IMG/VR virus record: IMGVR_UViG_3300023174_006137
Location: 1-64,000 of that record
Reading direction: 5' to 3' (one strand)
DNA from: a virus
DNA: 64,000 nucleotides
The notes below the pieces were generated by a model. The model made no database searches. It had not been told where the DNA came from and was given only the letters and a program-made list of their open reading frames with translations. Positions 1 to 64,000 of this stretch are shown here, in pieces. Made by a program: the position numbers and the translations under genes. Each line of letters starts with the position of its first letter. The stretch's first letter is position 1.

Positions 1-107
1 CACCAAATACTAAAAAATTCTTGAAGCAATTTAAGGATGTGTTGTTGAAAACAAAAGGTATCAACGAGAAAAACACAACTAATTTGGCAGTTAAGCCGAA
101 AAAATAA
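1..107 (+). CDS. C-terminal end of a truncated gene
   Basis: The frame starting at base 3 is open from the window edge to TAA at 105-107, followed at once by a second TAA. The 34 visible residues are Lys/Asn-rich and carry no recognisable motif. Nothing can be said of its function without the upstream part. Confidence 0.6.
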   Translation, partial: PNTKKFLKQFKDVLLKTKGINEKNTTNLAVKPKK

Positions 108-153
108 TAATTAAAGTTAGAAAAGGAAATCCAGAGTGTTTTTAAATATCAAA

Positions 154-363
154 ATGAAAGTCATAAATGAGTTTGGAACATTTGAGTCTGAAATCATTGA
201 AATACCTGAAGATAGGTATGATGAATTAATTTTGTTGTCAAAAACATTCTGGATGACTGATTCTTGTTTTAATTTAACAACTGAAACTGGTGAAATATTT
301 TTTCCACCTGAAATTATTAATAAATCAATTTTAGTTATAGATAAAATTGAAAAAAAAATATAA
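154..363 (+). CDS. small hypothetical protein
   Basis: A 69-residue protein if the ATG at 154 is used; an in-frame GTG at 136 would add six residues, and the ATG is preferred. It is acidic (EIIEIPEDRYDEL) with no signal peptide or membrane segment. The next gene starts 5 bases downstream, so the two are probably co-transcribed. I do not recognise the family. Confidence 0.6.
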   Translation: MKVINEFGTFESEIIEIPEDRYDELILLSKTFWMTDSCFNLTTETGEIFFPPEIINKSILVIDKIEKKI

Positions 364-368
364 TTAAA

Positions 369-1064
369 ATGGAACAATTAAAAGAAAAAGAAATGAAGAT
401 TGTAAATCCGAGGGGTAGATTTAAAAAATTTGGTGGCGAAAAAATCAATGACATTATCGAATATATAAAAGATTATGTTGCTGAAAATCCAAATGTGACT
501 ATTTCTCTTGGTTGTGATTCAGTTCAAAGAAGGAAAAAAACAGTTTATGCTTTTACTTTAATGTTTTATTCAATTTCCATTAAAAATGGCGCACATGTAG
601 TCTATTTTAGGGAAAACATTACAAAAATTAGAGATAATAATGACCGTTTATCAAGAGAGGCAATTTATATTCATGAAATTGCTGAATGGTTAGATTCAGA
701 AATATCTAAATTTTTTGTTAGACAAGATTTAACAGACTTAGAACAAAAAAGATATAAATTTCATTTGGCTAAATGTAATGGAGAATTTGCTCATGTAAGA
801 CCAGAAAATGAAGATGTAGTTATGCAAAACCTTACTTTAACTGATGCTGATAAAGAACAGGCAAAACAATTTAAATCTATTGATTTGCATTTAGATTACA
901 ATCCATTTGAAGGTAAAATAGATAACAGAGGATTTGCGAAAAATAAATCTTATACTGCTTTTAAAGCTTTTACGCCTTGGTTAAAAGGTTTAAATTATAG
1001 AGTGTTTGTCAAATCGTCATCACCAGCCGCAGCCTCAGCCGCAGACCTTTTATTAAAAAATTAA
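369..1064 (+). CDS. YkuK-like RNase H-fold protein
   Basis: A 231-residue protein. Around residues 43-80 it has the pattern of the YkuK (DUF458) family, an RNase H-like fold: ISLGCDSVQRRKKTVYAFTL, a beta strand with a conserved Asp in a G-x-D-S turn, then a second strand and a conserved charged helix (LSREAIYIHEIAEWL). Family members are suspected nucleases but no reaction is established. The C-terminus (KSYTAFKAFTPWLKGLNYRVFVKSSSPAAAS) resembles the last strand and helix of RNase H folds. It lies upstream of RNA-processing genes, which fits an RNA role by inference only. Confidence 0.6.
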   Translation: MEQLKEKEMKIVNPRGRFKKFGGEKINDIIEYIKDYVAENPNVTISLGCDSVQRRKKTVYAFTLMFYSISIKNGAHVVYFRENITKIRDNNDRLSREAIYIHEIAEWLDSEISKFFVRQDLTDLEQKRYKFHLAKCNGEFAHVRPENEDVVMQNLTLTDADKEQAKQFKSIDLHLDYNPFEGKIDNRGFAKNKSYTAFKAFTPWLKGLNYRVFVKSSSPAAASAADLLLKN

Positions 1065-1096
1065 AGTCGTTCAAAAAGAACGACTTTAATTTTTTA
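1061..1096. terminator. bidirectional intrinsic terminator
   Basis: A perfect 12-bp stem (TTAAAGTCGTTC at 1061-1072 and its complement at 1078-1089) with a 5-base A loop, followed by a T run. It contains the stop codon of the plus-strand gene and separates convergent genes. Confidence 0.85.
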
Positions 1097-1405
1097 ATTA
1101 TTTTCATCATTATTAGGATTATTTTGGAAATACTCCATAAAATCAACTTGAATTTTTACTGCTGGATTTAATAATGGCTCAGCTAATACAACATAAGGTT
1201 TTCCAGTTTTAGCTTCTAAAAAATTATTTAATAAAGAGATTAAACTTTGTATTTCATCTTCTGTTATTATCACTGAAGCATCGCCCTCTCCATTATTTAT
1301 ATTTGCTGTTTGATCTACATGCAAAAGTAGTAGATCACCACGGAATCTATCTCTAACCATTTTGATTTCAATTAACCCACCTGATGAAGTATTTATACTA
1401 AACAT
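1094..1405 (-). CDS. hypothetical protein, 103 aa
   Basis: The open frame extends to 1516, but that extension would run into the divergent gene and its promoter, so the ATG at 1405 (MFSINTSSGG) is chosen. The product has beta-rich segments (LIEIKMVRDRF, DLLLLHVDQT) and an Asn-rich tail, with no membrane segment. It converges on the YkuK-like gene across a shared terminator. Family unknown. Confidence 0.6.
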   Translation of the reverse strand: MFSINTSSGGLIEIKMVRDRFRGDLLLLHVDQTANINNGEGDASVIITEDEIQSLISLLNNFLEAKTGKPYVVLAEPLLNPAVKIQVDFMEYFQNNPNNDENN

Positions 1406-1436
1406 TCTTATTTTTTCTTTTATATATAAAAAATAA

Positions 1437-1469
1437 TTTTGTAATTTAACAAAAAAAATTGTATTTTTG
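1437..1469 (+). promoter_or_regulatory. Bacteroidota-type promoter
   Basis: TTTTG at 1437-1441, a 20-bp spacer, then TATTTTTG at 1462-1469, matching the TTTG/TAnnTTTG consensus of the primary sigma factor of Bacteroidota. The ATG of the CCA-adding enzyme gene lies only 14 bases further, so the 5' leader would be very short. Confidence 0.65.
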
Positions 1470-1483
1470 TGAAAAATTAGCTT

Positions 1484-2596
1484 ATGTGGGAAATTATACC
1501 CAATTCGATAAAACAATTACATAAAATTTTCAAAGAAAATAATAAATCATTATTTCTCGTTGGTGGTTCAGTTCGTGACTATTTGAATAATGAAATACCA
1601 AAAGATTTTGATTTAGCAACTGATGCTACACCAGATGAAGTTTTAGAAATAACTAATGGGTTTAAATCTAACCTTCAAGGTAAAGCATTTGGAGTTATTG
1701 TTGTCAGAACAACAGATGGTGATTTCGAAATCGCAACTTTCAGAGAAGATGTATATAATGATAAACTTGGCGAAACAAGAAATCCAGATGTCAAGTTTAC
1801 TACAATAGATAAAGATGTTTTAAGAAGGGATTTAACATTTAATGCTTTATTTTATGATTTAGATAAACAAGAAATAATAGATTTAGTTGGTGGAGTTGAC
1901 GATATGAAAAATCATATAGCAAGATTTGTAGGTGAGCCAACTCAAAGAATTATTGAAGATCCTTTAAGAATACTTCGTATATTAAGATTTTCCGAAAGAT
2001 ATGGTTTTACAATAGAAAAAAATTCTGGAAGTGCAATTATAGATAATGTTGAAAAATTATCAATAATAACTAAAGAAAGAATATGGGAAGAAATTGTTAA
2101 AGCATATAAACAATCTAAAAATTTTTACAACTATATTTGGAATTTAATTGGTTATAACATTGCAGACGAAATATTCAAAGGACTTTATATTCCAAAAACT
2201 CATATTAAGAAAAATGTAAGTTTAGAAATGCATTTTTCTTATCTTTTTATGGAAAATAATTCACTTGGATTATTAGATAAAATGAAATTTGAATTTAAAA
2301 TGCCACACGATTTTTCTAGAAAAGTTGTTTTTCTTTTAGATTTGATTAATTTAACATCCGAAAAGGCAATTGAACTTTATAAAAAAAGAGCTATAATTGA
2401 TGTTTCAGACGAAGAATTATTAATTTGGTATGAACTTGCAATGTTGCATAAAAATGAACATAAAGCTTTTATTAAATATAAACCAACCGCTAATCCTGAA
2501 GAATTGATGCAAAATGGATTTGCTGGTAAAGCTTTAGGTTATGAAATAACTAGAATTAATTTAGAGACTTTTAATAAAATAAAAAATGAAATATAG
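1484..2596 (+). CDS. cca: CCA-adding enzyme / poly(A) polymerase family nucleotidyltransferase
   Basis: A 370-residue class II nucleotidyltransferase. Visible family motifs are the GGSVRD loop (residues 27-32), the catalytic DFD pair (Asp41, Asp43), the RRD motif (DVLRRDLTFNAL) and the DDMKNHIARFVGEP...DPLRILRILRF neck signature. The enzyme adds or repairs the 3' CCA of tRNA; poly(A) polymerases share the same domain and cannot be excluded. No HD domain is seen. The gene has its own host-type promoter, ends with TAG and overlaps the next gene by 11 bases. With two RNA ligases and a 2H phosphoesterase downstream it fits an RNA-repair set. Confidence 0.88.
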   Translation: MWEIIPNSIKQLHKIFKENNKSLFLVGGSVRDYLNNEIPKDFDLATDATPDEVLEITNGFKSNLQGKAFGVIVVRTTDGDFEIATFREDVYNDKLGETRNPDVKFTTIDKDVLRRDLTFNALFYDLDKQEIIDLVGGVDDMKNHIARFVGEPTQRIIEDPLRILRILRFSERYGFTIEKNSGSAIIDNVEKLSIITKERIWEEIVKAYKQSKNFYNYIWNLIGYNIADEIFKGLYIPKTHIKKNVSLEMHFSYLFMENNSLGLLDKMKFEFKMPHDFSRKVVFLLDLINLTSEKAIELYKKRAIIDVSDEELLIWYELAMLHKNEHKAFIKYKPTANPEELMQNGFAGKALGYEITRINLETFNKIKNEI

Positions 2597-3398
2597 AGAA
2601 ATTAAAGAAAAACTTGATGCAAAAGGATTTAAGTATTCAGGATGTCAAACTGATTATGAATTGCCTATGGTGCATTTTGATCACCCAAAAATTAAAAGTG
2701 ATAATTGGGGCATTACTATTCGTTTTGACAGTGATATAAATATTAATAATTTTGTTGAAGATGAAGATGAAGAATATTCTTTAATAGAAGGATGGATATT
2801 AGATGTAGATGTATTATCAGTTGAATTTGGTTATAATGTTAGTATTTCTTTTATGTCAGAAGGCATGATTCCAACAAGCGGAGAAGATGAAGAAAACATT
2901 ATAATTTTATATAAAGAAGATTTAAAATTATTTGATAAAGTTTTAGAAATAGTTTGCGATCCATATGCTTCATTAAACTTTGCTACCGAATATGCTGAAA
3001 ATGTAAATAAATTTATGGCATGGGTTAATAAATTTATTCCTTCTTTTGAAAAACTTAAATTAACACATTATCCTTATCGTGCTAATGGAGATTCTAATGT
3101 CTTATATTCTTCAATTGGAATAAAATTTGAATTAAATTCATATTCAGGAATATGGTTTGAAATGAGTGTATTAAATTGGAATATGACTGGTCATATTAAA
3201 CTTGCTCCTGGTTATTGCGGACATGATTCGGCATATTTTAACGAAACAACATCTGTTGTAGATTTTAGAGCTGAAGTTGGTAGACAATGGCAAGAACATC
3301 TTTGGTATAAAGAAAAAATGAAAAATGTCTATTCAATAGGTGGTAATGGTGAAGTTACATTAATAAATGGTAAAAAAGTTCGTTATGAAGATTTATAA
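2586..3398 (+). CDS. hypothetical protein, 270 aa
   Basis: Starts inside the end of the CCA-enzyme gene, so the two are translationally linked. It is acidic and rich in aromatic residues (WGITIRFDSD, GIWFEMSVLNWNMTGHIKLAPGYCG) and looks like a soluble beta-rich protein. There is no signal peptide. I do not recognise the family. Confidence 0.6.
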   Translation: MKYREIKEKLDAKGFKYSGCQTDYELPMVHFDHPKIKSDNWGITIRFDSDININNFVEDEDEEYSLIEGWILDVDVLSVEFGYNVSISFMSEGMIPTSGEDEENIIILYKEDLKLFDKVLEIVCDPYASLNFATEYAENVNKFMAWVNKFIPSFEKLKLTHYPYRANGDSNVLYSSIGIKFELNSYSGIWFEMSVLNWNMTGHIKLAPGYCGHDSAYFNETTSVVDFRAEVGRQWQEHLWYKEKMKNVYSIGGNGEVTLINGKKVRYEDL

Positions 3399-3918
3399 TA
3401 AAACTTGTGTCATATATCATGGTCGTGGATCTAAACCAGCTTTATCAAGAACTATAATTTTAAATAAAATGGGGTTTGATGTTATTTCAGATTTTTTTGA
3501 TTATGATGCGGAATGGAATTTAGATCATGGAAAAACTTTGTTTGAAACACAATTAAACAAAATTAAAGACATTGATTTAATTTTAGGTATATCATATGGT
3601 GGCTATCTTGGTTATCAATTATCAAAAGCAACTGGTAAAGATTTGATTTTGATAAATCCTGCAATCGATAGGGCAAAATCAGAATCAATAATTAAAGATT
3701 TTGATATACCTTATTATAATAAGGAATCTAATATTGAGATTTTTTTTGGTGAACATGATACTTCTGTTCCAAAAGAATATGCACAAGATTACTTAAAAGC
3801 AAAAGGTGAACAATATAATTTCTGGATTGTTAAAGATATGGCACATCGTGTTCCAGACAATTATTTCAAATATATTACTCAAAATAGTAAATTAATTAAT
3901 TATGAAAAGGTTAAATAA
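3385..3918 (+). CDS. alpha/beta hydrolase, first of a tandem pair
   Basis: A 177-residue small alpha/beta hydrolase of the YqiA/UPF0227-like esterase kind. The triad can be placed as Ser70 (GISYGG nucleophile elbow), Asp125 (GEHDTSVP) and His154 (MAHRVP). An in-frame ATG exists at 3367, but 3385 (MKIYNKTCVIYHG) aligns exactly with the start of the next gene (MKRLNKTCIFYHG) and is preferred. It overlaps the upstream gene by 14 bases. Substrate unknown. An esterase or thioesterase role is possible, since coaB lies two genes downstream, but this is inference. Confidence 0.75.
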   Translation: MKIYNKTCVIYHGRGSKPALSRTIILNKMGFDVISDFFDYDAEWNLDHGKTLFETQLNKIKDIDLILGISYGGYLGYQLSKATGKDLILINPAIDRAKSESIIKDFDIPYYNKESNIEIFFGEHDTSVPKEYAQDYLKAKGEQYNFWIVKDMAHRVPDNYFKYITQNSKLINYEKVK

Positions 3919-4438
3919 AACTTGTATATTTTACCACGGTTTAGGTGGTGAACCAATCTCTTGGATAAAAGAAATGATGAACGAAAAAGGATTTTATGTA
4001 GTTCAAGACCATATTGATTTCTATAAAGAATGGTTCAAAGATAAAGGAAAATCTTTGATGGAAAAACAATTTAAAAAAGCGGAAAAAGCTGATTTAATTA
4101 TGGGTCTTTCTTTTGGTGGACATCCAGCCTATCTTTCAGCAAAACATGCTTCAACTAATCTTTTATTGATTAATCCAGCAGTAAATCGTAAAAGAAGTAA
4201 AGTTGGTATAGGTTCATATACTGCGCCTATTAATGATAATAAAATTGATATAGAAGTTTACTTTGGACAATTTGATCAGGTTGTTCCAAAAGCATATACC
4301 CAAGAATTTTTCCACAATACAGGCGAGGAATATAATGCTTGGATCATAAATTATATGCAACATGGTATATCTAATTTAGATTTTCAAGTTATAATCGAAC
4401 ATAGCCCAATTATTAAAAAACTTTGTGAAAAAATTTAA
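3902..4438 (+). CDS. alpha/beta hydrolase, second of a tandem pair
   Basis: A 178-residue paralogue of the preceding gene with all catalytic residues at the same positions: Ser70 (GLSFGG), Asp125 (GQFDQVVP) and His154 (MQHGIS). It overlaps the preceding gene by 17 bases. Both copies keep an intact triad although the rest of the sequence has diverged, which suggests both are active, perhaps on different esters. No signal peptide is seen, so the protein should be cytoplasmic. Confidence 0.75.
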   Translation: MKRLNKTCIFYHGLGGEPISWIKEMMNEKGFYVVQDHIDFYKEWFKDKGKSLMEKQFKKAEKADLIMGLSFGGHPAYLSAKHASTNLLLINPAVNRKRSKVGIGSYTAPINDNKIDIEVYFGQFDQVVPKAYTQEFFHNTGEEYNAWIINYMQHGISNLDFQVIIEHSPIIKKLCEKI

Positions 4439-4439
4439 A

Positions 4440-5072
4440 ATGCGTATCTTAATAACTGCCGGCACAACACACGAACATATTGATCCAGTTCGTTTCATCT
4501 CAAACGCATCCTCTGGATTACAAGGTGTTTTATTAGCTAAAAACGCTATTTCAAGAGGACATGAAGTTATTTTAATTATTGGGCCAAATTCTTTGAATTT
4601 TAATTCACAAGATCCTAAATTAAAAATAATCAATATAGTTTCGGCAGAAGATATGTATAATGCAGCTATGGAACATTTCCTATTATGTGATGCTGCAATT
4701 TGTGCCGCAGCAGTTGGTGATTATCGTGTGAAAAATATAGCAACTGAAAAAATAAAAAGAAATGGCGATTCTATTTTATTGGAATTAATACCAAATCCAG
4801 ATATTGCTAAATCATTAGGTGAAATAAAAACTAAACAAACTTTAATTGGATTTGCTTTAGAAACAAATAATGGAATTGAAAATGCTAAATCAAAAATAAT
4901 TAAAAAGAATTTAGATTTTATTGTTTTAAATCAAACCTCAGATGATAATCCAGCATTTGGTGCAGATACAAATATAGTATCTATAATAGACAAACAAGGA
5001 AATACTTATAATTATCCTAAATTAGATAAATCTAAAATAGCAGAAGAAATACTTAATTTATTAAATATATAA
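4440..5072 (+). CDS. coaB: phosphopantothenate-cysteine ligase (CoaB domain)
   Basis: A 210-residue protein covering only the CoaB half of the usual bacterial Dfp/CoaBC fusion. Motifs: TAGTTHEHIDPVRFISNASSG (nucleotide-binding start), AAAVGDYRV, IKRNGDSILLELIPNPDIA, GFALETN and DFIVLNQTSDD. CoaB joins 4'-phosphopantothenate to cysteine using a nucleotide triphosphate, a step of coenzyme A synthesis in the cytoplasm. The ATG at 4440 is preferred over an in-frame GTG at 4425 because the domain begins at once after it. A CoaE homologue lies at 34124-34747, so two CoA steps are encoded here. Confidence 0.88.
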   Translation: MRILITAGTTHEHIDPVRFISNASSGLQGVLLAKNAISRGHEVILIIGPNSLNFNSQDPKLKIINIVSAEDMYNAAMEHFLLCDAAICAAAVGDYRVKNIATEKIKRNGDSILLELIPNPDIAKSLGEIKTKQTLIGFALETNNGIENAKSKIIKKNLDFIVLNQTSDDNPAFGADTNIVSIIDKQGNTYNYPKLDKSKIAEEILNLLNI

Positions 5073-5075
5073 TAC

Positions 5076-5828
5076 ATGAATGTTAGAATTGAATGGATTA
5101 AAGATATCGTTGCTAATAATTATATAGGCGTAAACATCTATAATGATGCCGTCGTGCCTTTTCTTCATAAAATGAAAGATTTTACTGGCGAAAATTATGA
5201 TGAGTTTGTTAAATATCAACAAGATAGAGATAGGAATCATTATCATTGCACCATTTTTAATGTCATGGAAACTAATAAAATCCTTAAAGATTTTAACAAT
5301 ATCAATATATTAAATAATATTATAACTGAATTTGAAGCAACCGATTTTCAAATGCTTGGACTTGGTTCGGCACAAAGAAATGAAAATAAAGCTTATTTTG
5401 TTGTATGTAGATCTGAACAATTACAGAGTATTAGAAAAAGATTTGGATTTGACGAAAAAGATTTACATATAACACTTGGATTTAAATGGAAAGATGTATT
5501 TGGTGTTTCTAAAAATGAAATACTCAAAGACAAAGAGCCTTTTAAAGAAGAATTAGCAAAATATTTTTTTGATTTTGGTGAATCTTTTGATTTCATAAAA
5601 GAATTAGATGGTTATGATTATGATTTAAATAAATCATTATATGTTACCAAAATTACAGATGATTATGCTAACTTTAGAATTGGAAATGATTTTGGAGTTT
5701 CGGATTATATAACAATTGCATATATAGGAAATAAATTAACAATTTCTTGTAAATGGCAAGATTCTGCTGAAATACCATATTTATCACATACTTTATTATT
5801 GAGGAAGTTCCAAGATTTGAAAAATTAA
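5076..5828 (+). CDS. 2H phosphoesterase-like protein
   Basis: A 250-residue protein with two H-x-T motifs spaced as in the 2H superfamily: His57-x-Thr59 (NHYHCTIFNV) and His131-x-Thr133 (DLHITLGF). Members include RNA 2',3'-cyclic phosphodiesterases (LigT type), the 2H domain of Swiss-Army-Knife RNA-repair proteins, and the phage anti-CBASS enzyme Acb1. The C-terminal 100 residues form an additional domain I do not recognise. It starts 3 bases after coaB. Its position between a CCA-adding enzyme and two RNA ligases favours RNA end healing; cyclic-nucleotide degradation is an alternative. Confidence 0.7.
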   Translation: MNVRIEWIKDIVANNYIGVNIYNDAVVPFLHKMKDFTGENYDEFVKYQQDRDRNHYHCTIFNVMETNKILKDFNNINILNNIITEFEATDFQMLGLGSAQRNENKAYFVVCRSEQLQSIRKRFGFDEKDLHITLGFKWKDVFGVSKNEILKDKEPFKEELAKYFFDFGESFDFIKELDGYDYDLNKSLYVTKITDDYANFRIGNDFGVSDYITIAYIGNKLTISCKWQDSAEIPYLSHTLLLRKFQDLKN

Positions 5829-5877
5829 TAAAAACTTATTTTTACATTATGATATATAAAAATAAAAAATTAATTAA

Positions 5878-6147
5878 ATGAAATTCACGAAATTTTATTC
5901 ATTAGATGAATGTTTAGATAAAGATAAAATCATTGAAAGGTTAGATAAATTAGCGGATGATAGAAAAATTGATTATGATTATGTTGATTCTGATTTAATT
6001 AAAATCAAAGATTTATCTTTAAGTATTAAAGAAACCAAAGATTTGTCAAAGTTTTTAAGCGATAATGATGTATTAGAAGATTTTGATTTTGAGGTTGATG
6101 ATTCAGAAGAAGATTTTGATGAATATGATTCAGAAGAAGATTATTAA
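5878..6147 (+). CDS. acidic small protein with leader-like N-terminus
   Basis: An 89-residue protein. The N-terminus MKFTKFYSLDE weakly resembles the leader found on many proteins in this window. The last 30 residues are almost all Asp/Glu (EDFDFEVDDSEEDFDEYDSEEDY), a composition seen in DNA mimics or head-scaffold proteins. Function unknown. Confidence 0.6.
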   Translation: MKFTKFYSLDECLDKDKIIERLDKLADDRKIDYDYVDSDLIKIKDLSLSIKETKDLSKFLSDNDVLEDFDFEVDDSEEDFDEYDSEEDY

Positions 6148-6174
6148 ATTTTAACATTTTTTAACAATTTTTTA

Positions 6175-6206
6175 TTTTGCTGTTCAATTTTTCTATCTTA
6201 TCTTTG
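6175..6206 (+). promoter_or_regulatory. Bacteroidota-type promoter
   Basis: TTTTG at 6175-6179, a 19-bp spacer and TATCTTTG at 6199-6206; the ATG of the next gene is at 6227. A good match to the host primary-sigma consensus. Confidence 0.7.
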
Positions 6207-6226
6207 TAGTCTAAAAAATTAAAAGT

Positions 6227-6871
6227 ATGTCATTATTCAAAAAGGCGAAAGCATCTGCTCCAGAAAAACCTTCTAAAGCCAAAGCGGCGAAACCTCGTAT
6301 TACGGTATCAATTGCCGGATTTTTTGAAAAACTAAAGCGTCAAGCTTATCTAAAAAAAGAAATCAAATCGCTTGAAGCGGAATCTGAACTTCTTGATGAT
6401 GAAATCAAAGAAGTTGGTAAAGCTGAATGGGCTAAATTGTATGATTCTGACGGTGTTAATCCTGAATCAGTTATGATTGAGGCAAAACACAATAACGATG
6501 TTGCACAATTTATGTTACTTGTTGCTGATAAATATATCATCATCAATCAGGAACGTGCTGATTTTTTAAAAGAAACTTATGGAGAAGAAATCGTAACTTC
6601 AACCGATACTTACGAATTTGATGCCAAAATGGTTGAAAAATATGGTGAAGTTATTTCTGATCTAATTATGAATAGCGATCAAATTGCCGAAGAAGATAAA
6701 GAAAAAATCATTAAGGCAAAAGTAACAAACACCGTTGCAAAAGGCACAATTGATAAACTTAAAATCTATGCTGATAAAACTGATTGTAGTGTAGCAGATA
6801 TGATTGAAGTGGTTAAGCCAGTTACTTCAACTAAAAATGTTGAATATATTGAAGCTTCTGCGGTTTATTAA
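6227..6871 (+). CDS. hypothetical protein, probably well expressed
   Basis: A 214-residue protein with a Lys/Ala-rich N-terminal tail (residues 4-25) followed by helical, coiled-coil-like segments (KLKRQAYLKKEIKSLEAESELLDDEIKEV). Codon choice is more G+C-rich than in neighbouring genes. The gene is a single transcription unit with a strong host-type promoter and a strong terminator, so early, high expression is likely. The basic tail could bind nucleic acid. Family unknown. Confidence 0.65.
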   Translation: MSLFKKAKASAPEKPSKAKAAKPRITVSIAGFFEKLKRQAYLKKEIKSLEAESELLDDEIKEVGKAEWAKLYDSDGVNPESVMIEAKHNNDVAQFMLLVADKYIIINQERADFLKETYGEEIVTSTDTYEFDAKMVEKYGEVISDLIMNSDQIAEEDKEKIIKAKVTNTVAKGTIDKLKIYADKTDCSVADMIEVVKPVTSTKNVEYIEASAVY

Positions 6872-6877
6872 TCTAAT

Positions 6878-6914
6878 AACAAACCACCATCAAGTTGATG
6901 GTGGTTTGTTTTCT
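6878..6914 (+). terminator. intrinsic terminator
   Basis: A 16-bp near-perfect stem (left arm 6878-6893, right arm 6895-6910; the tip will open as a small loop) with a T-rich 3' side. It follows the stop codon at 6869-6871. Confidence 0.85.
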
Positions 6915-6938
6915 TATATAAAAACAAAAAAACGCAAT

Positions 6939-7427
6939 ATGCACAAACCTATAAACATTAATAAACAAAAAACACCAGATCATGGTAGATTTGGGTTTCC
7001 AAGAAAATTTGATGTGCATACCGGGTTTGATCTATATTGCGAGGATGGCGAACCAGTTTATGCCATTGAAGATGGTATTGTAGTTAAAATTGATGATTTT
7101 ACAGGAGTAGGAGTTAATATGCCTTGGTGGGAAGATACACAAGCAATTTCAATTGAAGGAAAATCTGGTGTTATATTATATGGAGAAATATACCCACCTG
7201 ATTTAAAAGTTGGTGATAAAATTATTGCAGGTCAAGAAATAGCAAAAATAAAAAGAGTTCTTAAAAAAGATAAAGGATTACCAATGTCTATGTTACATAT
7301 TGAACTATATAAACATGGATATAGAGGTGATTGGGAAGTATGGAACTTAAATGAAACTAAACCTGATGTTTTGCTAAATATTGAAACCATATTATTCAAT
7401 ATATATGGAAAAGAAAATTTAATATGA
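6939..7427 (+). CDS. M23-like peptidase domain, incomplete metal site
   Basis: A 162-residue protein with the LytM/M23 beta fold: HTGFDLYCEDGEPVYAIEDGIVV with the H-x-x-x-D zinc pair, then LKVGDKIIAGQEIAKIK and MLHIELY. In active M23 enzymes the last motif is H-x-H; here the first His is Met, so a zinc ligand appears to be missing. It has no signal peptide. It may be a non-catalytic fold or a virion-associated wall-binding protein. The open frame extends upstream to 6804, but that part overlaps the previous gene and the terminator. It overlaps the next gene by 4 bases (ATGA). Confidence 0.65.
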   Translation: MHKPININKQKTPDHGRFGFPRKFDVHTGFDLYCEDGEPVYAIEDGIVVKIDDFTGVGVNMPWWEDTQAISIEGKSGVILYGEIYPPDLKVGDKIIAGQEIAKIKRVLKKDKGLPMSMLHIELYKHGYRGDWEVWNLNETKPDVLLNIETILFNIYGKENLI

Positions 7428-7750
7428 TTACCGTTACAAAAGCAGCTAAAGAACAAATAAATAAACTTCAATTAGAAGCTAACCACGATGATACTTATTT
7501 CTTAAGAGTTGGAGTTAAAGGAGGTGGATGTTCTGGTTTAAGTTATGCACTTGATTTTGACAATAATCTAAAAGAAGGAGACGAAATTATTGAAGATAAT
7601 GGTGTTAAAATTGTATGTGATAAAAAATCATTACTTTATTTATTTGGAACAGAATTAGAATTTTCCGATGGTTTAAATGGCAAAGGATTTGAATTCAATA
7701 ATCCAAATGCCTCGAGAACTTGTGGTTGCGGTCAAAGTTTTTCAGTTTAA
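7424..7750 (+). CDS. IscA/HesB-type iron-sulfur carrier
   Basis: A 108-residue A-type carrier protein of normal length. The three conserved cysteines are present: Cys36 in GGGCSG, and Cys100 and Cys102 in TCGCG. Such proteins deliver Fe-S clusters or iron to apo-enzymes. No other assembly gene is visible, so it would have to work with the host Isc/Suf system. It is translationally coupled to the M23-like gene. Which of IscA, SufA or ErpA it resembles most cannot be told by eye. Confidence 0.88.
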   Translation: MITVTKAAKEQINKLQLEANHDDTYFLRVGVKGGGCSGLSYALDFDNNLKEGDEIIEDNGVKIVCDKKSLLYLFGTELEFSDGLNGKGFEFNNPNASRTCGCGQSFSV

Positions 7751-7767
7751 TATCATTTTTTCTTTTA

Positions 7768-7799
7768 TTTGTCTGTTTTATTTTTTTTTATTACTTTTG
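7768..7799 (+). promoter_or_regulatory. Bacteroidota-type promoter
   Basis: TTTG at 7768-7771, a 20-bp spacer and TACTTTTG at 7792-7799, just upstream of the RNA ligase gene. Confidence 0.65.
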
Positions 7800-7817
7800 C
7801 TTTCAAAATTATAAAAC

Positions 7818-8975
7818 TTGAAGTATTTTATACCAACATATGATGAATGCCGCATGATTTGTGATGCAAATGAAAACTTCACTTTTTATGAAACAAAACA
7901 TATTATAAATGGATATAATATATCTATTTTTAATTATAGATTAGCCATGCCTAATCTTTTCTATAATCCAGTTCCAGATAGTTCAATTACTGCTCATGAA
8001 TTAAGAGGTCTTACATTCGTGTTTAATTCTGATGGAACTTTGTATAAAAAGTTTTTATTATTAAATAAGTTTTTTAATTTAAATCAATCAGATTGTAGCT
8101 CTTATGGTATAGTAAAAAATAAAAAGATCATAGATATAACTTTCAAAGAAGATGGTTCTTTATTATCTTTTATAGAATTACCTGATAAAACAATTGTTGC
8201 TAAAACAAAAGCTTCTTTTGAGGCTTACCAAGCTGAAAGAGCCCAAAATATATTTGAAACTAATTCAGCAATAAATAAATTAGTAACTTGGTGTGTTAAT
8301 AACAATATTGTCCCTATTTTTGAATATGTTAGCCCGACTAATCGTGTTGTTTTAATTTATGAAAAAACTGATTTAGTTTTAACTAAATTAAGAAATAATT
8401 TAACGGGTGAATATATTCCAATTAAAAGTTTACCAACCGATTTATTAGAAGGTATAACTATTGTTAAATCGTTTTCTAATTTGACATTAGATGAATTGGT
8501 TGAAAAATGTGAAACCGAAATTGGTTATGAAGGATTTGTAGTTCAATTTGAAGATGGTCAAATGATTAAGTTGAAACTATTTGATTATATTGCTTTACAT
8601 AATTTACATACAGAGGAACTTCATCGTGAGGATTATATAATTGATTTAGTTATTAATGAAAAAATAGATGATATTTTATCTCAATTGGAAGAAGGTGATG
8701 AAAGAAAAACTATGGTTTATGAAATAATTGATTTAATTGATAGTCACATCAAACGGATTTCTCATGAAACTACCAATCTTATAAAGAAATATAATGGTAG
8801 CAAAAAAGATTTTGCTATTAATTATAGAAAACATCCTTATTTTTTCATTGCTATCAAAGTAATTAATGGTGAAGATTTAATCTCTGTTATTAAAAAATTG
8901 ATATTAAAAGATACTTATTTTTTAAATGACGCCCGTAATTGGATTAATAATGAAAAACTTTATAAACAAAATTAA
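7818..8975 (+). CDS. rnlA: T4 RNA ligase 1 family protein
   Basis: A 385-residue protein, close to the 374 of T4 Rnl1. The nucleotidyltransferase motif is Lys110-Glu-Asp-Gly-Ser, with Lys110 as the AMP-accepting residue; HELRGLTF, KFFNLNQ, FEYVSPTNRVVL, EGFVVQFEDG and IKLKLFDY match successive Rnl1 motifs. It seals 5'-phosphate to 3'-OH RNA ends; in T4 it repairs the anticodon loop cut by host tRNases. The TTG at 7818 is taken as the start because MKYFIPTYDE gives the family's usual N-terminal length. It has its own host-type promoter. Confidence 0.9.
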   Translation: MKYFIPTYDECRMICDANENFTFYETKHIINGYNISIFNYRLAMPNLFYNPVPDSSITAHELRGLTFVFNSDGTLYKKFLLLNKFFNLNQSDCSSYGIVKNKKIIDITFKEDGSLLSFIELPDKTIVAKTKASFEAYQAERAQNIFETNSAINKLVTWCVNNNIVPIFEYVSPTNRVVLIYEKTDLVLTKLRNNLTGEYIPIKSLPTDLLEGITIVKSFSNLTLDELVEKCETEIGYEGFVVQFEDGQMIKLKLFDYIALHNLHTEELHREDYIIDLVINEKIDDILSQLEEGDERKTMVYEIIDLIDSHIKRISHETTNLIKKYNGSKKDFAINYRKHPYFFIAIKVINGEDLISVIKKLILKDTYFLNDARNWINNEKLYKQN

Positions 8976-8994
8976 ATTAAAAATTCAAAATATA

Positions 8995-10362
8995 ATGACT
9001 AGCGAACAATTTAAAAATTATTGTAATAGACAAGATTATTCTTATGAAATTGTGGATGATAGAATCATAGTTACTTATCGTTACAATTTTTCATTAGGTA
9101 ATTTTAAAAAATTACCTAATAATGTAACTTTTCGTAATAATGGTTATGTTAATTTACCAAACGTAGAAGAAATAAATGATACAACATTATTTGAAAATTC
9201 AGGTGATGTTCATATGATTAATAATATTGTTATTCCTGATAACTATAAAGGATTTAAAAATTCCGGGAATATATTTCCAGAAAATATAAAGTTTAAAACA
9301 CCAAATATAAAATTCTATGTTTCTGAAGAAATAAGTCTTTTTTGTGATGATAATCGTGGTAATAAATATGTTGATCAATTAAGAAACTTAGTTGATAACT
9401 ATCTTAAAAAAAATTCAGAACAAGTTACTATGATGGATTTTAATGGTGCTGATGAGGTTACTTTTTTGCCTATTAAAAATATAATTAAGTTGTATAAAAA
9501 AGCATTAGTAGATAATCCAAATTTACAAAATCGTGGAATAGATACATGGGTGAATAATAATCGAACTTTGTTATTTGGGGAAGCAAAGAAAAATGTAGTC
9601 AAAGTTGGTCGGTTTATTGCAAAATTATTTCCAGATATTACCGATGTTGAAAAAGAAGAATTCGTAACTTTGTATAAATCTTTCAAAACTGATAATGATT
9701 ATGAGTTTGAAACAATAAAAGGAGATGATATTATTACCGCTTATTGTAAAGATAACCAAGATACTAAACAAGGAACCACACTTTCTAATTCTTGTATGAA
9801 TTGGAAAAATGATGATGATAAACATCCATATAATCATCGTCTTATTAAAAAAATGTTGGAATTTTATTCCAAAAATGAAAATTGTGAATTATTAGTTTTG
9901 AGATTGAAAAATGCAAAAACCGAAAAAAGCATTAAAAAAATTGTTGTAGAGCAAGATCCGGATAATCCAATCAAACTTAAAAAAGACGGAACACCCGATA
10001 AGCGATATAAAAATCATACAAATGCTGTTCTTAAAGAAGAAATAACAGAAACTACATTTAAGAAGATAAAAGGTAGAGCATTAATTTGGCATGACTATGA
10101 AAGAGATATCCATTATATGGAGCATATTTATGCTACTAAAGCATCAGAAGATATAATGTTTGCAAACTATGCGAAAGAAAGAAATTGGGTAACTTACAAT
10201 AATAAATACGAAGATGATAAGAATAAATTATATAAAAAAATAAAAATTCCTGTTCCAAAAGAAATTGCGGATAAAGGTAGAATAAGTGATTGTGAAGATT
10301 TACCAACTTATCTCGACTCATTATATTATGATGATAATAAAAAAGTAGTATACGGCAACTAA
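8995..10362 (+). CDS. conserved phage protein with repeat-rich N-terminus
   Basis: A 455-residue protein; the ATG at 8995 lies 19 bases after the ligase stop, while upstream in-frame ATGs at 8926 and 8950 lie inside the ligase gene. Residues about 25-110 hold short repeats of the form F-x-N-x-G-x-V-x-L/I-P, typical of a beta-helix or leucine-rich-like solenoid. The C-terminal half has features I associate with a widespread phage family of unknown function: a GDDI..Y segment, LSNSCMNW, ELLVLRL, a basic insertion and GRALIWHDYERDIHYMEHIY. No enzymatic motif is evident. Confidence 0.6.
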   Translation: MTSEQFKNYCNRQDYSYEIVDDRIIVTYRYNFSLGNFKKLPNNVTFRNNGYVNLPNVEEINDTTLFENSGDVHMINNIVIPDNYKGFKNSGNIFPENIKFKTPNIKFYVSEEISLFCDDNRGNKYVDQLRNLVDNYLKKNSEQVTMMDFNGADEVTFLPIKNIIKLYKKALVDNPNLQNRGIDTWVNNNRTLLFGEAKKNVVKVGRFIAKLFPDITDVEKEEFVTLYKSFKTDNDYEFETIKGDDIITAYCKDNQDTKQGTTLSNSCMNWKNDDDKHPYNHRLIKKMLEFYSKNENCELLVLRLKNAKTEKSIKKIVVEQDPDNPIKLKKDGTPDKRYKNHTNAVLKEEITETTFKKIKGRALIWHDYERDIHYMEHIYATKASEDIMFANYAKERNWVTYNNKYEDDKNKLYKKIKIPVPKEIADKGRISDCEDLPTYLDSLYYDDNKKVVYGN

Positions 10363-10383
10363 TATGTATAAAAATTAATTTTT

Positions 10384-11532
10384 ATGTTTCAAACTATTAA
10401 CACAAATCTCGGATTAAAACACTATGCTTTCCCAAGCATCGGACAATTTGCTAATGTAATTGCTACGGTAAATCGTAAAGCTACCTACAAAGGTAATGAC
10501 GAACAAGATGAGCCAATTTATGATAAATTTGCTTCAAAACCAACTTTGAAATTTGTTGGCACTACTAAACTACACGGAACAAATGCTGGTGTAATTATCG
10601 ATTTTTATAATGATACTATTTACTTTGAAAGTAGAGAAAATGTGATTATACCAACACAAGATAACGCTGGATTTGCTGCTTATATGTCAACTATTCAAAC
10701 AGAATTTGCAAAAGCAATTATAGATACATTAGATTTAGAATCTACTGAATGGCACCCCAATTCAAAAGAAGATGGATTTTGGAAAGATAATGTATTAGCT
10801 ATTTATGGCGAATGGTGTGGTGGTTCTATTCAAAAATGTGTGGCGATAAATGGTTTAGAAAAAATGTTTGTTATTTTGAATGCTACAATCCGCACAAGAG
10901 AAACAACCGAATCAAGAAATTTAGATTGGTTTCCGATTGATGAAATTAAAAAAATGAAATTAACTGATAAAAAGGTTTATAACATTTACGATTTTAAAAC
11001 ATGGGAAATTCAAATTGATTTTGAGAAACATCATGAGTTTGTTAATCAAATTGTAGAAAATACTATTGCGGTTGAAGACGAATGTCCTTTTGCAAAAGAA
11101 TTTGGTAAATCTGGAATTGGTGAAGGAATTGTTTATAGGTCAATAACTGCACCATATGATACTTCTGATTTTTGGTTTAAATCAAAAGGCGAAAAACATG
11201 CTAAATCAAAAGTAAATACTTTGAAACCAGTTGATAATGATAAAATTAATCATTTAATTGAAATTGCTGAAATTGTCACAAAAAATTGGCGACTAGAACA
11301 AATGTTTAATTTAACATTTGATACAATAAATGGTGGTATTGTTACTACAGAAAAACTTGGTGACTTTATTAAAGCTGTTAATAACGATATCTGTAAAGAA
11401 GAAACTCTTCTTTTTGAAGAGGAAAATATTCAGTTTAAGGATATTGCTAAATTTGTAAGTAAAATAACAAAAGATTATTTTATGCAAATTCAGCATGAAA
11501 TGCTTACCAATCCGCAATATACGAAAGGTTAA
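10384..11532 (+). CDS. Rnl2-family RNA ligase
   Basis: A 382-residue protein. Motif I is KLHG (Lys62 as the expected adenylated residue) in FVGTTKLHGTNAGVII. YFESREN, AIYGEWCGGSIQKCVAI (motif III region), GEGIVYRS (motif IV) and FWFKSKGEKH (motif V) follow in order. T4 Rnl2 has 334 residues, so the C-terminal part here is longer. Rnl2 enzymes seal nicks in duplex RNA. It is the second RNA ligase in 4 kb and ends at a strong shared terminator. Confidence 0.88.
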   Translation: MFQTINTNLGLKHYAFPSIGQFANVIATVNRKATYKGNDEQDEPIYDKFASKPTLKFVGTTKLHGTNAGVIIDFYNDTIYFESRENVIIPTQDNAGFAAYMSTIQTEFAKAIIDTLDLESTEWHPNSKEDGFWKDNVLAIYGEWCGGSIQKCVAINGLEKMFVILNATIRTRETTESRNLDWFPIDEIKKMKLTDKKVYNIYDFKTWEIQIDFEKHHEFVNQIVENTIAVEDECPFAKEFGKSGIGEGIVYRSITAPYDTSDFWFKSKGEKHAKSKVNTLKPVDNDKINHLIEIAEIVTKNWRLEQMFNLTFDTINGGIVTTEKLGDFIKAVNNDICKEETLLFEEENIQFKDIAKFVSKITKDYFMQIQHEMLTNPQYTKG

Positions 11533-11581
11533 GAAAAAATACAAAAAAGAAAAACACCCTAAGTTTTTAAATCTTAAAAAG

Positions 11582-11608
11582 AAAGCCACTCATATTGAGT
11601 GGCTTTTT
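11582..11608. terminator. bidirectional intrinsic terminator
   Basis: AAAGCCACTCA and TGAGTGGCTTT form an 11-bp stem around a 3-base loop, with T runs on both strands, between convergent genes. Confidence 0.85.
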
Positions 11609-12022
11609 CTATTTTTTCAACATGTTTATAACATCGGATTTACAAACCATAATTTGATTACAAACCGTTTCACCTTTATGCTGAATAAAATTTTGGATAT
11701 CCAAAATTCCATTAGTCATATTAACTACATTAGCATAAGTGCTAAATTCGACACTCTTAATATATTCGTTTAATATAGAATCTAATTCTTGTTTTATTTT
11801 ATCTAAATCGGTTTCAAATAAAATAGAAGAAAGATAATTTTCTATTTTTATATTTATTTCATCCTTTATTTTTTGTGTTTTTAATTCTTTTTCGATAAAT
11901 AATCTTAACCTTTTACTCATATCATAACCTTTTTCTTCACAAAAGGTTCGGTAATTATTTAACAATTCATTATCTAATCTAATTGTTAAGTTACCTGTTT
12001 TTCTGCTACCATCTTTTTCCAT
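11609..12022 (-). CDS. ribbon-helix-helix DNA-binding protein
   Basis: A 137-residue protein. Its N-terminal 45 residues match the RHH (Arc/CopG/MetJ) pattern: a basic beta strand (TGNLTIRLDNELLNNYRTFC) and two helices (MSKRLRLFIEKEL). The rest is helical and could add oligomerisation. The ATG at 12022 is preferred to a TTG at 12028. It overlaps the upstream GIY-YIG endonuclease gene by 17 bases, so the two are co-expressed. RHH genes also adjoin two other endonuclease genes here. The target site is unknown. Confidence 0.7.
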   Translation of the reverse strand: MEKDGSRKTGNLTIRLDNELLNNYRTFCEEKGYDMSKRLRLFIEKELKTQKIKDEINIKIENYLSSILFETDLDKIKQELDSILNEYIKSVEFSTYANVVNMTNGILDIQNFIQHKGETVCNQIMVCKSDVINMLKK

Positions 12023-12701
12023 TTTCAAATCTTTTTGATTTTCTTATACCATTATCATGTAGTATTCTACTAACAATCATAATGGTTAATTTTAATTCTT
12101 TAGCAATACTTTTAATGGGTTTACCTTCATTGAACCCAATAATAACTAAATTTATTTCTTCTTTTGTTACATTCTTGCTATTTGTTTCTTTGCATTTATC
12201 CCGATTTATTTTTATACTTTCGGATTTCAAGAATCTTGTTATTCGTTGTTTAGTTATACTATAGTTTTTAACTATTTGCCTAATTGATAATCCAATAATT
12301 AAATAATCGTTTTTTATTTTCTCTTTTAAATCCGAAGTTAAAGGCATGTAATCTTTACATCCTTTAGTTTTTAATTGTTTAGAAATTATTTCATTAAAAT
12401 TAGGATTATTTGTAATAGTATTACCGCCATCTCCTCCCTCAGTTAAATTATAACCGTATTCTATATTATTAGATTTATATTTTTCAATATAAAGTTTTTC
12501 AAAATAATCAGCCATTTCTTCATTACAATTTTCTATTATATGCCAAATTATATTGGCACCATATTTTCTGAATGCTTTATATAACAATAATGTATTACCA
12601 TTTTTTGCATTATAGTAATGATGATATTTTCTGTTTTCTAAATCTTTTGTTTTACCAATATATACTTTACCATTAGGAAATTCAATCTTATATATTAACA
12701 T
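12006..12701 (-). CDS. GIY-YIG homing endonuclease
   Basis: A 231-residue protein. Residues 1-95 form a GIY-YIG nuclease domain: IYKIEFPNGKVYIGKTKD, a basic helix LENRKYHHYY with the catalytic Arg, and a Glu in YFEKLYIEKY. The C-terminal half holds helix-turn-helix-like segments (LSIRQIVKNYSITKQRITRFL and KPIKSIAKELKLTIMIVSRIL) suited to site recognition. It is a free-standing mobile gene inserted between phage genes and ends with TAG. A late-type motif lies 20 bases upstream. Confidence 0.85.
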   Translation of the reverse strand: MLIYKIEFPNGKVYIGKTKDLENRKYHHYYNAKNGNTLLLYKAFRKYGANIIWHIIENCNEEMADYFEKLYIEKYKSNNIEYGYNLTEGGDGGNTITNNPNFNEIISKQLKTKGCKDYMPLTSDLKEKIKNDYLIIGLSIRQIVKNYSITKQRITRFLKSESIKINRDKCKETNSKNVTKEEINLVIIGFNEGKPIKSIAKELKLTIMIVSRILHDNGIRKSKRFENGKRW

Positions 12702-12721
12702 ATCATTACATTTATTTACAT

Positions 12722-12732
12722 TATATATTAAA
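12722..12732 (-). promoter_or_regulatory. candidate late-promoter motif TTTAATATATA
   Basis: The 11-mer lies 20 bases upstream of the GIY-YIG endonuclease start codon at 12701. It is one of twelve copies noted near gene starts in this window. Confidence 0.5.
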
Positions 12733-12794
12733 TTAATCTAACCTTGTTTAAACAAATTTATTTTTATTAGTATAAAAATAAAAATAAATTAATA

Positions 12795-13976
12795 ATGAAT
12801 AGAATAGTTATTTCGCAGATAGTTAAAGATGAAGCACATTGCATCTTAACTTCACTTAATTCCGCAATTAAAAATATTTGTGACATGGTGGTGTATGTAG
12901 ATACAGGCTCAACAGACAACACAAAGGAAATTATTTTAAATTGGGGTAAAGAAAATAATATACCTGCTTATGTTTTTGATAAACCTTTTGATAATTTTGA
13001 AAATTGCAGGAATCATGCCATGGAAATGGCTAGACAAATGATAGACAAACATGGTTGGAAAAGAGAAGAAACTTGGACAATGTGGCTCGATGCTGATGAA
13101 ACTGCGGTAATAGATCCAAAAGTTTTTAATAAAGAAAAGATGGATAAAGATCTTTATATGGCAAATACTTTTATAGGTAATATGAAATATACAAGAAATA
13201 CTTTTGGTAGAACTTCAAAGCCTTTTAAATTTTACGGACCAGTTCACGAGTTTATTATCTGCGAAGACCCAAATATAACTTCGGCACTTTTAGAAGGTTA
13301 TTGGGTTGATGTTAAAATGATTGGTGCTTCATGGAAAGGTAATATTGCTGATAAATATAAAAAACATGCTTCAATTTTGGAAGATTATATTGATAACAAA
13401 GATAGAAATTCCAGATGGGTATTTTACACAGCTCAATCTTACCATGATTCAGCAACACTTCCTGATAATCGTGAAGAAAACGAAGAAAGGTTGCGCCGTT
13501 CAATTAAATATTACAGAGAAAGAGTCAATCGTTTAGATGGTTATGAAGAAGAAAGATTTTATTCTCAATTCCGTATTGGGACAATTATGACTGCTCTTGA
13601 AATGCCTTGGCAAGAAACACATCAAGAATTAATGAAAGCTTATGCTATGGATCCTCGTAGAGCGGAACCTATTAAAGCAATTATTGACCATTATTTAATG
13701 ACTCAAGAATGGCATTTAGCATATATTTATACTAAATTTGCTGTTACAACTTTACACAATAATAATCCATATCCTTCAGCACTTTTATTCGTTGATGAAG
13801 CATTATATAATTGGAGATTTTTAGAAGTTCATGCTGCTGCTTGTGTATACACTGGTAAAAAAGAAGAAGGTAAAACAACTTTTAATCAATTATTAGATTG
13901 TTTAAGAAAAAATCCACAATGGTTTAATCCTGACGAAGTTCAGAAAATCAATATGAATGCTCAATTTTTCAAATAA
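12795..13976 (+). CDS. GT2-type glycosyltransferase with TPR-like C-terminus
   Basis: A 393-residue protein. The N-terminal 110 residues match the GT-A fold of family 2: MNRIVISQIVKDEAHCI, VVYVDTGSTDNT and WTMWLDADE, where DAD is the metal/sugar-nucleotide DxD. The C-terminal half is helical with repeat-like pairs (WQETHQELMKAYAMDPRRAEPIKAIIDHYL) resembling TPRs. This layout occurs in protein or glycan glycosyltransferases of the SunS-like group. The acceptor is unknown. It lies far from the main glycan cluster at 56.6-64 kb. Confidence 0.8.
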   Translation: MNRIVISQIVKDEAHCILTSLNSAIKNICDMVVYVDTGSTDNTKEIILNWGKENNIPAYVFDKPFDNFENCRNHAMEMARQMIDKHGWKREETWTMWLDADETAVIDPKVFNKEKMDKDLYMANTFIGNMKYTRNTFGRTSKPFKFYGPVHEFIICEDPNITSALLEGYWVDVKMIGASWKGNIADKYKKHASILEDYIDNKDRNSRWVFYTAQSYHDSATLPDNREENEERLRRSIKYYRERVNRLDGYEEERFYSQFRIGTIMTALEMPWQETHQELMKAYAMDPRRAEPIKAIIDHYLMTQEWHLAYIYTKFAVTTLHNNNPYPSALLFVDEALYNWRFLEVHAAACVYTGKKEEGKTTFNQLLDCLRKNPQWFNPDEVQKINMNAQFFK

Positions 13977-14063
13977 GATTTGATTATTCAAAACGATTTT
14001 TTTGCTTGTTTTTAAGCGAAATTTCGCTCTTAAAATCAAAAATAGTATCTAAGCATAGACGAG

Positions 14064-14094
14064 AAAACTGCTCAAAATTTGAGCAGTTTTTTTG
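14064..14094 (+). terminator. intrinsic terminator, with a second palindrome upstream
   Basis: AAAACTGCTC (14064-14073) pairs with GAGCAGTTTT (14081-14090), followed by a T run. A separate 14-base perfect palindrome, AGCGAAATTTCGCT, lies at 14015-14028, so the 3' region of the glycosyltransferase gene holds two hairpins in series. Confidence 0.8.
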
Positions 14095-14105
14095 TTTTAA
14101 TATTT

Positions 14106-14116
14106 TTTAATATATA
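14106..14116 (+). promoter_or_regulatory. candidate late-promoter motif TTTAATATATA
   Basis: Lies 6 bases upstream of the ATG at 14123, the first gene of a four-gene run that includes the ADP-ribosyltransferase-like pair. Confidence 0.5.
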
Positions 14117-14122
14117 AGAAAT

Positions 14123-14383
14123 ATGAAATATCTTAAAAAATTTTTAGAATCACAAGGAAATTATAGTAAATCTACAAATGATTTAAAGCGTATGCAACAT
14201 ACTAATTCAGTTGGTAATGAATCACCAATTAAAAAAGAATTAGATGGTGAATTAATAGATGACGAAGAAGCGGAAAATATAGATATTCCCTATGATTTAA
14301 GTTATACAGGACATATAAAATCGCCACAATATAATATTCGTTTAAGAAAAACTCCAAAAGAGCCAAAAATAAATAACTGCTAA
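14123..14383 (+). CDS. leader-bearing small protein
   Basis: An 86-residue hydrophilic protein whose first residues, MKYLKKFLES, match the recurrent leader of this window; F-L-E|S fits a prohead-protease-like cut site. The rest is charged and probably flexible. It overlaps the next gene by one base (TAATG). Function unknown; packaging in the head is inferred from the leader only. Confidence 0.6.
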   Translation: MKYLKKFLESQGNYSKSTNDLKRMQHTNSVGNESPIKKELDGELIDDEEAENIDIPYDLSYTGHIKSPQYNIRLRKTPKEPKINNC

Positions 14384-14817
14384 TGACAAAAATATATAAC
14401 AAATTTAATAATTTTTTAGGAAATAAATTATCATTTTCTTTATCAACTATGGAAATGTTTTATATAGTATTAATACTTGTAGTATTTCCATTATTTTTCC
14501 AAACTCCTCAAAATTTAATTGGTTGGATACAATATATTTCAACTGCAATTTTACAAGCAATAGCATTACCATTATTAGGCTATACTACCAGAAAAAGTGG
14601 CGAAAAACAAGAAAAAGTAATTAACGATACACATGCAATTTTATTAAAAGAGATAAAGGCAAATAGAGAATTGCATAAGCAACAAATAGAAATGATTAAC
14701 ACAAATAAGGAATACCATCAGCAACAGATAGAATTAATGAAAGAAATAAAAGAAGTACATTTGTTGCTTGAAAAAGAAACTAAAAAAGAAACTAAACCAA
14801 AAACAAAAGGAAAATAA
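14383..14817 (+). CDS. two-helix membrane protein with coiled-coil tail
   Basis: A 144-residue protein with two hydrophobic segments, about residues 25-40 (MFYIVLILVVFPLFF) and 48-66 (GWIQYISTAILQAIALPLL), and a long charged coiled coil (residues 70-135) ending in a Lys-rich tail. The plan resembles DUF1003-like or small permease-like membrane proteins; a holin is also possible. It lies between a leader-bearing gene and the ART-like pair, overlapping both neighbours by one base. Confidence 0.6.
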   Translation: MTKIYNKFNNFLGNKLSFSLSTMEMFYIVLILVVFPLFFQTPQNLIGWIQYISTAILQAIALPLLGYTTRKSGEKQEKVINDTHAILLKEIKANRELHKQQIEMINTNKEYHQQQIELMKEIKEVHLLLEKETKKETKPKTKGK

Positions 14818-15866
14818 TGAAATACTTAAAACATTATAAATTATTTGAATCATATTATAACAATAAAATACTTTATCATGGTGGATTAGAAGGTTTCTAT
14901 GATGAAGAAACTGGTAAAAATATGTTTAATAGATTCGATAAATTTTCTAAACGAACTGCTTATTTTGCAGATAATCCAAATTTTGCTATTGATTATGCTG
15001 ATATGAAATCGATGGATGGTGGATATGATGCTGATATCTATCTGTATACTTGTCATTTTACTGGCAATTTATTTGAGTATAATAATAAAGAAGATATGGA
15101 TAAATTAATTCCATTAATACCTGAAGAAGTTGAAATTTCAGATGGAACATTTTGGTTTTTAACAGGTAAAATACCTAAAAAAGAATTTATTAAAAATTTA
15201 CAAGGAATTGAAACAATTGAACCAATACCACAATTTGTTAATGCTAAAATTGGCGAAAGAGTAAAGTATGATAGTGATACGCAAATAATTGTTGATAGAG
15301 ATGATAAATATGTTTATAGCATTAAACAAGATACTTTCAATAGCTATAAAAATTCTTCTTCTATGGGTTATAATGAACATTTTAGCAATTATACTAAATA
15401 TAAAGATATATTTGAACCATGGCGCAATGCGATTGTAGACGCTTACAATCGCAATACAGGTAAAAATCATTCATATCCTAAATATTCTACTTTTAATCGA
15501 TTTTATCATACATACGAATATGCAAAAAAAGGATATAATATTGATTATGTCGCATATAATGATCGTAATGATAAAGAATTATTTACAAAAGATGATATAA
15601 CTAAAATTGATTCATTATATAATGATTGTTTGAAGAAATTTGAAGAAACAGCATATAAAGAATTGAACAGAAATAAATGGGTCATCAACGAAGAAGAAAA
15701 ATCAATGGGTAGCAATTGGAATTATTATGAAACTTCTATTATAACAAAATTAATCTTAGAATTAGGTTATGATGGTTATGTTGCATTAGAAAAAAAGCAT
15801 AAAACTTATGCTATTTATAATCCACATGAAACAATTGAAATAATTAAAACGGAAAGAATAAGATGA
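14817..15866 (+). CDS. ADP-ribosyltransferase-like protein with leader, copy 1
   Basis: A 349-residue protein beginning MKYLKHYKLFES, the recurrent leader (L-F-E|S). The body has the layout of the ART-PolyVal type of ADP-ribosyltransferase fold: LYHGG near the start (first NAD-binding strand), RTAYFADNPNFAIDYA (second strand and helix), YLYTCHFTGNLFE, and near the end LGYDGYVALE...TYAIYNPHETIEII. T4 packages the ART Alt behind a cleavable leader and injects it; the same arrangement is inferred here. Catalytic activity is not certain from sequence alone. It overlaps its paralogue by 4 bases. Confidence 0.65.
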   Translation: MKYLKHYKLFESYYNNKILYHGGLEGFYDEETGKNMFNRFDKFSKRTAYFADNPNFAIDYADMKSMDGGYDADIYLYTCHFTGNLFEYNNKEDMDKLIPLIPEEVEISDGTFWFLTGKIPKKEFIKNLQGIETIEPIPQFVNAKIGERVKYDSDTQIIVDRDDKYVYSIKQDTFNSYKNSSSMGYNEHFSNYTKYKDIFEPWRNAIVDAYNRNTGKNHSYPKYSTFNRFYHTYEYAKKGYNIDYVAYNDRNDKELFTKDDITKIDSLYNDCLKKFEETAYKELNRNKWVINEEEKSMGSNWNYYETSIITKLILELGYDGYVALEKKHKTYAIYNPHETIEIIKTERIR

Positions 15867-16957
15867 GATATTTAAAATATTATAAACTATTTGAAGCGCA
15901 TTATACCGATAAAATACTTTATCATGGTGGTTTGCATGGTTATTATGAAGAAGAAACTGGTAAAAATAAATTTAATAAATTTACAAAATTTCATAATCAA
16001 TTATCTTTTTTTTCAGATAACGAAAACTTTGCTATGGATTATGCTAATATGAAGTCAATGGATGGTGGTTATGATGCTGATAGAATCTTATATACATGTA
16101 AATTTACTGGTAATTTATTTGAACCATGGAATAAAGAAGATATGGATAAACTAATAAAAGAATTACCGGATGATGAAACAGTAATTAGACATCCATCTCA
16201 ACATTATTTAACTAAAAAAATTGATAAAAAAACATTAATAGATGGTATACAAGGATTCAAAACAGTTTATCCATTAGATAATATTGAAAATTTTAAAATT
16301 GGTGATTTGATAACAAGTCAAAGCTATGAACATGATAAATTTATCATATTTAAAAAAGATAAAAATTGGTTATATACCGTATACAAAAAAACATATAATA
16401 GAGTTTTATCTGCTTCTTCTCGTGGTTATAGTGAGAATTTTAGGCATGAAGTTAGATATAAAAAAATATTTGAAACATGGCGTAATGCTATTGTTGATTT
16501 ATGGAATAAAAAAATGAATGACGATGTTAAATATCAAAGCAGTGGATTAATAGGTTCTACAAAAACAACATATGAATTACAAATTGTAATGTATGCATAT
16601 GAAAAAGCTTCTGAAAATCCTGGTTTTCCAGCAAAAAGTAAAATGGTGGATCAAGATTTCGTTGTATCAAAACAAGAAGTATTTAAGATAAATCAATTGT
16701 GGAAAGAAGCTGTAGAAAAATTTAACCGTGTATATTTCAAAGAAGCACCTGTTACAAAATACACACTAAAACCTATTAAAGTTTCAATTAAAGAAGGATT
16801 GCATGGTAATTTTATATATTTCGAAAATGACGTTGTTGCTAATGCAATTCACAAATTAGGTTATGATGGATATATTGCTTATGAAGAAGGACATAAAACT
16901 TATGCCATCTACGAACCAGATAAAACTGTTAAAATAATTGATATTAAAGTAAATTAA
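15863..16957 (+). CDS. ADP-ribosyltransferase-like protein with leader, copy 2
   Basis: A 364-residue paralogue of the preceding gene, starting MRYLKYYKLFEA (L-F-E|A). It keeps LYHGG, LSFFSDNENFAMDYANMKSMDGGYDAD, LYTCKFTGNLFE, the central FETWRNAIVD block and the C-terminal LGYDGYIAYEEGHKTYAIYEP. Conserved blocks are nearly identical, while the linker between them (residues about 120-190) has diverged. Two copies with different linkers suggest different targets for the same reaction. Confidence 0.65.
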   Translation: MRYLKYYKLFEAHYTDKILYHGGLHGYYEEETGKNKFNKFTKFHNQLSFFSDNENFAMDYANMKSMDGGYDADRILYTCKFTGNLFEPWNKEDMDKLIKELPDDETVIRHPSQHYLTKKIDKKTLIDGIQGFKTVYPLDNIENFKIGDLITSQSYEHDKFIIFKKDKNWLYTVYKKTYNRVLSASSRGYSENFRHEVRYKKIFETWRNAIVDLWNKKMNDDVKYQSSGLIGSTKTTYELQIVMYAYEKASENPGFPAKSKMVDQDFVVSKQEVFKINQLWKEAVEKFNRVYFKEAPVTKYTLKPIKVSIKEGLHGNFIYFENDVVANAIHKLGYDGYIAYEEGHKTYAIYEPDKTVKIIDIKVN

Positions 16958-16960
16958 ACT

Positions 16961-17902
16961 TTAAACTATCATATTGTTAATTTTTTCCTCATATTTTTTA
17001 ATAAATTTAATTTTGCCTTCCAAATATAATTTTATCAATTCTTCCTTTTTAATTTTAAAACAATCAACATATTTAAATATTAAATTTTTTTTAGCACAAT
17101 CATTTTTAGCAAATTGTGCCTTTAATTTATTGATTTCCGTATTTTGTAATTTTTTAGGTTTGCATTCAACAACATATTTATTTTCAATGATAAAATCTGG
17201 AAAATAATTCTTTGAAACGCCATTTAACACATAAGTTATTTTATTTTTCTTTTTTTCGCCATTTTCCCATTTTAGATTGAATCTTTCTATAACAAATAAC
17301 ATATAAGATAATTCTAATAAACTTCTAAAATACCATCCTTTATACCAACCAGACCAACCATTTCCAGAGCCTATCGGAGAAGGTTTTCCATACATTGGAT
17401 TATTTACACCGCTATTTATTATTGATAACTTTTCCTTAAATTTATCATTTTTTTCATTTGCTATTTTTTCCCCATAATTAATTACCCACCATTCATAATT
17501 TGTTTTTTGATAAATATTTATATTGCCCTTTTTAAATTCGGTATTTATTGAATATCTTTTACCTTTATGTATATTTTTAAAATATTTTTTAACATCGTCT
17601 GTATGATGTTTTCCAAAAAAAGGATTATTTATACCAGCATATTTTTCTTGTTTTATTTTAGCCATGCATTTATTACATTTTTTGTTTTCATTTTCACATC
17701 TTATTCTATTTTTAACATCTTTATGTGTAGTTTTTTCGCCACAAAAATTACATACACGATATAACCTATTGTCAATAATATTATTATCTTTCATTATTTT
17801 AAACATAGTTTTTCTATGTATATTTAAAAAAATACAAATTTTCGAATATGAAGTATCTCCAATATGTGCTTCAATATATTCTATTTTTTCTTTTTCTGTC
17901 AT
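16961..17902 (-). CDS. NUMOD3-containing PD-(D/E)XK-type homing endonuclease
   Basis: A 313-residue protein from the ATG at 17902 (a TTG lies two codons upstream). The order is an N-terminal helix-turn-helix-like segment, a cysteine cluster (CNFCGEK...CENENKKCNKC) likely to bind zinc, two NUMOD3 DNA-binding motifs (NNPFFGKHHT and NNPMYGKPSP), and a nuclease core with FRSLLELSYML, YFPDFIIENKYVVECKPKK, which reads as E...PDF...ExK. This core differs from the HNH and GIY-YIG types elsewhere in the window. It is inserted after the ART pair, convergent with it, and preceded by a late-type motif. Confidence 0.7.
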   Translation of the reverse strand: MTEKEKIEYIEAHIGDTSYSKICIFLNIHRKTMFKIMKDNNIIDNRLYRVCNFCGEKTTHKDVKNRIRCENENKKCNKCMAKIKQEKYAGINNPFFGKHHTDDVKKYFKNIHKGKRYSINTEFKKGNINIYQKTNYEWWVINYGEKIANEKNDKFKEKLSIINSGVNNPMYGKPSPIGSGNGWSGWYKGWYFRSLLELSYMLFVIERFNLKWENGEKKKNKITYVLNGVSKNYFPDFIIENKYVVECKPKKLQNTEINKLKAQFAKNDCAKKNLIFKYVDCFKIKKEELIKLYLEGKIKFIKKYEEKINNMIV

Positions 17903-17923
17903 AAACAATTATTATTTTAATAA

Positions 17924-17934
17924 TATATATTAAA
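17924..17934 (-). promoter_or_regulatory. candidate late-promoter motif TTTAATATATA
   Basis: Lies 21 bases upstream of the endonuclease ATG at 17902. Confidence 0.5.
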
Positions 17935-17971
17935 TCCGAAAGACGGAAAAGCAAAAAAAGTAAAAAAAAAA

Positions 17972-18523
17972 ATGTCGAATATTATAACTCTAATTGGTGC
18001 TCCAAGTTGTGGTAAATCAACATTAGCTACTTCGGTACACACAGAACTTAAAAAATTGGGTAAAAATTCTATATTTATTCCAGAAGTAGCAACTGATTAT
18101 ATTGCTGAATTTGGCATACCAAACGAACCAATTGATCAATTGGTTATTTTTTATAAACAATTAAACGATGAAAGAATGTTTATTGGTTCAAAAGATTTTA
18201 TAGTTTGTGATTCTTCTGGAATGTTAAATTATTTTTACTTTAGAAGGCTATTTAAAATGCCATTACGAAATAAAGATATTGCAATAATAAATCATATGCA
18301 AAAAGAAATTTTAAAATCTTTAAATCAATGGAATCATATTTTTTATTTACCAGTAATGTTAGACAATACAAACGATGGTATAAGATTTCACAATAAAGAA
18401 GAAATAATTATGATAGATAAAATGATAAAATCATGGTTAGAATTAGAAAATATACCTCATACCGATTTATCAAATGTAAAATTAAAAGATAGAACAGATT
18501 TTATATTAAATATATTAATTTAA
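17972..18523 (+). CDS. NadR/Ttd14-like P-loop nucleotide kinase
   Basis: A 183-residue protein with a Walker A loop GAPSCGKST (residues 8-16), FIPEVATDYIAEFG, and a DSS motif in FIVCDSSGMLNYFY that plays the Walker B role in NadR-type kinases. Related AAA_28 proteins phosphorylate nicotinamide riboside or act as nucleotide kinases. Substrate unknown. The gene stands alone, ending at a perfect palindromic terminator. Confidence 0.65.
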   Translation: MSNIITLIGAPSCGKSTLATSVHTELKKLGKNSIFIPEVATDYIAEFGIPNEPIDQLVIFYKQLNDERMFIGSKDFIVCDSSGMLNYFYFRRLFKMPLRNKDIAIINHMQKEILKSLNQWNHIFYLPVMLDNTNDGIRFHNKEEIIMIDKMIKSWLELENIPHTDLSNVKLKDRTDFILNILI

Positions 18524-18550
18524 AAAACCACTCAATTGAGTGGTTTTTTA
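18523..18550. terminator. bidirectional terminator
   Basis: A palindrome with arms AAAAAACCACTCAA and its complement, directly after the plus-strand stop codon; it serves both convergent genes. Confidence 0.85.
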
Positions 18551-18551
18551 T

Positions 18552-19187
18552 TTATCTTGATAATAATTTTATTAAATCTTCTGTTATAATTGAGATTAAT
18601 TTTTTACCGTCAACAGTAATTAATGGAACATTTTTAATCCAAGAGTATTTATCATCGCCATCAATTTCTATTTGATTAATTTTTTCAACTAATTTTGGAT
18701 TTTTAGCGAATTTTTGCTGATAATAACCTTTAAGATCATTTGTAAATCTACCTAAATCAAAACCTTTTTGTAGATTATATTTAATCATTTGCAATTCATT
18801 ATTTTGCTTTTCAATCATTATATACCAAATAGAAGATTTAGGAATTTTAACATTTTCCATGAAATTTAAACTTTTAGAAGCTTTAGCACCTTTTGGCATT
18901 TTAGCAACTTTCCCGATAAATTCTACTTTACCTTCTTTAACTTCATCATATGGAATTTGACCATGATTTACCATTTCATCTTTATCTTCTGATTCTGGTA
19001 TAGTATAATCATTTCCTTCGGCAGTTTGTGCCTTTGGTCTCATATAACGAGTGCTTTGTTGTAATTCAGTTTTAGTAGTTGCTTTTGGCAAATTAGGTTT
19101 GCCAGTAAAATCTTCTGGTTGAACAGAAAACGAATTTTCATTCATTTCCGAAAATTTTTTAAACGATGATATTTTTTTATCTGCCAT
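18552..19187 (-). CDS. leader-bearing hypothetical protein
   Basis: A 211-residue protein with a leader-like N-terminus, ISSFKKFSEMNE, after a five-residue extension. Residues 25-100 are polar and probably disordered; the C-terminal 100 residues look folded (SSIWYIMIEKQNNELQMIKYNLQKGFDLGRF). It is encoded next to the baseplate gp6 gene and is preceded by a late-type motif, so a virion or head component is plausible. Confidence 0.6.
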   Translation of the reverse strand: MADKKISSFKKFSEMNENSFSVQPEDFTGKPNLPKATTKTELQQSTRYMRPKAQTAEGNDYTIPESEDKDEMVNHGQIPYDEVKEGKVEFIGKVAKMPKGAKASKSLNFMENVKIPKSSIWYIMIEKQNNELQMIKYNLQKGFDLGRFTNDLKGYYQQKFAKNPKLVEKINQIEIDGDDKYSWIKNVPLITVDGKKLISIITEDLIKLLSR

Positions 19188-19209
19188 ATTTTTATTTAAA
19201 TTATTATAT

Positions 19210-19220
19210 TATATATTAAA
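19210..19220 (-). promoter_or_regulatory. candidate late-promoter motif TTTAATATATA
   Basis: Lies 22 bases upstream of the start codon at 19187. Confidence 0.5.
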
Positions 19221-19235
19221 TTACTATATTGTTTT

Positions 19236-19493
19236 TTAATTTACATGTTTATACCAATACTTATTTACAGTAAAGTTTCTCCAATTTTTAATTATATTAA
19301 ACTCATCAAAGAATAATGAAATTAATAATCTTAATTTATCTAAAAATCCAGCCATTATAGGACTATTAAATATATATGGACTCAAACTTTTGTTCAAAAT
19401 TTCTGTTTCGTAATCAACATAATTTTTGGTTGTATCATCATTCATATGATAAAATTGGTGTAATTCTGGAATATATTGTTTATCGTAAAGCAT
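19236..19493 (-). CDS. hypothetical protein next to baseplate gene
   Basis: An 85-residue protein starting 15 bases after the stop of the gp6-like gene and probably co-transcribed with it. It is rich in aromatic residues (YDKQYIPELHQFYHM, NWRNFTVNKYWYKHV). No family recognised; a small baseplate component is possible from position. Confidence 0.55.
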   Translation of the reverse strand: MLYDKQYIPELHQFYHMNDDTTKNYVDYETEILNKSLSPYIFNSPIMAGFLDKLRLLISLFFDEFNIIKNWRNFTVNKYWYKHVN

Positions 19494-19508
19494 TTAATTA
19501 ATTTATTT

Positions 19509-21251
19509 TTATGCGGTTATACTTGGTCTTTGTGAAGCATCTACCGTACTTTGATAAAATACATTGAGTGATTTTAAACCACCTGCATTTATATCATCGC
19601 TATAATATATATTGTTTCTATCATACCAACCACCTTTAATTACAGGAACTTCATTTGGATCAAATAATATATCGCCTAAAACTGGATCAATTCCTATAAC
19701 TGCTGAAGCAGTATAACCTAAATTTGACTGAACAGTTGATAATTGAAATGAACCTTCCGCTGTTTGTTGTGAATAATTTATTCTTGTTTGATTTGCTGAA
19801 TGAAAATCTTCATTTTTCTTACATACAAAATTTACATCCACAGAATAAATATCTCCAATAGAAGTTAATGCTGAAATAATATCTGCTTTTGGTATTCTAC
19901 CTATTTTTTTCAAATCTAAAAAGTAATCTGAAATAGCATTATGTATTTGTAATGTTACATTATCTTGTGTTGCATCCGAATAAATAATTACAAATACATT
20001 TATAATATACAACGATAGTAAAGGTGATTGTATATTATATCTTCTTGAAATCATTATATTACCACCAGATTTTAAATAATTATCAATTTTAGAAATCTCA
20101 TAAGAATCTAATTGAAAAGCAACTAGTGGTATAGAAAAATAATCTGAATTTTGATTTTTAAATAAAACTATATTAGGCGTAACCATAATATATATAGAAC
20201 CATATTGCTCATAAGCATTAACATATGAAAAAACACCTAATCTTTTTATAGCAAATGCGTATTGTTGTGGTAATCCTAAAACAAAATTATTACTTGATAT
20301 AGGAAGCATATTTTTCGTAAATTGTGTTGATTCAGCATCTGCTCCAAAATTAATATCATTATAAAATGAAATATCAAAATATTTTGTTACATCTATTGAA
20401 TTACCAAACCCATCAATAGCCATTTCTGTAAATTGCCAATCATTTATAGTTCTTCTAAAGATATTACCATTTGCACCATCAGTTAATATATAGTTAATCA
20501 CAATTGTTGAACCAGATTTTGGAATAGCACCAAAAGCACCATTTCCAAATATAATATCAATCCCACCAGAATAACCAGTTCTAATGACACATGCTTGTTC
20601 GTCTGTTCCTAAATCATATAACCAAGTTTTATTTGACCAACGAACACCATCAACAATGACTTGAACATTAAAATTTTCAACATCTTGTGTGCCTCTATTA
20701 TTAACATTAAAAGTTTGGTTTATTTGTCCAGTTCCAGTAAAAGTTGTATTTGTCCATTTACCTTGAATTATGTTGAAATAGATTTTACTAGTTTTTGTAA
20801 TAAAAAATGTTTGTTTATCTTCAACTAAATTAATTGAATAATATAAACCATTAGTTTTATTTTTTAAACTTTGTTGATTATTTAAAGTAATTCTACCACC
20901 TGGTATATTAGAAGAAATATCTGTAGTTAATTTTACCGTCATTGCTAATGCACCAGAAGCACTAATTGCTCTACCAGGAATATAACCAGCCACTATTGCT
21001 GCGTTCCTAATTACTTTTTTATTAGTAGCATTATTATCAGATAAATCTAAATTTTTAACTACATTTTTTAAATATAATAAAGATAATTGGAATAGGTTTT
21101 CAACTACAAAAAGAATTTGCCCGTATGGGCTCGCCTCGCTAAAAAGTATATTACTGCTATTATATTCTTGTTTTAAATAATTTTCAATTTGTCTTTTTAT
21201 ATTAACAAATGTTATTTCGGTAAATAATGTTGTATTTGAAGTATTGGCCAT
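19509..21251 (-). CDS. baseplate wedge protein, T4 gp6-like
   Basis: A 580-residue protein (T4 gp6 has 660). The N-terminus (FVNIKRQIENYLKQEY...FQLSLLYLKNVVKNLDLSDN) is followed by an AAIVAGYIPGRAISASGALAMT block, where gp6-like proteins have their conserved R/G/A-rich element. A baseplate-J-like middle follows (VNNRGTQDVENFNVQVIVDGVRW, IIFGNGAFGAIPKSGSTIVINY). The late part has the IHNAISDYFLDLKKIGRIPKADIISALTSI segment. gp6 forms the inner baseplate ring of contractile-tailed phages. A late-type motif sits 20 bases upstream of its start. Confidence 0.8.
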   Translation of the reverse strand: MANTSNTTLFTEITFVNIKRQIENYLKQEYNSSNILFSEASPYGQILFVVENLFQLSLLYLKNVVKNLDLSDNNATNKKVIRNAAIVAGYIPGRAISASGALAMTVKLTTDISSNIPGGRITLNNQQSLKNKTNGLYYSINLVEDKQTFFITKTSKIYFNIIQGKWTNTTFTGTGQINQTFNVNNRGTQDVENFNVQVIVDGVRWSNKTWLYDLGTDEQACVIRTGYSGGIDIIFGNGAFGAIPKSGSTIVINYILTDGANGNIFRRTINDWQFTEMAIDGFGNSIDVTKYFDISFYNDINFGADAESTQFTKNMLPISSNNFVLGLPQQYAFAIKRLGVFSYVNAYEQYGSIYIMVTPNIVLFKNQNSDYFSIPLVAFQLDSYEISKIDNYLKSGGNIMISRRYNIQSPLLSLYIINVFVIIYSDATQDNVTLQIHNAISDYFLDLKKIGRIPKADIISALTSIGDIYSVDVNFVCKKNEDFHSANQTRINYSQQTAEGSFQLSTVQSNLGYTASAVIGIDPVLGDILFDPNEVPVIKGGWYDRNNIYYSDDINAGGLKSLNVFYQSTVDASQRPSITA

Positions 21252-21271
21252 TTTTAAGGTAATTTATAGTT

Positions 21272-21282
21272 TATATATTAAA
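21272..21282 (-). promoter_or_regulatory. candidate late-promoter motif TTTAATATATA
   Basis: Lies 20 bases upstream of the gp6-like start codon; a second copy faces the other way at 21299-21309. Confidence 0.55.
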
Positions 21283-21298
21283 TTATTTTGTATCTATA

Positions 21299-21309
21299 TT
21301 TAATATATA
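21299..21309 (+). promoter_or_regulatory. candidate late-promoter motif TTTAATATATA
   Basis: Lies 4 bases upstream of the ATG at 21314, divergent from the copy serving gp6. If it acts as a -10-like element the transcript would be leaderless. Confidence 0.45.
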
Positions 21310-21313
21310 GATT

Positions 21314-22024
21314 ATGACACTTCAAGACGTAATTAATTTTTTAAAACAATATGGTTTAAACGGTGGTTTTTTGATTATAGTTAGTTTTATAATTTGGCAG
21401 ATTCTTAAAACTGATTATGTTGGTAAAAAAATTACTGGATTATTAGATAATTGGTTTAAAAGAAAACCTAAAAATTCAATTAACATATCACATGTAGTTA
21501 ATCATAATATGTTTAATTATATTGATTTTTGGATTTATTCAAAAGTTCCAACACTAAACTTTGCAACTGAATATAGAACAATTATATTTAGAAAATATCT
21601 TACTATACTTTTGATGAAATATAGGGACAATGTTCAAAAATATATTTCTTCTGCAATTTATGAAAAAATGGATGAACAAGAATTATGGAAATCTATTTTA
21701 AGTTTATTAAATACTATTGTGTATGATTATGAAAAAGAAATGGAATCATTAGGCATTCCTAAAATTGTAATTAATAAAATGAAAGCAAGGAATAATGAAA
21801 CAATTACTTTAATTATTGAATTAACAGAAAGTGTTTGTTCTTGTGAATTTTATAATTCGGAACATAATTTATTAAAAATATACACTATTCAAAATATACT
21901 TTTATCAGTATTACAAAATGCAATTGCAAATTCGGAAATTGTTTGTAATACAATAAATGGTGATTTAAAAGGACAATTTGTAATGGTTGATGGTAAAAAG
22001 ATAACCGAAAAAGACGAGCATTAA
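21314..22024 (+). CDS. membrane-anchored hypothetical protein
   Basis: A 236-residue protein with one N-terminal transmembrane segment (about residues 15-30, GGFLIIVSFIIWQIL) and a large, mostly helical soluble part. It is divergent from the gp6 gene and ends at a strong terminator. It could be a lysis or injection protein, but no family is recognised. Confidence 0.6.
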   Translation: MTLQDVINFLKQYGLNGGFLIIVSFIIWQILKTDYVGKKITGLLDNWFKRKPKNSINISHVVNHNMFNYIDFWIYSKVPTLNFATEYRTIIFRKYLTILLMKYRDNVQKYISSAIYEKMDEQELWKSILSLLNTIVYDYEKEMESLGIPKIVINKMKARNNETITLIIELTESVCSCEFYNSEHNLLKIYTIQNILLSVLQNAIANSEIVCNTINGDLKGQFVMVDGKKITEKDEH

Positions 22025-22045
22025 AAAAGCGGCTAAGCCGCTTTT
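22025..22045. terminator. bidirectional intrinsic terminator
   Basis: AAAAGCGGC and GCCGCTTTT form a 9-bp stem around TAA, between convergent genes. Confidence 0.85.
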
Positions 22046-22232
22046 ACCATTTTTTATCTTTTCTTGCAGCATACCATATAAAATTATCAACTAAATTATA
22101 TGTTTTACCATCTTTTAAAAATAATTTAGTAATTATTTTTCTTCTTTTTCTATCATTATATGTAATGAATTTATCAACGTTGTTAGGATCAATATTTTCA
22201 CTAATTAATCTTTTTTTAAAATCTTCACTCAT
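22044..22232 (-). CDS. small basic hypothetical protein
   Basis: A 62-residue, Lys/Arg-rich protein (YNDRKRRKIITKLFLKDGKTYNLVDNF). It follows the methyltransferase gene and a 28-base palindrome. Function unknown. Confidence 0.5.
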   Translation of the reverse strand: MSEDFKKRLISENIDPNNVDKFITYNDRKRRKIITKLFLKDGKTYNLVDNFIWYAARKDKKW

Positions 22233-22250
22233 TATTTTCTTTATTTTATG

Positions 22251-22278
22251 GTAAAATGGTTTAATTAAACCATTTTAC
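22251..22278. repeat. 28-base perfect palindrome
   Basis: GTAAAATGGTTTAA followed directly by its reverse complement. It spans the last codons and stop of the methyltransferase tail. It could be a transcription terminator without a T run, an RNA-processing hairpin or a protein-binding site. Confidence 0.7.
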
Positions 22279-22353
22279 AGTTGTATCTCCATTATGTCCC
22301 TTTTCCCATACATACCAAGCATAAGCTACTGCTGACCCACCATTTTCTTTCAT
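22261..22353 (-). other. C-terminal piece of the methyltransferase, beyond an in-frame TAG
   Basis: Directly after the TAG at 22356-22354 the same frame continues for 30 residues (starting MKENGGSAVAYAWYVWEKG) to TAA at 22263-22261. These residues look like the natural C-terminus of this methyltransferase family, so the complete gene is 22261-22866 with one amber codon. The first codon after TAG is ATG, so separate re-initiation is possible. Confidence 0.7.
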
Positions 22354-22866
22354 CTATTGGAAATCGGCATTTTTAGCACAAGTAATTCTTGAACTCGAAA
22401 CCCATATCCTTTTAGGTGGATATTTTTCAAATAACTTTTTTCTTGCCTTACCTTCCATAAATTGTAATTTAAGAAACATAATTACTTTATTTCCTTCTGT
22501 TACAACTTCCATTCCTTTTTCAACAAATTCTTGTGCAAATTTATAGGGCGGATTGGTGATCACATCACCATCAAAACTTTTATTACAAGTTAAAAAATCT
22601 ATTCCAGATTTTCCAAATCCTCTATCAATTAAATCGCTTGATATAACTTTATGTCCTGCTGCCTCAAACACTTTTGACAATTCACCTGAACCACAAGCTG
22701 CTTCCCAAATGTTTTGATTAAGTGTTTCTAATTTAAGTAACCATTCTGCTGCTACAGGATCGGTAGCATACCAATCATTAGTTTCTCTTTCTTCATCTGT
22801 ATGGTTTGAAGCACCTAATGTCTTATAAATTGAATTTTTATTTCCTTTCCAATCTTTATTTGCCAT
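22354..22866 (-). CDS. DNA methyltransferase-like protein, ended early by amber codon
   Basis: A 170-residue SAM-dependent methyltransferase fold: an N-terminal DWYATDPVAAEWLL segment, the SAM-binding IWEAACGSGELSKVFEAAGHKVISSDL, and the catalytic NPPY motif in DGDVITNPPYKFAQEF, typical of N6-adenine or N4-cytosine enzymes. The frame stops at TAG after NADFQ, while 30 further family-like residues follow in frame (22261-22353). The break may be a mutation, programmed readthrough or a suppressible stop. Target sequence unknown. Confidence 0.75.
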   Translation of the reverse strand: MANKDWKGNKNSIYKTLGASNHTDEERETNDWYATDPVAAEWLLKLETLNQNIWEAACGSGELSKVFEAAGHKVISSDLIDRGFGKSGIDFLTCNKSFDGDVITNPPYKFAQEFVEKGMEVVTEGNKVIMFLKLQFMEGKARKKLFEKYPPKRIWVSSSRITCAKNADFQ

Positions 22867-22898
22867 AATTATTTAATCTATTTTTCTTTATAATTCTA

Positions 22899-23423
22899 TT
22901 AGAATGCAAAACTATAAACTGTATCTATTTCAAATTCCGAATCTGTTAATTTTAAGTCATAAGAATTAAAATTTGCAAAATCTAAATCATCCGCTTCGAT
23001 TCTTCTATCAACCGAATCATTATTATCATATCTATTTTGAATTCGCTTTTTTCTTGTATCAGCATCGATGTCTATATAAGTGATAAAACATCTTTTACGA
23101 TCTTCTTCTGTTAATTGTGATAATTCATTTGGTGTCATAATAAATATATTATTGGTATCAAAATTTTCTTTTGTAATACCATAATACCAATCTACACCAT
23201 TAATTATGAATTTTTGATAAACTTTAATTTGATTATTATTTAATAATATTTCAAATTGTTGATTATTTGTAAATAAATAATCAACCCCATTTAATTCTCC
23301 TTCTCTCGGAGGTCTTGTTGTTATTTTTGGAGAATATCTTTCGCCTTTTTGTATTAAACCAATCAATAAATGCGATTTGCCCGAACCAGATTTACCTAGT
23401 ATAATAAACTTTTCTTGTTTCAT
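22899..23423 (-). CDS. gmk: guanylate kinase-like protein
   Basis: A 174-residue protein with P-loop GKSGSGKS (residues 10-17), the GMP-binding TTRPPREGE...DYLF motif and the YYGI strand of guanylate kinases; a usual bacterial Gmk is about 205 residues. Guanylate kinase makes GDP/dGDP from GMP/dGMP. The lid and C-terminal helices are shorter and divergent, so another nucleotide could be the substrate. It is relevant to the purine genes at 38.6 and 50.5-52.8 kb because it competes for GMP. Confidence 0.75.
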   Translation of the reverse strand: MKQEKFIILGKSGSGKSHLLIGLIQKGERYSPKITTRPPREGELNGVDYLFTNNQQFEILLNNNQIKVYQKFIINGVDWYYGITKENFDTNNIFIMTPNELSQLTEEDRKRCFITYIDIDADTRKKRIQNRYDNNDSVDRRIEADDLDFANFNSYDLKLTDSEFEIDTVYSFAF

Positions 23424-23452
23424 AAAAATTATATTTATGAAATAAAAATAGT

Positions 23453-23776
23453 TTATTTTTTAGCAAAACTGCTAAATTTTTTTAATTTACTTTTTTTACT
23501 TTTTTTCAGCTCTTTTGTATAATCTTGTTTTAAATCAAATAGTTTTTTTGAAGCACCTTTTTTGGCTGCTTCTTTTTGATAAGGATTACCAGATAATGTT
23601 GTACCAACATCGCCGGAACCAATTGTTCCACCACCCGAAGTAAATGCTGAGCCAATTGTTGAGCCAGCATTTAAAGAAGGTTGAGCCGCAGTAACACTTC
23701 CCATACCAGCGGTATTTGATGCATTAGCAGTTGCATCTTCTGTTATTATTTCGATTACTTTAACTTCTATATTCAT
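23453..23776 (-). CDS. low-complexity protein with possible processed N-terminus
   Basis: A 107-residue protein: IEVKVIEIITE|DATANA at the N-terminus carries an I-T-E|D site like a head-protease cut. It is followed by a Gly/Ser/Thr/Ala-rich stretch (residues 15-68) and a Lys-rich C-terminus (KKSKKSKLKKFSSFAKK). This composition suits an internal head or DNA-contacting protein. It sits directly downstream of the leader-bearing gene 23792-24145. Confidence 0.55.
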   Translation of the reverse strand: MNIEVKVIEIITEDATANASNTAGMGSVTAAQPSLNAGSTIGSAFTSGGGTIGSGDVGTTLSGNPYQKEAAKKGASKKLFDLKQDYTKELKKSKKSKLKKFSSFAKK

Positions 23777-23791
23777 ATAAGTATATATTTT

Positions 23792-24145
23792 TTATTGAAT
23801 TTTATTTATATTCTTTTTAACATAATCATTCCAATTCATAACTGGTTGTTCCTCTTTTTCTTTTTCCGCTTCTTCTGTTTCTTCTAAATTTTTTTGAATT
23901 TTGAATTTTTTCTTCTGTTTTGCCTTTACTTCATCATTTGGTTCTTCTTCAGAAATATCATATGTTTCAGAATCTAAATTTTGTGTATTATTCATATTAA
24001 TACCACCAGAATTAACTTGAATTGAATTCGGTGTTACTTCTGATTGTGTTGTAGTTGGATTGTTAAATACTTCTCCAGCTCTACCTGTAGCAAGCCCACC
24101 TGTTGCGGATGTTCCATTTTCATTGAAACTTTTTAAATATCTCAT
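23792..24145 (-). CDS. leader-bearing low-complexity protein
   Basis: A 117-residue protein starting MRYLKSFNEN (F-N-E|N). The middle is Thr/Asn/Ser/Gly-rich and the C-terminal third is highly charged (KAKQKKKFKIQKNLEETEEAEKEKEEQ). A late-type motif lies 4 bases upstream of its ATG. Likely a packaged or scaffold-associated protein by leader and composition; no family recognised. Confidence 0.6.
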   Translation of the reverse strand: MRYLKSFNENGTSATGGLATGRAGEVFNNPTTTQSEVTPNSIQVNSGGINMNNTQNLDSETYDISEEEPNDEVKAKQKKKFKIQKNLEETEEAEKEKEEQPVMNWNDYVKKNINKIQ

Positions 24146-24149
24146 ATTT

Positions 24150-24160
24150 TATATATTAAA
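24150..24160 (-). promoter_or_regulatory. candidate late-promoter motif TTTAATATATA
   Basis: Four bases upstream of the start codon at 24145; it overlaps the end of the upstream HNH endonuclease gene. Confidence 0.5.
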
Positions 24161-25034
24161 TATTATATTCATTTTCATTTAGTTTATTTTTCGAACTATT
24201 TATTCTCCTTTTTGTAATACATAAATTATCTAATTTTGATATATCTTCAACTGGTATTCCATTAATAAATCCAAAATAAACTGATATTTTATGATCTATT
24301 GTTGGATAATTTTTATCATTAGGATCTAAATTAAAATTTTCGAAAATATATTCTCCGTCATAGTAATCATAACCATTCCAATTTGTGAATAATTTATACT
24401 TTATTAAATTAGTTTCATTAACCACATCTCTTCTATAAATTTGGTAATCAGTTTTAAAAATATCCGGTATCTGATTTAAATTTTTAATCTTTGTATTTTT
24501 AATCTTTTGTTTTATTTCCTCTGATTGGCCAGGGTTTATAACACCATATTTTTCTAAATTAATAATTTTAATTTTTCCTTTTATTTCTTCTGATTGAAAA
24601 GAATTTTTAACACCATATTTATTTAAGCATGTAGTTTGCATTTTTTCTTTAATGCACGAATTTTGTGCAGGTGTTTTTGTTCCATATTTTTTAATATTAG
24701 TATTTTCAATTTTATTTTTAATCTTTTCTGATTTAGCAGGATTATCTACACCATATTTATCAAGAATAGTTTGTTTAGATTTATCACTTGCGCATTTTAT
24801 ACTACACGAATAGCAGTTATATTTATCAAAATTTTTCCTATAAACATAATATTTTAATTCTTTCTCTTGACCGCAAATATCACATTTAACTTTTACAATA
24901 GCAGTTGATTTATCTAATAAATCTTCAACCTTTACCTCTGTAATTTCGTTTTTCTTACAAACATATCCTTTATTTCTATATTTTGTTATATGCTGTGCAT
25001 TCATCCTAATTAAAACCTTTTCTGTTAATATCAT
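24156..25034 (-). CDS. HNH homing endonuclease with KYG repeats
   Basis: A 292-residue protein. An N-terminal zinc-finger-like domain (CDICGQE...CYSCSIKC) is followed by four repeats of about 36 residues starting KYGV/T-N/T-P/S (LDKYGVDNP, IKKYGTKTP, LNKYGVKNS, LEKYGVINP), each with a SEEIKxKI helix. The C-terminal HNH-like core is YPTIDHKISVYFGF...LDNLCITKRRINSSKN. It is a paralogue of 40252-41052. It is inserted between leader-bearing genes and pairs with a divergent RHH gene (25115-25282). Confidence 0.8.
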   Translation of the reverse strand: MILTEKVLIRMNAQHITKYRNKGYVCKKNEITEVKVEDLLDKSTAIVKVKCDICGQEKELKYYVYRKNFDKYNCYSCSIKCASDKSKQTILDKYGVDNPAKSEKIKNKIENTNIKKYGTKTPAQNSCIKEKMQTTCLNKYGVKNSFQSEEIKGKIKIINLEKYGVINPGQSEEIKQKIKNTKIKNLNQIPDIFKTDYQIYRRDVVNETNLIKYKLFTNWNGYDYYDGEYIFENFNLDPNDKNYPTIDHKISVYFGFINGIPVEDISKLDNLCITKRRINSSKNKLNENEYNI

Positions 25035-25060
25035 AAACTATTATTATAATTTTTATATAA

Positions 25061-25071
25061 TATATATTAAA
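25061..25071 (-). promoter_or_regulatory. candidate late-promoter motif TTTAATATATA
   Basis: Lies 26 bases upstream of the HNH endonuclease start codon at 25034, in the region shared with the divergent RHH gene. Confidence 0.5.
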
Positions 25072-25082
25072 AATAAAATACC

Positions 25083-25114
25083 TAAAATAAACAATTTTAT
25101 TAAAATAAACAATT
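25083..25114. repeat. two 14-bp direct repeats, candidate RHH operator
   Basis: TAAAATAAACAATT occurs at 25083-25096 and again at 25101-25114, starts 18 bp apart. The second copy ends directly at the ATG of the RHH gene. RHH repressors commonly bind repeated half-sites, so autoregulation is likely. Confidence 0.5.
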
Positions 25115-25282
25115 ATGAAAAATAAAGTCTCTAAAACATTTTCTATATCTGAAGAAACCTATGAAAAATTCATGGAAATTATAGAAAAAGAAAATTTAAA
25201 TAAATCTAAATTAATAGAAAAATGGATAATAAGTTTTATTGCTGGATATGATTTAACAAACGAAATTAAAAAGGAAAATTAA
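25115..25282 (+). CDS. small ribbon-helix-helix protein
   Basis: A 55-residue protein starting MKNKVSKTFSISEETYEKF: a basic beta strand, a first helix with EETYEKFMEIIEKENL, and a second helix NKSKLIEKWIISFI, the RHH (CopG/Arc) plan. It is divergent from the HNH endonuclease gene with two direct repeats between them. It overlaps the end of the convergent downstream gene by 4 bases. It probably represses itself and perhaps the endonuclease. Confidence 0.65.
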   Translation: MKNKVSKTFSISEETYEKFMEIIEKENLNKSKLIEKWIISFIAGYDLTNEIKKEN

Positions 25283-25896
25283 ATTATTTTAACCTTTACT
25301 TTTCTATCTTGAATAATTTTTTCTAAATCTTCTTTAGTAAAATTTCTTTTATAAATATCATTACTATCAACTGATAATAGAGTCCAATTATTTTTATCAC
25401 CAGTTTCATAAATATATTTTTTACCACTATCATCAATTTCAATTGTTTTAGAAGATAATTGATCATAAAATTTCTTTATATCATCACCTATTTTGTAAAT
25501 ATTTGTAATTTCCCATTTTTTAAGTGCATTATTATATGCTTGTAAAAGTAAATAATATGGCGTGTCTAATTCATTTTGTTTTTTATTATAAATAAACATA
25601 AATCTTGCTGGTGTATCTAAAAATGTTTCAAAATCTGTGGAAAGTTGCATATTAGATTTTTTAAGATCTAAATTAGATAATTTAGATATAAAATCAGTAT
25701 TTTTATCAAGTGCTTCTAAATCTATATTAGTATCTTTTGCTAATTGTAAAGTGGAAAAAATATCAATTGGTTTAGCATCAATTGAACTTAATAAAGAATC
25801 AAACCAAATATTTAATGACTCGTTTATATCAAATTCCATATCAATTAAATCAATAATTAATGATTCTTTGAATGTATTAAATTTTTTAATCCACAT
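25279..25896 (-). CDS. leader-bearing hypothetical protein
   Basis: A 205-residue protein beginning MWIKKFNTFKES, a clear leader (F-K-E|S). The body is mostly helical with a C-terminal beta segment (KYIYETGDKNNWTLLSVDSN). It shares a palindromic late-type motif with the divergent gene at 25941. Possibly a packaged head protein; family unknown. Confidence 0.65.
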   Translation of the reverse strand: MWIKKFNTFKESLIIDLIDMEFDINESLNIWFDSLLSSIDAKPIDIFSTLQLAKDTNIDLEALDKNTDFISKLSNLDLKKSNMQLSTDFETFLDTPARFMFIYNKKQNELDTPYYLLLQAYNNALKKWEITNIYKIGDDIKKFYDQLSSKTIEIDDSGKKYIYETGDKNNWTLLSVDSNDIYKRNFTKEDLEKIIQDRKVKVKII

Positions 25897-25910
25897 TTAT
25901 AAATAGTATT

Positions 25911-25926
25911 TTTAATATATATTAAA
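25911..25926. promoter_or_regulatory. bidirectional late-type motif
   Basis: The palindrome TTTAATATATATTAAA holds TTTAATATATA on both strands (plus 25911-25921, minus 25916-25926). It lies 14 bases from the start at 25896 and 19 bases from the start at 25941, between two divergent leader-bearing genes. Confidence 0.6.
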
Positions 25927-25940
25927 AAAGTTATTATAAA

Positions 25941-27353
25941 ATGACTCTATTAAAAAGGTATTCTATGATTAATGAAGCAAAAGATGAGGCTGTTTATCGT
26001 CCTACATATTTAATAAACGAATTATGTACTTCTTTGGTTTTATTAAATAATCAATTTTTAGATAATATACTTGATAGAGGTTTACGTGCCAGATATCAAG
26101 AAAATACAGATGTATTCTTAAACGATTTAAAAAATATTTTAACAGGTAAAGGAAGATTACATTTAGGTAAATTTATTAACAATAAATGTGTTAAAGATAC
26201 TGAATATGGCAATCTTAATAAATTAATTGATTCATTAGAATTTAAAATTGATGATGATTGGCATATGTTAGTTGATGCGAGAATTGCTGCCAGAAATATC
26301 ATAGATAAAATGATTCCTGGTGATAAGTTAAGAGAAGAAATGATAGAAGCAATTTATTGGATTGGACCGAACAAAGATGAGGAATACCAAGAAGATATAG
26401 TTGTAGAATTAAAAGATGGTCGTCAATTTTCATTTTTCTTAAATAAAAATGTAACGCTTTATAAAACTGCTGCTTTTAATAAATTTGCTGATGAATTGAT
26501 TGGTAATGAATTTGAAAATATGTTTGGACCACAATATATAGCAAAATGGAATCAATTAGCTAGAAGATGGGTTGAAATTATTTACGAAAATGCCACAAAA
26601 AATATTCAATTTTATATTGAAAAATTTATTGAACCTCAAAAAATATCAAGTTTAATTTATTTTGAATATTTTGATTTAGAACATAGAGATCCTCGGTTTA
26701 AAAACCTTGGAGAATATATTAAAGAATTAGATGGTAATTTTTTAAAATTTTCTGATTTAATGGCTGCTATTTGGAAAAATAGAGAAAAATGTTTCACTGA
26801 TGTTGATAAAGTTTTTAATGAGTGGATGGAAGAAAAAGTAGTTGTTTTGAATTCAAGAATACTTGAACATTTATTAACTGAATCTTTAACAAAAAGAGCA
26901 ATTGGAGATATTAAAAGATTAGAGGATGGAATGAAAGAAGCTTCTGGTAGAGTAAAAATGAAATTAGTGAAAACCATAGTTCAAAAATTAGGTTGCAGAA
27001 ATAGAAATCAATTTTATTTAGGAAATAATGGTAATATATTTACACTTGTTCCTACCGTAACTTTTTTTAGAGAAGGTTATGAATATATTGATGTCTTATT
27101 TGATTATCATGTAGAATTAACGGTTAAAAAAGAAGAAAGAAAAAATGACTTTCAAATTAAAATAATTTTAAAATTAGAAGATAAAGAATTGATGAATTGT
27201 GAAGTTGGTGTAAATTTTGGAAGAAAAGAGATGTCAGGTCACCTTTCGGCCCGCTACAAATTTGGCTTTTCTTCTGATTTTAATGACATTATACAATCTA
27301 AACAAGTTAAACCAAAAGAAATAGGTGGCGATGAAATATCTAAAGAAATTTAG
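25941..27353 (+). CDS. large leader-bearing protein
   Basis: A 470-residue protein starting MTLLKRYSMINEA, a leader with I-N-E|A, an exact fit to the T4 prohead-protease rule (I/L-x-E|A/S/G). The body is helical and charged, with a C-terminal beta-rich part (FLLKEGYEY-like region, LTVKKEERKNDFQIKIILKLEDKE). No enzymatic motif is recognised. It ends with tandem stops TAG TGA, and the next gene starts within its last 23 bases. A substantial protein of this kind with a leader could be an injected effector. Confidence 0.65.
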   Translation: MTLLKRYSMINEAKDEAVYRPTYLINELCTSLVLLNNQFLDNILDRGLRARYQENTDVFLNDLKNILTGKGRLHLGKFINNKCVKDTEYGNLNKLIDSLEFKIDDDWHMLVDARIAARNIIDKMIPGDKLREEMIEAIYWIGPNKDEEYQEDIVVELKDGRQFSFFLNKNVTLYKTAAFNKFADELIGNEFENMFGPQYIAKWNQLARRWVEIIYENATKNIQFYIEKFIEPQKISSLIYFEYFDLEHRDPRFKNLGEYIKELDGNFLKFSDLMAAIWKNREKCFTDVDKVFNEWMEEKVVVLNSRILEHLLTESLTKRAIGDIKRLEDGMKEASGRVKMKLVKTIVQKLGCRNRNQFYLGNNGNIFTLVPTVTFFREGYEYIDVLFDYHVELTVKKEERKNDFQIKIILKLEDKELMNCEVGVNFGRKEMSGHLSARYKFGFSSDFNDIIQSKQVKPKEIGGDEISKEI

Positions 27354-27600
27354 TGAAAATCAAGTCAAGTTTGATTATGATTACATTATTGATATATTAA
27401 CTTCAAAAGAATATGAATGGGGTAATGTTATAGTTAATGAAATTAAAGAATTTGAAAATTCAGAGCCTTTACCTTCTGGTGATGACGATTATATTGTGCA
27501 ATTTAATCATTGGTTATATAAAAAATTCAAAAATCCCAGAACTTTTAGAGATGATTTAGTGGTTAAGAGACCTACAAGTTGGTATTACAAAAGAACTTAA
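27331..27600 (+). CDS. leader-bearing small protein
   Basis: An 89-residue protein from the ATG at 27331 (a GTG two codons upstream is less likely). It begins MKYLKKFSEN (F-S-E|N), nearly identical to the leader at 14123. The rest is charged and rich in aromatic residues (YIVQFNHWLYKKFKNPRTFRDDL). It overlaps the preceding leader gene by 23 bases, so the two are co-expressed. Confidence 0.6.
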   Translation: MKYLKKFSENQVKFDYDYIIDILTSKEYEWGNVIVNEIKEFENSEPLPSGDDDYIVQFNHWLYKKFKNPRTFRDDLVVKRPTSWYYKRT

Positions 27601-27651
27601 TAAATTTAAACTTTTTAATTTTTTTTTATAGAAAAATAAAAAGTTTTTTAA

Positions 27652-28083
27652 ATGTCACAAGCAATAATTAAAACTAATCGTGGTGATATGACTATTGAAT
27701 TTTATGATAGTGATGCGCCAAATACCGTTCAAAACTTTCAAAAATTAGCATTATCAGGATTTTATAATGGCTTAACTTTTCATAGAGTTTTACCAAATTT
27801 CGTAATTCAAGGAGGTTGTCCTAATGGGAATGGCTCTGGTGATCCAGGATATTCTATACCATGTGAATTAAATGGTAATAATCAATATCATGATAGAGGT
27901 GTTCTTTCTATGGCACATGCTGGAAGAAATACAGGTGGTTCGCAATTTTTCATCTGCCATAACAGAGAGATGACAAAGCATTTAGATAGACATCATACTT
28001 GTTTTGGCAAAGTAATTGAAGGACTAGATATAATTGATCAAATTCAACAAAATGATACAATACTAAGTATTGAAATAAAATAA
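27652..28083 (+). CDS. cyclophilin-type peptidyl-prolyl isomerase
   Basis: A 143-residue minimal cyclophilin. Active-site features are present: FHRV (catalytic Arg), FVIQGGCPNGNG, GVLSMAHAG, GGSQFFICHNR and HLDRHHTCFGKVIEG. It catalyses cis-trans isomerisation of proline peptide bonds. There is no signal peptide, so it acts in the cytoplasm. With GrpE and DnaJ it adds to a phage-encoded folding set. Confidence 0.9.
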   Translation: MSQAIIKTNRGDMTIEFYDSDAPNTVQNFQKLALSGFYNGLTFHRVLPNFVIQGGCPNGNGSGDPGYSIPCELNGNNQYHDRGVLSMAHAGRNTGGSQFFICHNREMTKHLDRHHTCFGKVIEGLDIIDQIQQNDTILSIEIK

Positions 28084-28092
28084 ACAAAAAAC

Positions 28093-28317
28093 ATGGGAAA
28101 GGCAAAAAAAGAACACAGAAAAAAGATAGCAAAAAGAAATGCTGAAATAAAAGCAATTCAAAAGAAATTTGAAAAATCTAGACAAGAACAATTAATGGAA
28201 TTAATTCAAAGAGAAAAAGCAGCAGGAGCTTTTAATGCTCCAAGTGTTAAAAAAGATGACATCATTGGTGCGCCTTCTGTAACATTAACTGATCAACAAC
28301 AAGGACCAATTATTTAA
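28093..28317 (+). CDS. small basic helical protein
   Basis: A 74-residue protein with a Lys-rich helical N-terminus (KKEHRKKIAKRNAEIKAIQKKFEKSRQEQ) and a Pro/Gln-containing tail. It lies 9 bases after the cyclophilin gene and 4 bases before the AAA ATPase gene. Function unknown. Confidence 0.6.
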   Translation: MGKAKKEHRKKIAKRNAEIKAIQKKFEKSRQEQLMELIQREKAAGAFNAPSVKKDDIIGAPSVTLTDQQQGPII

Positions 28318-28321
28318 AAAT

Positions 28322-29365
28322 ATGAATTTATATAACACAGATGATGCAACTATAAATGATTTTTTATATTGCACACAAGAATTAGGCGAAAGAGCATCAA
28401 AAGTTATTGTAGGATTTAATTTTAAAGCAGACGAATTTAATAAAGTTATTACTCATTTTGGTAAAAAAGATATAAATTCTCTGCTTGAAATTTTACCGGA
28501 TATAGAAGGTAATATAGTAAATGAAAAAATTTTAGTTAAAATTTCTGATAAATTTTTTGTTTCATATACTCATGTTGATAAAGCATTACCAATAGGATTT
28601 ATTGCTAATGTAATTATTTATCATAAAATAGGTGATATTGAATTAATTGATGAATTTTTAGAGGAATTAAATTCTGCAATCGAAGATGTAGAAGAAGAAA
28701 CTGAAAATAATAATTTATTTTATATTACAAATAATCAAAATGGATTAGCCATTCAACCATTAAAACCTATGGTTTATGATTCTGATAATTTTGAAATGTA
28801 TTATAATGATGATACAATAAAATCGGTAAAAAAGTTAATTAAAAAAGTTAATAAATCTAATAAAGGAATTAATATAATACATGGCAAAAGAGGTTGTGGA
28901 AAAACTACATTATTAAGTTATTTAACTACTCAATTAAAAAAACCATCTATTTTTATACCGATTTCTATGATTGATATAGCAATCAATACTGGTAATATAA
29001 AATCTTTAATTAGTGAAAATTCAGTTTTAATAATTGATGATTGTGAAATTTTAAACGGTGATATGTATGGAAAATCAAGTTTAACATTTGCTAATTTGTT
29101 ACAATTAATTGATGGTTTATATTCAGATGAATTTAATTTAAATATTATTTTAGCATTTAATATTGAAAATGAGGATGATATTGATGAAGAACTTTTAAAT
29201 TCAAATAATTTGTTACATATAATCAAAATAGACGAATTAAAAAAATCAAAGGCAAAATCGCTTTGTACACATCTTAAATTAAAAAATAATATAGAAGAAT
29301 CGACTCTTTTAATAGATATAATAACAAATCGTTTAGATGAAAAATCTGAACCAATAGGTTATTAA
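28322..29365 (+). CDS. AAA-type ATPase
   Basis: A 347-residue protein. The C-terminal half has Walker A GKRGCGKTT (about residues 188-196) and Walker B VLIIDDCE, with a further helical segment (FANLLQLIDGLYSDEFNLNIILAFNIEN) typical of AAA domains. The N-terminal 150 residues are acidic and unlike known domains. It may remodel proteins or DNA during head or tail assembly, but this is not shown by sequence. Confidence 0.7.
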   Translation: MNLYNTDDATINDFLYCTQELGERASKVIVGFNFKADEFNKVITHFGKKDINSLLEILPDIEGNIVNEKILVKISDKFFVSYTHVDKALPIGFIANVIIYHKIGDIELIDEFLEELNSAIEDVEEETENNNLFYITNNQNGLAIQPLKPMVYDSDNFEMYYNDDTIKSVKKLIKKVNKSNKGINIIHGKRGCGKTTLLSYLTTQLKKPSIFIPISMIDIAINTGNIKSLISENSVLIIDDCEILNGDMYGKSSLTFANLLQLIDGLYSDEFNLNIILAFNIENEDDIDEELLNSNNLLHIIKIDELKKSKAKSLCTHLKLKNNIEESTLLIDIITNRLDEKSEPIGY

Positions 29366-29383
29366 AAATAAATTATTATTAAT

Positions 29384-29701
29384 ATGGAAAAAGATTTAAA
29401 TTATCTGTTAACTTCAGAGTATGATGAAGGGTTAAAACCGGAAGAATTTATAGAATTGTTAAATTTATTTAAAAATGAATATAGGCTTCTTCATTCAAAG
29501 AATCGTTCATTAGAACATCAAATTGATAAATTAAATGCTGATAACGAAAATTACAAAGGGCTACTTTACGAAATTGATACAAAATGGCTTTCAAAAATAG
29601 CAAACTTAGAAGATCAAATTAATTTTTTAAATACATCATTAAGTAAAAAACTTACTTGGAAAGAAAGATTTTTAGGTAAAATAAATAGAAAAATAATTTA
29701 G
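29384..29701 (+). CDS. coiled-coil small protein
   Basis: A 105-residue protein, largely coiled coil (residues 25-88, KSLEHQIDKLNADNENY-like heptads) with a basic C-terminus (KLTWKERFLGKINRKII). It ends with TAG, five bases before the next ATG. Function unknown. Confidence 0.6.
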   Translation: MEKDLNYLLTSEYDEGLKPEEFIELLNLFKNEYRLLHSKNRSLEHQIDKLNADNENYKGLLYEIDTKWLSKIANLEDQINFLNTSLSKKLTWKERFLGKINRKII

Positions 29702-29706
29702 TATTT

Positions 29707-29922
29707 ATGGATAATCTGGAAAAATATGATGAATTGCTTAATTTAATCACAGGAGAAATTGAAATTGATGGCAAATATTATAATCTCAAAGATGAATTTG
29801 AGAAATTCTTTATAAAAGATAATGTATCTGCTGGTATAAGAATAAGAAAAATTATGCAGAAGATCCGCTTGAAATCGAAAGAAGTGCGGAAATCTATACA
29901 GCAACACAAAAAAACGCTTTAG
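29707..29922 (+). CDS. histone H1-like (Hc1-type) protein
   Basis: A 71-residue protein whose C-terminal half, EFEKFFIKDNVSAGIRIRK followed by a KxxK/RKSI helix, follows the pattern of Bacteroidota and phage histone-H1-like proteins (KG-N-x-A-A-G-T-R-A-R-K). Such proteins bind and condense DNA. It ends with TAG at 29920-29922, and the frame then stays open into the next gene (ATG 29941, same frame), so readthrough would give a fusion. The basic tail RKSIQQHKKTL supports DNA binding. Confidence 0.5.
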   Translation: MDNLEKYDELLNLITGEIEIDGKYYNLKDEFEKFFIKDNVSAGIRIRKIMQKIRLKSKEVRKSIQQHKKTL

Positions 29923-29940
29923 AATTATAATATATATTAT

Positions 29941-30531
29941 ATGTTAAAATTTAGTAATATTTCTGGAGAAAAAGTAAATTCGGAACCAAAGGTGCAAATA
30001 TCGCAAGAATCTTTGGAAGTAGAATCTTTTAAGCAATCTATATTAGATTTGATTGAAAAAACACTCACTATTAGAAGCGAAGGACCTGTATATAAAAATG
30101 CGGGATTAATTGTCAATAAAATTGATGGTAAAGAAATGTTTGTAGAAGCCTTAATGGATTTCTTATCTGAAAAAGAAAATAACAAAGCAATTACTTATTT
30201 AGAATCGTTAAAAGAATCGAATCGTGATTGGAAATCAATTGACGAAAAAATCCTTCAAATTAAAACAGAAACAGAAAATATTAAATTTTTAACAGAAAAT
30301 CCAGAACATGTAGAACAAATAAAATCTTTCCTTGAAAAATATTCTATGTCTGAAGATTTTAATGAAATTTTAGATAATCACATTTTAAGAGTTACTGATT
30401 TTAATACAGCCACTTTAAGATCAAAAGTTGCAGAAACTATGTTAGAAGATACAAAATATTCTAAAATACCTAAAAATAGATTACGCACCTTATCATATAA
30501 ATATGCTTATAGAGCAAATCAATTAAAATAA
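29941..30531 (+). CDS. hypothetical helical protein
   Basis: A 196-residue mostly helical protein. The N-terminus MLKFSNISGEKV is only faintly leader-like. It lies in frame with the preceding histone-like gene, separated by one TAG and five codons. A variant AT-rich motif (TAATATATATTAT) precedes the ATG. It ends at a strong terminator. Family unknown. Confidence 0.6.
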   Translation: MLKFSNISGEKVNSEPKVQISQESLEVESFKQSILDLIEKTLTIRSEGPVYKNAGLIVNKIDGKEMFVEALMDFLSEKENNKAITYLESLKESNRDWKSIDEKILQIKTETENIKFLTENPEHVEQIKSFLEKYSMSEDFNEILDNHILRVTDFNTATLRSKVAETMLEDTKYSKIPKNRLRTLSYKYAYRANQLK

Positions 30532-30556
30532 AAACCGCTTTTAAAGCGGTTTTTAT
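30530..30556. terminator. bidirectional intrinsic terminator
   Basis: AAAAACCGCTTT and AAAGCGGTTTTT form a 12-bp stem with T runs on both strands, between convergent genes. Confidence 0.85.
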
Positions 30557-30939
30557 TTTTGTATTAATAATTTCATTATTTTTTGAATAGAATCGTTAAT
30601 TGAATCCTCAGAAATTACTTTTCTTTTTGTTCCTTCTTCATCATAGTTACAAGAAGGGTATTCATCTTCAATAAATAAATTATCTTCTAAAATACTTTTT
30701 ATTTGACTTTCTAAATAATCCACTGAAAATAAACATATTTCTTGAAGTTCAAAATCTTTCGTTGAGTATTCATCTCCATATAAAGAAAAGATTGATTCAT
30801 CATTATTCAAAAAAGATTTCAAAATTATTTCCGCTTTTTCCTTTGAGTCAATTATAAAAGGTGTATCAGATAGATATTCGCCCAATCCTTCATCACAATT
30901 ATAATATAATTGTGTATTTTTCATTTTTAATACAAACAT
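30553..30939 (-). CDS. acidic hypothetical protein
   Basis: A 128-residue acidic protein (ESIFSLYGDEYSTKDFELQEI). The ATG at 30939 is preferred to a TTG at 30948. It follows the upstream gene's TAG stop by a single base. Function unknown. Confidence 0.55.
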   Translation of the reverse strand: MFVLKMKNTQLYYNCDEGLGEYLSDTPFIIDSKEKAEIILKSFLNNDESIFSLYGDEYSTKDFELQEICLFSVDYLESQIKSILEDNLFIEDEYPSCNYDEEGTKRKVISEDSINDSIQKIMKLLIQK

Positions 30940-30940
30940 A

Positions 30941-31285
30941 CTATGCAAATTGTTCTTTATTTTGTTTTTGAATACAACTTTGTTCGTAAGTTTTTCTCGC
31001 CTCTTGAAAAGTTTTTTTCATAGATTTTGATTCTAACTGATTTTGTTTAATCATTGATTTATTGTCCAAGAATTCTTTTTGAATTTTTTTCATATTCCTT
31101 GATTTCTTCAAAGACTCTTTTAATGCTTCTTTTGGATTCTCCTTTTTAGCAGTTAATTTTTGATGTCTTAAAAATTCTTTATGAAAAGAGTCAATTATTG
31201 TATTCCTCGTAGCAATCAAACTACGATATGATTCAGCCAATCTGCTGCATTTTGTTCTTATATTATTTAATTGTTTTAAAGTCAT
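30941..31285 (-). CDS. basic coiled-coil protein
   Basis: A 114-residue protein, Lys-rich and helical throughout (KEALKESLKKSRNMKKIQKEF). It overlaps the upstream gene by 4 bases and ends with TAG. It is part of a tight run of small minus-strand genes. Function unknown. Confidence 0.6.
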   Translation of the reverse strand: MTLKQLNNIRTKCSRLAESYRSLIATRNTIIDSFHKEFLRHQKLTAKKENPKEALKESLKKSRNMKKIQKEFLDNKSMIKQNQLESKSMKKTFQEARKTYEQSCIQKQNKEQFA

Positions 31286-31581
31286 AATTTCGGTTTTTGT
31301 AATTTAATTTGTATTTTATAAATGTCAGATAACATTACCTCTAATTCATCAATAAATCTATCTATCATAGGATGAGTATATCCGTACAATTGACGATTTA
31401 CTGCTGAAATTAAAGGGTCATTTTCTCCTAATTCTATACTCAGAATTTCAGATAAAAAAGGCCAATATTTCCGTCCAGTAGCAACACGAATAACTAACCT
31501 TGGTTTATATTCATCTACTTCTAAATTAACAATTGAAGCAGTCCAAGAACTTCTTTTATAATTATTTTGATCAAATTGCAT
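31282..31581 (-). CDS. hypothetical protein, 99 aa
   Basis: A small soluble protein with beta-type segments (SSWTASIVNLEVDEYKPRLVIRVA) and a helical C-terminus. Overlaps both neighbours (TAATG and ATGA-type junctions), so it is translated as part of an operon. Family unknown. Confidence 0.6.
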   Translation of the reverse strand: MQFDQNNYKRSSWTASIVNLEVDEYKPRLVIRVATGRKYWPFLSEILSIELGENDPLISAVNRQLYGYTHPMIDRFIDELEVMLSDIYKIQIKLQKPKL

Positions 31582-31805
31582 TATAGTAATTTATTAAAAT
31601 CAAAATCTTTATTACCATTAAGCTCTTTCCAACAACGAAGGCATGTTGCTATATCTGATTTAGGTGTATTAGCAATTTCCATTAAAACATTCAAATCACG
31701 ATTGCAAAATTTATTAAATTTAATAGAAATATATTTTTCAATTTCTTCTGAATTCATCTCCAAAATTGTTTTTCTGGTGCTAACACCATATGTGCTATAC
31801 GTCAT
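31581..31805 (-). CDS. hypothetical protein, 74 aa
   Basis: Small helical protein (EMNSEEIEKYISIKFNKFC) with three cysteines. First gene of the 30.5-31.8 kb minus-strand run and separated from the next upstream gene by 45 bases. Function unknown. Confidence 0.55.
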   Translation of the reverse strand: MTYSTYGVSTRKTILEMNSEEIEKYISIKFNKFCNRDLNVLMEIANTPKSDIATCLRCWKELNGNKDFDFNKLL

Positions 31806-31850
31806 AAAATTTTTTTACAAAAATAATAAATAAAAATAAGAAAAACAAAT

Positions 31851-32306
31851 TTATTTAAACAAATAACAAACTTTAAAATCGTCAAAAGAATTAAATAATG
31901 GTATGTCATAAACACTACAGACGACTTCAACATTTCCTTTGCGCCAAAATCCATCCGGACAAATAACAAAAAGTTTTTTGCTATGTGCATGTAAACCTAA
32001 TTCGAGTAGTGAAATTGGTGATTTAGTATTTGGATCTAAATACATTAAAATTATATCAGATTTTTCTAATGCATTTATTTCCCATTTTACCTGTTGATTA
32101 AATTGCGGATTTTCATAAGTTTGAATCCAAGAAGAATCCCAATCAGTTCTTCTTGGATTAAAAATATTATAACCAATATCAAGCAACCATTCACCAATTT
32201 CTTTTTGCCAATCTTTGGCAACGCCCATTTCAATCGAACCAGCAAGAAAAATTGATTTCTTACCACGATCTCTAATAGCTATATTTTGCGGTGGTATAAA
32301 CAACAT
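31851..32306 (-). CDS. nucleoside 2-deoxyribosyltransferase-like protein
   Basis: A 151-residue protein from the ATG at 32306. It matches the nucleoside deoxyribosyltransferase-like fold: KSIFLAGSIEMG at the start, FNPRRTDWD, VKWEINALEKSDIILMYLDP, SPISLLELGLHAHSKK (with the catalytic-type Glu in LLELG) and ICPDGFWRKGNVEVVC. These enzymes swap the base on deoxynucleosides, or cut the N-glycosidic bond of nucleotides. Overlap by one base (TAATG) with the upstream gene. It may help in nucleotide recycling from degraded host DNA. Confidence 0.75.
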   Translation of the reverse strand: MLFIPPQNIAIRDRGKKSIFLAGSIEMGVAKDWQKEIGEWLLDIGYNIFNPRRTDWDSSWIQTYENPQFNQQVKWEINALEKSDIILMYLDPNTKSPISLLELGLHAHSKKLFVICPDGFWRKGNVEVVCSVYDIPLFNSFDDFKVCYLFK

Positions 32307-33097
32307 TACCAAATAAATAAAGGTATAAACCAAATAGGAGATACATAAAATGGATCCCAGTATGGATCGTAATAAACTAAATCATCTTCATATTCCTCAA
32401 TGATTTCAGTAGTTTCAACAATAGTTTCTTCAACATATTCTTCGCCAGCAGGAGCCATTTTAGCTTCTTCTAACCTCTTTTTATTAAAATCAATTTCTTG
32501 CTGAATTAAAGACATCATTAATTCAGTTCCCATTTTAATCATATTTTCCATTGCATCTTCACCAATATCAGTAATCGTAATTGCACTAGTAACTATGTCA
32601 TTAATTTCTGCCCAAAATGTATCACTAACTAAGTCATTTTGCCAACCAATTCTATTGGTATCAAAACGGTTTTCGTTAATAAATGACATGAAAACTATTT
32701 CGTGTGGATTCATTTTTTTGAAAAAAGCAACTGCAATACGAACATCAAAAAACCTTTCTTGAGATTTATATTGATTCCATTCTTCATCTGTTTTAAAACT
32801 AAAATAGTTTTCAAAAGCAAATTCGCCTTTATCCAAATCAACAAATGAGTAGATATCAAATACTTTAAGATATTCTTGATATCTTTTATTAAAGTTATCA
32901 AAAACTTTGATCGCATCATCTGTAGGAACAAATTTATCCTCTTGTATAACAAGATAATTTTGTGCCATTAGTTGAACAAATATAGGTTCAAGTAATTTAT
33001 CATTATCGGTAGCAATTGTTTTAAATACTCTACCATTGTTAATCATTTCATTTAATAAAATGATTGCTGTAAAATTTTTAGAATCGTTTATATTCAT
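32306..33097 (-). CDS. hypothetical protein with acidic and aromatic C-terminus
   Basis: A 263-residue protein. Residues 1-205 look globular and helical. Residues 215-240 are Glu-rich (YVEETIVETTEIIEEYEDD), and the last 25 are aromatic and Pro-rich (VYYDPYWDPFYVSPIWFIPLFIW), possibly membrane-associating. It is coupled to the deoxyribosyltransferase-like gene. Function unknown. Confidence 0.6.
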   Translation of the reverse strand: MNINDSKNFTAIILLNEMINNGRVFKTIATDNDKLLEPIFVQLMAQNYLVIQEDKFVPTDDAIKVFDNFNKRYQEYLKVFDIYSFVDLDKGEFAFENYFSFKTDEEWNQYKSQERFFDVRIAVAFFKKMNPHEIVFMSFINENRFDTNRIGWQNDLVSDTFWAEINDIVTSAITITDIGEDAMENMIKMGTELMMSLIQQEIDFNKKRLEEAKMAPAGEEYVEETIVETTEIIEEYEDDLVYYDPYWDPFYVSPIWFIPLFIW

Positions 33098-33130
33098 AAA
33101 ATTATTGTTTTAATTATTAAATAATGATGT

Positions 33131-33159
33131 AATAATAACCTTTTAAAAAGGTTATTATT
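33131..33159 (-). terminator. intrinsic terminator-like hairpin
   Basis: AATAATAACCTTTT and AAAAGGTTATTATT form a perfect 14-bp stem around one A. It lies downstream of the Ser/Arg-rich lipoprotein gene. Confidence 0.75.
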
Positions 33160-33176
33160 ACATATTTGAAATTATT

Positions 33177-34073
33177 TTATCTTCTGCGTCCTCCAAAAGA
33201 ACTTCTACTACCACCAAAAGAACTTCTTGAGCTTGAACTTCTACCAAAAGAACTTCTTGAAGAAGATGACGAAGAACGGAATCCATTAGAGCTACTACCC
33301 GAACTTCTAAAACGGCTGCCTTCACCAGAGTTAAAACTTCTTTGAGAAGAAGCAGGTGCAGAAACGGTAGTTCGTGCTGTAGTAGAATACGAAGGCTTAG
33401 AATAAGAAGAAGATGTTGATTGTCTATAACCACTGGAAGTGGATGGACGAGTGTATGTCCTCGTGGTTGTAGTTCTAGTTCTCGCATAACTTGAAGTATA
33501 AGGACGTCCATAACGGGAACGATATGGATGATATCCACCATAGTAGCCTCTACCATAACCCCAATATGGATGGTAATAATGATGTGGTGTCATAAGCCAT
33601 GTTAAAAACATATAATCACCAAATGTTAAGCCAGTAGGAGAATTATATACATAATTAGGACCACAATATGCAGGAGTGCCTGTGACAGCATAAGAATTAT
33701 TAGTAGTATTAACTGTTAAAGTAGCAACTTGAACTTTACCACTTGGCAATTCATCATAAACACCAAGAGAAGTATTGCCAGTTTGATCAACTTTAAGGTA
33801 ATCAATATTACCATCGTTGTCAAGGTCAAGGTTATTAATGTTATTTTTAGGATCATTAATAGCTTGTGTAAGCACATCAGGATTAGTTGTTTGTTTTAGT
33901 AAATTAGCAAAAGCATTTACATCAAATCCAGGGATGTCATTTGACTGAACATTAACATCCTGCTGAGGAGCGTGTGAAACTGAAACATTGTTTTGAGCAT
34001 TGGTTGGTGTGTTATTACACGCTGATACCAATAAACTGATGCCTACAAAGGCTGAAAGAATGATTTTTTTCAT
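33177..34073 (-). CDS. Ser/Arg-rich surface lipoprotein
   Basis: A 298-residue protein with a lipoprotein signal (MKKIILSAFVGISLLVSAC; lipobox LVSAC, Cys19). Residues about 80-95 hold LDLDNDGNIDYLKVDQ, an EF-hand/dockerin-like Ca-binding loop. A His/Tyr/Gly-rich stretch follows (MTPHHYYHPYWGYGRGYYGG), then 110 residues of Ser, Arg, Gly and Thr with repeats of RSSFG. It should be exported and lipid-anchored, probably altering the host surface, perhaps blocking superinfection. It is a single-gene unit with its own promoter and terminator. Confidence 0.7.
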   Translation of the reverse strand: MKKIILSAFVGISLLVSACNNTPTNAQNNVSVSHAPQQDVNVQSNDIPGFDVNAFANLLKQTTNPDVLTQAINDPKNNINNLDLDNDGNIDYLKVDQTGNTSLGVYDELPSGKVQVATLTVNTTNNSYAVTGTPAYCGPNYVYNSPTGLTFGDYMFLTWLMTPHHYYHPYWGYGRGYYGGYHPYRSRYGRPYTSSYARTRTTTTRTYTRPSTSSGYRQSTSSSYSKPSYSTTARTTVSAPASSQRSFNSGEGSRFRSSGSSSNGFRSSSSSSRSSFGRSSSSRSSFGGSRSSFGGRRR

Positions 34074-34091
34074 TGTTGATTTTTTAGACTA

Positions 34092-34099
34092 CAAAGATA
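34092..34099 (-). promoter_or_regulatory. TATCTTTG box
   Basis: Matches TAnnTTTG 18 bases upstream of the lipoprotein start. No clear TTTG at the expected distance upstream, so it is weaker than the other host-type promoters here. Confidence 0.4.
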
Positions 34100-34123
34100 A
34101 AAAAGTTTTTTGAAATAGAAAAG

Positions 34124-34747
34124 TTAAAAGTTTGTTAAACGCTTAAAAACATATTTTTCAGGGTCACGATTTGTTAAATGTTCCCATATAGTATCAACCA
34201 TCTCTAATATGTTAAAATCATCATAATTAGAAATTATATAATCTGATTTTTTAATTTTAGTAAGTGAATCAATTTGTTTCTTCATCCTATTATCATAATC
34301 TTCAGATGTCAAACCAGATCTTTCATATGCTCTTTGAAGTCTTATTTTTTTTGGCACATAAACATAAATAATTCTATCTAATTGTTTATCCATTTCTGTT
34401 TCAAACAAAGTTGCTGTTTCAATAAGACACCATTTAGAATCTTTATTTTCAGAGTAAAATTTATCTATATCAGCATATATAAAAGGATCAATGATAGAAA
34501 CTAATTTTTTTAGTTTCGTATCATCGTCTTTTAAAAAAACTAAATTAGAAAGATTTTTATAGACATTACCTTCATAAATTGTTTCACCAAATTCTGCTTT
34601 AATAGATTCAATTAAATCTGGATTTGTAATTAATAATTTTTTAGAATTATCATCACAATTGTAATAAGGAACACCTTTAGCAACAAATAATTTTGAAATA
34701 AATGATTTGCCCGCTCCAAGTTCACCCGTAATTCCTACTTTTAACAT
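34124..34747 (-). CDS. coaE: dephospho-CoA kinase
   Basis: A 207-residue protein of normal CoaE length. P-loop GELGAGKS (residues 8-15), a DD pair after the first strand (YYNCDDNSKKLL), CLIETATLFE, and the lid region with QRAYERSGLTSEDYDNRMKKQ followed by KKSDYIISN. CoaE phosphorylates dephospho-CoA, the last step of coenzyme A synthesis. With CoaB at 4440-5072 the phage carries two non-adjacent steps of one pathway. It heads a minus-strand nucleotide and cofactor block together with the following gene. Confidence 0.88.
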   Translation of the reverse strand: MLKVGITGELGAGKSFISKLFVAKGVPYYNCDDNSKKLLITNPDLIESIKAEFGETIYEGNVYKNLSNLVFLKDDDTKLKKLVSIIDPFIYADIDKFYSENKDSKWCLIETATLFETEMDKQLDRIIYVYVPKKIRLQRAYERSGLTSEDYDNRMKKQIDSLTKIKKSDYIISNYDDFNILEMVDTIWEHLTNRDPEKYVFKRLTNF

Positions 34748-34749
34748 AA

Positions 34750-35208
34750 CTAAAAATAAATTTCTTCAAAATATTTTTTTACAGATTTCCAATCGATAAA
34801 TTTATCGGAACCAAAATGTAAAAATTCACCTTCAAATTTAGTTTGTAAATCTAATTTTGATTCAACATTTATTGTGTCATCTATCAAATAGTCACCTTTA
34901 AGTAACCCTTTATCCCAACAGATAATTAATTTTTTTGCTACTTCTATTCCTAAATAGTTTTCTACCCAAACTCTTTTTTCGGTATAACATAATGGATTTT
35001 GATAGGATGGCCTTGTTAATATCCAAACATCAAAATTATTATTTAACCAATTAAAAGTTTCAATAGCACCTTCTATAGGTTCTAATGAAGTATAAAAACC
35101 ATATGTAGTTTGTGGCAAACGGATTAAATTATTTTGTAACTCATAAAATCGTTTCCAATAATCACATAGCACACCATCCATGTCACAGTATATAATCTTC
35201 TTTTTCAT
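34750..35208 (-). CDS. 5'(3')-deoxyribonucleotidase, NT5C type
   Basis: A 152-residue HAD-family protein: YCDMDGVLCDYW (Asp9 nucleophile, Asp11), ILTRPSY (motif II Thr), KLIICWDKGLLKGDYLIDDT (motif III Lys and motif IV DD). The NT5C signature of hydrophobic and aromatic residues after motif I is present. It would remove phosphate from dNMPs or NMPs. It ends with TAG two bases before the coaE start, so the two are co-transcribed. Confidence 0.8.
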   Translation of the reverse strand: MKKKIIYCDMDGVLCDYWKRFYELQNNLIRLPQTTYGFYTSLEPIEGAIETFNWLNNNFDVWILTRPSYQNPLCYTEKRVWVENYLGIEVAKKLIICWDKGLLKGDYLIDDTINVESKLDLQTKFEGEFLHFGSDKFIDWKSVKKYFEEIYF

Positions 35209-35217
35209 ATACTAATA

Positions 35218-35703
35218 TTATCTCCATAAAGGTAAAGGATTAATTATATCTCTTAGTGATTTTATTTTCATACCACCAATAGAAGCAAGCCATTCGTCAT
35301 AATTTTGATTTTCCACTTTGATAAATTTTTCGCTCAATTCATCATAAATAAACCCAAAATCAGGATATTTCTTTTTATTAAAAACTCTTTCATCCAATAT
35401 AAGTGCAATTGCGGTCATTTGATCCCCTAAATCAGGTTCATAAAATGCTTCACAATCAACTCCTAAATCGAGTAATTTTTGATAATACTGATTTATTGTT
35501 CCCAATTTTTCAGGGTTTAAATTAGTGGTTCCACCATTTAAAACTACTGAAGTTTGCCAATTATCAGCCCAATCAATATATCTATTATCGTTTTGATATT
35601 TTCTACTATACCTTGTTACTGCATGCTGAAACTGTATTCCCGCTTGTATAGGCATTAATTGGTATATAGCTAAACCATACATTCTTAATTCTAAATTATT
35701 CAT
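35218..35703 (-). CDS. peptidyl-tRNA hydrolase 2-like protein
   Basis: A 161-residue protein. Segments recall Pth2: LAIYQLMPIQAGIQFQHAVTRY (strand, then a Q..HA helix), SVVLNGGTTN, LGTINQYYQKLLDLGVDCEAF and YEPDLGDQMTAIALIL, the E-P-D-L...T-A-I-A element being the best match. Pth2 frees tRNA from stalled peptidyl-tRNA. The basic residues of true Pth2 active sites are not all visible, so this is a fold-level assignment. It fits with the CCA enzyme, RNA ligases and IF-3. Confidence 0.55.
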   Translation of the reverse strand: MNNLELRMYGLAIYQLMPIQAGIQFQHAVTRYSRKYQNDNRYIDWADNWQTSVVLNGGTTNLNPEKLGTINQYYQKLLDLGVDCEAFYEPDLGDQMTAIALILDERVFNKKKYPDFGFIYDELSEKFIKVENQNYDEWLASIGGMKIKSLRDIINPLPLWR

Positions 35704-35757
35704 TATTTAAATCTTTTTTTATTAAAACATTTTTTACTTCGGTTGATACTAACATAA

Positions 35758-36150
35758 TTATCGTATATATGTTTTATTATTTTCCAAATCAATTATTAAT
35801 GTTTCACACCCACCAAACTGCCAATCACCATCAGTCTTATCAAAATTATACTTAAACCTAATATTTTTAAAATAATCTGTTAATCTCAAAACTTCATCTT
35901 TATCAATATCTCTATATCTTACATATTCAGCATATTTATCCTCTCTATGTTGTATAAATTCAATTGCTGTTGGTAATAATGAATGAATGAATTTTTCAAT
36001 ATCTTCTGAATCTTCTAATATTTTCCCACCACAATAATTTGTATCAGCATTGATTGTCATTAATACAACTTTTCCTATCCAATTCCAAACTCGGCAAAAA
36101 TCATTATCATAGTGAGAAACCATAATAATCTTAATATCATCTCTTTTCAT
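35758..36150 (-). CDS. hypothetical protein, 130 aa
   Basis: A soluble protein (IIMVSHYDNDFCRVWNWIGKVVLM; C-terminus DWQFGGCETLIIDLENNKTY). The ATG at 36150 lies two bases after the TAG of the small gene upstream. No family recognised. Confidence 0.6.
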   Translation of the reverse strand: MKRDDIKIIMVSHYDNDFCRVWNWIGKVVLMTINADTNYCGGKILEDSEDIEKFIHSLLPTAIEFIQHREDKYAEYVRYRDIDKDEVLRLTDYFKNIRFKYNFDKTDGDWQFGGCETLIIDLENNKTYIR

Positions 36151-36152
36151 AT

Positions 36153-36329
36153 CTAATCTCTATATTCAATAGCATTTAAATCAAATTTAAATTCTATATT
36201 ATCGCTTAAGCCATAATCATATTTTAAGATTTCTTTTATTTTTTCAATAGCTTGTTCTTCCGAAGATACATCATCGATGTCAATATCTACTTCAATTAAT
36301 AATTTACCAAAAACATTAAAACTACCCAT
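36153..36329 (-). CDS. small acidic protein
   Basis: A 58-residue protein (MGSFNVFGKLLIEVDIDIDD...), acidic, with one beta strand and one helix, ending with TAG. It is tightly packed between the gene at 35758-36150 and the M42 peptidase gene. Too short for the usual gene-length cut-off, but the spacing and clean start support it. Confidence 0.55.
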   Translation of the reverse strand: MGSFNVFGKLLIEVDIDIDDVSSEEQAIEKIKEILKYDYGLSDNIEFKFDLNAIEYRD

Positions 36330-36347
36330 TAGATTATTTTTTAATAA

Positions 36348-37427
36348 TTAAAATTTATAATATTTCCAAGATTGGCATTTCATATTTAAAAGACATTGAT
36401 AGAATAATTCAATTGCTGATTTAACATCTTTCTTATGAACCATTTCAACCGTTGTATGCATATACCTTAATGGTGATGCAATTATAGCAGTCACAGAATT
36501 AGCAAAGAAAAATCCCATTGTATCATTACCTTGACTACCAACTTCGACTTGATATTTTATTTTATTTTTATCTGCTGTATCACGAATGAAATCTAATAAC
36601 ATTCTATGATTTTGTGGAGCATATTCCAAAGTTGGACCTTTACCAGATTTAATATCACAATTTTTTACTTTTGACATATTTGGTGTGTCTGTGGCATGAC
36701 AAACATCATGAACCAAGGCAACATCTGCTTTTAATGCTTGTGCTATATTTTTGGCTCCTAATAAACCAACTTCTTCTTGGACAGAATTGACAATATAAAG
36801 ATCAAAAGGAAGTGGCATTTCTTTTTCATTTAATTTTTTTGCTACTTCTGCAATAATGTAACCACCAATTTTATTATCTAATGATTTACCACAATAAAAA
36901 TCTCCCAATTCAGAAAATTCTTCTTCAAAAGTAACAACATTACCAACTTCTACGCCAGCATCTTGAACTGCTTTTTTATCAGATAAACCTAAATCAATCC
37001 ATAAATTTTCTGGTTTAGGTGCTTTTTCGTCGACTGTTTTACGAACATGAATTGCTGGAAAACCAAATACACCAGAAACTTTACCATTTTTTCTTGTATG
37101 AATAAGCACTTTTTTCGATGGTGCAATAGCAGCATCTGAACCACCATGTTTAGTTACATACACTAAACCATCAGCATCAATATGTGTAATTATCCAACTA
37201 ATTTCATCACAATGTGCTTCAATAACTACTTTATATCTTGGCTTTCCTTTTGCCTCATTTTCGTCTTGCACTTTTGATTTTATTACACCATAAACTGTTC
37301 CATAATTATCAGAATGTAATTCATGAACATAAGGTTTAATATAGTCAGCCCATATTTTTTGTCCTTCCCATTCTTGCGCCACGGGAGAATACGCATTAAT
37401 GTAATTTTTTAAAAACTCTTTACTCAT
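36348..37427 (-). CDS. M42-family zinc aminopeptidase
   Basis: A 359-residue protein of normal M42 length. Metal and catalytic elements are all seen: AHCDEI (His72, Asp74), KSLDNKIGG (bridging Asp), NSVQEEVGLLGA (Glu-Glu), the HDVCHATD aspartate strand, EVGSQGNDTM, and YMHTTVEM near the end. M42 enzymes are cytoplasmic dodecameric aminopeptidases that finish peptide degradation. It is unusual in a phage. It is followed after one base by an ATP-grasp protein. Confidence 0.88.
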   Translation of the reverse strand: MSKEFLKNYINAYSPVAQEWEGQKIWADYIKPYVHELHSDNYGTVYGVIKSKVQDENEAKGKPRYKVVIEAHCDEISWIITHIDADGLVYVTKHGGSDAAIAPSKKVLIHTRKNGKVSGVFGFPAIHVRKTVDEKAPKPENLWIDLGLSDKKAVQDAGVEVGNVVTFEEEFSELGDFYCGKSLDNKIGGYIIAEVAKKLNEKEMPLPFDLYIVNSVQEEVGLLGAKNIAQALKADVALVHDVCHATDTPNMSKVKNCDIKSGKGPTLEYAPQNHRMLLDFIRDTADKNKIKYQVEVGSQGNDTMGFFFANSVTAIIASPLRYMHTTVEMVHKKDVKSAIELFYQCLLNMKCQSWKYYKF

Positions 37428-37428
37428 T

Positions 37429-38136
37429 TTAATTGTTTCTTATTATTTCAAAATATCTTTCTCTTAGCATTTTATAATAATCAATATTATCAATGCCATA
37501 ATTACCAATTGCCCACATATCATTATATTCAACAACGGTGTTATTTCCATTTTCTAAAATACCAACATCTAATGTATAACAAATCGGAAAATTATCTAAT
37601 GATTTAATTAAAGTTTCAACCCAAACATAATTTGGTGCAACTTTAAAATCGCCCGAATAATTTCTGGCATCTATTATTGTTTTACCTCTTATATAACATC
37701 TCCATTCACTTATTAATTTATTTTTAAATGGTTCCATTACAAAAACTTCAGTATCTTCTGGATATGGATTTAAATTAGATAATGTCATTAAATCATAAAC
37801 CATTCCTGAAAATAATTTTGGTATAGTTGGTTTTACAAATAATTTTTTACCATCTAAAATTTTTTCCTTAACTTCTTTTATAGTTGATAAAGTAAAAGAT
37901 TGAGAAGGGGTCATTGCTGGCACTGATATATTAATACGGTTAAATACTTCTTGCATAAATTCAACAGATCCGACAAATAAATGTTGTCGAATTAAAGCAT
38001 CAAATTTACCTGATTGTATTTCTTCAATAGAAGTTAAACGAATAGTTTGTCCATTATCTAATGCACCATATAAACCACAAGCTGCATCAAAATGATGTGG
38101 TAATTTTCGTTCTGAATCTGATTGTATATACACCAT
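37429..38136 (-). CDS. ATP-grasp domain protein
   Basis: A 235-residue protein whose second half matches ATP-grasp proteins of the DUF4343 type: KKLFVKPTIPKLFSG, EVFVMEPFKNKLISEWRCYIRGKTIID, NYVWVETLIKSL, CYTLDVGILENGNNTVVEYNDMWAIGNYG (the D...E.ND metal ligands). ATP-grasp enzymes ligate a carboxylate to an amine or thiol. The substrate is unknown; the neighbouring M42 peptidase hints at peptides or amino acids. Confidence 0.75.
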   Translation of the reverse strand: MVYIQSDSERKLPHHFDAACGLYGALDNGQTIRLTSIEEIQSGKFDALIRQHLFVGSVEFMQEVFNRINISVPAMTPSQSFTLSTIKEVKEKILDGKKLFVKPTIPKLFSGMVYDLMTLSNLNPYPEDTEVFVMEPFKNKLISEWRCYIRGKTIIDARNYSGDFKVAPNYVWVETLIKSLDNFPICYTLDVGILENGNNTVVEYNDMWAIGNYGIDNIDYYKMLRERYFEIIRNN

Positions 38137-38141
38137 AATTA

Positions 38142-38414
38142 TTAAATCTTCAAATTGTCCAAAATTGAATTATATTTATCTTTTGCTTTTTTGATTAATT
38201 CTTCAGCATCTTTTTGTATAGTATATTGTGCTTCAAAATATTCACAAGAAGCTTCTAAATGTTTAATTAATTTATTGCCTTTGTCAGTCATCACAATATC
38301 TCCATTTTTATTTTTCTGAAGATAATTATTTTTCAATAATTCTTGTTGTTCTACTTCACCAATAACGGTTCCTGTTTTGATAGCTAATAAAGCTAAAATT
38401 GAATGTTTATTCAT
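38142..38414 (-). CDS. small protein, possible winged-helix
   Basis: A 90-residue protein from the ATG at 38414 (a TTG at 38438 is an alternative). ILALLAIKTGTVIGEVEQQELLKNNYLQKNKNGDIVMTDKGNKLI follows a winged-helix-like order with a T-x-K-G wing, then a charged coiled coil. It might be a regulator. Confidence in function is low. Confidence 0.5.
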   Translation of the reverse strand: MNKHSILALLAIKTGTVIGEVEQQELLKNNYLQKNKNGDIVMTDKGNKLIKHLEASCEYFEAQYTIQKDAEELIKKAKDKYNSILDNLKI

Positions 38415-38425
38415 AATTTTTATTT

Positions 38426-40000
<1,575 letters not shown>

Positions 40001-40036
40001 AACAAAATTTTTATGAGAAAATTAAAGAAATGTTTT

Positions 40037-40057
40037 AATAATCATAAAATGATTATT
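40037..40057. promoter_or_regulatory. inverted repeat, candidate operator
   Basis: AATAATCAT and ATGATTATT are perfect 9-bp arms around AAA, in the gap between two divergent RHH genes and 4 bases upstream of a late-type motif. Confidence 0.45.
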
Positions 40058-40061
40058 TTAT

Positions 40062-40072
40062 TTTAATATATA
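40062..40072 (+). promoter_or_regulatory. candidate late-promoter motif TTTAATATATA
   Basis: Four bases upstream of the ATG at 40077. Confidence 0.5.
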
Positions 40073-40076
40073 ATAT

Positions 40077-40250
40077 ATGAAAAAATTAAAAAGTGAAAAA
40101 GATAGAAGAATTAGATTATCAATTACTTTATCAGCGGAATTGAAAAAAGAAATTGATGAGAATACAACTAATAGGTCAAGATTTATTGAATATGTCTTAT
40201 TAGAGCATTTTAATAAGTGTGGTATAGATACAAAAAAAATTAAATTATAA
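40077..40250 (+). CDS. small ribbon-helix-helix protein paired with HNH endonuclease
   Basis: A 57-residue protein: DRRIRLSITLSAELKKEIDENTTNRSRFIEYVLLEHF, a good RHH pattern with a basic strand and S-R-F-I-E helix. The HNH endonuclease gene starts one base after its stop. It is probably a regulator of the operon. Confidence 0.65.
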   Translation: MKKLKSEKDRRIRLSITLSAELKKEIDENTTNRSRFIEYVLLEHFNKCGIDTKKIKL

Positions 40251-40251
40251 A

Positions 40252-41052
40252 ATGATTTTGACAAAAGAAAAAGAAATAATAGTTAATTCAAGAGTAGTTT
40301 CGTATTATAGAAATCTTGGTTATAATGCACATCCAAATAAAAAATTAATAGTACCGGTAGAACATCTTAATAAAGGAAGTCATATTGAAATAAATGTTAA
40401 ATGTGATAAATGTGGCTTTGAAAGTTTTATTCAATATAAAACATATTATATGATCACAAAATATGATGGATTATATTATTGTCGTAAAAATAAATGTTTT
40501 ACTGAAAAAGTTAAGAAAACAACATTAGATAAATATGGTGTAAGTAATACTTCGAAATTAAAAGATAAACAAAATAAATGGAAAAAAACTAATTTAGAAA
40601 AATATGGTGTTGAAAATACATTCCAGTCAGAAATAATTAAAGAAAAAATAAAACAATACTATCGTGATAATTATGATGGAGCAGAGTGGAATACACAAAT
40701 AAAAGAAATTCGTGATAAAAATGGTTGGATACCAGATGAAAATTTAGAAGGATTTGAAAAATATATCAGAATTGTTAGAAGATTAACAAAAAGAAATAAA
40801 AAAGAATTATTTGAAAAATGGAATGGATATGATTATTATGACGGTGAATGTATCAAAAATAATTTTATATTGAAATCAACTGATAAAAATTATCCAACCA
40901 TAGATCATAAAATTAGTATTAAATATGGATTTCTAAATGGTGTAGATGAGAAAATTATATCTTCTATTGAAAATCTATGTATAACCAAAAAGAAAATCAA
41001 TTCGACTAAAAATTATAAAATAGAAATTGATTTTATCAAAAATAATATATAA
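40252..41052 (+). CDS. HNH homing endonuclease with KYG repeats
   Basis: A 266-residue paralogue of 24156-25034. N-terminal zinc-finger-like part (CDKCGFE...YCRKNKC), two KYGV repeats (LDKYGVSNTSK, LEKYGVENTFQSEIIKEKI), then the shared WNGYDYYDGE segment and the HNH-like YPTIDHKISIKYGF...ENLCITKKKINSTKN. The nuclease core is nearly the same as in the other copy, while the number of repeats differs (2 versus 4), which may alter site choice. It is co-transcribed with an RHH gene. Confidence 0.8.
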   Translation: MILTKEKEIIVNSRVVSYYRNLGYNAHPNKKLIVPVEHLNKGSHIEINVKCDKCGFESFIQYKTYYMITKYDGLYYCRKNKCFTEKVKKTTLDKYGVSNTSKLKDKQNKWKKTNLEKYGVENTFQSEIIKEKIKQYYRDNYDGAEWNTQIKEIRDKNGWIPDENLEGFEKYIRIVRRLTKRNKKELFEKWNGYDYYDGECIKNNFILKSTDKNYPTIDHKISIKYGFLNGVDEKIISSIENLCITKKKINSTKNYKIEIDFIKNNI

Positions 41053-41055
41053 AAC

Positions 41056-41361
41056 ATGAAAATAATTAAATACAACGAATTTCTGGATAATGAAGAAACA
41101 TTAATTAAAGGATTGATAAAAGAAAGTGAATTCACCTCATCGTCCGATTTAGAGTTTATAGCAAATCGAAATTGTTATAAAGAACTAATAAAATTAGGTG
41201 AAAAAGTTTTACCTTTTATTTTCGAAAGTAAACACCTTTTGATATGGGATATCGCTTTAAAAAAAATAACTAAAATTGATTTACCAGACTTTGATTCAAA
41301 CCAAAGAGTGAAATTTTGGAAAAATTGGGCTATGGAAAATGGATATATTAGAAGAAATTGA
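41056..41361 (+). CDS. leader-like small protein, partner of next gene
   Basis: A 101-residue protein. MKIIKYNEFLDNEE resembles the leader. The rest, YKELIKLGEKVLPFIFESKHLLIWDIALKKIT and RVKFWKNWAMENGYI, follows a pattern I associate with a bacterial family (LG..alP.il..l......W..AL..IT ... W..W....GY) often found in toxin-antitoxin-like or immunity contexts. It overlaps the next gene by 23 bases. The function is unproven. Confidence 0.55.
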   Translation: MKIIKYNEFLDNEETLIKGLIKESEFTSSSDLEFIANRNCYKELIKLGEKVLPFIFESKHLLIWDIALKKITKIDLPDFDSNQRVKFWKNWAMENGYIRRN

Positions 41362-41773
41362 ATTGTGGTTTCCTAACATAGTAGGACATCCATTAAAAAT
41401 ATATAAAACCGAAGAATTAGACTATAATTGTTTAGCACATGTTTTAGGATTGAAACATTGGATTTGGACTAACGAAAAATGGCCTAAACCAAATGTACCA
41501 AGAGATTTAGGATTAGAATCATTTAGATTATTATTCAAAGAATATGGATATTCGATTATAACTGAAAATTCTTATGAAATTGGTTATGATAAAATTGCAA
41601 TTTATGTAAAAAATGGATATCCTACACATGTATGCAAGCAATCACAAAATATGTGGCAAAGTAAATTAGGAACAAGATTTTATATATTAGAACACAAGTT
41701 AGAATGGCTGACTGGTGATACTGATGATGCCTATGGTGAAATAGGTTTAATTGTTAAGAGAAAAATTATTTAA
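41339..41773 (+). CDS. DUF7689-like protein
   Basis: A 144-residue protein with the pattern LWFPNI...YNCLAHVLGLKHWIW...IAIYVKNGYPTHVCKQSQNMWQSKLGTRFYILEHKLEWL, as in DUF7689 proteins: an N-C-x-A/x-H start, later H in PTHV and SKLG...H, suggestive of a papain-like Cys-His arrangement. Enzymatic activity is inferred only. It is translationally coupled to the preceding gene, so the two may form a pair. Confidence 0.6.
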   Translation: MDILEEIELWFPNIVGHPLKIYKTEELDYNCLAHVLGLKHWIWTNEKWPKPNVPRDLGLESFRLLFKEYGYSIITENSYEIGYDKIAIYVKNGYPTHVCKQSQNMWQSKLGTRFYILEHKLEWLTGDTDDAYGEIGLIVKRKII

Positions 41774-42038
41774 CTATTATTTTTTGTGGTATAACAATTT
41801 TTATTGGTGTTTTTGTTATACTTTTTGTTAATTCTTTTTTAGTTACACGCTTTGTTTTCTGTTTAGGTTCTTTTGGAACATAAAGTGGTGCAGTGCATAC
41901 CCAACCTTTCATAACATCTTCCATCGTAACATCATCTTCAATTAGAATCCAATTAGAACCAGAACAAGCGTATCTACCAGATATCGTATTTATAATAGCA
42001 GGTGGTAAAAAACCTTCTATTTTAATATCTTTATTCAT
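41766..42038 (-). CDS. hypothetical protein, 90 aa
   Basis: Start placed at the ATG at 42038; in-frame ATGs at 42050, 42053 and 42059 are alternatives, all inside the end of the upstream gene. IEGFLPPAIINTISGRYACSGSNWILIEDDVTMEDVMKGW is followed by a Lys/Thr/Pro-rich basic tail. Function unknown. Confidence 0.55.
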   Translation of the reverse strand: MNKDIKIEGFLPPAIINTISGRYACSGSNWILIEDDVTMEDVMKGWVCTAPLYVPKEPKQKTKRVTKKELTKSITKTPIKIVIPQKIIVK

Positions 42039-43041
42039 CTTCGTATTCATCATCTTCATATTCTTTTATATACTCATTATTAATTTCTGCAAATTTTTCG
42101 AGTATTTTTTGATGTTCTTTTTTCTCACCACACTGCGGAGTTAAATACTGAACAAATGGTGCCCAATAATGAGACATGCAATGTAAATTAAATTGAATTG
42201 AAGTTAATTGACACAATAAATCACCAAATGTTTTATAATCATCAAGATATTTGTCAGTTAAATTAGATATTTCAACTTTATTTATATTTAGTCTTTTATA
42301 AAATAGTTTAGAACTCCAACTATATCCATCCACCCCCATTACATTAAATAATAATGATGCAACTTTTTCTTCAGGATATATACTCCACATTTCCCATTCA
42401 TATTTATTTTTCAAATCATCAAGTTCTTTTTCAATTCCAAACTTTTTAGCAAATTGAGAAATAAGATAAACACTAGCAGCTTTATCATTTTTATCAAATT
42501 GTATCCAAGTTCCATCAGAATAAAAAACTTGTTCACCACGAGTCCATATTTGGTTATATCTTTTTGGATCATAAGTTGGATTGTTATCGCTTTTACCAAT
42601 AAAAGTACATCCAAGATGTGTCAATAAAGTTTCATCCCCCATATCAAAACTTCCAATGCCACCAAACGATTTATTACGATTTGAAACTAAAAAATCATAA
42701 ACTTTACGGTCAATCCACATATATGTCCAATTTTTTATTTCTTCAACCTTTTTTAAGTATTGTGGAAAATCATCTTCATCATCTCTTATTGGACCTCTTG
42801 TTAGAAAATAACAAAAATCATGAATAGTGCAATTAAAATGTTTTTCTATCAATTCAGTATTTTTATCACTTTGTATATTTTCAATACCACCATAATCATC
42901 ATATTCTCCGAATATTGGAAGTGTTGCTGGTATATAAGGAAAATTTCCTACAGGTGGTTTTTTCAACGGAAGAAAAACACATTCTTGTCCTGATGTGATA
43001 GTAATATTACTTAAACCGCAATAAACTGACCATGAACCCAT
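42031..43041 (-). CDS. conserved hypothetical protein, 336 aa
   Basis: Starts MGSWSVYCGLSNITITSGQECVFLPL, an N-terminus I recall from conserved phage and bacterial proteins of unknown function. ATLPIFGEYDDYGGIENI follows, and the C-terminus is acidic (EYEDDEYEDE). No catalytic motif is recognised. It has a host-type TATCTTTG box upstream and probably heads the two-gene unit with 41766-42038. Confidence 0.65.
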   Translation of the reverse strand: MGSWSVYCGLSNITITSGQECVFLPLKKPPVGNFPYIPATLPIFGEYDDYGGIENIQSDKNTELIEKHFNCTIHDFCYFLTRGPIRDDEDDFPQYLKKVEEIKNWTYMWIDRKVYDFLVSNRNKSFGGIGSFDMGDETLLTHLGCTFIGKSDNNPTYDPKRYNQIWTRGEQVFYSDGTWIQFDKNDKAASVYLISQFAKKFGIEKELDDLKNKYEWEMWSIYPEEKVASLLFNVMGVDGYSWSSKLFYKRLNINKVEISNLTDKYLDDYKTFGDLLCQLTSIQFNLHCMSHYWAPFVQYLTPQCGEKKEHQKILEKFAEINNEYIKEYEDDEYEDE

Positions 43042-43068
43042 ATATTTTTATATTTTTTGATTAAAAAG

Positions 43069-43098
43069 CAAAGATAAAGAAAAAAAATTGAAACAAAA
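43069..43098 (-). promoter_or_regulatory. Bacteroidota-type promoter, short spacer
   Basis: TATCTTTG on the minus strand (43076-43069) with TTTTG upstream (43098-43094). The spacer is 17 bp, two or three shorter than usual. Confidence 0.5.
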
Positions 43099-43181
43099 AA
43101 TTTTTGTGAAACACTTTTTGTTATATATGTTTTGTCGAAGATCGGCAACATCATGATATAATATATACTACTATTATAATA

Positions 43182-43895
43182 CTATATGAATATTTCTTTT
43201 ATGTCATTCATTACAAATTCCATACCTTCGGTTGCTTTTTCTTGTACATGTGTGAAGAATGGTCGTTTTTGTTTTGGAACAATAAATCTTATATCATCTG
43301 GGTCTATATAATAGATTAAACAATTTTCAGGTGTTTCCCAAGGCATACTTGCTGCTGTTTGTACTTGCATTGAAGTTCCAACTATAATTAAAATATCAGC
43401 CTCATAAATTGCATTTAAAGAATTTTGATATTCCTCGTAAGGTAAGTTTTCACCAAATAATATAATATCAGGACGCATTTGTGCACCATCAGGACATACA
43501 TCACCTGGTTTTACATCATCAATATAATCAATAACATATGCAGGATTAAATGATGAACGCAATTTTGATAAATCACCATGTAAATGATATATAGTTGAAC
43601 TACCAGCCTTTTCATGAAGATTATCAATATTCTGTGTTACTACGGTAACATCAAATAATTCTTCTAATTCTTTACAAATTAAATGAGCCTTATTTGGTTT
43701 GATTGTTTTCATTTCATTTTTTCGTAAATTGTAAAACTTACAAAAATTTTCCAAATTATTTTTTATAGCATATGGTGTTGCTACATCTTCAATTTTGAAT
43801 TCATTCCAATAACCATCTGCTGAATCACGAAATGTTCTAACACCAGATTCTTTGCTAATACCAGCTCCGGTTAAAATTACTATTTTTCTTTTCAT
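43182..43895 (-). CDS. sirtuin (Sir2/CobB-type NAD-dependent deacylase)
   Basis: A 237-residue protein. GAGISKESGVRTFRD (NAD-binding start), TQNIDNLHEKAG, catalytic His106 in YHLHGDL, RPDIILFGE and IVGTSMQVQTAA are all present. The four zinc cysteines of most sirtuins are absent, as in Bacteroidota CobB-type proteins with HGEL.K.RS in that place. It may remove acyl groups from host or phage proteins, or consume NAD. It ends with TAG and is the last gene of a minus-strand run 43.2-45.2 kb. Confidence 0.88.
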   Translation of the reverse strand: MKRKIVILTGAGISKESGVRTFRDSADGYWNEFKIEDVATPYAIKNNLENFCKFYNLRKNEMKTIKPNKAHLICKELEELFDVTVVTQNIDNLHEKAGSSTIYHLHGDLSKLRSSFNPAYVIDYIDDVKPGDVCPDGAQMRPDIILFGENLPYEEYQNSLNAIYEADILIIVGTSMQVQTAASMPWETPENCLIYYIDPDDIRFIVPKQKRPFFTHVQEKATEGMEFVMNDIKEIFI

Positions 43896-43903
43896 ATTAT
43901 CTA

Positions 43904-44197
43904 TTAATCAATTATTTTAATTACTTTACCAAATACATTTTTAGTCCAACCATTTACATATCCATGATTATTAGAGATTTGAACTCCTTTTATATCATTT
44001 TTTGCTGTTACTAAGTGAGTATAGTAAGAACCTTTAACTTTACAAAATACTATATCACCAATTTTTACTTCTTCTAATGTAATTGGTGCCAAAATATGTT
44101 TTTGATTTGATTTTATAAGAGGTGTCATTGAATTTCCTTTTTCAGATGTTTCGAATGTTTTACCTTCTTGTAATAATTTTTGTTTATAGTGTATCAT
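43904..44197 (-). CDS. S24/S26-like serine peptidase domain protein
   Basis: A 97-residue protein: EKGNSMTPLIKSNQKHILAPI with the S-M-x-P motif (catalytic-type Ser), then IGDIVFCKVKGSYYTHLVTA and ISNNHGYVNGWT. This is the compact S24/signal-peptidase beta fold. No Lys is found at the usual place after the second strand and there is no membrane segment, so it may be a non-secretory or inactive member. Confidence 0.65.
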   Translation of the reverse strand: MIHYKQKLLQEGKTFETSEKGNSMTPLIKSNQKHILAPITLEEVKIGDIVFCKVKGSYYTHLVTAKNDIKGVQISNNHGYVNGWTKNVFGKVIKIID

Positions 44198-44199
44198 AC

Positions 44200-44709
44200 T
44201 TAATCTTTATCATAAATAATTTTCAAATTTTCCAATTGTTTACACATATTGTTTATAAAATCGTTAAAATAATTTAATTCTATGTTATAGTTTCTATAAG
44301 TAATCATTTGCCAAATAAATTCATCTGTTTTTTTAAATAGATTTTTTGATAAGTGAAAATTATTACTATTACATAATTCATATAAATAATGATAATTAAA
44401 ATCAATAGGTAATTTTAATCTTAAGTGTGATTCATAATAAATATGATTTTCATTTTTTATTTGTTCTGGTTGCAATTCAACTTTTTGTCTAATTACTTTA
44501 TATTTGGTTTCTAAATTAGAAACTAGATAATTTAGTGTAGAAAGATAATGACTTCCTGAATGTTTCGAGGAAGTCATTACTTGATATAAAAAATTATCTT
44601 TATTTTGTGTTTCAATTATAATAGGTTTAACACCTATATTAGAACAAAATGATTTAAATTCTTCTAAATTATCGCAATTGGATATTGTTATATGGATCTC
44701 GTAATTCAT
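44200..44709 (-). CDS. hypothetical protein with His-containing strands
   Basis: A 169-residue protein starting MNYEIHITISNCDNLEEF, with a central YYESHLRLKL segment. The two E-I-H / E-S-H strands recur in a family I cannot name. It overlaps the start of the glucosaminidase gene's end by 41 bases. Function unknown. Confidence 0.6.
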   Translation of the reverse strand: MNYEIHITISNCDNLEEFKSFCSNIGVKPIIIETQNKDNFLYQVMTSSKHSGSHYLSTLNYLVSNLETKYKVIRQKVELQPEQIKNENHIYYESHLRLKLPIDFNYHYLYELCNSNNFHLSKNLFKKTDEFIWQMITYRNYNIELNYFNDFINNMCKQLENLKIIYDKD

Positions 44710-45178
44710 ATTTATTAGAAAGTTTAATTAATTTCTTTTTATAATCAGGAGATTTGGCATAATTTCTATGCAAATACGCTATATATTGTGCTTTCGTTTT
44801 TATATTATTTCTGGCAAAAACATAATCTTGATATAATTTATAATCAGCAATACATTGAAACCAATGTGAATATTTAGCATAACCATGATTATTAACAGCA
44901 AATGTTTCTCTTTTAGATGGAACCGTCATGCCTAAAAGATTATTATTTATTTTGCATAATTTTGAAGTTAAATAACCGGATTCAATCATAATTTGTGATA
45001 ACACAACTTTTGGAAATCTAATGTTATTTAGCAATAAAGCTACATAAACATTTTCTTCTGTAAGATTAGAATCAATTGATATTGGTTTATTATTTTCTGG
45101 CGCTGAGTTTGCTTTTTGGCTATTATTTACTAAAAAAATAGATAAAAACAAGCAAAAGCAAATGATTAATTTTTTCAT
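44669..45178 (-). CDS. secreted glucosaminidase-type cell-wall hydrolase
   Basis: A 169-residue protein with a signal peptide (MKKLIICFCLFLSIFLVNNSQKANSA) and a glucosaminidase domain (Bax/LytG type): PKVVLSQIMIESGYLTSKL with the catalytic-type Glu in IESG, NNLLGMTVPSKR, HGYAKYSHWFQCIADYKLYQDYVF. It would cleave the sugar backbone of peptidoglycan from the periplasm, for lysis or host-wall remodelling. It has a canonical host-type promoter, which suggests early rather than late expression. Confidence 0.8.
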   Translation of the reverse strand: MKKLIICFCLFLSIFLVNNSQKANSAPENNKPISIDSNLTEENVYVALLLNNIRFPKVVLSQIMIESGYLTSKLCKINNNLLGMTVPSKRETFAVNNHGYAKYSHWFQCIADYKLYQDYVFARNNIKTKAQYIAYLHRNYAKSPDYKKKLIKLSNKYELRDPYNNIQLR

Positions 45179-45200
45179 ATGTTATTTGTTTTTATTTTTG

Positions 45201-45231
45201 CAAAAATACAATAAAAAATTGAGATTTCAAA
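45201..45231 (-). promoter_or_regulatory. Bacteroidota-type promoter
   Basis: Minus-strand TTTG (45231-45228), 19-bp spacer, TATTTTTG (45208-45201), upstream of the glucosaminidase gene. Confidence 0.65.
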
Positions 45232-45278
45232 AAAATTTAAAATCTCAATTAAATTATAGTATATTTTATATATAAAGT

Positions 45279-45551
45279 TTAAATTTCTGAATTTTTAGCT
45301 GCTGTATTCCAGCCATTATTCCAAGCTGTAATTAAATTTGGATTTGGAAATTGTTCTTTTTCATAAGGATTTTCTTTTTCATTTTTTTCAAATGCTTCAA
45401 AACCTTTTTGAAAAGCAATTGTTTCATCATCATAAGAATAACCTCTGTATGGTAGTGTAATAGTATTATTTAATTCAGGTGTTCCTCTATTTCCAGCAGT
45501 CCAAACCGCACCAACATAAAAATTTTCATTAAATAATTTAATATACTTCAT
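45279..45551 (-). CDS. leader-bearing small protein
   Basis: A 90-residue protein starting MKYIKLFNEN (F-N-E|N), one of the clearest leader copies. The rest is Asn/Tyr/Glu-rich (TAGNRGTPELNNTITLPYRGYSYDDE; C-terminal ITAWNNGWNTAAKNSEI). A variant late-type motif (TTTATATATA) precedes the ATG. Function unknown. Confidence 0.6.
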   Translation of the reverse strand: MKYIKLFNENFYVGAVWTAGNRGTPELNNTITLPYRGYSYDDETIAFQKGFEAFEKNEKENPYEKEQFPNPNLITAWNNGWNTAAKNSEI

Positions 45552-45562
45552 TTAGTATATAT

Positions 45563-45592
45563 AAAAAAAGCACAAAATTGAGTGCTTTTTAA
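45563..45592 (-). terminator. intrinsic terminator
   Basis: AAAAAGCAC (45565-45573) pairs with GTGCTTTTT (45582-45590). It ends the membrane-protein gene upstream on the minus strand. Confidence 0.75.
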
Positions 45593-45611
45593 ACCAGAAA
45601 ATAAATTAAAA

Positions 45612-46145
45612 TTATTTTTTCTTAGTATTAGATAGTTTAGCTTCCATTTCATGGAAAATTTTATCACCAATTTTTTGGTAGAAACTTTCTAATTTATAGA
45701 AAATGCGGTTGAAGATTTTAACAATAGGATTGCTAATTAAAGTCCAAATACCAGAAATTGGCCAGTAAATCATCCAGTGCGTAATCAGAACTTTATTTTC
45801 AGATGCCTGGAATTTACCCTCGCTTGCATTAACATAAGGGTCGTGTAATTTTTTATTACTTAAATCAATTAGATGAAGATACCATTTTACAATTGAGTAA
45901 AGTGTTCCTGCAACAAAATAGCCGACAAAAAGTAATAAAGAATAACCCCAATTCTGAGCAATCCAAGTAAAAATAGTTTTCATTTCAACTTGACATCCTA
46001 GTTTGTAAAGAGCAAACATTGTTGCTACAAATACAACATCAGCCCAGCCTTCATTCTCGTTTTCAATAAGTGCAACGATGCTACAAAACGATACAAAAAG
46101 TAGCACCCAAAATCCAATGGATCCAAATAAAAAAAGTGTTAGCAT
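45612..46145 (-). CDS. multi-pass membrane protein
   Basis: A 177-residue protein with hydrophobic segments at about residues 3-26 (LFLFGSIGFWVLLFVSFCSIVALI), 36-50, 66-88 (NWGYSLLLFVGYFVAGTLYSIV) and 122-140 (WMIYWPISGIWTLISNPIV), then a charged coiled-coil tail. Codon choice is more G+C-rich than in neighbouring genes. It stands alone between a canonical host-type promoter and a terminator, so early, strong expression is likely. Function unknown; the host membrane is the expected site. Confidence 0.65.
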   Translation of the reverse strand: MLTLFLFGSIGFWVLLFVSFCSIVALIENENEGWADVVFVATMFALYKLGCQVEMKTIFTWIAQNWGYSLLLFVGYFVAGTLYSIVKWYLHLIDLSNKKLHDPYVNASEGKFQASENKVLITHWMIYWPISGIWTLISNPIVKIFNRIFYKLESFYQKIGDKIFHEMEAKLSNTKKK

Positions 46146-46177
46146 AAATCTTTTATGTTTTAATTGTTTATAAAACG

Positions 46178-46210
46178 CAAAGATACACTAACACTTTTAA
46201 TTTAACAAAA
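46178..46210 (-). promoter_or_regulatory. Bacteroidota-type promoter
   Basis: Minus-strand TTTTG (46210-46206), 20-bp spacer, TATCTTTG (46185-46178). Confidence 0.7.
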
Positions 46211-46220
46211 AAGTTTATAT

Positions 46221-46745
46221 TTATTTTTTCTTAATTTCTTTTGGTTTTAAAGTCATTAACCATTTATTACCTTCTAATTTAGGTAGAGCTTCAGGTGCTC
46301 CTACATTTTCAACTAAGGTTGCGAATTTTAGCATTACTAATTCACCTCTTTCGGGCATCATATTTTGTCTACCTCTTAATTGAATAATACATTTTACTTT
46401 ATCACCATCTTCTAAAAACTCAACTGCTTTTCTTGATTTGGTATTTAGATCATTATCAGCAATTTCACAAGAAAGTTTAATTTCATGTATTTGGTTTTTA
46501 GCAGCATTTTTTTTACTTTCTTTTTGCTTTTTATGAAGATTATAAAGGAATTTATTGTATTCTTCAATTTTTACAACTGGTATTCCATTACCTTCGGAAA
46601 TTACAATTAAATCTTTTTGTTGATTAAAAGCAATTTTTAATGCTTCTGTTGTTGACAATATAACCGGTTCGCCATTACCGACTAACCTTACTTGCGTTGT
46701 TTTAATATCCGTGTTAATTCTGTGCAGCTTTTCAGGCTTTTTCAT
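46221..46745 (-). CDS. infC: translation initiation factor IF-3
   Basis: A 174-residue protein, close to the 180 of E. coli IF-3. The N-domain has HRINTDIKTTQVRLVGNGEP...ALKIAFNQQKDLIVISEGNGIPVVKIEEYNKFLY; a Lys-rich linker helix follows (HKKQKESKKNAAKNQIHEIKLS); the C-domain has the family's ADNDLNTKSRKAVEFLEDGDKVKCIIQLRGRQNMMPERGELVML. IF-3 binds the 30S subunit and controls start-codon choice and subunit separation. It starts with ATG, not the rare AUU of bacterial infC, so the usual autoregulation may be absent. It has its own host-type promoter. Confidence 0.9.
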   Translation of the reverse strand: MKKPEKLHRINTDIKTTQVRLVGNGEPVILSTTEALKIAFNQQKDLIVISEGNGIPVVKIEEYNKFLYNLHKKQKESKKNAAKNQIHEIKLSCEIADNDLNTKSRKAVEFLEDGDKVKCIIQLRGRQNMMPERGELVMLKFATLVENVGAPEALPKLEGNKWLMTLKPKEIKKK

Positions 46746-46775
46746 TAAAAGAAATTTTTGTTACGAATTTTTATA

Positions 46776-46808
46776 CAAAATTAAGAAAAAGTTTTTAATT
46801 AATCAAAA
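46776..46808 (-). promoter_or_regulatory. Bacteroidota-type promoter
   Basis: Minus-strand TTTTG (46808-46804), 20-bp spacer, TAATTTTG (46783-46776), driving the IF-3 gene. Confidence 0.65.
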
Positions 46809-47338
46809 AATTTTTTAAAACTCTTTAGGTATTTAAATGTATTATTTTCTTTTAAATCATTTAACATTTTAAGATATTTATAATATGCTTCTTTATCATT
46901 TTTATCAAGAGCTTTTTGGATTTCTTCTTTTATTTCTTCTGATGAAAGTGGGTTTTCGGTTAATTTCATTGCTAATGCTGGATTTTCTCCTTCTATTTCA
47001 ATTTTTATATTTTGTCCAAAAAGGTGTCTTAATCTTGATTCTAAGTAATCATGTAAACTTTGGTTTGTAAAATCAAAAAATTGTCCTTCACTTTCATTTA
47101 AAATCTCGATAAGAACCTGTATAAAATCTGCCAACGAATTTTCAGTTTCTTCAGTATAATTGATAGAAATATTAATATTTCTATCACCTCCATATTCGTG
47201 AAAATTAAATTCAATTTGATTATTATTTTTTTTTAAAAATAATTCTGATCCTCCTTCGATAGGAATTCTATATTGACCAGCAATTTCTTGGTAGTTTATA
47301 TCAGTAAAATCTAAAAAATCACCTAAATTATTTAACAT
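46799..47338 (-). CDS. hypothetical protein with C-terminal leader-like segment
   Basis: A 179-residue acidic protein. The last 11 residues, KYLKSFKKFFD, resemble the N-terminal leader of other proteins here (MKYLKKF, MRYLKSF) but sit at the C-terminus. The middle is helical (SSEEIKEEIQKALDKNDKEAYYKYLKML). Function unknown. Confidence 0.6.
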   Translation of the reverse strand: MLNNLGDFLDFTDINYQEIAGQYRIPIEGGSELFLKKNNNQIEFNFHEYGGDRNINISINYTEETENSLADFIQVLIEILNESEGQFFDFTNQSLHDYLESRLRHLFGQNIKIEIEGENPALAMKLTENPLSSEEIKEEIQKALDKNDKEAYYKYLKMLNDLKENNTFKYLKSFKKFFD

Positions 47339-47447
47339 TTATTTTATATTTTTTATGTATATATTTAATTTTTATGTGTTGAAAATTTCATTAATTCAAA
47401 ACTTTACTTTATATTTGCAATATACTCTTATAAATGTTTATTTGGAT

Positions 47448-47936
47448 ATGCAAATTAAAATAACACCAGAGGACATCGTTAAGCGTGGTATGTGGGATTT
47501 CTACACATATTACATTATCGGTTCAGAAAAAGAGTCACAAGAACTTTTAAAGAAAAATGAAGAATTTATTTTATCTGAAAAAGATGCAATTGTAATCGGT
47601 TTATTGAAAGTAATGGAAACAGATAATCTTATACATAGGTTTAATGATTATTTGGTTCATTTTTTATCAATTCGTTCAATAAAAGAAAAATCTGATGCAT
47701 TAATTAAAAAGAAAACATTAGAATCTGCAATTGAAAAATTTATGGGTAAATTTCCTATTTATTGGAAAGCACCTATAAATTATCAAAATTCTTTAAAAGA
47801 TTTAAAAGTATATGTGGATGATTTAAACGCAAAAATTTCAGAACTTGAAGTAATGGCAGTTACAATTCAAAATATAAGTTATGATTTTTATTCAACCAAT
47901 GCAATAAGGAAAATGTTAAATTTTAATAACTACTAA
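47448..47936 (+). CDS. hypothetical protein upstream of GrpE
   Basis: A 162-residue helical protein from the ATG at 47448 (MQIKITPEDIVKRGMWDFYTYY). The frame opens earlier at 47355, but that part spans a TATATTTG box at 47410-47417, so it is taken as promoter. It lies 6 bases before the grpE gene. Family unknown. Confidence 0.6.
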   Translation: MQIKITPEDIVKRGMWDFYTYYIIGSEKESQELLKKNEEFILSEKDAIVIGLLKVMETDNLIHRFNDYLVHFLSIRSIKEKSDALIKKKTLESAIEKFMGKFPIYWKAPINYQNSLKDLKVYVDDLNAKISELEVMAVTIQNISYDFYSTNAIRKMLNFNNY

Positions 47937-47942
47937 TATAAT

Positions 47943-48434
47943 ATGAATAACAAATTAGATTTAGAACAACTAGCCTTTGATAATCCTAATGATTTTGAAT
48001 TAGGTGGCAAAATTAGAAAAACAATTAATGAACAAGATAATTTGGATGAATTACAACCAGATTGGAAAGATCTTTATTTAAGATTATCAGCAGAATTTGA
48101 TAATTTCCGCAAAAGAGTTCAAAAAGAAAAAGAAGATTTAGTTATTTCAACTAAAACGGCTATGATTGAGCCTATTCTTGATTTAGATAATGATTTATCT
48201 ATTGCGGCTAAACATTCTAATGATCCAGGTATTAGTTTAATTATATCTAAATTAGATAAATTTTTACAAAATCAAGGAATACAAACTGTTCAAACAGATA
48301 CTTATGATGAGAATTTACATGAAGTTGTTGCTATCACACAAACAGGTAGTAAGAAAATTCATGAAGTTGCATCAAAAGGTTATATGATTGGAGATAAAAT
48401 AATAAGATATCCAAAGATTGTTCTTTCTGAATAA
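47943..48434 (+). CDS. grpE: GrpE nucleotide exchange factor
   Basis: A 163-residue protein, shorter than the 197 of E. coli GrpE. LYLRLSAEFDNFRKRVQKEKED is the family's central coiled-coil signature. The C-terminal beta wing is ENLHEVVAITQTGSKKIHEVASKGYMIGDKIIRYPKIVLSE. It frees ADP from DnaK. With DnaJ at 49153 it could retune the host DnaK; no DnaK gene is in this window. Confidence 0.88.
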   Translation: MNNKLDLEQLAFDNPNDFELGGKIRKTINEQDNLDELQPDWKDLYLRLSAEFDNFRKRVQKEKEDLVISTKTAMIEPILDLDNDLSIAAKHSNDPGISLIISKLDKFLQNQGIQTVQTDTYDENLHEVVAITQTGSKKIHEVASKGYMIGDKIIRYPKIVLSE

Positions 48435-48450
48435 TTTTGGATATCTTATT
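48401..48450. repeat. inverted repeat across the grpE stop
   Basis: AATAAGATATCCAAA (48401-48415) and its perfect complement (48436-48450), 15-bp arms with a 20-base loop that contains the grpE stop codon. It lies between the convergent grpE and endolysin genes and may act as a terminator or RNA-stabilising hairpin. Confidence 0.65.
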
Positions 48451-48463
48451 GTAAGTTAATTAA

Positions 48464-49057
48464 TTAAGCTAAAAGATTATAAAATTCTTTAGTGTGCTTT
48501 TTTCTATCTTCTAAACCGATAGTCCCACCATTAACACATTTGGTAACAGCAGTGATTACATCATCACCTATGCCTGCATCACATTTTTTAACACAATTTT
48601 TGCTAAAAAACCATGCAGCAGAAGCAAGAGCATATTTGGTTGCAACTAAATCTGGATTAGCAGTTAAATCTTCACCGATGGCTGCGCCAAATGCTTTGTA
48701 ATTATCTTTACCAGTTAATTGTATAAAACCACGACCGTGAAATTTATAGCCTTCACCAGATGCTTCATTGCCATTTCCCATACGATTTCCGTATACTAAA
48801 TTAGCTATTTTTTGTGGATTTCTATGGTAAGCAGCAGTATCTTTACCTTTAAAGTATTTTGGGAAAATAGCCAAAAGTCTATCTCCTGAATAATTAAGGT
48901 TTTCTTTAACAAGTGAAAAATTACCTGATTCATGTCCTGCTTGACCTAGGAAATGTGCTAAACGATAAGGAGTATTAATTTCAAACTTTTCCATTACTAA
49001 TGGAATTTGAGCTAATACTGAATCTGGAATGTGTCCTTTTAATTTGTCCAAGTTCAT
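48464..49057 (-). CDS. GH19-type endolysin
   Basis: A 197-residue protein. RLAHFLGQAGHESGNFSLVKENLNYSGDRLL carries the catalytic-type Glu in HESG. YHRNPQKIANLVYGNRMGNGNEASGEGYKFHGRGFIQLTGKDNY is the second GH19 signature with a second Glu. No signal peptide is seen, so it needs a holin or similar for export. It would cut peptidoglycan at lysis. No wall-binding domain is attached. Confidence 0.9.
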   Translation of the reverse strand: MNLDKLKGHIPDSVLAQIPLVMEKFEINTPYRLAHFLGQAGHESGNFSLVKENLNYSGDRLLAIFPKYFKGKDTAAYHRNPQKIANLVYGNRMGNGNEASGEGYKFHGRGFIQLTGKDNYKAFGAAIGEDLTANPDLVATKYALASAAWFFSKNCVKKCDAGIGDDVITAVTKCVNGGTIGLEDRKKHTKEFYNLLA

Positions 49058-49152
49058 ATAATAATCTTTTTTTATTATATATAACTTTTAAAAAACAATT
49101 TTATTAATTTTTAATATAAACAGTTGCAAATACTAAAAAAAATAATTTTAAT

Positions 49153-50193
49153 ATGAATCCATATGAAATTTTAGGTGTTGATAAGTCAGCATCACCCGAT
49201 GAAATAAAAAAAGCATATAGAAAATTATCAAAAGAACATCATCCAGATAGAGGTGGTAATGAAGAAACATTTAAAGATGTTGCTGCTGCTTATGATATTC
49301 TTTCCGATCCAGAAAAAAAGCAAAATTTTGATATGTTTGGTGATGCTAAAGGTAATCCAAACCCATTTAGTGGAGGTTTTGGCGGCTTTGGTGGAGGTTT
49401 TGGCGGCTTTGATGATTTTGTGTCACAGATGTTTGGTGGAAGAAGAGGACAACCTCAACAAAGAAAAGGTTCTAATATAGGTGTTAGAGTTCAAATGTCT
49501 ATTTTAGACACTTTGCAAGGAGCATCAAAAACAGTAAAATATGTTAAAGAGGAAAAATGCAATACTTGTGATGGCAAAGGTGGTAGTGATATTTCAAATT
49601 GTGGCACTTGTAATGGCACCGGTCAATATGCGCAAACTATGCAAACACCATTTGGTATTATGCAACAAGTTGTTTCATGTCCTAAATGTAATGGCGAAGG
49701 TAAAACTATTAAAACACCTTGTAATACCTGTAAAGGTTCTGGTGTTACTTCAAAAAATGAAAGTGTTAATGTAACAATACCTGCTGGAACTCATAATGGT
49801 CAAAATTTAACTATGCCGGGTGGTGGAAATTATATTCGTGATGGTATTGCTGGTGATTTAATTGTAATAATTGAGGAAATAGCTGATCCTAATTTTAAAC
49901 GAGAAGTTACACCAGATGGAATTACTAACAATATGAAACATGATATTTGGATTTCTATTTCAGATGCAGTTCTTGGTGCTAAAAAAATAATTAAAGCGCC
50001 ACTTGGTGATTTATCGTTTAATATAGAACCTGGTTGTCCAAGTGGAAAAATTTTCAAATTTAATGGTAAAGGTTATCCAACAAATAGTGGACACGGAACT
50101 GGACATTTATATGTAACGGTAAATGTTAAAATACCAACTAGTGTCACAGATGAAACAAAAACATTATTTGAGGAATTAAGAAAATATGATTAA
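49153..50193 (+). CDS. dnaJ: DnaJ co-chaperone
   Basis: A 346-residue complete DnaJ. J-domain with His30-Pro31-Asp32 (residues 1-65). The Gly/Phe linker has two near-identical GGFGGFGG units. The zinc domain has four CxxC modules ([32 protein letters not shown]), followed by the C-terminal substrate-binding part. It stimulates DnaK ATPase and passes on substrates. It may help fold capsid or tail proteins. Confidence 0.93.
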
Positions 50194-50223
50194 ACAAAAT
50201 TAATTTTTGACATACATATAAAG

Positions 50224-50520
50224 ATGAAACATGAACTAAAAATAGAATATAAAGATACAAAAACATTCTCCAATTTCATAAAATCATGTTATGATAATGG
50301 AGTTTTGGTAAATAAAGATGCAAAAATAATTTTTGATAAAAAAAGTAACTTTTATAATTTATGTAAAGGATTATCTAATCATACCATTCGTTTAACTAAT
50401 GAAGAATTAATTGATGGTAGTTTAAGATTTTCTATTCAAGAAGAAGGTGAAATAATAGCATTATATCCTTGTTCTATAATTTATGAAATGGACGATAATA
50501 AATACTCATTTGTAATTTAA
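50224..50520 (+). CDS. hypothetical protein, 98 aa
   Basis: A small soluble protein (MKHELKIEYKDTKTFSNFIKSCYDNG; C-terminus YPCSIIYEMDDNKYSFVI). It lies 30 bases after dnaJ and 4 bases before the GMP reductase gene, in the same probable operon. Family unknown. Confidence 0.55.
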   Translation: MKHELKIEYKDTKTFSNFIKSCYDNGVLVNKDAKIIFDKKSNFYNLCKGLSNHTIRLTNEELIDGSLRFSIQEEGEIIALYPCSIIYEMDDNKYSFVI

Positions 50521-50524
50521 TAAT

Positions 50525-51475
50525 ATGAAATTTGATTTTGAACAAATAAATTTAATTCCACAAAAATGTATAGTGGAATCTCGTTCCGAATGTGATACTT
50601 CTGTCAAATTCGGAAATTTTACTTTTAATATGCCCATAGTTCCAGCAAACATGGAATGTGTTATTGATGAAACATTAGCAACAATTTTATCTAATAAAGG
50701 ATATTTTTATATAATGCATCGATTTGCTGATACATTAAAGTTTGTTAGAAACTACAATAATGCTAATTTAATTAGCGATAAAAAAATGCCAATATCTATT
50801 TCAATTGGTGTTAATCAAGATTCTTATGATTTAATTAACACTATTATATATGAAAAATTGAATGTTGATTATATAACAATTGATATTGCACATGGACATG
50901 CCATTAAAATGGAAAAAATGATAAAATGGTTAAGAGAAAAATTACCAAATGTTTATATAATTGCTGGTAATGTTTCTACAAAAGAAGCTGTTTTAGATTT
51001 AAAAAATTGGGGTGCTGATTGCGTTAAAGTAGGTATAGGACCAGGTTCAGCTTGCACAACTTGGCCTTCAACTGGTTTTGGTTCTCGTAATTGTCAAGCA
51101 TCGACTATACTAGAATGCGCTTCTGATGGTGTTGATATAATTGCTGATGGTGGAATTAAAGTTCCAGCTGATATAGCAAAAGCATTAGTTTTAGGTGCTA
51201 AAATGGTTATGGTTGGTGGTATGTTATCGGGATTTAAAGATTCGCCAGGTAATTTAATTGATTTTAATGGAATTAAGAAAAAAGAATTTTGGGGTTCAGC
51301 ATCCGCCTTTCAATCAAATAAAAAAAATAGAATTGAAGGAACAAAAAATCTAATTGATTATAAAGATAAATCAATTTTAGATGAAATTAATTATTTACAA
51401 GAATGTTTACAATCGTCTATAAGTTATGGCGGAGGTAAAGATTTATCTTGTTTGAAAAACGTAAAATGGCAATAA
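50525..51475 (+). CDS. guaC: GMP reductase
   Basis: A 316-residue IMPDH/GMPR-family barrel without CBS domains. It matches the GuaC2 (YumD) type: [75 protein letters not shown] with catalytic Cys177, IIADGGI, and FWGSASAFQ...IEGTK...[17 protein letters not shown] and the C-terminal LQSSISY element favour GMP reductase over IMP dehydrogenase. It converts GMP to IMP and ammonia with NADPH. One base separates it from purB. Confidence 0.9.
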
Positions 51476-51476
51476 A

Positions 51477-52805
51477 ATGGTAGAATTAATGGCAATTAGT
51501 CCAATTGACGGGCGTTATGATAAACATACAAACGTATTTACAGATTATTTTTCTGAATATGCACTTATTAAATATCGTGTTTTAATAGAAATTAAATATT
51601 TAATTTCACTTATTAATGAAGGTATAATTAAATCAAAAAAGGAAAATATAATTAAAGAATTAGAAGCAATATGTGATAATTTTTCAATTGCTGATGCTGA
51701 AGACATTAAAAATATAGAAAGGGAAACCAATCATGATGTTAAAGCTGTAGAATATTTTTTGAAAAATAAAATTACAGAAATTGATTCTTCTATTGTAGAA
51801 TATATACACATTGGTTTAACTTCACAAGATATAAATAATACTTCTATTCCATTATTATGGAAAGATGCGATTAAAAATGTATATAAACCATTATTATTTC
51901 AATTAATTACAGATTTAAGAATAATGGCAAATACATGGATAAATATACCTATGCTTGCTAAAACACATGGACAATCAGCATCACCAACGACAATAGGAAA
52001 GGAAATTTTAGTATTTGTTGAAAGATTAGAATCACAAATTGATATTTTTAATTATATACCATATTCTTGTAAGTTTGGTGGCGCAACTGGTAATTTTAAT
52101 TCATTATGTGTTGCTTATCCCGACGTAAATTGGATTTTATTTGCAAATCATTTTTGTTATACATTAGGTTTAAAAAGAATTAAATATACAACACAAATAG
52201 AACCATATGATAATTTAGCGGCTCAATTTGATTCTCTTAAAAGAATTAATACTATTTTAATTGATTTTTGTAGAGATATTTGGCAGTATATATCTATGGA
52301 TTATTTTAAACAAAAAATTAAACAAAGTGAAGTTGGTTCAAGTGCTATGCCGCATAAAGTCAATCCAATTGATTTTGAAAATGCTGAAGGTAATTTAGGT
52401 ATAGCTAATAGTTTATATGAGCATATGTCAGCAAAACTTCCTATTTCAAGATTACAAAGAGATCTGACTGATAGCACCGTTTTGAGAAATATAGGAGTTC
52501 CTATGAGCCATAGTTATCTATCTTTATTATCAATTAGAAAAGGTATTTCTAAATTAATTTTAAATGAAGATAAATTAAATGAAGATTTAGAAAATAATTG
52601 GGCGGTAGTTGCAGAAGGTATTCAAACTATATTACGAAGAGAAGGTTATCCAAAACCATATGAAGCTTTAAAAGAATTTACAAGAGGTAAATCTAATTTA
52701 TCCAAAAAAGATATAATAAAATTTATCGACTCATTGAGTATTTCTGATGAAATAAAAGAAGAATTAAAATTAATAACACCACAAAATTATATTGGTATTA
52801 TTTAA
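51477..52805 (+). CDS. purB: adenylosuccinate lyase
   Basis: A 442-residue protein of E. coli PurB type (456 residues): MAISPIDGRYD, TNHDVKAVEYFLK, EYIHIGLTSQDINN, LAKTHGQSASPTTIGKE with catalytic-type His, and the fumarase/aspartase signature GSSAMPHKVNP (about residues 287-297). It splits adenylosuccinate into AMP and fumarate. It follows guaC after one base, so the operon links the first and last steps of GMP-to-AMP conversion; PurA is at 38.6-39.8 kb. Confidence 0.93.
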   Translation: MVELMAISPIDGRYDKHTNVFTDYFSEYALIKYRVLIEIKYLISLINEGIIKSKKENIIKELEAICDNFSIADAEDIKNIERETNHDVKAVEYFLKNKITEIDSSIVEYIHIGLTSQDINNTSIPLLWKDAIKNVYKPLLFQLITDLRIMANTWINIPMLAKTHGQSASPTTIGKEILVFVERLESQIDIFNYIPYSCKFGGATGNFNSLCVAYPDVNWILFANHFCYTLGLKRIKYTTQIEPYDNLAAQFDSLKRINTILIDFCRDIWQYISMDYFKQKIKQSEVGSSAMPHKVNPIDFENAEGNLGIANSLYEHMSAKLPISRLQRDLTDSTVLRNIGVPMSHSYLSLLSIRKGISKLILNEDKLNEDLENNWAVVAEGIQTILRREGYPKPYEALKEFTRGKSNLSKKDIIKFIDSLSISDEIKEELKLITPQNYIGII

Positions 52806-53152
52806 CCTAAATATTTATCAATATTCCAAATAATAGTATTTATTTCTTCAATGTGTCTTTTTATTTTTGTATTACTTTTTGTATCTTTATAAAAGGAATT
52901 TAAAGATTCCTTAACATTAGTTAAGGATTTTTTATATGCTAATTTTTCCTTTTTATCTATTTCCTTTTCTTTATTTAGATCAATTGTTAATTTATTTAAT
53001 AATTTATTTGCATCATCATATTCTTTTTTATACCTATTGTAAAGCATGTCATCTACCTCATTTTGCATCTTTAATTTTAAAGATTGCAATTTAATTTTAT
53101 TGTTATTAATTTGTTGTGTTAATTTTATTATATTTGCTTCTCTTAGTTCCAT
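52802..53152 (-). CDS. coiled-coil protein
   Basis: A 116-residue protein from the ATG at 53152 (a TTG at 53185 is unlikely). Charged coiled coil for most of its length (KEYDDANKLLNKLTIDLNKEKEIDKKEKLAYKK). It converges on purB, overlapping it by 4 bases. Function unknown. Confidence 0.55.
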   Translation of the reverse strand: MELREANIIKLTQQINNNKIKLQSLKLKMQNEVDDMLYNRYKKEYDDANKLLNKLTIDLNKEKEIDKKEKLAYKKSLTNVKESLNSFYKDTKSNTKIKRHIEEINTIIWNIDKYLG

Positions 53153-53188
53153 AAAAATATATATCATTAAAATTAATTTTCCCAAATA

Positions 53189-53219
53189 AAAAAAGTGTTA
53201 TCTTAAATAACACTTTTTT
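53189..53219 (-). terminator. intrinsic terminator
   Basis: AAAAAAGTGTTAT (53189-53201) pairs with ATAACACTTTTTT (53207-53219). The right arm holds the last codons of the TIM-barrel gene, so that gene ends inside its own terminator. Confidence 0.85.
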
Positions 53220-53901
53220 GTTTATGTATCCATTTATCAACTTTTCGTAAGACTTTATAGATTTTATCTAAATCAAACTCATCATTAGTTCTAACACCAG
53301 TTTCCATATCTATCCATACTTTAGTATTTTCATCAGCATGATTAAATATTTTCTCACAAATCCAATCAGTATTTTCAACATTTAAGCCACCTGAATATCC
53401 GGTATAAATGGTATCAAATGGTTTCTTAATTTCATTGATTTGTGTGCCTCTACCACCAGACGCATCAAATAATATATTGGTATTAGATGTATTGAATTGA
53501 TTAATTATTTTGTTTATAGCTATATGATTCGAACCATTATATTGTAATATAAATTTTTTATCAATATATACCTGAGTTAAATTTTGATAATTAATTAAAT
53601 CATGTTTGCTATTTAAAAAATTAAAATTAAGTTGATAACGATTAAAGAAATCATATTTTAATTCTAACATACCATCAGTTAAAATATTTCTACTCCATTT
53701 ACCACATAAATGCAGTGCTAAATTTAAACCATTATTTTTTAATTGTAAGATGAAATCTTCAGAAGGATATCTATTTCTACCTTCATTAGAAGCTATAAGT
53801 ATGCCCCATTCTACAAATGAGAATTCTTTTTGTATTTGTTTAAGAGCTTTTATGTCAGTTTTGTTATCCGCACCTGTAAAAGTAACTTTATTAATAATCA
53901 T
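53203..53901 (-). CDS. TIM-barrel protein, TrpF-like
   Basis: A 232-residue protein with a barrel-like order of strands: INKVTFTGADNKTDIKAL, WGILIASNEGRNRYPS, LALHLCGKWSRN, ILFDASGGRGT and FDTIYTGYSGGLNVEN. The last two recall the phosphate-binding region of phosphoribosylanthranilate isomerases. Catalytic residues are not certain, and a tryptophan-pathway role in a phage is doubtful; it may act on another phosphosugar. It is a single unit with a host-type promoter and a terminator. Confidence 0.55.
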   Translation of the reverse strand: MIINKVTFTGADNKTDIKALKQIQKEFSFVEWGILIASNEGRNRYPSEDFILQLKNNGLNLALHLCGKWSRNILTDGMLELKYDFFNRYQLNFNFLNSKHDLINYQNLTQVYIDKKFILQYNGSNHIAINKIINQFNTSNTNILFDASGGRGTQINEIKKPFDTIYTGYSGGLNVENTDWICEKIFNHADENTKVWIDMETGVRTNDEFDLDKIYKVLRKVDKWIHKQKSVI

Positions 53902-53916
53902 AGTTTAATTTTTAAA

Positions 53917-53948
53917 CAAAATTAAGAAAAAGTTTTGATTTCTCAAAA
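53917..53948 (-). promoter_or_regulatory. Bacteroidota-type promoter
   Basis: Minus-strand TTTTG (53948-53944), 19-bp spacer, TAATTTTG (53924-53917). Confidence 0.65.
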
Positions 53949-53952
53949 CTTT

Positions 53953-54150
53953 TTAATTATGTACTAATGGCGTTAACTGAGTCATTAATTGCTCTTTTAA
54001 TTGGAAATAATTAACATTTTTAATACTTAAGCAATAATCTTTATAACAAGATTCTATTGTATTATATGTTGAATCGTATCCGTTTCTTATAATCTTGTTA
54101 ACAACACTTATTTTTGAAGCAATGTCATCACGATCATGATTTTTAAGCAT
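53953..54150 (-). CDS. small hypothetical protein
   Basis: A 65-residue protein (MLKNHDRDDIASKISVVNKIIRNGYDS...), helical, with a possible amphipathic C-terminus. Its 3' end lies directly upstream of the TIM-barrel promoter. Function unknown. Confidence 0.5.
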   Translation of the reverse strand: MLKNHDRDDIASKISVVNKIIRNGYDSTYNTIESCYKDYCLSIKNVNYFQLKEQLMTQLTPLVHN

Positions 54151-54224
54151 TTGTAAATATGGTTAATTTTTAATTATATATTTATTTCTAAAAACAAAAA
54201 AGTTATTTATGAATATATAATTTT

Positions 54225-54611
54225 ATGGGAAGAAGAAATAGAGAACACACCTTAATTATATCTTTCGTGGAAAACAATCAATTACAACAAGAAACTATTA
54301 CTTGTGATAATTTATATGAAGCATTGAATCATGCCAGAACTCATCATCATGATATAAAATCAGTTCAAGTTTTTGATTGTTTAGGAATTGAAATTCATTC
54401 TAATAATAAACATATTTTGGATTTTACACCAGAAGAAATAACAGAAATAGTAAACACAATTGAAATAATTGAAAATGAAAAGGTTATTGAAGAACAGCCA
54501 GAAGTTATCGAAGAACAACCAGAAGTTATTAAGGAAGAAATTGTAGTTCCTAAAAAAACAGCTACTAAGAAATCGGTAACTAAAAAGACAACAACTAAAA
54601 AAAGTCAGTAA
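54225..54611 (+). CDS. protein with acidic repeats and histone-like basic tail
   Basis: A 128-residue protein. Residues 1-80 look folded and contain a His-rich NHARTHHHD. Tandem EEQPEVI repeats follow (about residues 90-105), then a Lys/Thr-rich tail (KKTATKKSVTKKTTTKK) like that of H1-type histones. It may bind DNA through the tail. An AT-rich motif (GAATATATAATTT) precedes its ATG. Confidence 0.6.
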   Translation: MGRRNREHTLIISFVENNQLQQETITCDNLYEALNHARTHHHDIKSVQVFDCLGIEIHSNNKHILDFTPEEITEIVNTIEIIENEKVIEEQPEVIEEQPEVIKEEIVVPKKTATKKSVTKKTTTKKSQ

Positions 54612-54625
54612 TTTTACTGACTTTT
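54600..54625. terminator. bidirectional intrinsic terminator
   Basis: AAAAGTCAGTAA and TTACTGACTTTT form a 12-bp stem with almost no loop; it contains the stop codons of both convergent genes. Confidence 0.8.
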
Positions 54626-55741
54626 AAATTTCCAAATAAAATTATTTGAGTATTTGTATTTTCCTATACAACAATAATAAATTCCATTAGAATTAGAATT
54701 GGTTAATTTTGCAGCTTGTTGCATGCTTTTATATTCAGCTATAAAATTATCATTTAAATCAAATTGAATTACTGGATTAATTTTTTGTTTAGATGTATAT
54801 TTATCTATATTTTCCAATTTATTATATTTCCAAATAAAATTTCCACTAGATTTGCTTGACATTTGTATTTTAATTCCAGTTATATTTCTTGCATCAGTTA
54901 ATGATTTATATTCTGTTATAAAATTTCCATCTAAAGTATATTGATAAACTCTCTTCATTTTTTCACTTTCTAAATTATTGACAAAATCGTTTATATCAAT
55001 TTCATCTTTTTCATATTTCCAAATATAACCATATGCAGTTTTAGCTTTACCTAAACAACATCTAGATATTGAACCACAATTTTTATTTATACTTTTTGCG
55101 GCTGATTTTATACCACTATGTTTTGAAATTAAATTACCTTCCAAGTCATATTGCAAAACAATATTTCGCTCCAATATTCTTCCTTTGACTGGTGTCTTAT
55201 TTTTGCATTGTTTTTGCCAAATAAATTTATCTTTCTTTATGTTATATTCTTTTAGATTGGTGAGAATTGTAGATGCAGATGTGTTAAAAAAAATTTTGCA
55301 ATCATTTATAGATAGGTTTTCAACAATATATTTTTGATATAAATCTTCTTTCGCAATTAGATAAATTTTATCACGGCATTTATTGTAATTTGGAAATTCT
55401 TTATGTCTTAACTTCATTTTTTCTTTTGTGTTAAAAGAATGTTTTTCCAAACCATTTCCACCTTCGTCTATATTAGTTAATTTTTCACCTTCTTTTTTTA
55501 ACTTATTTATCCAGTATTTTTCATAAAATTGCCACTCTAAAATATTAACTTCTTCCAAAATTTCAACTATTGGTTTTTTATTTTCTTTCAATAATGATTG
55601 TATCCATTTATTTTTGTGTGTATGTGTTATATAACATGAATGGATATGGTCATATAATCTTTTTACTGGATTATTACTTTTACCAACATATCGTATTTTA
55701 TTTGTATTTGGATCTTTTAATGCATAAATAAATGTTTTCAT
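54614..55741 (-). CDS. GIY-YIG homing endonuclease with NUMOD1 repeats
   Basis: A 375-residue protein. Residues 1-95 form the nuclease: FIYALKDPNTNKIRYVGKSNNPVKRLYDHIH, with the catalytic Glu in WQFYEKYWI. Three NUMOD1-type modules follow (VLQYDLEGNLISKHSGIKSA, VYQYTLDGNFITEYKSLTDA, VIQFDLNDNFIAEYKSMQQA), each ending in a F/Y-I-W-K-Y/F strand. NUMOD1 modules bind DNA. It is a mobile gene lying directly downstream of the neck-protein gene. Confidence 0.88.
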   Translation of the reverse strand: MKTFIYALKDPNTNKIRYVGKSNNPVKRLYDHIHSCYITHTHKNKWIQSLLKENKKPIVEILEEVNILEWQFYEKYWINKLKKEGEKLTNIDEGGNGLEKHSFNTKEKMKLRHKEFPNYNKCRDKIYLIAKEDLYQKYIVENLSINDCKIFFNTSASTILTNLKEYNIKKDKFIWQKQCKNKTPVKGRILERNIVLQYDLEGNLISKHSGIKSAAKSINKNCGSISRCCLGKAKTAYGYIWKYEKDEIDINDFVNNLESEKMKRVYQYTLDGNFITEYKSLTDARNITGIKIQMSSKSSGNFIWKYNKLENIDKYTSKQKINPVIQFDLNDNFIAEYKSMQQAAKLTNSNSNGIYYCCIGKYKYSNNFIWKFKSQ

Positions 55742-55828
55742 ATAAATATAAATTTTAATTTAATTATATATAAAAATATTCTGCTTTCCTTTATATTTTA
55801 ACCTTAAATGATTGTGTATAAAGCAAAA

Positions 55829-56593
55829 TCATTTCTTGACCATCACCAGGAATCCACCATTATTATTCATTTTGAAGATTTCATCTTCGACTTCTTTCAT
55901 TTCTTCTTTACCTTGTGTGACTAATTCGGAAGAATTTATTTTTACAGAACCAGGTAAATTAAAATCATATCTTCCCATCAAATTACCTTGTTGTTGTTTT
56001 GCCCAAGCTGTTACATATTTAATAAAATATGGATCAGCAAAAAGATTTTCTTGCGGTATATTAACATAACATTCTAAAATCATTGAAGTATTAACATGTG
56101 TTAAAATATTCAATCTTCCGGTTTGCATATTATAATTATATTTAGCAGTAAATAGAGTCATTTGATCCAACATATCTGACATTGAATCTATAATTGCTTT
56201 ATAAGTTCCGAGTTCACCAATTGTTGTTACATATGAAGAAAGATATGGCTGATTTGTAACACCCAAATTAACAGATAAATTTGGAGAATTTAAACCTAAT
56301 TGTAAAAGATAAGTATTTCTAACCAAATGAATCCAACTAATTGATTGTATTTCACAAGGAAGTTGAATATAACTATAACGAGTAAATTCTTCAGATTGAA
56401 AAGCAGTTTTATCAACATAATAATACATTAAAGAAACCGCATATATATAATTCATCTGAAACCATGGAAGTGCTCTAGTTTCTACAAATTGTCTTATAGA
56501 TTGATCTGGCAATGTTTTTGGTAAAGCACCGTATATAGTTATATCTTGTTGTATAAAATCAATTAATTCCTCTATAGAATATTGAGCTGCCAT
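55829..56593 (-). CDS. neck protein, T4 gp13-like
   Basis: A 254-residue protein (T4 gp13 has 309). The C-terminal third follows gp13 closely in order: FIKYVTAWAKQQQGNLMGRY, NLPGSVKINSSELVTQGKEEMKEVEDEIF, then a hydrophobic end GGFLVMV. The middle has LGTYKAIIDSMSDMLDQMTLF followed by the NMQTGRLNIL strand, as gp13 has its TQLTSYMGMMQDML...LKVM region. gp13 closes the filled head and joins it to the tail. A late-type motif lies 15 bases upstream. Confidence 0.72.
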   Translation of the reverse strand: MAAQYSIEELIDFIQQDITIYGALPKTLPDQSIRQFVETRALPWFQMNYIYAVSLMYYYVDKTAFQSEEFTRYSYIQLPCEIQSISWIHLVRNTYLLQLGLNSPNLSVNLGVTNQPYLSSYVTTIGELGTYKAIIDSMSDMLDQMTLFTAKYNYNMQTGRLNILTHVNTSMILECYVNIPQENLFADPYFIKYVTAWAKQQQGNLMGRYDFNLPGSVKINSSELVTQGKEEMKEVEDEIFKMNNNGGFLVMVKK

Positions 56594-56608
56594 AAATTAT
56601 TTTTCTTT

Positions 56609-56619
56609 TATATATTAAA
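56609..56619 (-). promoter_or_regulatory. candidate late-promoter motif TTTAATATATA
   Basis: Fifteen bases upstream of the gp13-like start codon. Confidence 0.55.
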
Positions 56620-56659
56620 CTTTTGAGATTATAAGTATATAAAAACAAAAGAAAATTAA

Positions 56660-57352
56660 ATGATTCATATTTTATGGGCAACTATTCGTCCTCAAATGTT
56701 CAATATAGTATATAAAATGTGGCTTCAAACGTGTTCTAATAAGGAAAATATTAGAACTCATGTTGCTGTTAATTCTGAATTAGATGCTAATATAGTAAAA
56801 CAAGTTTTAGGTAAAAATGATGAAGTTATAATTGTAAATTCTGATAGAAGAGGTGTTTGCTATCCTTCTTATATGCTTTCTTCAAAATTAGAAGCAAATA
56901 AAGATGATATTGTAATTTTTGCATCAGATGATTTTACTGCTCCTAATAATTGGGATATTTATTTAGAAACTAAATTACAAGGTAAAGAAGGTGCTTTATT
57001 TGTTAGAGATGGCTATCAATTAACAGATTCTTCAAATATGTTACATCCTTGTATTACAATACCTATTATGACATTTGGTTGTTTAGAAAAGATGAATAAA
57101 GTAATTTATCATCCTGCTTATTATCATATGTTTTCTGATTGTGAGTTATATTTGAATTTAAAAGAATTAGGATTAATAATAGATAATAGAAAAGAAGATT
57201 CTACAACTTTTGAACATCATCATTGGGCTGGAGGCAAAAGAACTGCTGATCAAAATGATCAAATATACCATAGTAAATGGGCAGAAGATGATAAAACTTG
57301 GAAATCAAGGTTAGCTATGACGCTTGAAGAAAGATTAAAAATAAATTTATAA
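56660..57352 (+). CDS. glycosyltransferase-like protein (GT-A fold)
   Basis: A 230-residue protein: MIHILWATIRPQMF, an early strand-helix unit, and IVIFASDDFTAPNNW, where DD replaces the DxD of GT-A enzymes. YHMFSDCELYLNLKELG and FEHHHWAGG follow. It is the first gene of a plus-strand run of glycan genes; the next gene starts one base after its stop. Donor and acceptor unknown. Confidence 0.65.
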   Translation: MIHILWATIRPQMFNIVYKMWLQTCSNKENIRTHVAVNSELDANIVKQVLGKNDEVIIVNSDRRGVCYPSYMLSSKLEANKDDIVIFASDDFTAPNNWDIYLETKLQGKEGALFVRDGYQLTDSSNMLHPCITIPIMTFGCLEKMNKVIYHPAYYHMFSDCELYLNLKELGLIIDNRKEDSTTFEHHHWAGGKRTADQNDQIYHSKWAEDDKTWKSRLAMTLEERLKINL

Positions 57353-57353
57353 T

Positions 57354-58139
57354 ATGTTAAGTATTGGTATAACAACATTTAAAAAACGGTTAGAGAGTGT
57401 TAAAGAAATGATTGATTTCTTGAAGAAATGTGATCCAAACATAATAATTAATTTATCTATAAATGGTGAAATTGACGAAGAATTTGATGAAAATTATAGA
57501 AAAGAAATATTACAAGTATGTTTAAATCATAATAATGTTTTTCCATTCTTTTTTCAAGAATTTAGAGCTTTAGCAAAAAGTTGGAATCATTTAATTATCG
57601 CATCAAAAACTGAATATAATTTAATATTAAATGATGATTTAGTGTTTGATAAATCACAAAATATAGTTGATATAATTAAAAATATAATAGCACAAAATAC
57701 TGGTGTAAATTTATTCACCATAAATGGCTCATTTAGCCATTTTGTGATAACAAAGAAATTATTAGATGATATGAATTATTTCGATGAAAGATTTCTATTA
57801 CATGGAGAAGAAGATGGCGATTTTGTTTGGAGATATATAGATAAATTTGGAGCATATCCGCCTTCTGTCAATTTACCAATTTTGGCTAACTTACATCAAA
57901 CAGGCAAAAATGATCCTACATTAATAGCATCTAATACAGAAATAGGTTATGCTAATAAGCCTAAATTTAATCAAGAATTTACTATAACTAAATATGAGCA
58001 TGACCCCAATGCTAAAATTTCTGGTTTATATGGAAGACCACATAAGAGAATATTGGATGACGAAAAGCAATATCCTTATGAAAAATTTTATTTTAATAAT
58101 AAGAATAATTTTAAAAAATTTGAAAAAATAAATATATAA
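57354..58139 (+). CDS. GT2-like glycosyltransferase
   Basis: A 261-residue protein: MLSIGITTFKKRLESVKEMI, a strand with INLSINGE, YNLILNDDLVFDKSQ (DxD-like) and the family-2-type acceptor element FDERFLLHGEEDGDFVWRY. One base separates it from both neighbours, so it belongs to a tight operon. Probably adds a sugar to a virion or host glycan. Confidence 0.75.
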   Translation: MLSIGITTFKKRLESVKEMIDFLKKCDPNIIINLSINGEIDEEFDENYRKEILQVCLNHNNVFPFFFQEFRALAKSWNHLIIASKTEYNLILNDDLVFDKSQNIVDIIKNIIAQNTGVNLFTINGSFSHFVITKKLLDDMNYFDERFLLHGEEDGDFVWRYIDKFGAYPPSVNLPILANLHQTGKNDPTLIASNTEIGYANKPKFNQEFTITKYEHDPNAKISGLYGRPHKRILDDEKQYPYEKFYFNNKNNFKKFEKINI

Positions 58140-58140
58140 T

Positions 58141-58986
58141 ATGGATTTTAAACATAGTTTAATTAATACTAAACCTAAAATAAAAATTGATTTTGTCGAT
58201 TTTTGGGGTGGGTTTGATAAAACAAATAATTATTTTTATAATTTTTTAAAAAAAGAATTTGATGTCGAGATTTCTAATAATCCAGATTTTTTATTCTTTT
58301 CTATATTTGGTAATGCTAATTTAAATTATAGATGTAAAAAGATACAATATATTGGGGAAAATGTTGCGCCATTTAATTGTGATTATTCATTTTCATTTGA
58401 ACCAACAACATCTACCAATTATAGATTACCACATTATATGTTATATGATGGATATTATGAACTTGCAAATAAAAAAATTGAAGAAACACTTGCTAGTAGG
58501 AAGTTTTGTAGCTTTGTGGTTAGTAATGGTGCTTGTGATACAAGGAACAACTTTTTTCAAAAACTTTCTAAATATAAAAAAGTAGATTCTGGTGGTAGAT
58601 TTATGAACAATATTGGTTATGCTGTAACTGATAAAAGGAAATTTCAATCTGAATATAAATTTGCGATAACTTTTGAAAATAATGCTTATAGACCTGAATA
58701 TCCTTATTATGTAACTGAGAAAATTTTTGAAGCAATGTGTGTTAATACGCTACCTATCTACAGAGGTGGTAGTAAAATTAATGAAGAATTTAACACTAAT
58801 TCATTTATTAATTATCACGATTTTAAAAATGAAGATGATATGATTCAATATATAATCGAGTTAGACAAAGATGATTCTAAATATTTAGAAAAATTAAACA
58901 ACTTTTGGTTTTCTAACAATATAATACCAGATAATAATAAAGAAGAAAATATTAAAAAATTTTTATTTAATATTTTTAATAAGTAA
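58141..58986 (+). CDS. GT10 fucosyltransferase-like protein
   Basis: A 281-residue protein. The C-terminal half has the GT10 alpha-1,3-fucosyltransferase motif: YKFAITFENNAYRPEYPYYVTEKIFEAMCVNTLPIYRGGSKINEEFNTNSFI. The N-terminal half has DFLFFSIFGNAN and the acceptor-side CKKIQYIGENVAPF. It should transfer fucose from GDP-fucose. No GDP-fucose synthesis gene is visible, so the donor would come from the host. Confidence 0.85.
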   Translation: MDFKHSLINTKPKIKIDFVDFWGGFDKTNNYFYNFLKKEFDVEISNNPDFLFFSIFGNANLNYRCKKIQYIGENVAPFNCDYSFSFEPTTSTNYRLPHYMLYDGYYELANKKIEETLASRKFCSFVVSNGACDTRNNFFQKLSKYKKVDSGGRFMNNIGYAVTDKRKFQSEYKFAITFENNAYRPEYPYYVTEKIFEAMCVNTLPIYRGGSKINEEFNTNSFINYHDFKNEDDMIQYIIELDKDDSKYLEKLNNFWFSNNIIPDNNKEENIKKFLFNIFNK

Positions 58987-58996
58987 AGAAAAGCAA

Positions 58997-59737
58997 ATGA
59001 AATTATGTTTTATTATAGCCTCTAAATATATAAGAGGTTATGAATCATATATTAATTATTACATTAGTAATATTAATAATTTTTATGGAGAGGACGCACA
59101 CGTCATAGTTGTTGATAATAATTCAGTCTTTAAAGAAGATGTGTTTTTGGATTTGAAAAAGTACAAAAATGTTACTATATTAGATAATAATATAGAATCT
59201 AAATTTGAAATAGGTGCTTATACCGTAGCTATAAACTATTTAATAGAAAATAATTTAAATAACAATTATGAATATTATATCTTTACTCAGGATAATTTTG
59301 TTATTAAGAATAAATATGATTTTAACATTTTGAGTAATCAAAATGTTAATGCGTGTACTATTTATTCTTACGAACAAGATGGGCTAACTTCTATAATTCA
59401 AGAAGTATTAACTAAATTAGATTTATTTAACAATTTAGATAAAATAACTTTTTGTTGGGCACTTGGATTTATTCTAAATAAATCGAAAATTTTACAACTA
59501 AGTAACTATTTTAATAAAATAGTAGTAGTAAATAGAGCAGAAAGCGAAGCTGGTGAAAGATATTTAGCAAGAATATTATATGAATTAAACGAACATAGAA
59601 ATTATGATATTGATGGTAGACAAGATTGCAGAAGATACGATTGTTGGTCAATAGATTTAAAAACAGCAATAACTGATCATTATTTTTGTAAAAGAGTTCA
59701 GCAAAAAACAGAAAAAACAAAAGATTTATGGATGTAA
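58997..59737 (+). CDS. GT-A-type glycosyltransferase-like protein
   Basis: A 246-residue protein: MKLCFIIASKYIRGYESYI, HVIVVDNNSVFKED (second strand), YIFTQDNFVI (in place of DxD), CWALGFILNK. It overlaps the next gene by 10 bases. Sugar specificity unknown. Confidence 0.6.
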   Translation: MKLCFIIASKYIRGYESYINYYISNINNFYGEDAHVIVVDNNSVFKEDVFLDLKKYKNVTILDNNIESKFEIGAYTVAINYLIENNLNNNYEYYIFTQDNFVIKNKYDFNILSNQNVNACTIYSYEQDGLTSIIQEVLTKLDLFNNLDKITFCWALGFILNKSKILQLSNYFNKIVVVNRAESEAGERYLARILYELNEHRNYDIDGRQDCRRYDCWSIDLKTAITDHYFCKRVQQKTEKTKDLWM

Positions 59738-60627
59738 AAATTGAAAATATAAATAATTCAAATCTCATCTATATAGATGATTATGGAGCTTATCTAAATG
59801 AATATTATCATTATATAATAAAATGTTTTAAAAATTCAATTAGTAATAAAGATTTAGCAAAAAATATACTTTTTGGTAATTTTACTAAATCTAATTCGCT
59901 TGATATTAAAGTAGATGTAAATGTTGAACACACTCTAGTTAAACAAGGTGGTAGAAATAGTGAGGGTAGTCCATTAGGTAAAATAAAATATGGAGATATG
60001 TTTTATTTATGTCGTATTGTAAATTTACCATATCTTTATTCACTTGATATTATAATAGAATATTCTATGCCAAATATTAAAAATATAAAAGAATCTGGAT
60101 ATTTTGATTTTATTCTAAATAAAATTATTTATATATCTCCAATTATATTTGATATTAAAGATTTTTCTTCTAATAATAGAAAGGAAACAGTTACTATGTT
60201 TATTGATGCAAATCAAGATAGGAGAAAAATATTTTTAAACAATATTAAAGATAAAAATATAGAGTTAACAAACTATCAAAATATTTATACTAAAGAAGAT
60301 TTAAAAGCTTTTTATTCGGGTATAAAAATAATGGTAAATATACATCAAACTGATCATCATGACACATTCGAGGAACTAAGAGTATTGGGAGCATTAATTA
60401 ATGGTGTTATTATAATTTCAGAAGACGTACCTTTAAAAGAAGAAATACCATATTCGGAATATATAATTTGGTGTAATTATGACAATGTGTATGATAAAAT
60501 AAAAGAAGTACAAGAAAATTATGAATTATACTGGAATAAAATTTTTTTAGACGAAAAATTAAAAAAAATTTTGTTAAAAATGGAAGAAAATAATTATAAT
60601 AATATTAAAAAATACTTCAATATATGA
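59728..60627 (+). CDS. GT-B-type glycosyltransferase-like protein
   Basis: A 299-residue protein. The C-terminal domain has TVTMFIDANQDRRKIFL, FYSGIKIMVNIHQTDHHDTFEELRVLGALINGVIIISEDVPLKEEIPYSEYIIW, the E..R..GAL.NG nucleotide-sugar site of CgeB/GT4-like proteins. It overlaps the preceding gene. A 93-base gap follows with no recognised signal. Confidence 0.65.
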   Translation: MDVKIENINNSNLIYIDDYGAYLNEYYHYIIKCFKNSISNKDLAKNILFGNFTKSNSLDIKVDVNVEHTLVKQGGRNSEGSPLGKIKYGDMFYLCRIVNLPYLYSLDIIIEYSMPNIKNIKESGYFDFILNKIIYISPIIFDIKDFSSNNRKETVTMFIDANQDRRKIFLNNIKDKNIELTNYQNIYTKEDLKAFYSGIKIMVNIHQTDHHDTFEELRVLGALINGVIIISEDVPLKEEIPYSEYIIWCNYDNVYDKIKEVQENYELYWNKIFLDEKLKKILLKMEENNYNNIKKYFNI

Positions 60628-60720
60628 TAAATATTTTTGATACAACACATTTTCAAAATTATTAATCACAGAGAATATGTATATGGAGTTTATAATCATA
60701 ATTAAAAAAATAATTATTTA

Positions 60721-61551
60721 ATGAAAACAATATTAGAAGGTAATAAAATAATTAAAGAAGCAATTGAAAATTCTTTACCATTTATAGCCGGTAAAATGGG
60801 AGCTGTTGAACAGCAAGTTATGATTTACAAATTAGCCGGTAAAAAATGGGATGATAGTCTAAGATGGCATGCATCAAATCATGCTGGCATTACCCCACCT
60901 ACTGATGTTATATTAGATTTTTTCACTAATGTTTACGAAAAATCTTTACGGAATTTAGACTTATTAACAATCTGGTTTCCAGATAATTTAAATTCAAATG
61001 AATTTGCCATTTCAAATTATTATTGTGGTAAGTCGCAATTTATTTCGGGATTACAAGCTTTAGAACCTTTTTATCATGTGAATCCATGGAGTTACGCACT
61101 TAAAGGTAAAAAAGTATTAGTAATACATCCATTTGAAGATTCTATAAAAGAGCAATATTCTAAAAAAGAACTTTTATTTGAAGATAAAACGATTCTACCA
61201 GATTTCGAATTAATTACATTAAAGACACATCAAACACATGGTGGTGGCAATACAGATTTACCCTGGGATGTTTGTTATAGCGATATGTCTGAAAAGATAA
61301 TGAAAACAGATTTTGATGTTGCTTTGGTAGGTTGTGGTGCATATGGATTGCCTCTATGTGATGTAGTAAAAAATATGGGAAAACCTGCTATACATGTAGG
61401 AGGTGGTTTGCAAATAATGTTTGGTATAAAAGGCAATAGATGGGATAATATGCCAGCAGTTTATAAATATTATAATGAACACTGGAAAAGGCCTTTTGAT
61501 AGCGAAAAAACAAGAAATCATAATATAGTTGAGGGATCAACATATTGGTAA
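60721..61551 (+). CDS. conserved glycan-cluster protein
   Basis: A 276-residue protein with a strongly patterned sequence: LPFIAGKMGAVEQQVM, ALEPFYHVNPWSYALKGKKVLVIHPFEDSI, FDVALVGCGAYGLPLCDVVKNMGKPAIHVGGGLQIMFGIKGNRWD. I associate this pattern with proteins of surface-polysaccharide clusters, possibly of the GT-D fold, but no reaction is established. Confidence 0.6.
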   Translation: MKTILEGNKIIKEAIENSLPFIAGKMGAVEQQVMIYKLAGKKWDDSLRWHASNHAGITPPTDVILDFFTNVYEKSLRNLDLLTIWFPDNLNSNEFAISNYYCGKSQFISGLQALEPFYHVNPWSYALKGKKVLVIHPFEDSIKEQYSKKELLFEDKTILPDFELITLKTHQTHGGGNTDLPWDVCYSDMSEKIMKTDFDVALVGCGAYGLPLCDVVKNMGKPAIHVGGGLQIMFGIKGNRWDNMPAVYKYYNEHWKRPFDSEKTRNHNIVEGSTYW

Positions 61552-61565
61552 AAAAATTTTTTAAT

Positions 61566-62234
61566 ATGAATATTTGGGAAAAATTAAACATTGGTGTCAA
61601 TGATTGGGACACTTTATTAAGATATAAATTTTTAGAAAATACAACTGCAGGGGTATTCTGTGATGTTGGCGCCTGTAATGGATTATTTACAAATTTATTT
61701 AAATATATTTGTGGAAAAAATGGTAAAGTTTATTCTTTTGAATTGAATCCACTAAATTATAATAATATTTTATGGCTTCAAGATGCCAATTGTATTATTG
61801 AAAATTTAGCTATCGCAGAAAATTCTGGCGAAGTTGAGTATTATTCTAATATAGATACTGTCGGTGATTTTACTTCAAATATAGTTGGATTCGATACTGC
61901 TTTTAATTCTATGAAAAAAATAGGTAAAGTAAAGAGTATATCTTTAGATGAATATTTTAAAGACAAGAAGATAGATTATCTTAAAATAGATGTTGAGGGA
62001 GCAGAATTTAATGTTATTAAAGGTGGATTAGAAACTATAAAAAAGTGCAAATATGTAATAATAGAATGTCATTTCCAATCTGATTGGCATAAAATATATG
62101 ATTTATTAAAAGAAAATAATTTAAATTTCAAAAATTTAACAGATGATGTTCCAATTTTTTTCGGAACAACAGAAGTATTGCCAGGTATAGCATATAATGG
62201 CATGCCATATCAAATATATTTAAAAAATGAATAA
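61566..62234 (+). CDS. FkbM-type methyltransferase
   Basis: A 222-residue protein from the ATG at 61566 (a TTG at 61545 lies in the previous gene's end). FCDVGACNGLFTNLF is the SAM-binding loop, YSFELNPLNY the second motif, and DYLKIDVEGAEFNVIKGG the FkbM signature. Such enzymes O-methylate sugars. It fits the glycan operon by capping or modifying the product. Confidence 0.85.
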   Translation: MNIWEKLNIGVNDWDTLLRYKFLENTTAGVFCDVGACNGLFTNLFKYICGKNGKVYSFELNPLNYNNILWLQDANCIIENLAIAENSGEVEYYSNIDTVGDFTSNIVGFDTAFNSMKKIGKVKSISLDEYFKDKKIDYLKIDVEGAEFNVIKGGLETIKKCKYVIIECHFQSDWHKIYDLLKENNLNFKNLTDDVPIFFGTTEVLPGIAYNGMPYQIYLKNE

Positions 62235-62421
62235 AAATAGCAAATCACAAGTCTCACAGGCAGGATATCATTTTAGTAAAAAAGATGGTGTATTTACACA
62301 AGTTGTCGCTATTGGTGGTAATGATGATATTAATATAAATCCAATTTATGATTTAAAAATACCTTACTTTAAAAGAGAATTAGTGTATGATGCTAGTAAA
62401 TTATTTACTAAAAACAAGTAA
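62227..62421 (+). CDS. small hypothetical protein in glycan operon
   Basis: A 64-residue protein (MNKNSKSQVSQAGYHFSKKDGVFTQVV...), overlapping the methyltransferase gene by 8 bases and the next gene by one base. Function unknown, but the overlaps support its reality. Confidence 0.55.
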   Translation: MNKNSKSQVSQAGYHFSKKDGVFTQVVAIGGNDDININPIYDLKIPYFKRELVYDASKLFTKNK

Positions 62422-63095
62422 TGAAAAATTTAATAACTTATAGTTTATGGGGAGATGCGCCTATGTATTGGGTAGGCGCATTAAAAAATATAGAATTGTG
62501 TAAAAAATATTTCCCAGGATGGATATGTAGATTTTACATAGATGATACTTGTGATAAAAATTTAATAAAAACTTTAGAAAGCGATAATGTGGAGATAGTT
62601 CTCGTAAATTCAAAAGATTCTTTTCATGGTATGTTTTGGAGATTTTATGCAGCAAGTGACCCAGAGGTTGACATTATGTTATCCAGAGATTGTGATTCTA
62701 GATTATCTGATAGAGAGTATTATGCAATACAAGATTGGTTAAAAACAGATAAAGATTTTCATATAATGAGAGATCATCCGTATCATACGGTACCTATTCT
62801 TGGTGGTATGTGGGGTTGTAGAAATGGCATATTAAAAAATATAAAAACAGATATTGAAAACTGGACTTTTTTTTCCGAAAAAGGTTGCGATCAAGACTTT
62901 TTGGGCAAAGTAATTTACCCAAAAATAATAAATAATGCAGTAGAACATATTGGATTTAATATAAATTTTGGAGGTAATATAAAATCATTTCCTACTGAAA
63001 GAAAAAAATTTGAATATGTAGGCGATATATTTGACGAAAATGATAATAGACATCCAGAATATTGGAAAATATTACAACTTTATATTAATGATTAA
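62421..63095 (+). CDS. glycosyltransferase-like protein with DCDSR motif
   Basis: A 224-residue protein: KNLITYSLWGDAPMYWVGALKN at the start, MFWRFYAASDPEVDIMLSRDCDSRLSDRE with a DxD (Asp-Cys-Asp), FHIMRDHPYHTVPILGGMWGCR, and CDQDFL near the end. The pattern recalls a family of GT-A proteins in capsule and LPS loci. It overlaps the upstream gene by one base. Confidence 0.7.
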   Translation: MKNLITYSLWGDAPMYWVGALKNIELCKKYFPGWICRFYIDDTCDKNLIKTLESDNVEIVLVNSKDSFHGMFWRFYAASDPEVDIMLSRDCDSRLSDREYYAIQDWLKTDKDFHIMRDHPYHTVPILGGMWGCRNGILKNIKTDIENWTFFSEKGCDQDFLGKVIYPKIINNAVEHIGFNINFGGNIKSFPTERKKFEYVGDIFDENDNRHPEYWKILQLYIND

Positions 63096-63115
63096 TATAA
63101 AAAAAAAAAAGATTA

Positions 63116-64000
63116 ATGAAATTTTTTAATTTAGACTGTCATATTTCAGTAATTGCTGATTTGAAAAAAATATTTGAAGATATTGGACATGAAGTAACTT
63201 CTTGGTCTGTTTCTGGACATAATTGGGTATTCAATCGTCCACCAACAGAGGTTGAGATAGTAAATGCTGATACTTGGAGAGAATTAGACGATAAAATGAT
63301 AGAAGATTTTTACAAAAAGTATAAAGACGAATTATCAATATATGATGCTTTTATATGCACTTATCCTTTAACATTTTCTCTTTTATATGAGAAATTTAAT
63401 AAGCCAATAATATTACATATACCAATAAGATATGAAGTTCCTTTTCAATCAAGACCAGAAATGTGGAATAAATTTAATACTTATTTACAAAAGGGAATAG
63501 ATGAGGGTAAAATAATACCAGTAGCTAATTCATTATATGATAAAAAATACTTTGAATTTTTCGTTAAAAGAGAATGCATTTTGATACAAAATTTATGTGA
63601 ATATACGAATACTATTTGGAGTCCAAAATATAATTCTTTTTTATATTCAAGTCGTTTAAGTGTTAACTTTAACACACCACAAATTATAGAAAAACATAAG
63701 TTAGGTAAATATGATTGGTCAGATTTAAGTAATTTTTTAGGTATTATAGTAATACCATATACATCTTCTTTAATGTCAATATTTGAACACTATATGGCAT
63801 GTATACCTTTATTTTTTCCTTCTAAAAATTTTATTATGGAATTATATAAAAAATATGGTGAAGTTGTGTTATCCGAAATAACTTGGAATAGAATTTATGG
63901 ATTAAAATCCGGCTCAGTAATAGATTGTGACAGGAGTAATGATCCTAATGACTTTGAAAATCTTGATATAATGTCTAAATGGATTGATTATTCAGATTTT
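63116..64000 (+). CDS. glycosyltransferase-like protein, cut by window end
   Basis: The frame is open for 295 codons from the ATG at 63116 to the last base. MKFFNLDCHISVIADLKKIFEDIGHEVTSWSVSG, YDAFICTYPLTFSLLYEKFNKPIILHIPIRYEVPF and PYTSSLMSIFEHYMACIPLFFPS give a GT-B-like order. The Glu in SIFEHYMACIPLF would be at the nucleotide-sugar site. The C-terminus is missing. Confidence 0.65.
   Translation, partial: MKFFNLDCHISVIADLKKIFEDIGHEVTSWSVSGHNWVFNRPPTEVEIVNADTWRELDDKMIEDFYKKYKDELSIYDAFICTYPLTFSLLYEKFNKPIILHIPIRYEVPFQSRPEMWNKFNTYLQKGIDEGKIIPVANSLYDKKYFEFFVKRECILIQNLCEYTNTIWSPKYNSFLYSSRLSVNFNTPQIIEKHKLGKYDWSDLSNFLGIIVIPYTSSLMSIFEHYMACIPLFFPSKNFIMELYKKYGEVVLSEITWNRIYGLKSGSVIDCDRSNDPNDFENLDIMSKWIDYSDF

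Follow-up and report, generated by a model that had tools for sequence, protein, structure and literature searches.

Tandem paralogous genes and their neighbours

The window in this study is the whole 64,000-nucleotide stretch of DNA that was analyzed, positions 1 to 64,000 of IMG/VR record IMGVR_UViG_3300023174_006137, a 159,491-base fragment. A string of four genes that overlap in series lies within it (Table 1). The last two genes of the string encode ADP-ribosyltransferase (ART)-like proteins. A preliminary description of the locus had reported two adjacent paralogues of 349 and 364 residues; both ORFs were confirmed, and their products are 45% identical. An ATGA at 15863-15866 forms the overlap between them. 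Family searches with the 86-aa product of the first gene gave no match. The 144-aa product of the second gene reads as hydrophobic in its N-terminal half and coiled-coil-like in its C-terminal half, and its family matches are weak. The gene for this protein, with its apparent membrane and coiled-coil parts, is coupled to the ART pair. None of the genes adjoining the pair was recognized as structural.

The sequence motifs quoted earlier for the two proteins are all present: LYHGG, YFADNPNFAIDYA/FFSDNENFAMDYA, FTGNLFE, and LGYDGY...HKTYAIY-P. The landmarks of copy 1 are H21 (LYHGG), Y49 (AYFADN), the FAIDYA helix, and the FTGNLFE strand in the N-terminal half. In the C-terminal half they are E305, LGYDGY, E325, and HKTYAIYNP, with K329/T330 at the usual acid position. 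The predicted pI of the mature proteins is 5.5 for copy 1 and 8.4 for copy 2.

Table 1 Features of the locus and of the surrounding window.
Feature	Position	Strand	Evidence
86-aa leader-bearing protein, MKYLKKFLES...	14123..14383	+	First in the overlapping gene string; fits leader template
144-aa protein	14383..14817	+	One-base overlap with each neighbour; putative member of the system from the overlaps
ART-like protein 1 (P0001), 349 aa	14817..15866	+	ORF; AlphaFold2 pLDDT 84.2, pTM 0.69 (29-sequence alignment, includes ART-PolyVal proteins); purifying selection in homologues
Leader 1, MKYLKHYKLFE	14817..14849	+	T4-type capsid-targeting/prohead-protease pattern; predicted cleavage after E11 (LFE/S)
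ART N-terminal half, copy 1, residues 17-104	14865..15128	+	Sub-threshold PF18760; 70% identity between copies
Insert between ART halves, residues 105-300	15129..15716	+	AlphaFold2 secondary structure; weak Foldseek SH3 matches
ART C-terminal half, copy 1, residues 301-349	15717..15863	+	hhalign to the 194-aa family; motif table
ART-like protein 2 (P0002), 364 aa	15863..16957	+	ORF; paralogue comparison
Leader 2, MRYLKYYKLFE	15863..15895	+	One mismatch to leader pattern; predicted cleavage LFE/A
ART N-terminal half, copy 2	15911..16171	+	H21 kept; Tyr to Phe (SFFSDN)
ART C-terminal half, copy 2, LGYDGYIAYEEGHKTYAIYEP	16805..16954	+	Paralogue comparison; motif table
Further leader-bearing orphans	window 5878, 23792, 25279, 25941, 27331, 41056, 45279; L006, L007, L008		
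Purine pathway genes	38635-39831, 50525-51475, 51477-52805	-, +, +	Adenylosuccinate synthetase; IMPDH/GMP reductase type; adenylosuccinate lyase

The baseplate protein (19509-21251) was compared with its counterparts in other phages. It is 56-59% identical to those of LR756502 (642 kb) and LR745206 (635 kb), and less so to those of a 636-kb and a 735-kb genome. Judged by this sequence, the fragment belongs to a giant bacteriophage of the Mahaphage type, and its closest relatives are the 634-735-kb Mahaphages, a clade assigned by the genome sizes. Bacteroidetes are the predicted hosts of the Mahaphage clade (PMC7162821). The cultured relatives found via the baseplate gene include Tenacibaculum, Flavobacterium, and Chryseobacterium phages.

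The leader and the prohead protease

Both ART-like proteins begin with M[KR]YLK[HY]YKLFE. The two leaders have the form of a capsid-targeting sequence (CTS), an N-terminal propeptide of about ten residues that ends in hydrophobic-x-Glu. In T4 IPIII, the first ten residues are enough for head targeting, and processing is governed by residues 8 and 10 (PMC9026906). The leaders of T4 IPII and IPIII share the length of about ten residues and the pattern MK-x-[FY]...[FY]-[LI]-x-E, whereas the mature parts of these proteins are unrelated to the window proteins. A CTS-shaped DNA pattern matched ipII, ipIII, and one other gene, 61.1, in T4; the ART gene was its only match in LIMEstone1.

The leader template fits 19 of the 214 ORFs in the genome of this phage, whereas 200 shuffles gave 3.2 on average and never more than 10. 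This agrees with the earlier reading of the leader as a T4-like head-targeting pattern. Similarly, a near-identical template fits 22 of the 218 ORFs in the sampled Mahaphage DNA, against 4.5 after shuffling. From the leader sequences, we infer head targeting of the T4 type for the two window proteins. About a dozen further orphan proteins with the same type of leader were also seen and are candidate head cargo (Table 1).

All five complete huge-phage relatives searched encode a gp21-type S77 prohead protease, and both positive controls, T4 and EspM4VN, were matched. The lack of a match in the 159-kb fragment is uninformative. In LR756502, leader-bearing ORFs adjoin the portal, protease, and major capsid genes.

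An alternative is that the window proteins are non-packaged ARTs which work within the infected cell once expressed, like T4 ModA/ModB, the leader being a mere N-terminal helix or some other sorting signal. Three observations agree with this. AlphaFold2 models the leader as a helix, the search for the S77 protease in the 159-kb partial genome found none, and the adjoining genes are not recognizably structural. The alternative is nevertheless rather unlikely, since the leader ends at LFE with variable residues beyond, is common to many otherwise unrelated proteins, and has a precedent in T4. In addition, a protein with leader and ART domain was found in LIMEstone1 virions by one peptide, as described below.

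Family matches and homologues

Whole-protein queries against Pfam, PHROGs, and the PDB gave no match. Alt-type families matched neither protein in Pfam or PHROGs, in agreement with the earlier statement that similarity to Alt is undetectable. Automatic peptide patterns gave no match in GenBank phages, IMG/VR, or GTDB genomes. When residues 16-102 were searched against all of Pfam, one family was hit, PF18760 ART-PolyVal (E 0.018, 16.2 bits), and the PF18760 model run over eight huge-phage records gave a single match, at ART-like gene 1 (E 0.011, 13.3 bits), both scores falling below the curated cut-off of 31.2 bits.

The relatives were obtained only via a hand-made DNA pattern in IMG/VR, in which the leader is followed by [LIVMF][YF]HG. 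In-frame ORFs made up 53 of its 87 matches and were mostly ART-like. In a control pattern, HG was replaced by DG; 34 of its 118 matches were in-frame ORFs, and those seen formed no ART-like cluster. Three direct homologues of 373-375 aa (L038, L051, and L107) are about 31-33% identical to the window proteins (E down to 1e-35 to 1e-43). Their architecture matches the window proteins end to end; they differ in having a single family copy, an extra C-terminal tail, and asparagine at the 329 position. The HG pattern also returned a family of about 194 aa with 12 non-redundant members. Several leader-bearing proteins lie above the PF18760 cut-off, namely L069 (71 bits), L163 (43), L043 (40), L074 (40), and L032 (38). 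Within the set of 29 proteins with leader and [YF]HG, PF18760 was found in 11 (best 2e-19) and DUF3990 in 7. The hhalign comparison of the own family with the 194-aa family showed a common C-terminal block (probability 94%, E 9e-8). The comparison with ART-PolyVal domains was weak (probability 17%), yet in register. A pattern made from the C-terminal block found no additional members in viral and cellular genomes. The design of leader plus ART recurs across many other phages.

Two further observations were made among these sequences. A family of about 150 aa (L131, L134, L139, L174, and similar) begins with MKTFQEFIAEA, a perfect leader of the T4 type, and continues with YHGTS...; L139 matches ART-PolyVal with E 0.014. 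It is possibly another packaged ART-like family. Just 3' of the P0001 homologue in L038 lies a small ORF (L038:3420-3797; MITTFNKFDNDDNYIYHGTG...ISFTNDINYAKYYA) which looks leader-like and of the HG ART type, and which gave only a weak unrelated match in Pfam. This second HG-containing ORF indicates that the pairing of ART genes may recur.

The homologues gave Ka 0.087 against Ks 0.64, with Ka/Ks of about 0.14 overall and about 0.07 in each ART half. The purifying selection shows that the ART-like family is functional. The complete Mahaphage relatives contain no homologue of the pair, which indicates that it is not an essential part of the head. Both results bear on the possibility that these are internal head or core scaffold-like proteins, whose ART-like fold was recruited for a structural role. 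Some leader proteins do adjoin portal and capsid genes in relatives, as a scaffold-like role would suggest. The sporadic distribution and ART signature residues that are conserved and not drifting make it a very unlikely reading.

Predicted structure and the insert

AlphaFold2 gave a model with pLDDT 84.2 and pTM 0.69 from the 29-sequence alignment, which itself contains genuine ART-PolyVal proteins chosen by the HG motif, so that the model is partly circular; with the two paralogues only, the pLDDT was 51.8. The predicted fold is an ART-like beta-sandwich. Among the viral models (BFVD) matched by Foldseek were several ART-PolyVal proteins at a probability of 0.95-1.0; one match had E below 1e-3. 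Against the PDB, eight of the top nine matches were ART-superfamily chains (ParT, MbcT, PARP1, and PARP13), with E of at least 0.15 and low TM-scores. Low TM-scores are expected if an insert of about 200 residues breaks the alignment. The sequence profile of the 29-protein set matched mostly PARP1 in the PDB, weakly. The comparison with ART folds that had been proposed for this locus favours an ART fold in the viral models and, weakly, in the PDB.

From the sub-threshold PF18760 match, the model, and the BFVD matches, the body is predicted to be a divergent ADP-ribosyltransferase fold of the ART-PolyVal type, outside the clade of Alt, in line with the ART-PolyVal-like body first described. An unrelated fold could carry HG and GYDG motifs by chance, as the Pfam score below threshold and the weak PDB matches might suggest. 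The Pfam fragment scan, hhalign, the AlphaFold2/BFVD results, and the family-wide pattern all agree with each other, and a chance resemblance is very unlikely.

The insert contains a beta-rich part at about residues 140-170 with helices after it. It is modelled with good confidence to about residue 180 (pLDDT about 82-97 for residues 110-180). The beta-rich part is possibly SH3-like, as weak Foldseek matches to SH3 domains fall within the insert. Residues 120-190 had been described as a linker that differs between the copies. The difference was confirmed, with 31-35% identity between copy 1 and copy 2 against 70% for residues 13-104. The linker was rejected, since the region is a folded and conserved insert in which 9 of the 40 positions at residues 136-175 are invariant in four family members. 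A possible meaning of the divergence is that the two copies have different partners; two distinct targets for the paralogues are only a guess.

Active site

The active site of ART-PolyVal consists of H in strand 1, Y in strand 2, and D in strand 5, while that of Alt is R-S-E (PMC5512222). H21 in strand 1 is present in 29 of 29 sequences. The strand-2 position is Y49 in copy 1 and Phe in copy 2 and most relatives; Phe is also found there in the prototype domain of the Roseovarius podovirus (GLFFTNS). The strand-5 acid (Asp/Glu) is absent in both copies, where K329/T330 occupy the aligned positions, and the homologues have N/T there. The arrangement in copy 2 is H-F-T. With H-Y/F-x instead of R-S-E, the proteins fall in a different active-site clade, and membership of the Alt family was rejected.

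The absence of the strand-5 acid and the change from Tyr to Phe in copy 2 make catalysis uncertain, and, with no third catalytic residue at the expected position, NAD transfer cannot be assumed. E325 lies at the end of strand 4, six residues after the Asp of GYDG. All members of the own family and every full-length member of the 194-aa family have it, and it also occurs in some others. E325 may be a substitute for the missing acid, and it is plausible that the proteins act like an ART.

The same residues allow for a packaged pseudo-enzyme, catalytically dead, which binds NAD/ADP-ribose, a host protein, or RNA and serves as decoy or scaffold. The lost acid and the H-F-T of copy 2 speak for it. 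PARPs that lack the catalytic Glu are generally known as mono-transferases or as inactive proteins. The universal H21, the plausible relocation of the acid to E325, and the strong purifying selection acting on each of the ART halves argue for a working enzyme, and the dead form is considered less likely.

Comparison with known ARTs and a relative detected in virions

ART-PolyVal (PF18760), which belongs to the Tox-ART-HYD2 clade and represents the H-Y-D ARTs of polyvalent proteins (PMC5512222), is the best match in both sequence and fold. The strand-1 HG motif, the [YF]F-x-x-N-x-x-A-x-x-YA block, GYDG, and a final strand after it are common to both. Unlike ART-PolyVal, the window proteins are below the cut-off, are without the usual acid, and carry the insert of about 200 residues. 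They are also stand-alone proteins with a leader, not parts of a giant multidomain protein. T4 Alt, which is packaged and injected, likewise combines a head-targeting propeptide, cleaved in Alt and predicted to be cleaved here, with an ART. It differs in belonging to the R-S-E clade (PMC5512222) and in having RNA polymerase as its target.

For the leader-bearing protein L163, 225 phage records contain a homologue; judged by the names seen, almost all of them are Ackermannviridae. ORF173 of LIMEstone1 (L360:5001-5456) begins with the leader MKTFLQYLQES and carries a PF18760 domain (47 bits); a putative late promoter lies upstream of the gene. This 17.33-kDa protein was detected in virions by mass spectrometry with one peptide at 11.84% coverage, and was labelled an 'unknown structural protein', its ART nature being unrecognized there (PMC3296691). 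It shares the leader and the stand-alone ART-PolyVal domain with the window proteins, and is a distant relative only: it has about 150 aa, no insert, and a retained strand-5 Glu. The logic that a leader with an ART means a packaged ART, which the preliminary description had put forward, is supported by this architectural relative. Many records of the Ackermannviridae homologues with leader and ART-PolyVal are annotated as hypothetical or putative structural.

A limited open-access search found no literature linking the leader with ART-PolyVal. On the basis of gene context and of MuF fusions, reviews of viral ARTs have proposed that such enzymes are packaged in heads (PMC5512222, PMC9503650), and the terms 'capsid targeting' and 'propeptide' are absent from the 2022 review (PMC9503650). 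The suggested class of injected effectors is not wholly new, as the body falls within the known ART-PolyVal/HYD ART region and widespread head-packaged ARTs were already proposed in these reviews.

Proposed mode of action

The form of the leader and its genome-wide enrichment, the S77 protease in relatives, and the virion-detected ORF173 of LIMEstone1 favour the reading that the two proteins are late, head-packaged, and injected effectors with an ART fold (probability about 0.6). As a capsid-targeting sequence of the T4 type, the N-terminal 11 residues would bind to the core of the prohead, and cleavage after LFE by a gp21-type prohead protease would follow. The mature proteins, of about 40 kDa, would be retained in the head until they pass into the host together with the DNA. 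In the host, the ART-fold domain, interrupted by the insert, would bind NAD or an ADP-ribose/nucleotide ligand. A host macromolecule would be modified, or bound if the domain is catalytically dead, in the first minutes of infection.

It may further be, as a tentative extension, that unrelated lineages (Mahaphages, Ackermannviridae, and other contractile-tailed phages) have independently tagged enzymes of the ART-PolyVal type with head-targeting leaders, giving a broad and so far unrecognized arsenal of injected effectors. In the giant phages, the acid would have moved to E325 and an insert that sets the target would have been gained.

Little is known of the proteins that giant phages inject along with their DNA, since almost all of these proteins are orphans and the phages have not been cultured. 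Where a leader can be read from the sequence and an enzyme fold can be recognized with it, candidates for injected effectors can be listed even for such phages. Cultured Ackermannviridae have this architecture too, and the detection of one such protein in virions is already published, so that the idea can be tested directly. If it is true, many sequenced phages carry a packaged ART that has gone unrecognized, in addition to the paradigm of T4 Alt.

Other genes in the record

Several other genes were noted. The window encodes an NAD-using enzyme of the Sir2 family (PF02146, E 2e-40) at 43182-43895 (-). In the Mahaphage relative LR756502, a NADAR-domain protein (L349:12714-13175, E 2e-27) is encoded close to the head genes. 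Pieces of the coenzyme A pathway, a CoaB-like DFP domain and a dephospho-CoA kinase, are present in the window at 4440-5072 (+) and 34124-34747 (-). A purine pathway set is also present, with adenylosuccinate synthetase, an enzyme of the IMPDH/GMP reductase type, and adenylosuccinate lyase (Table 1).
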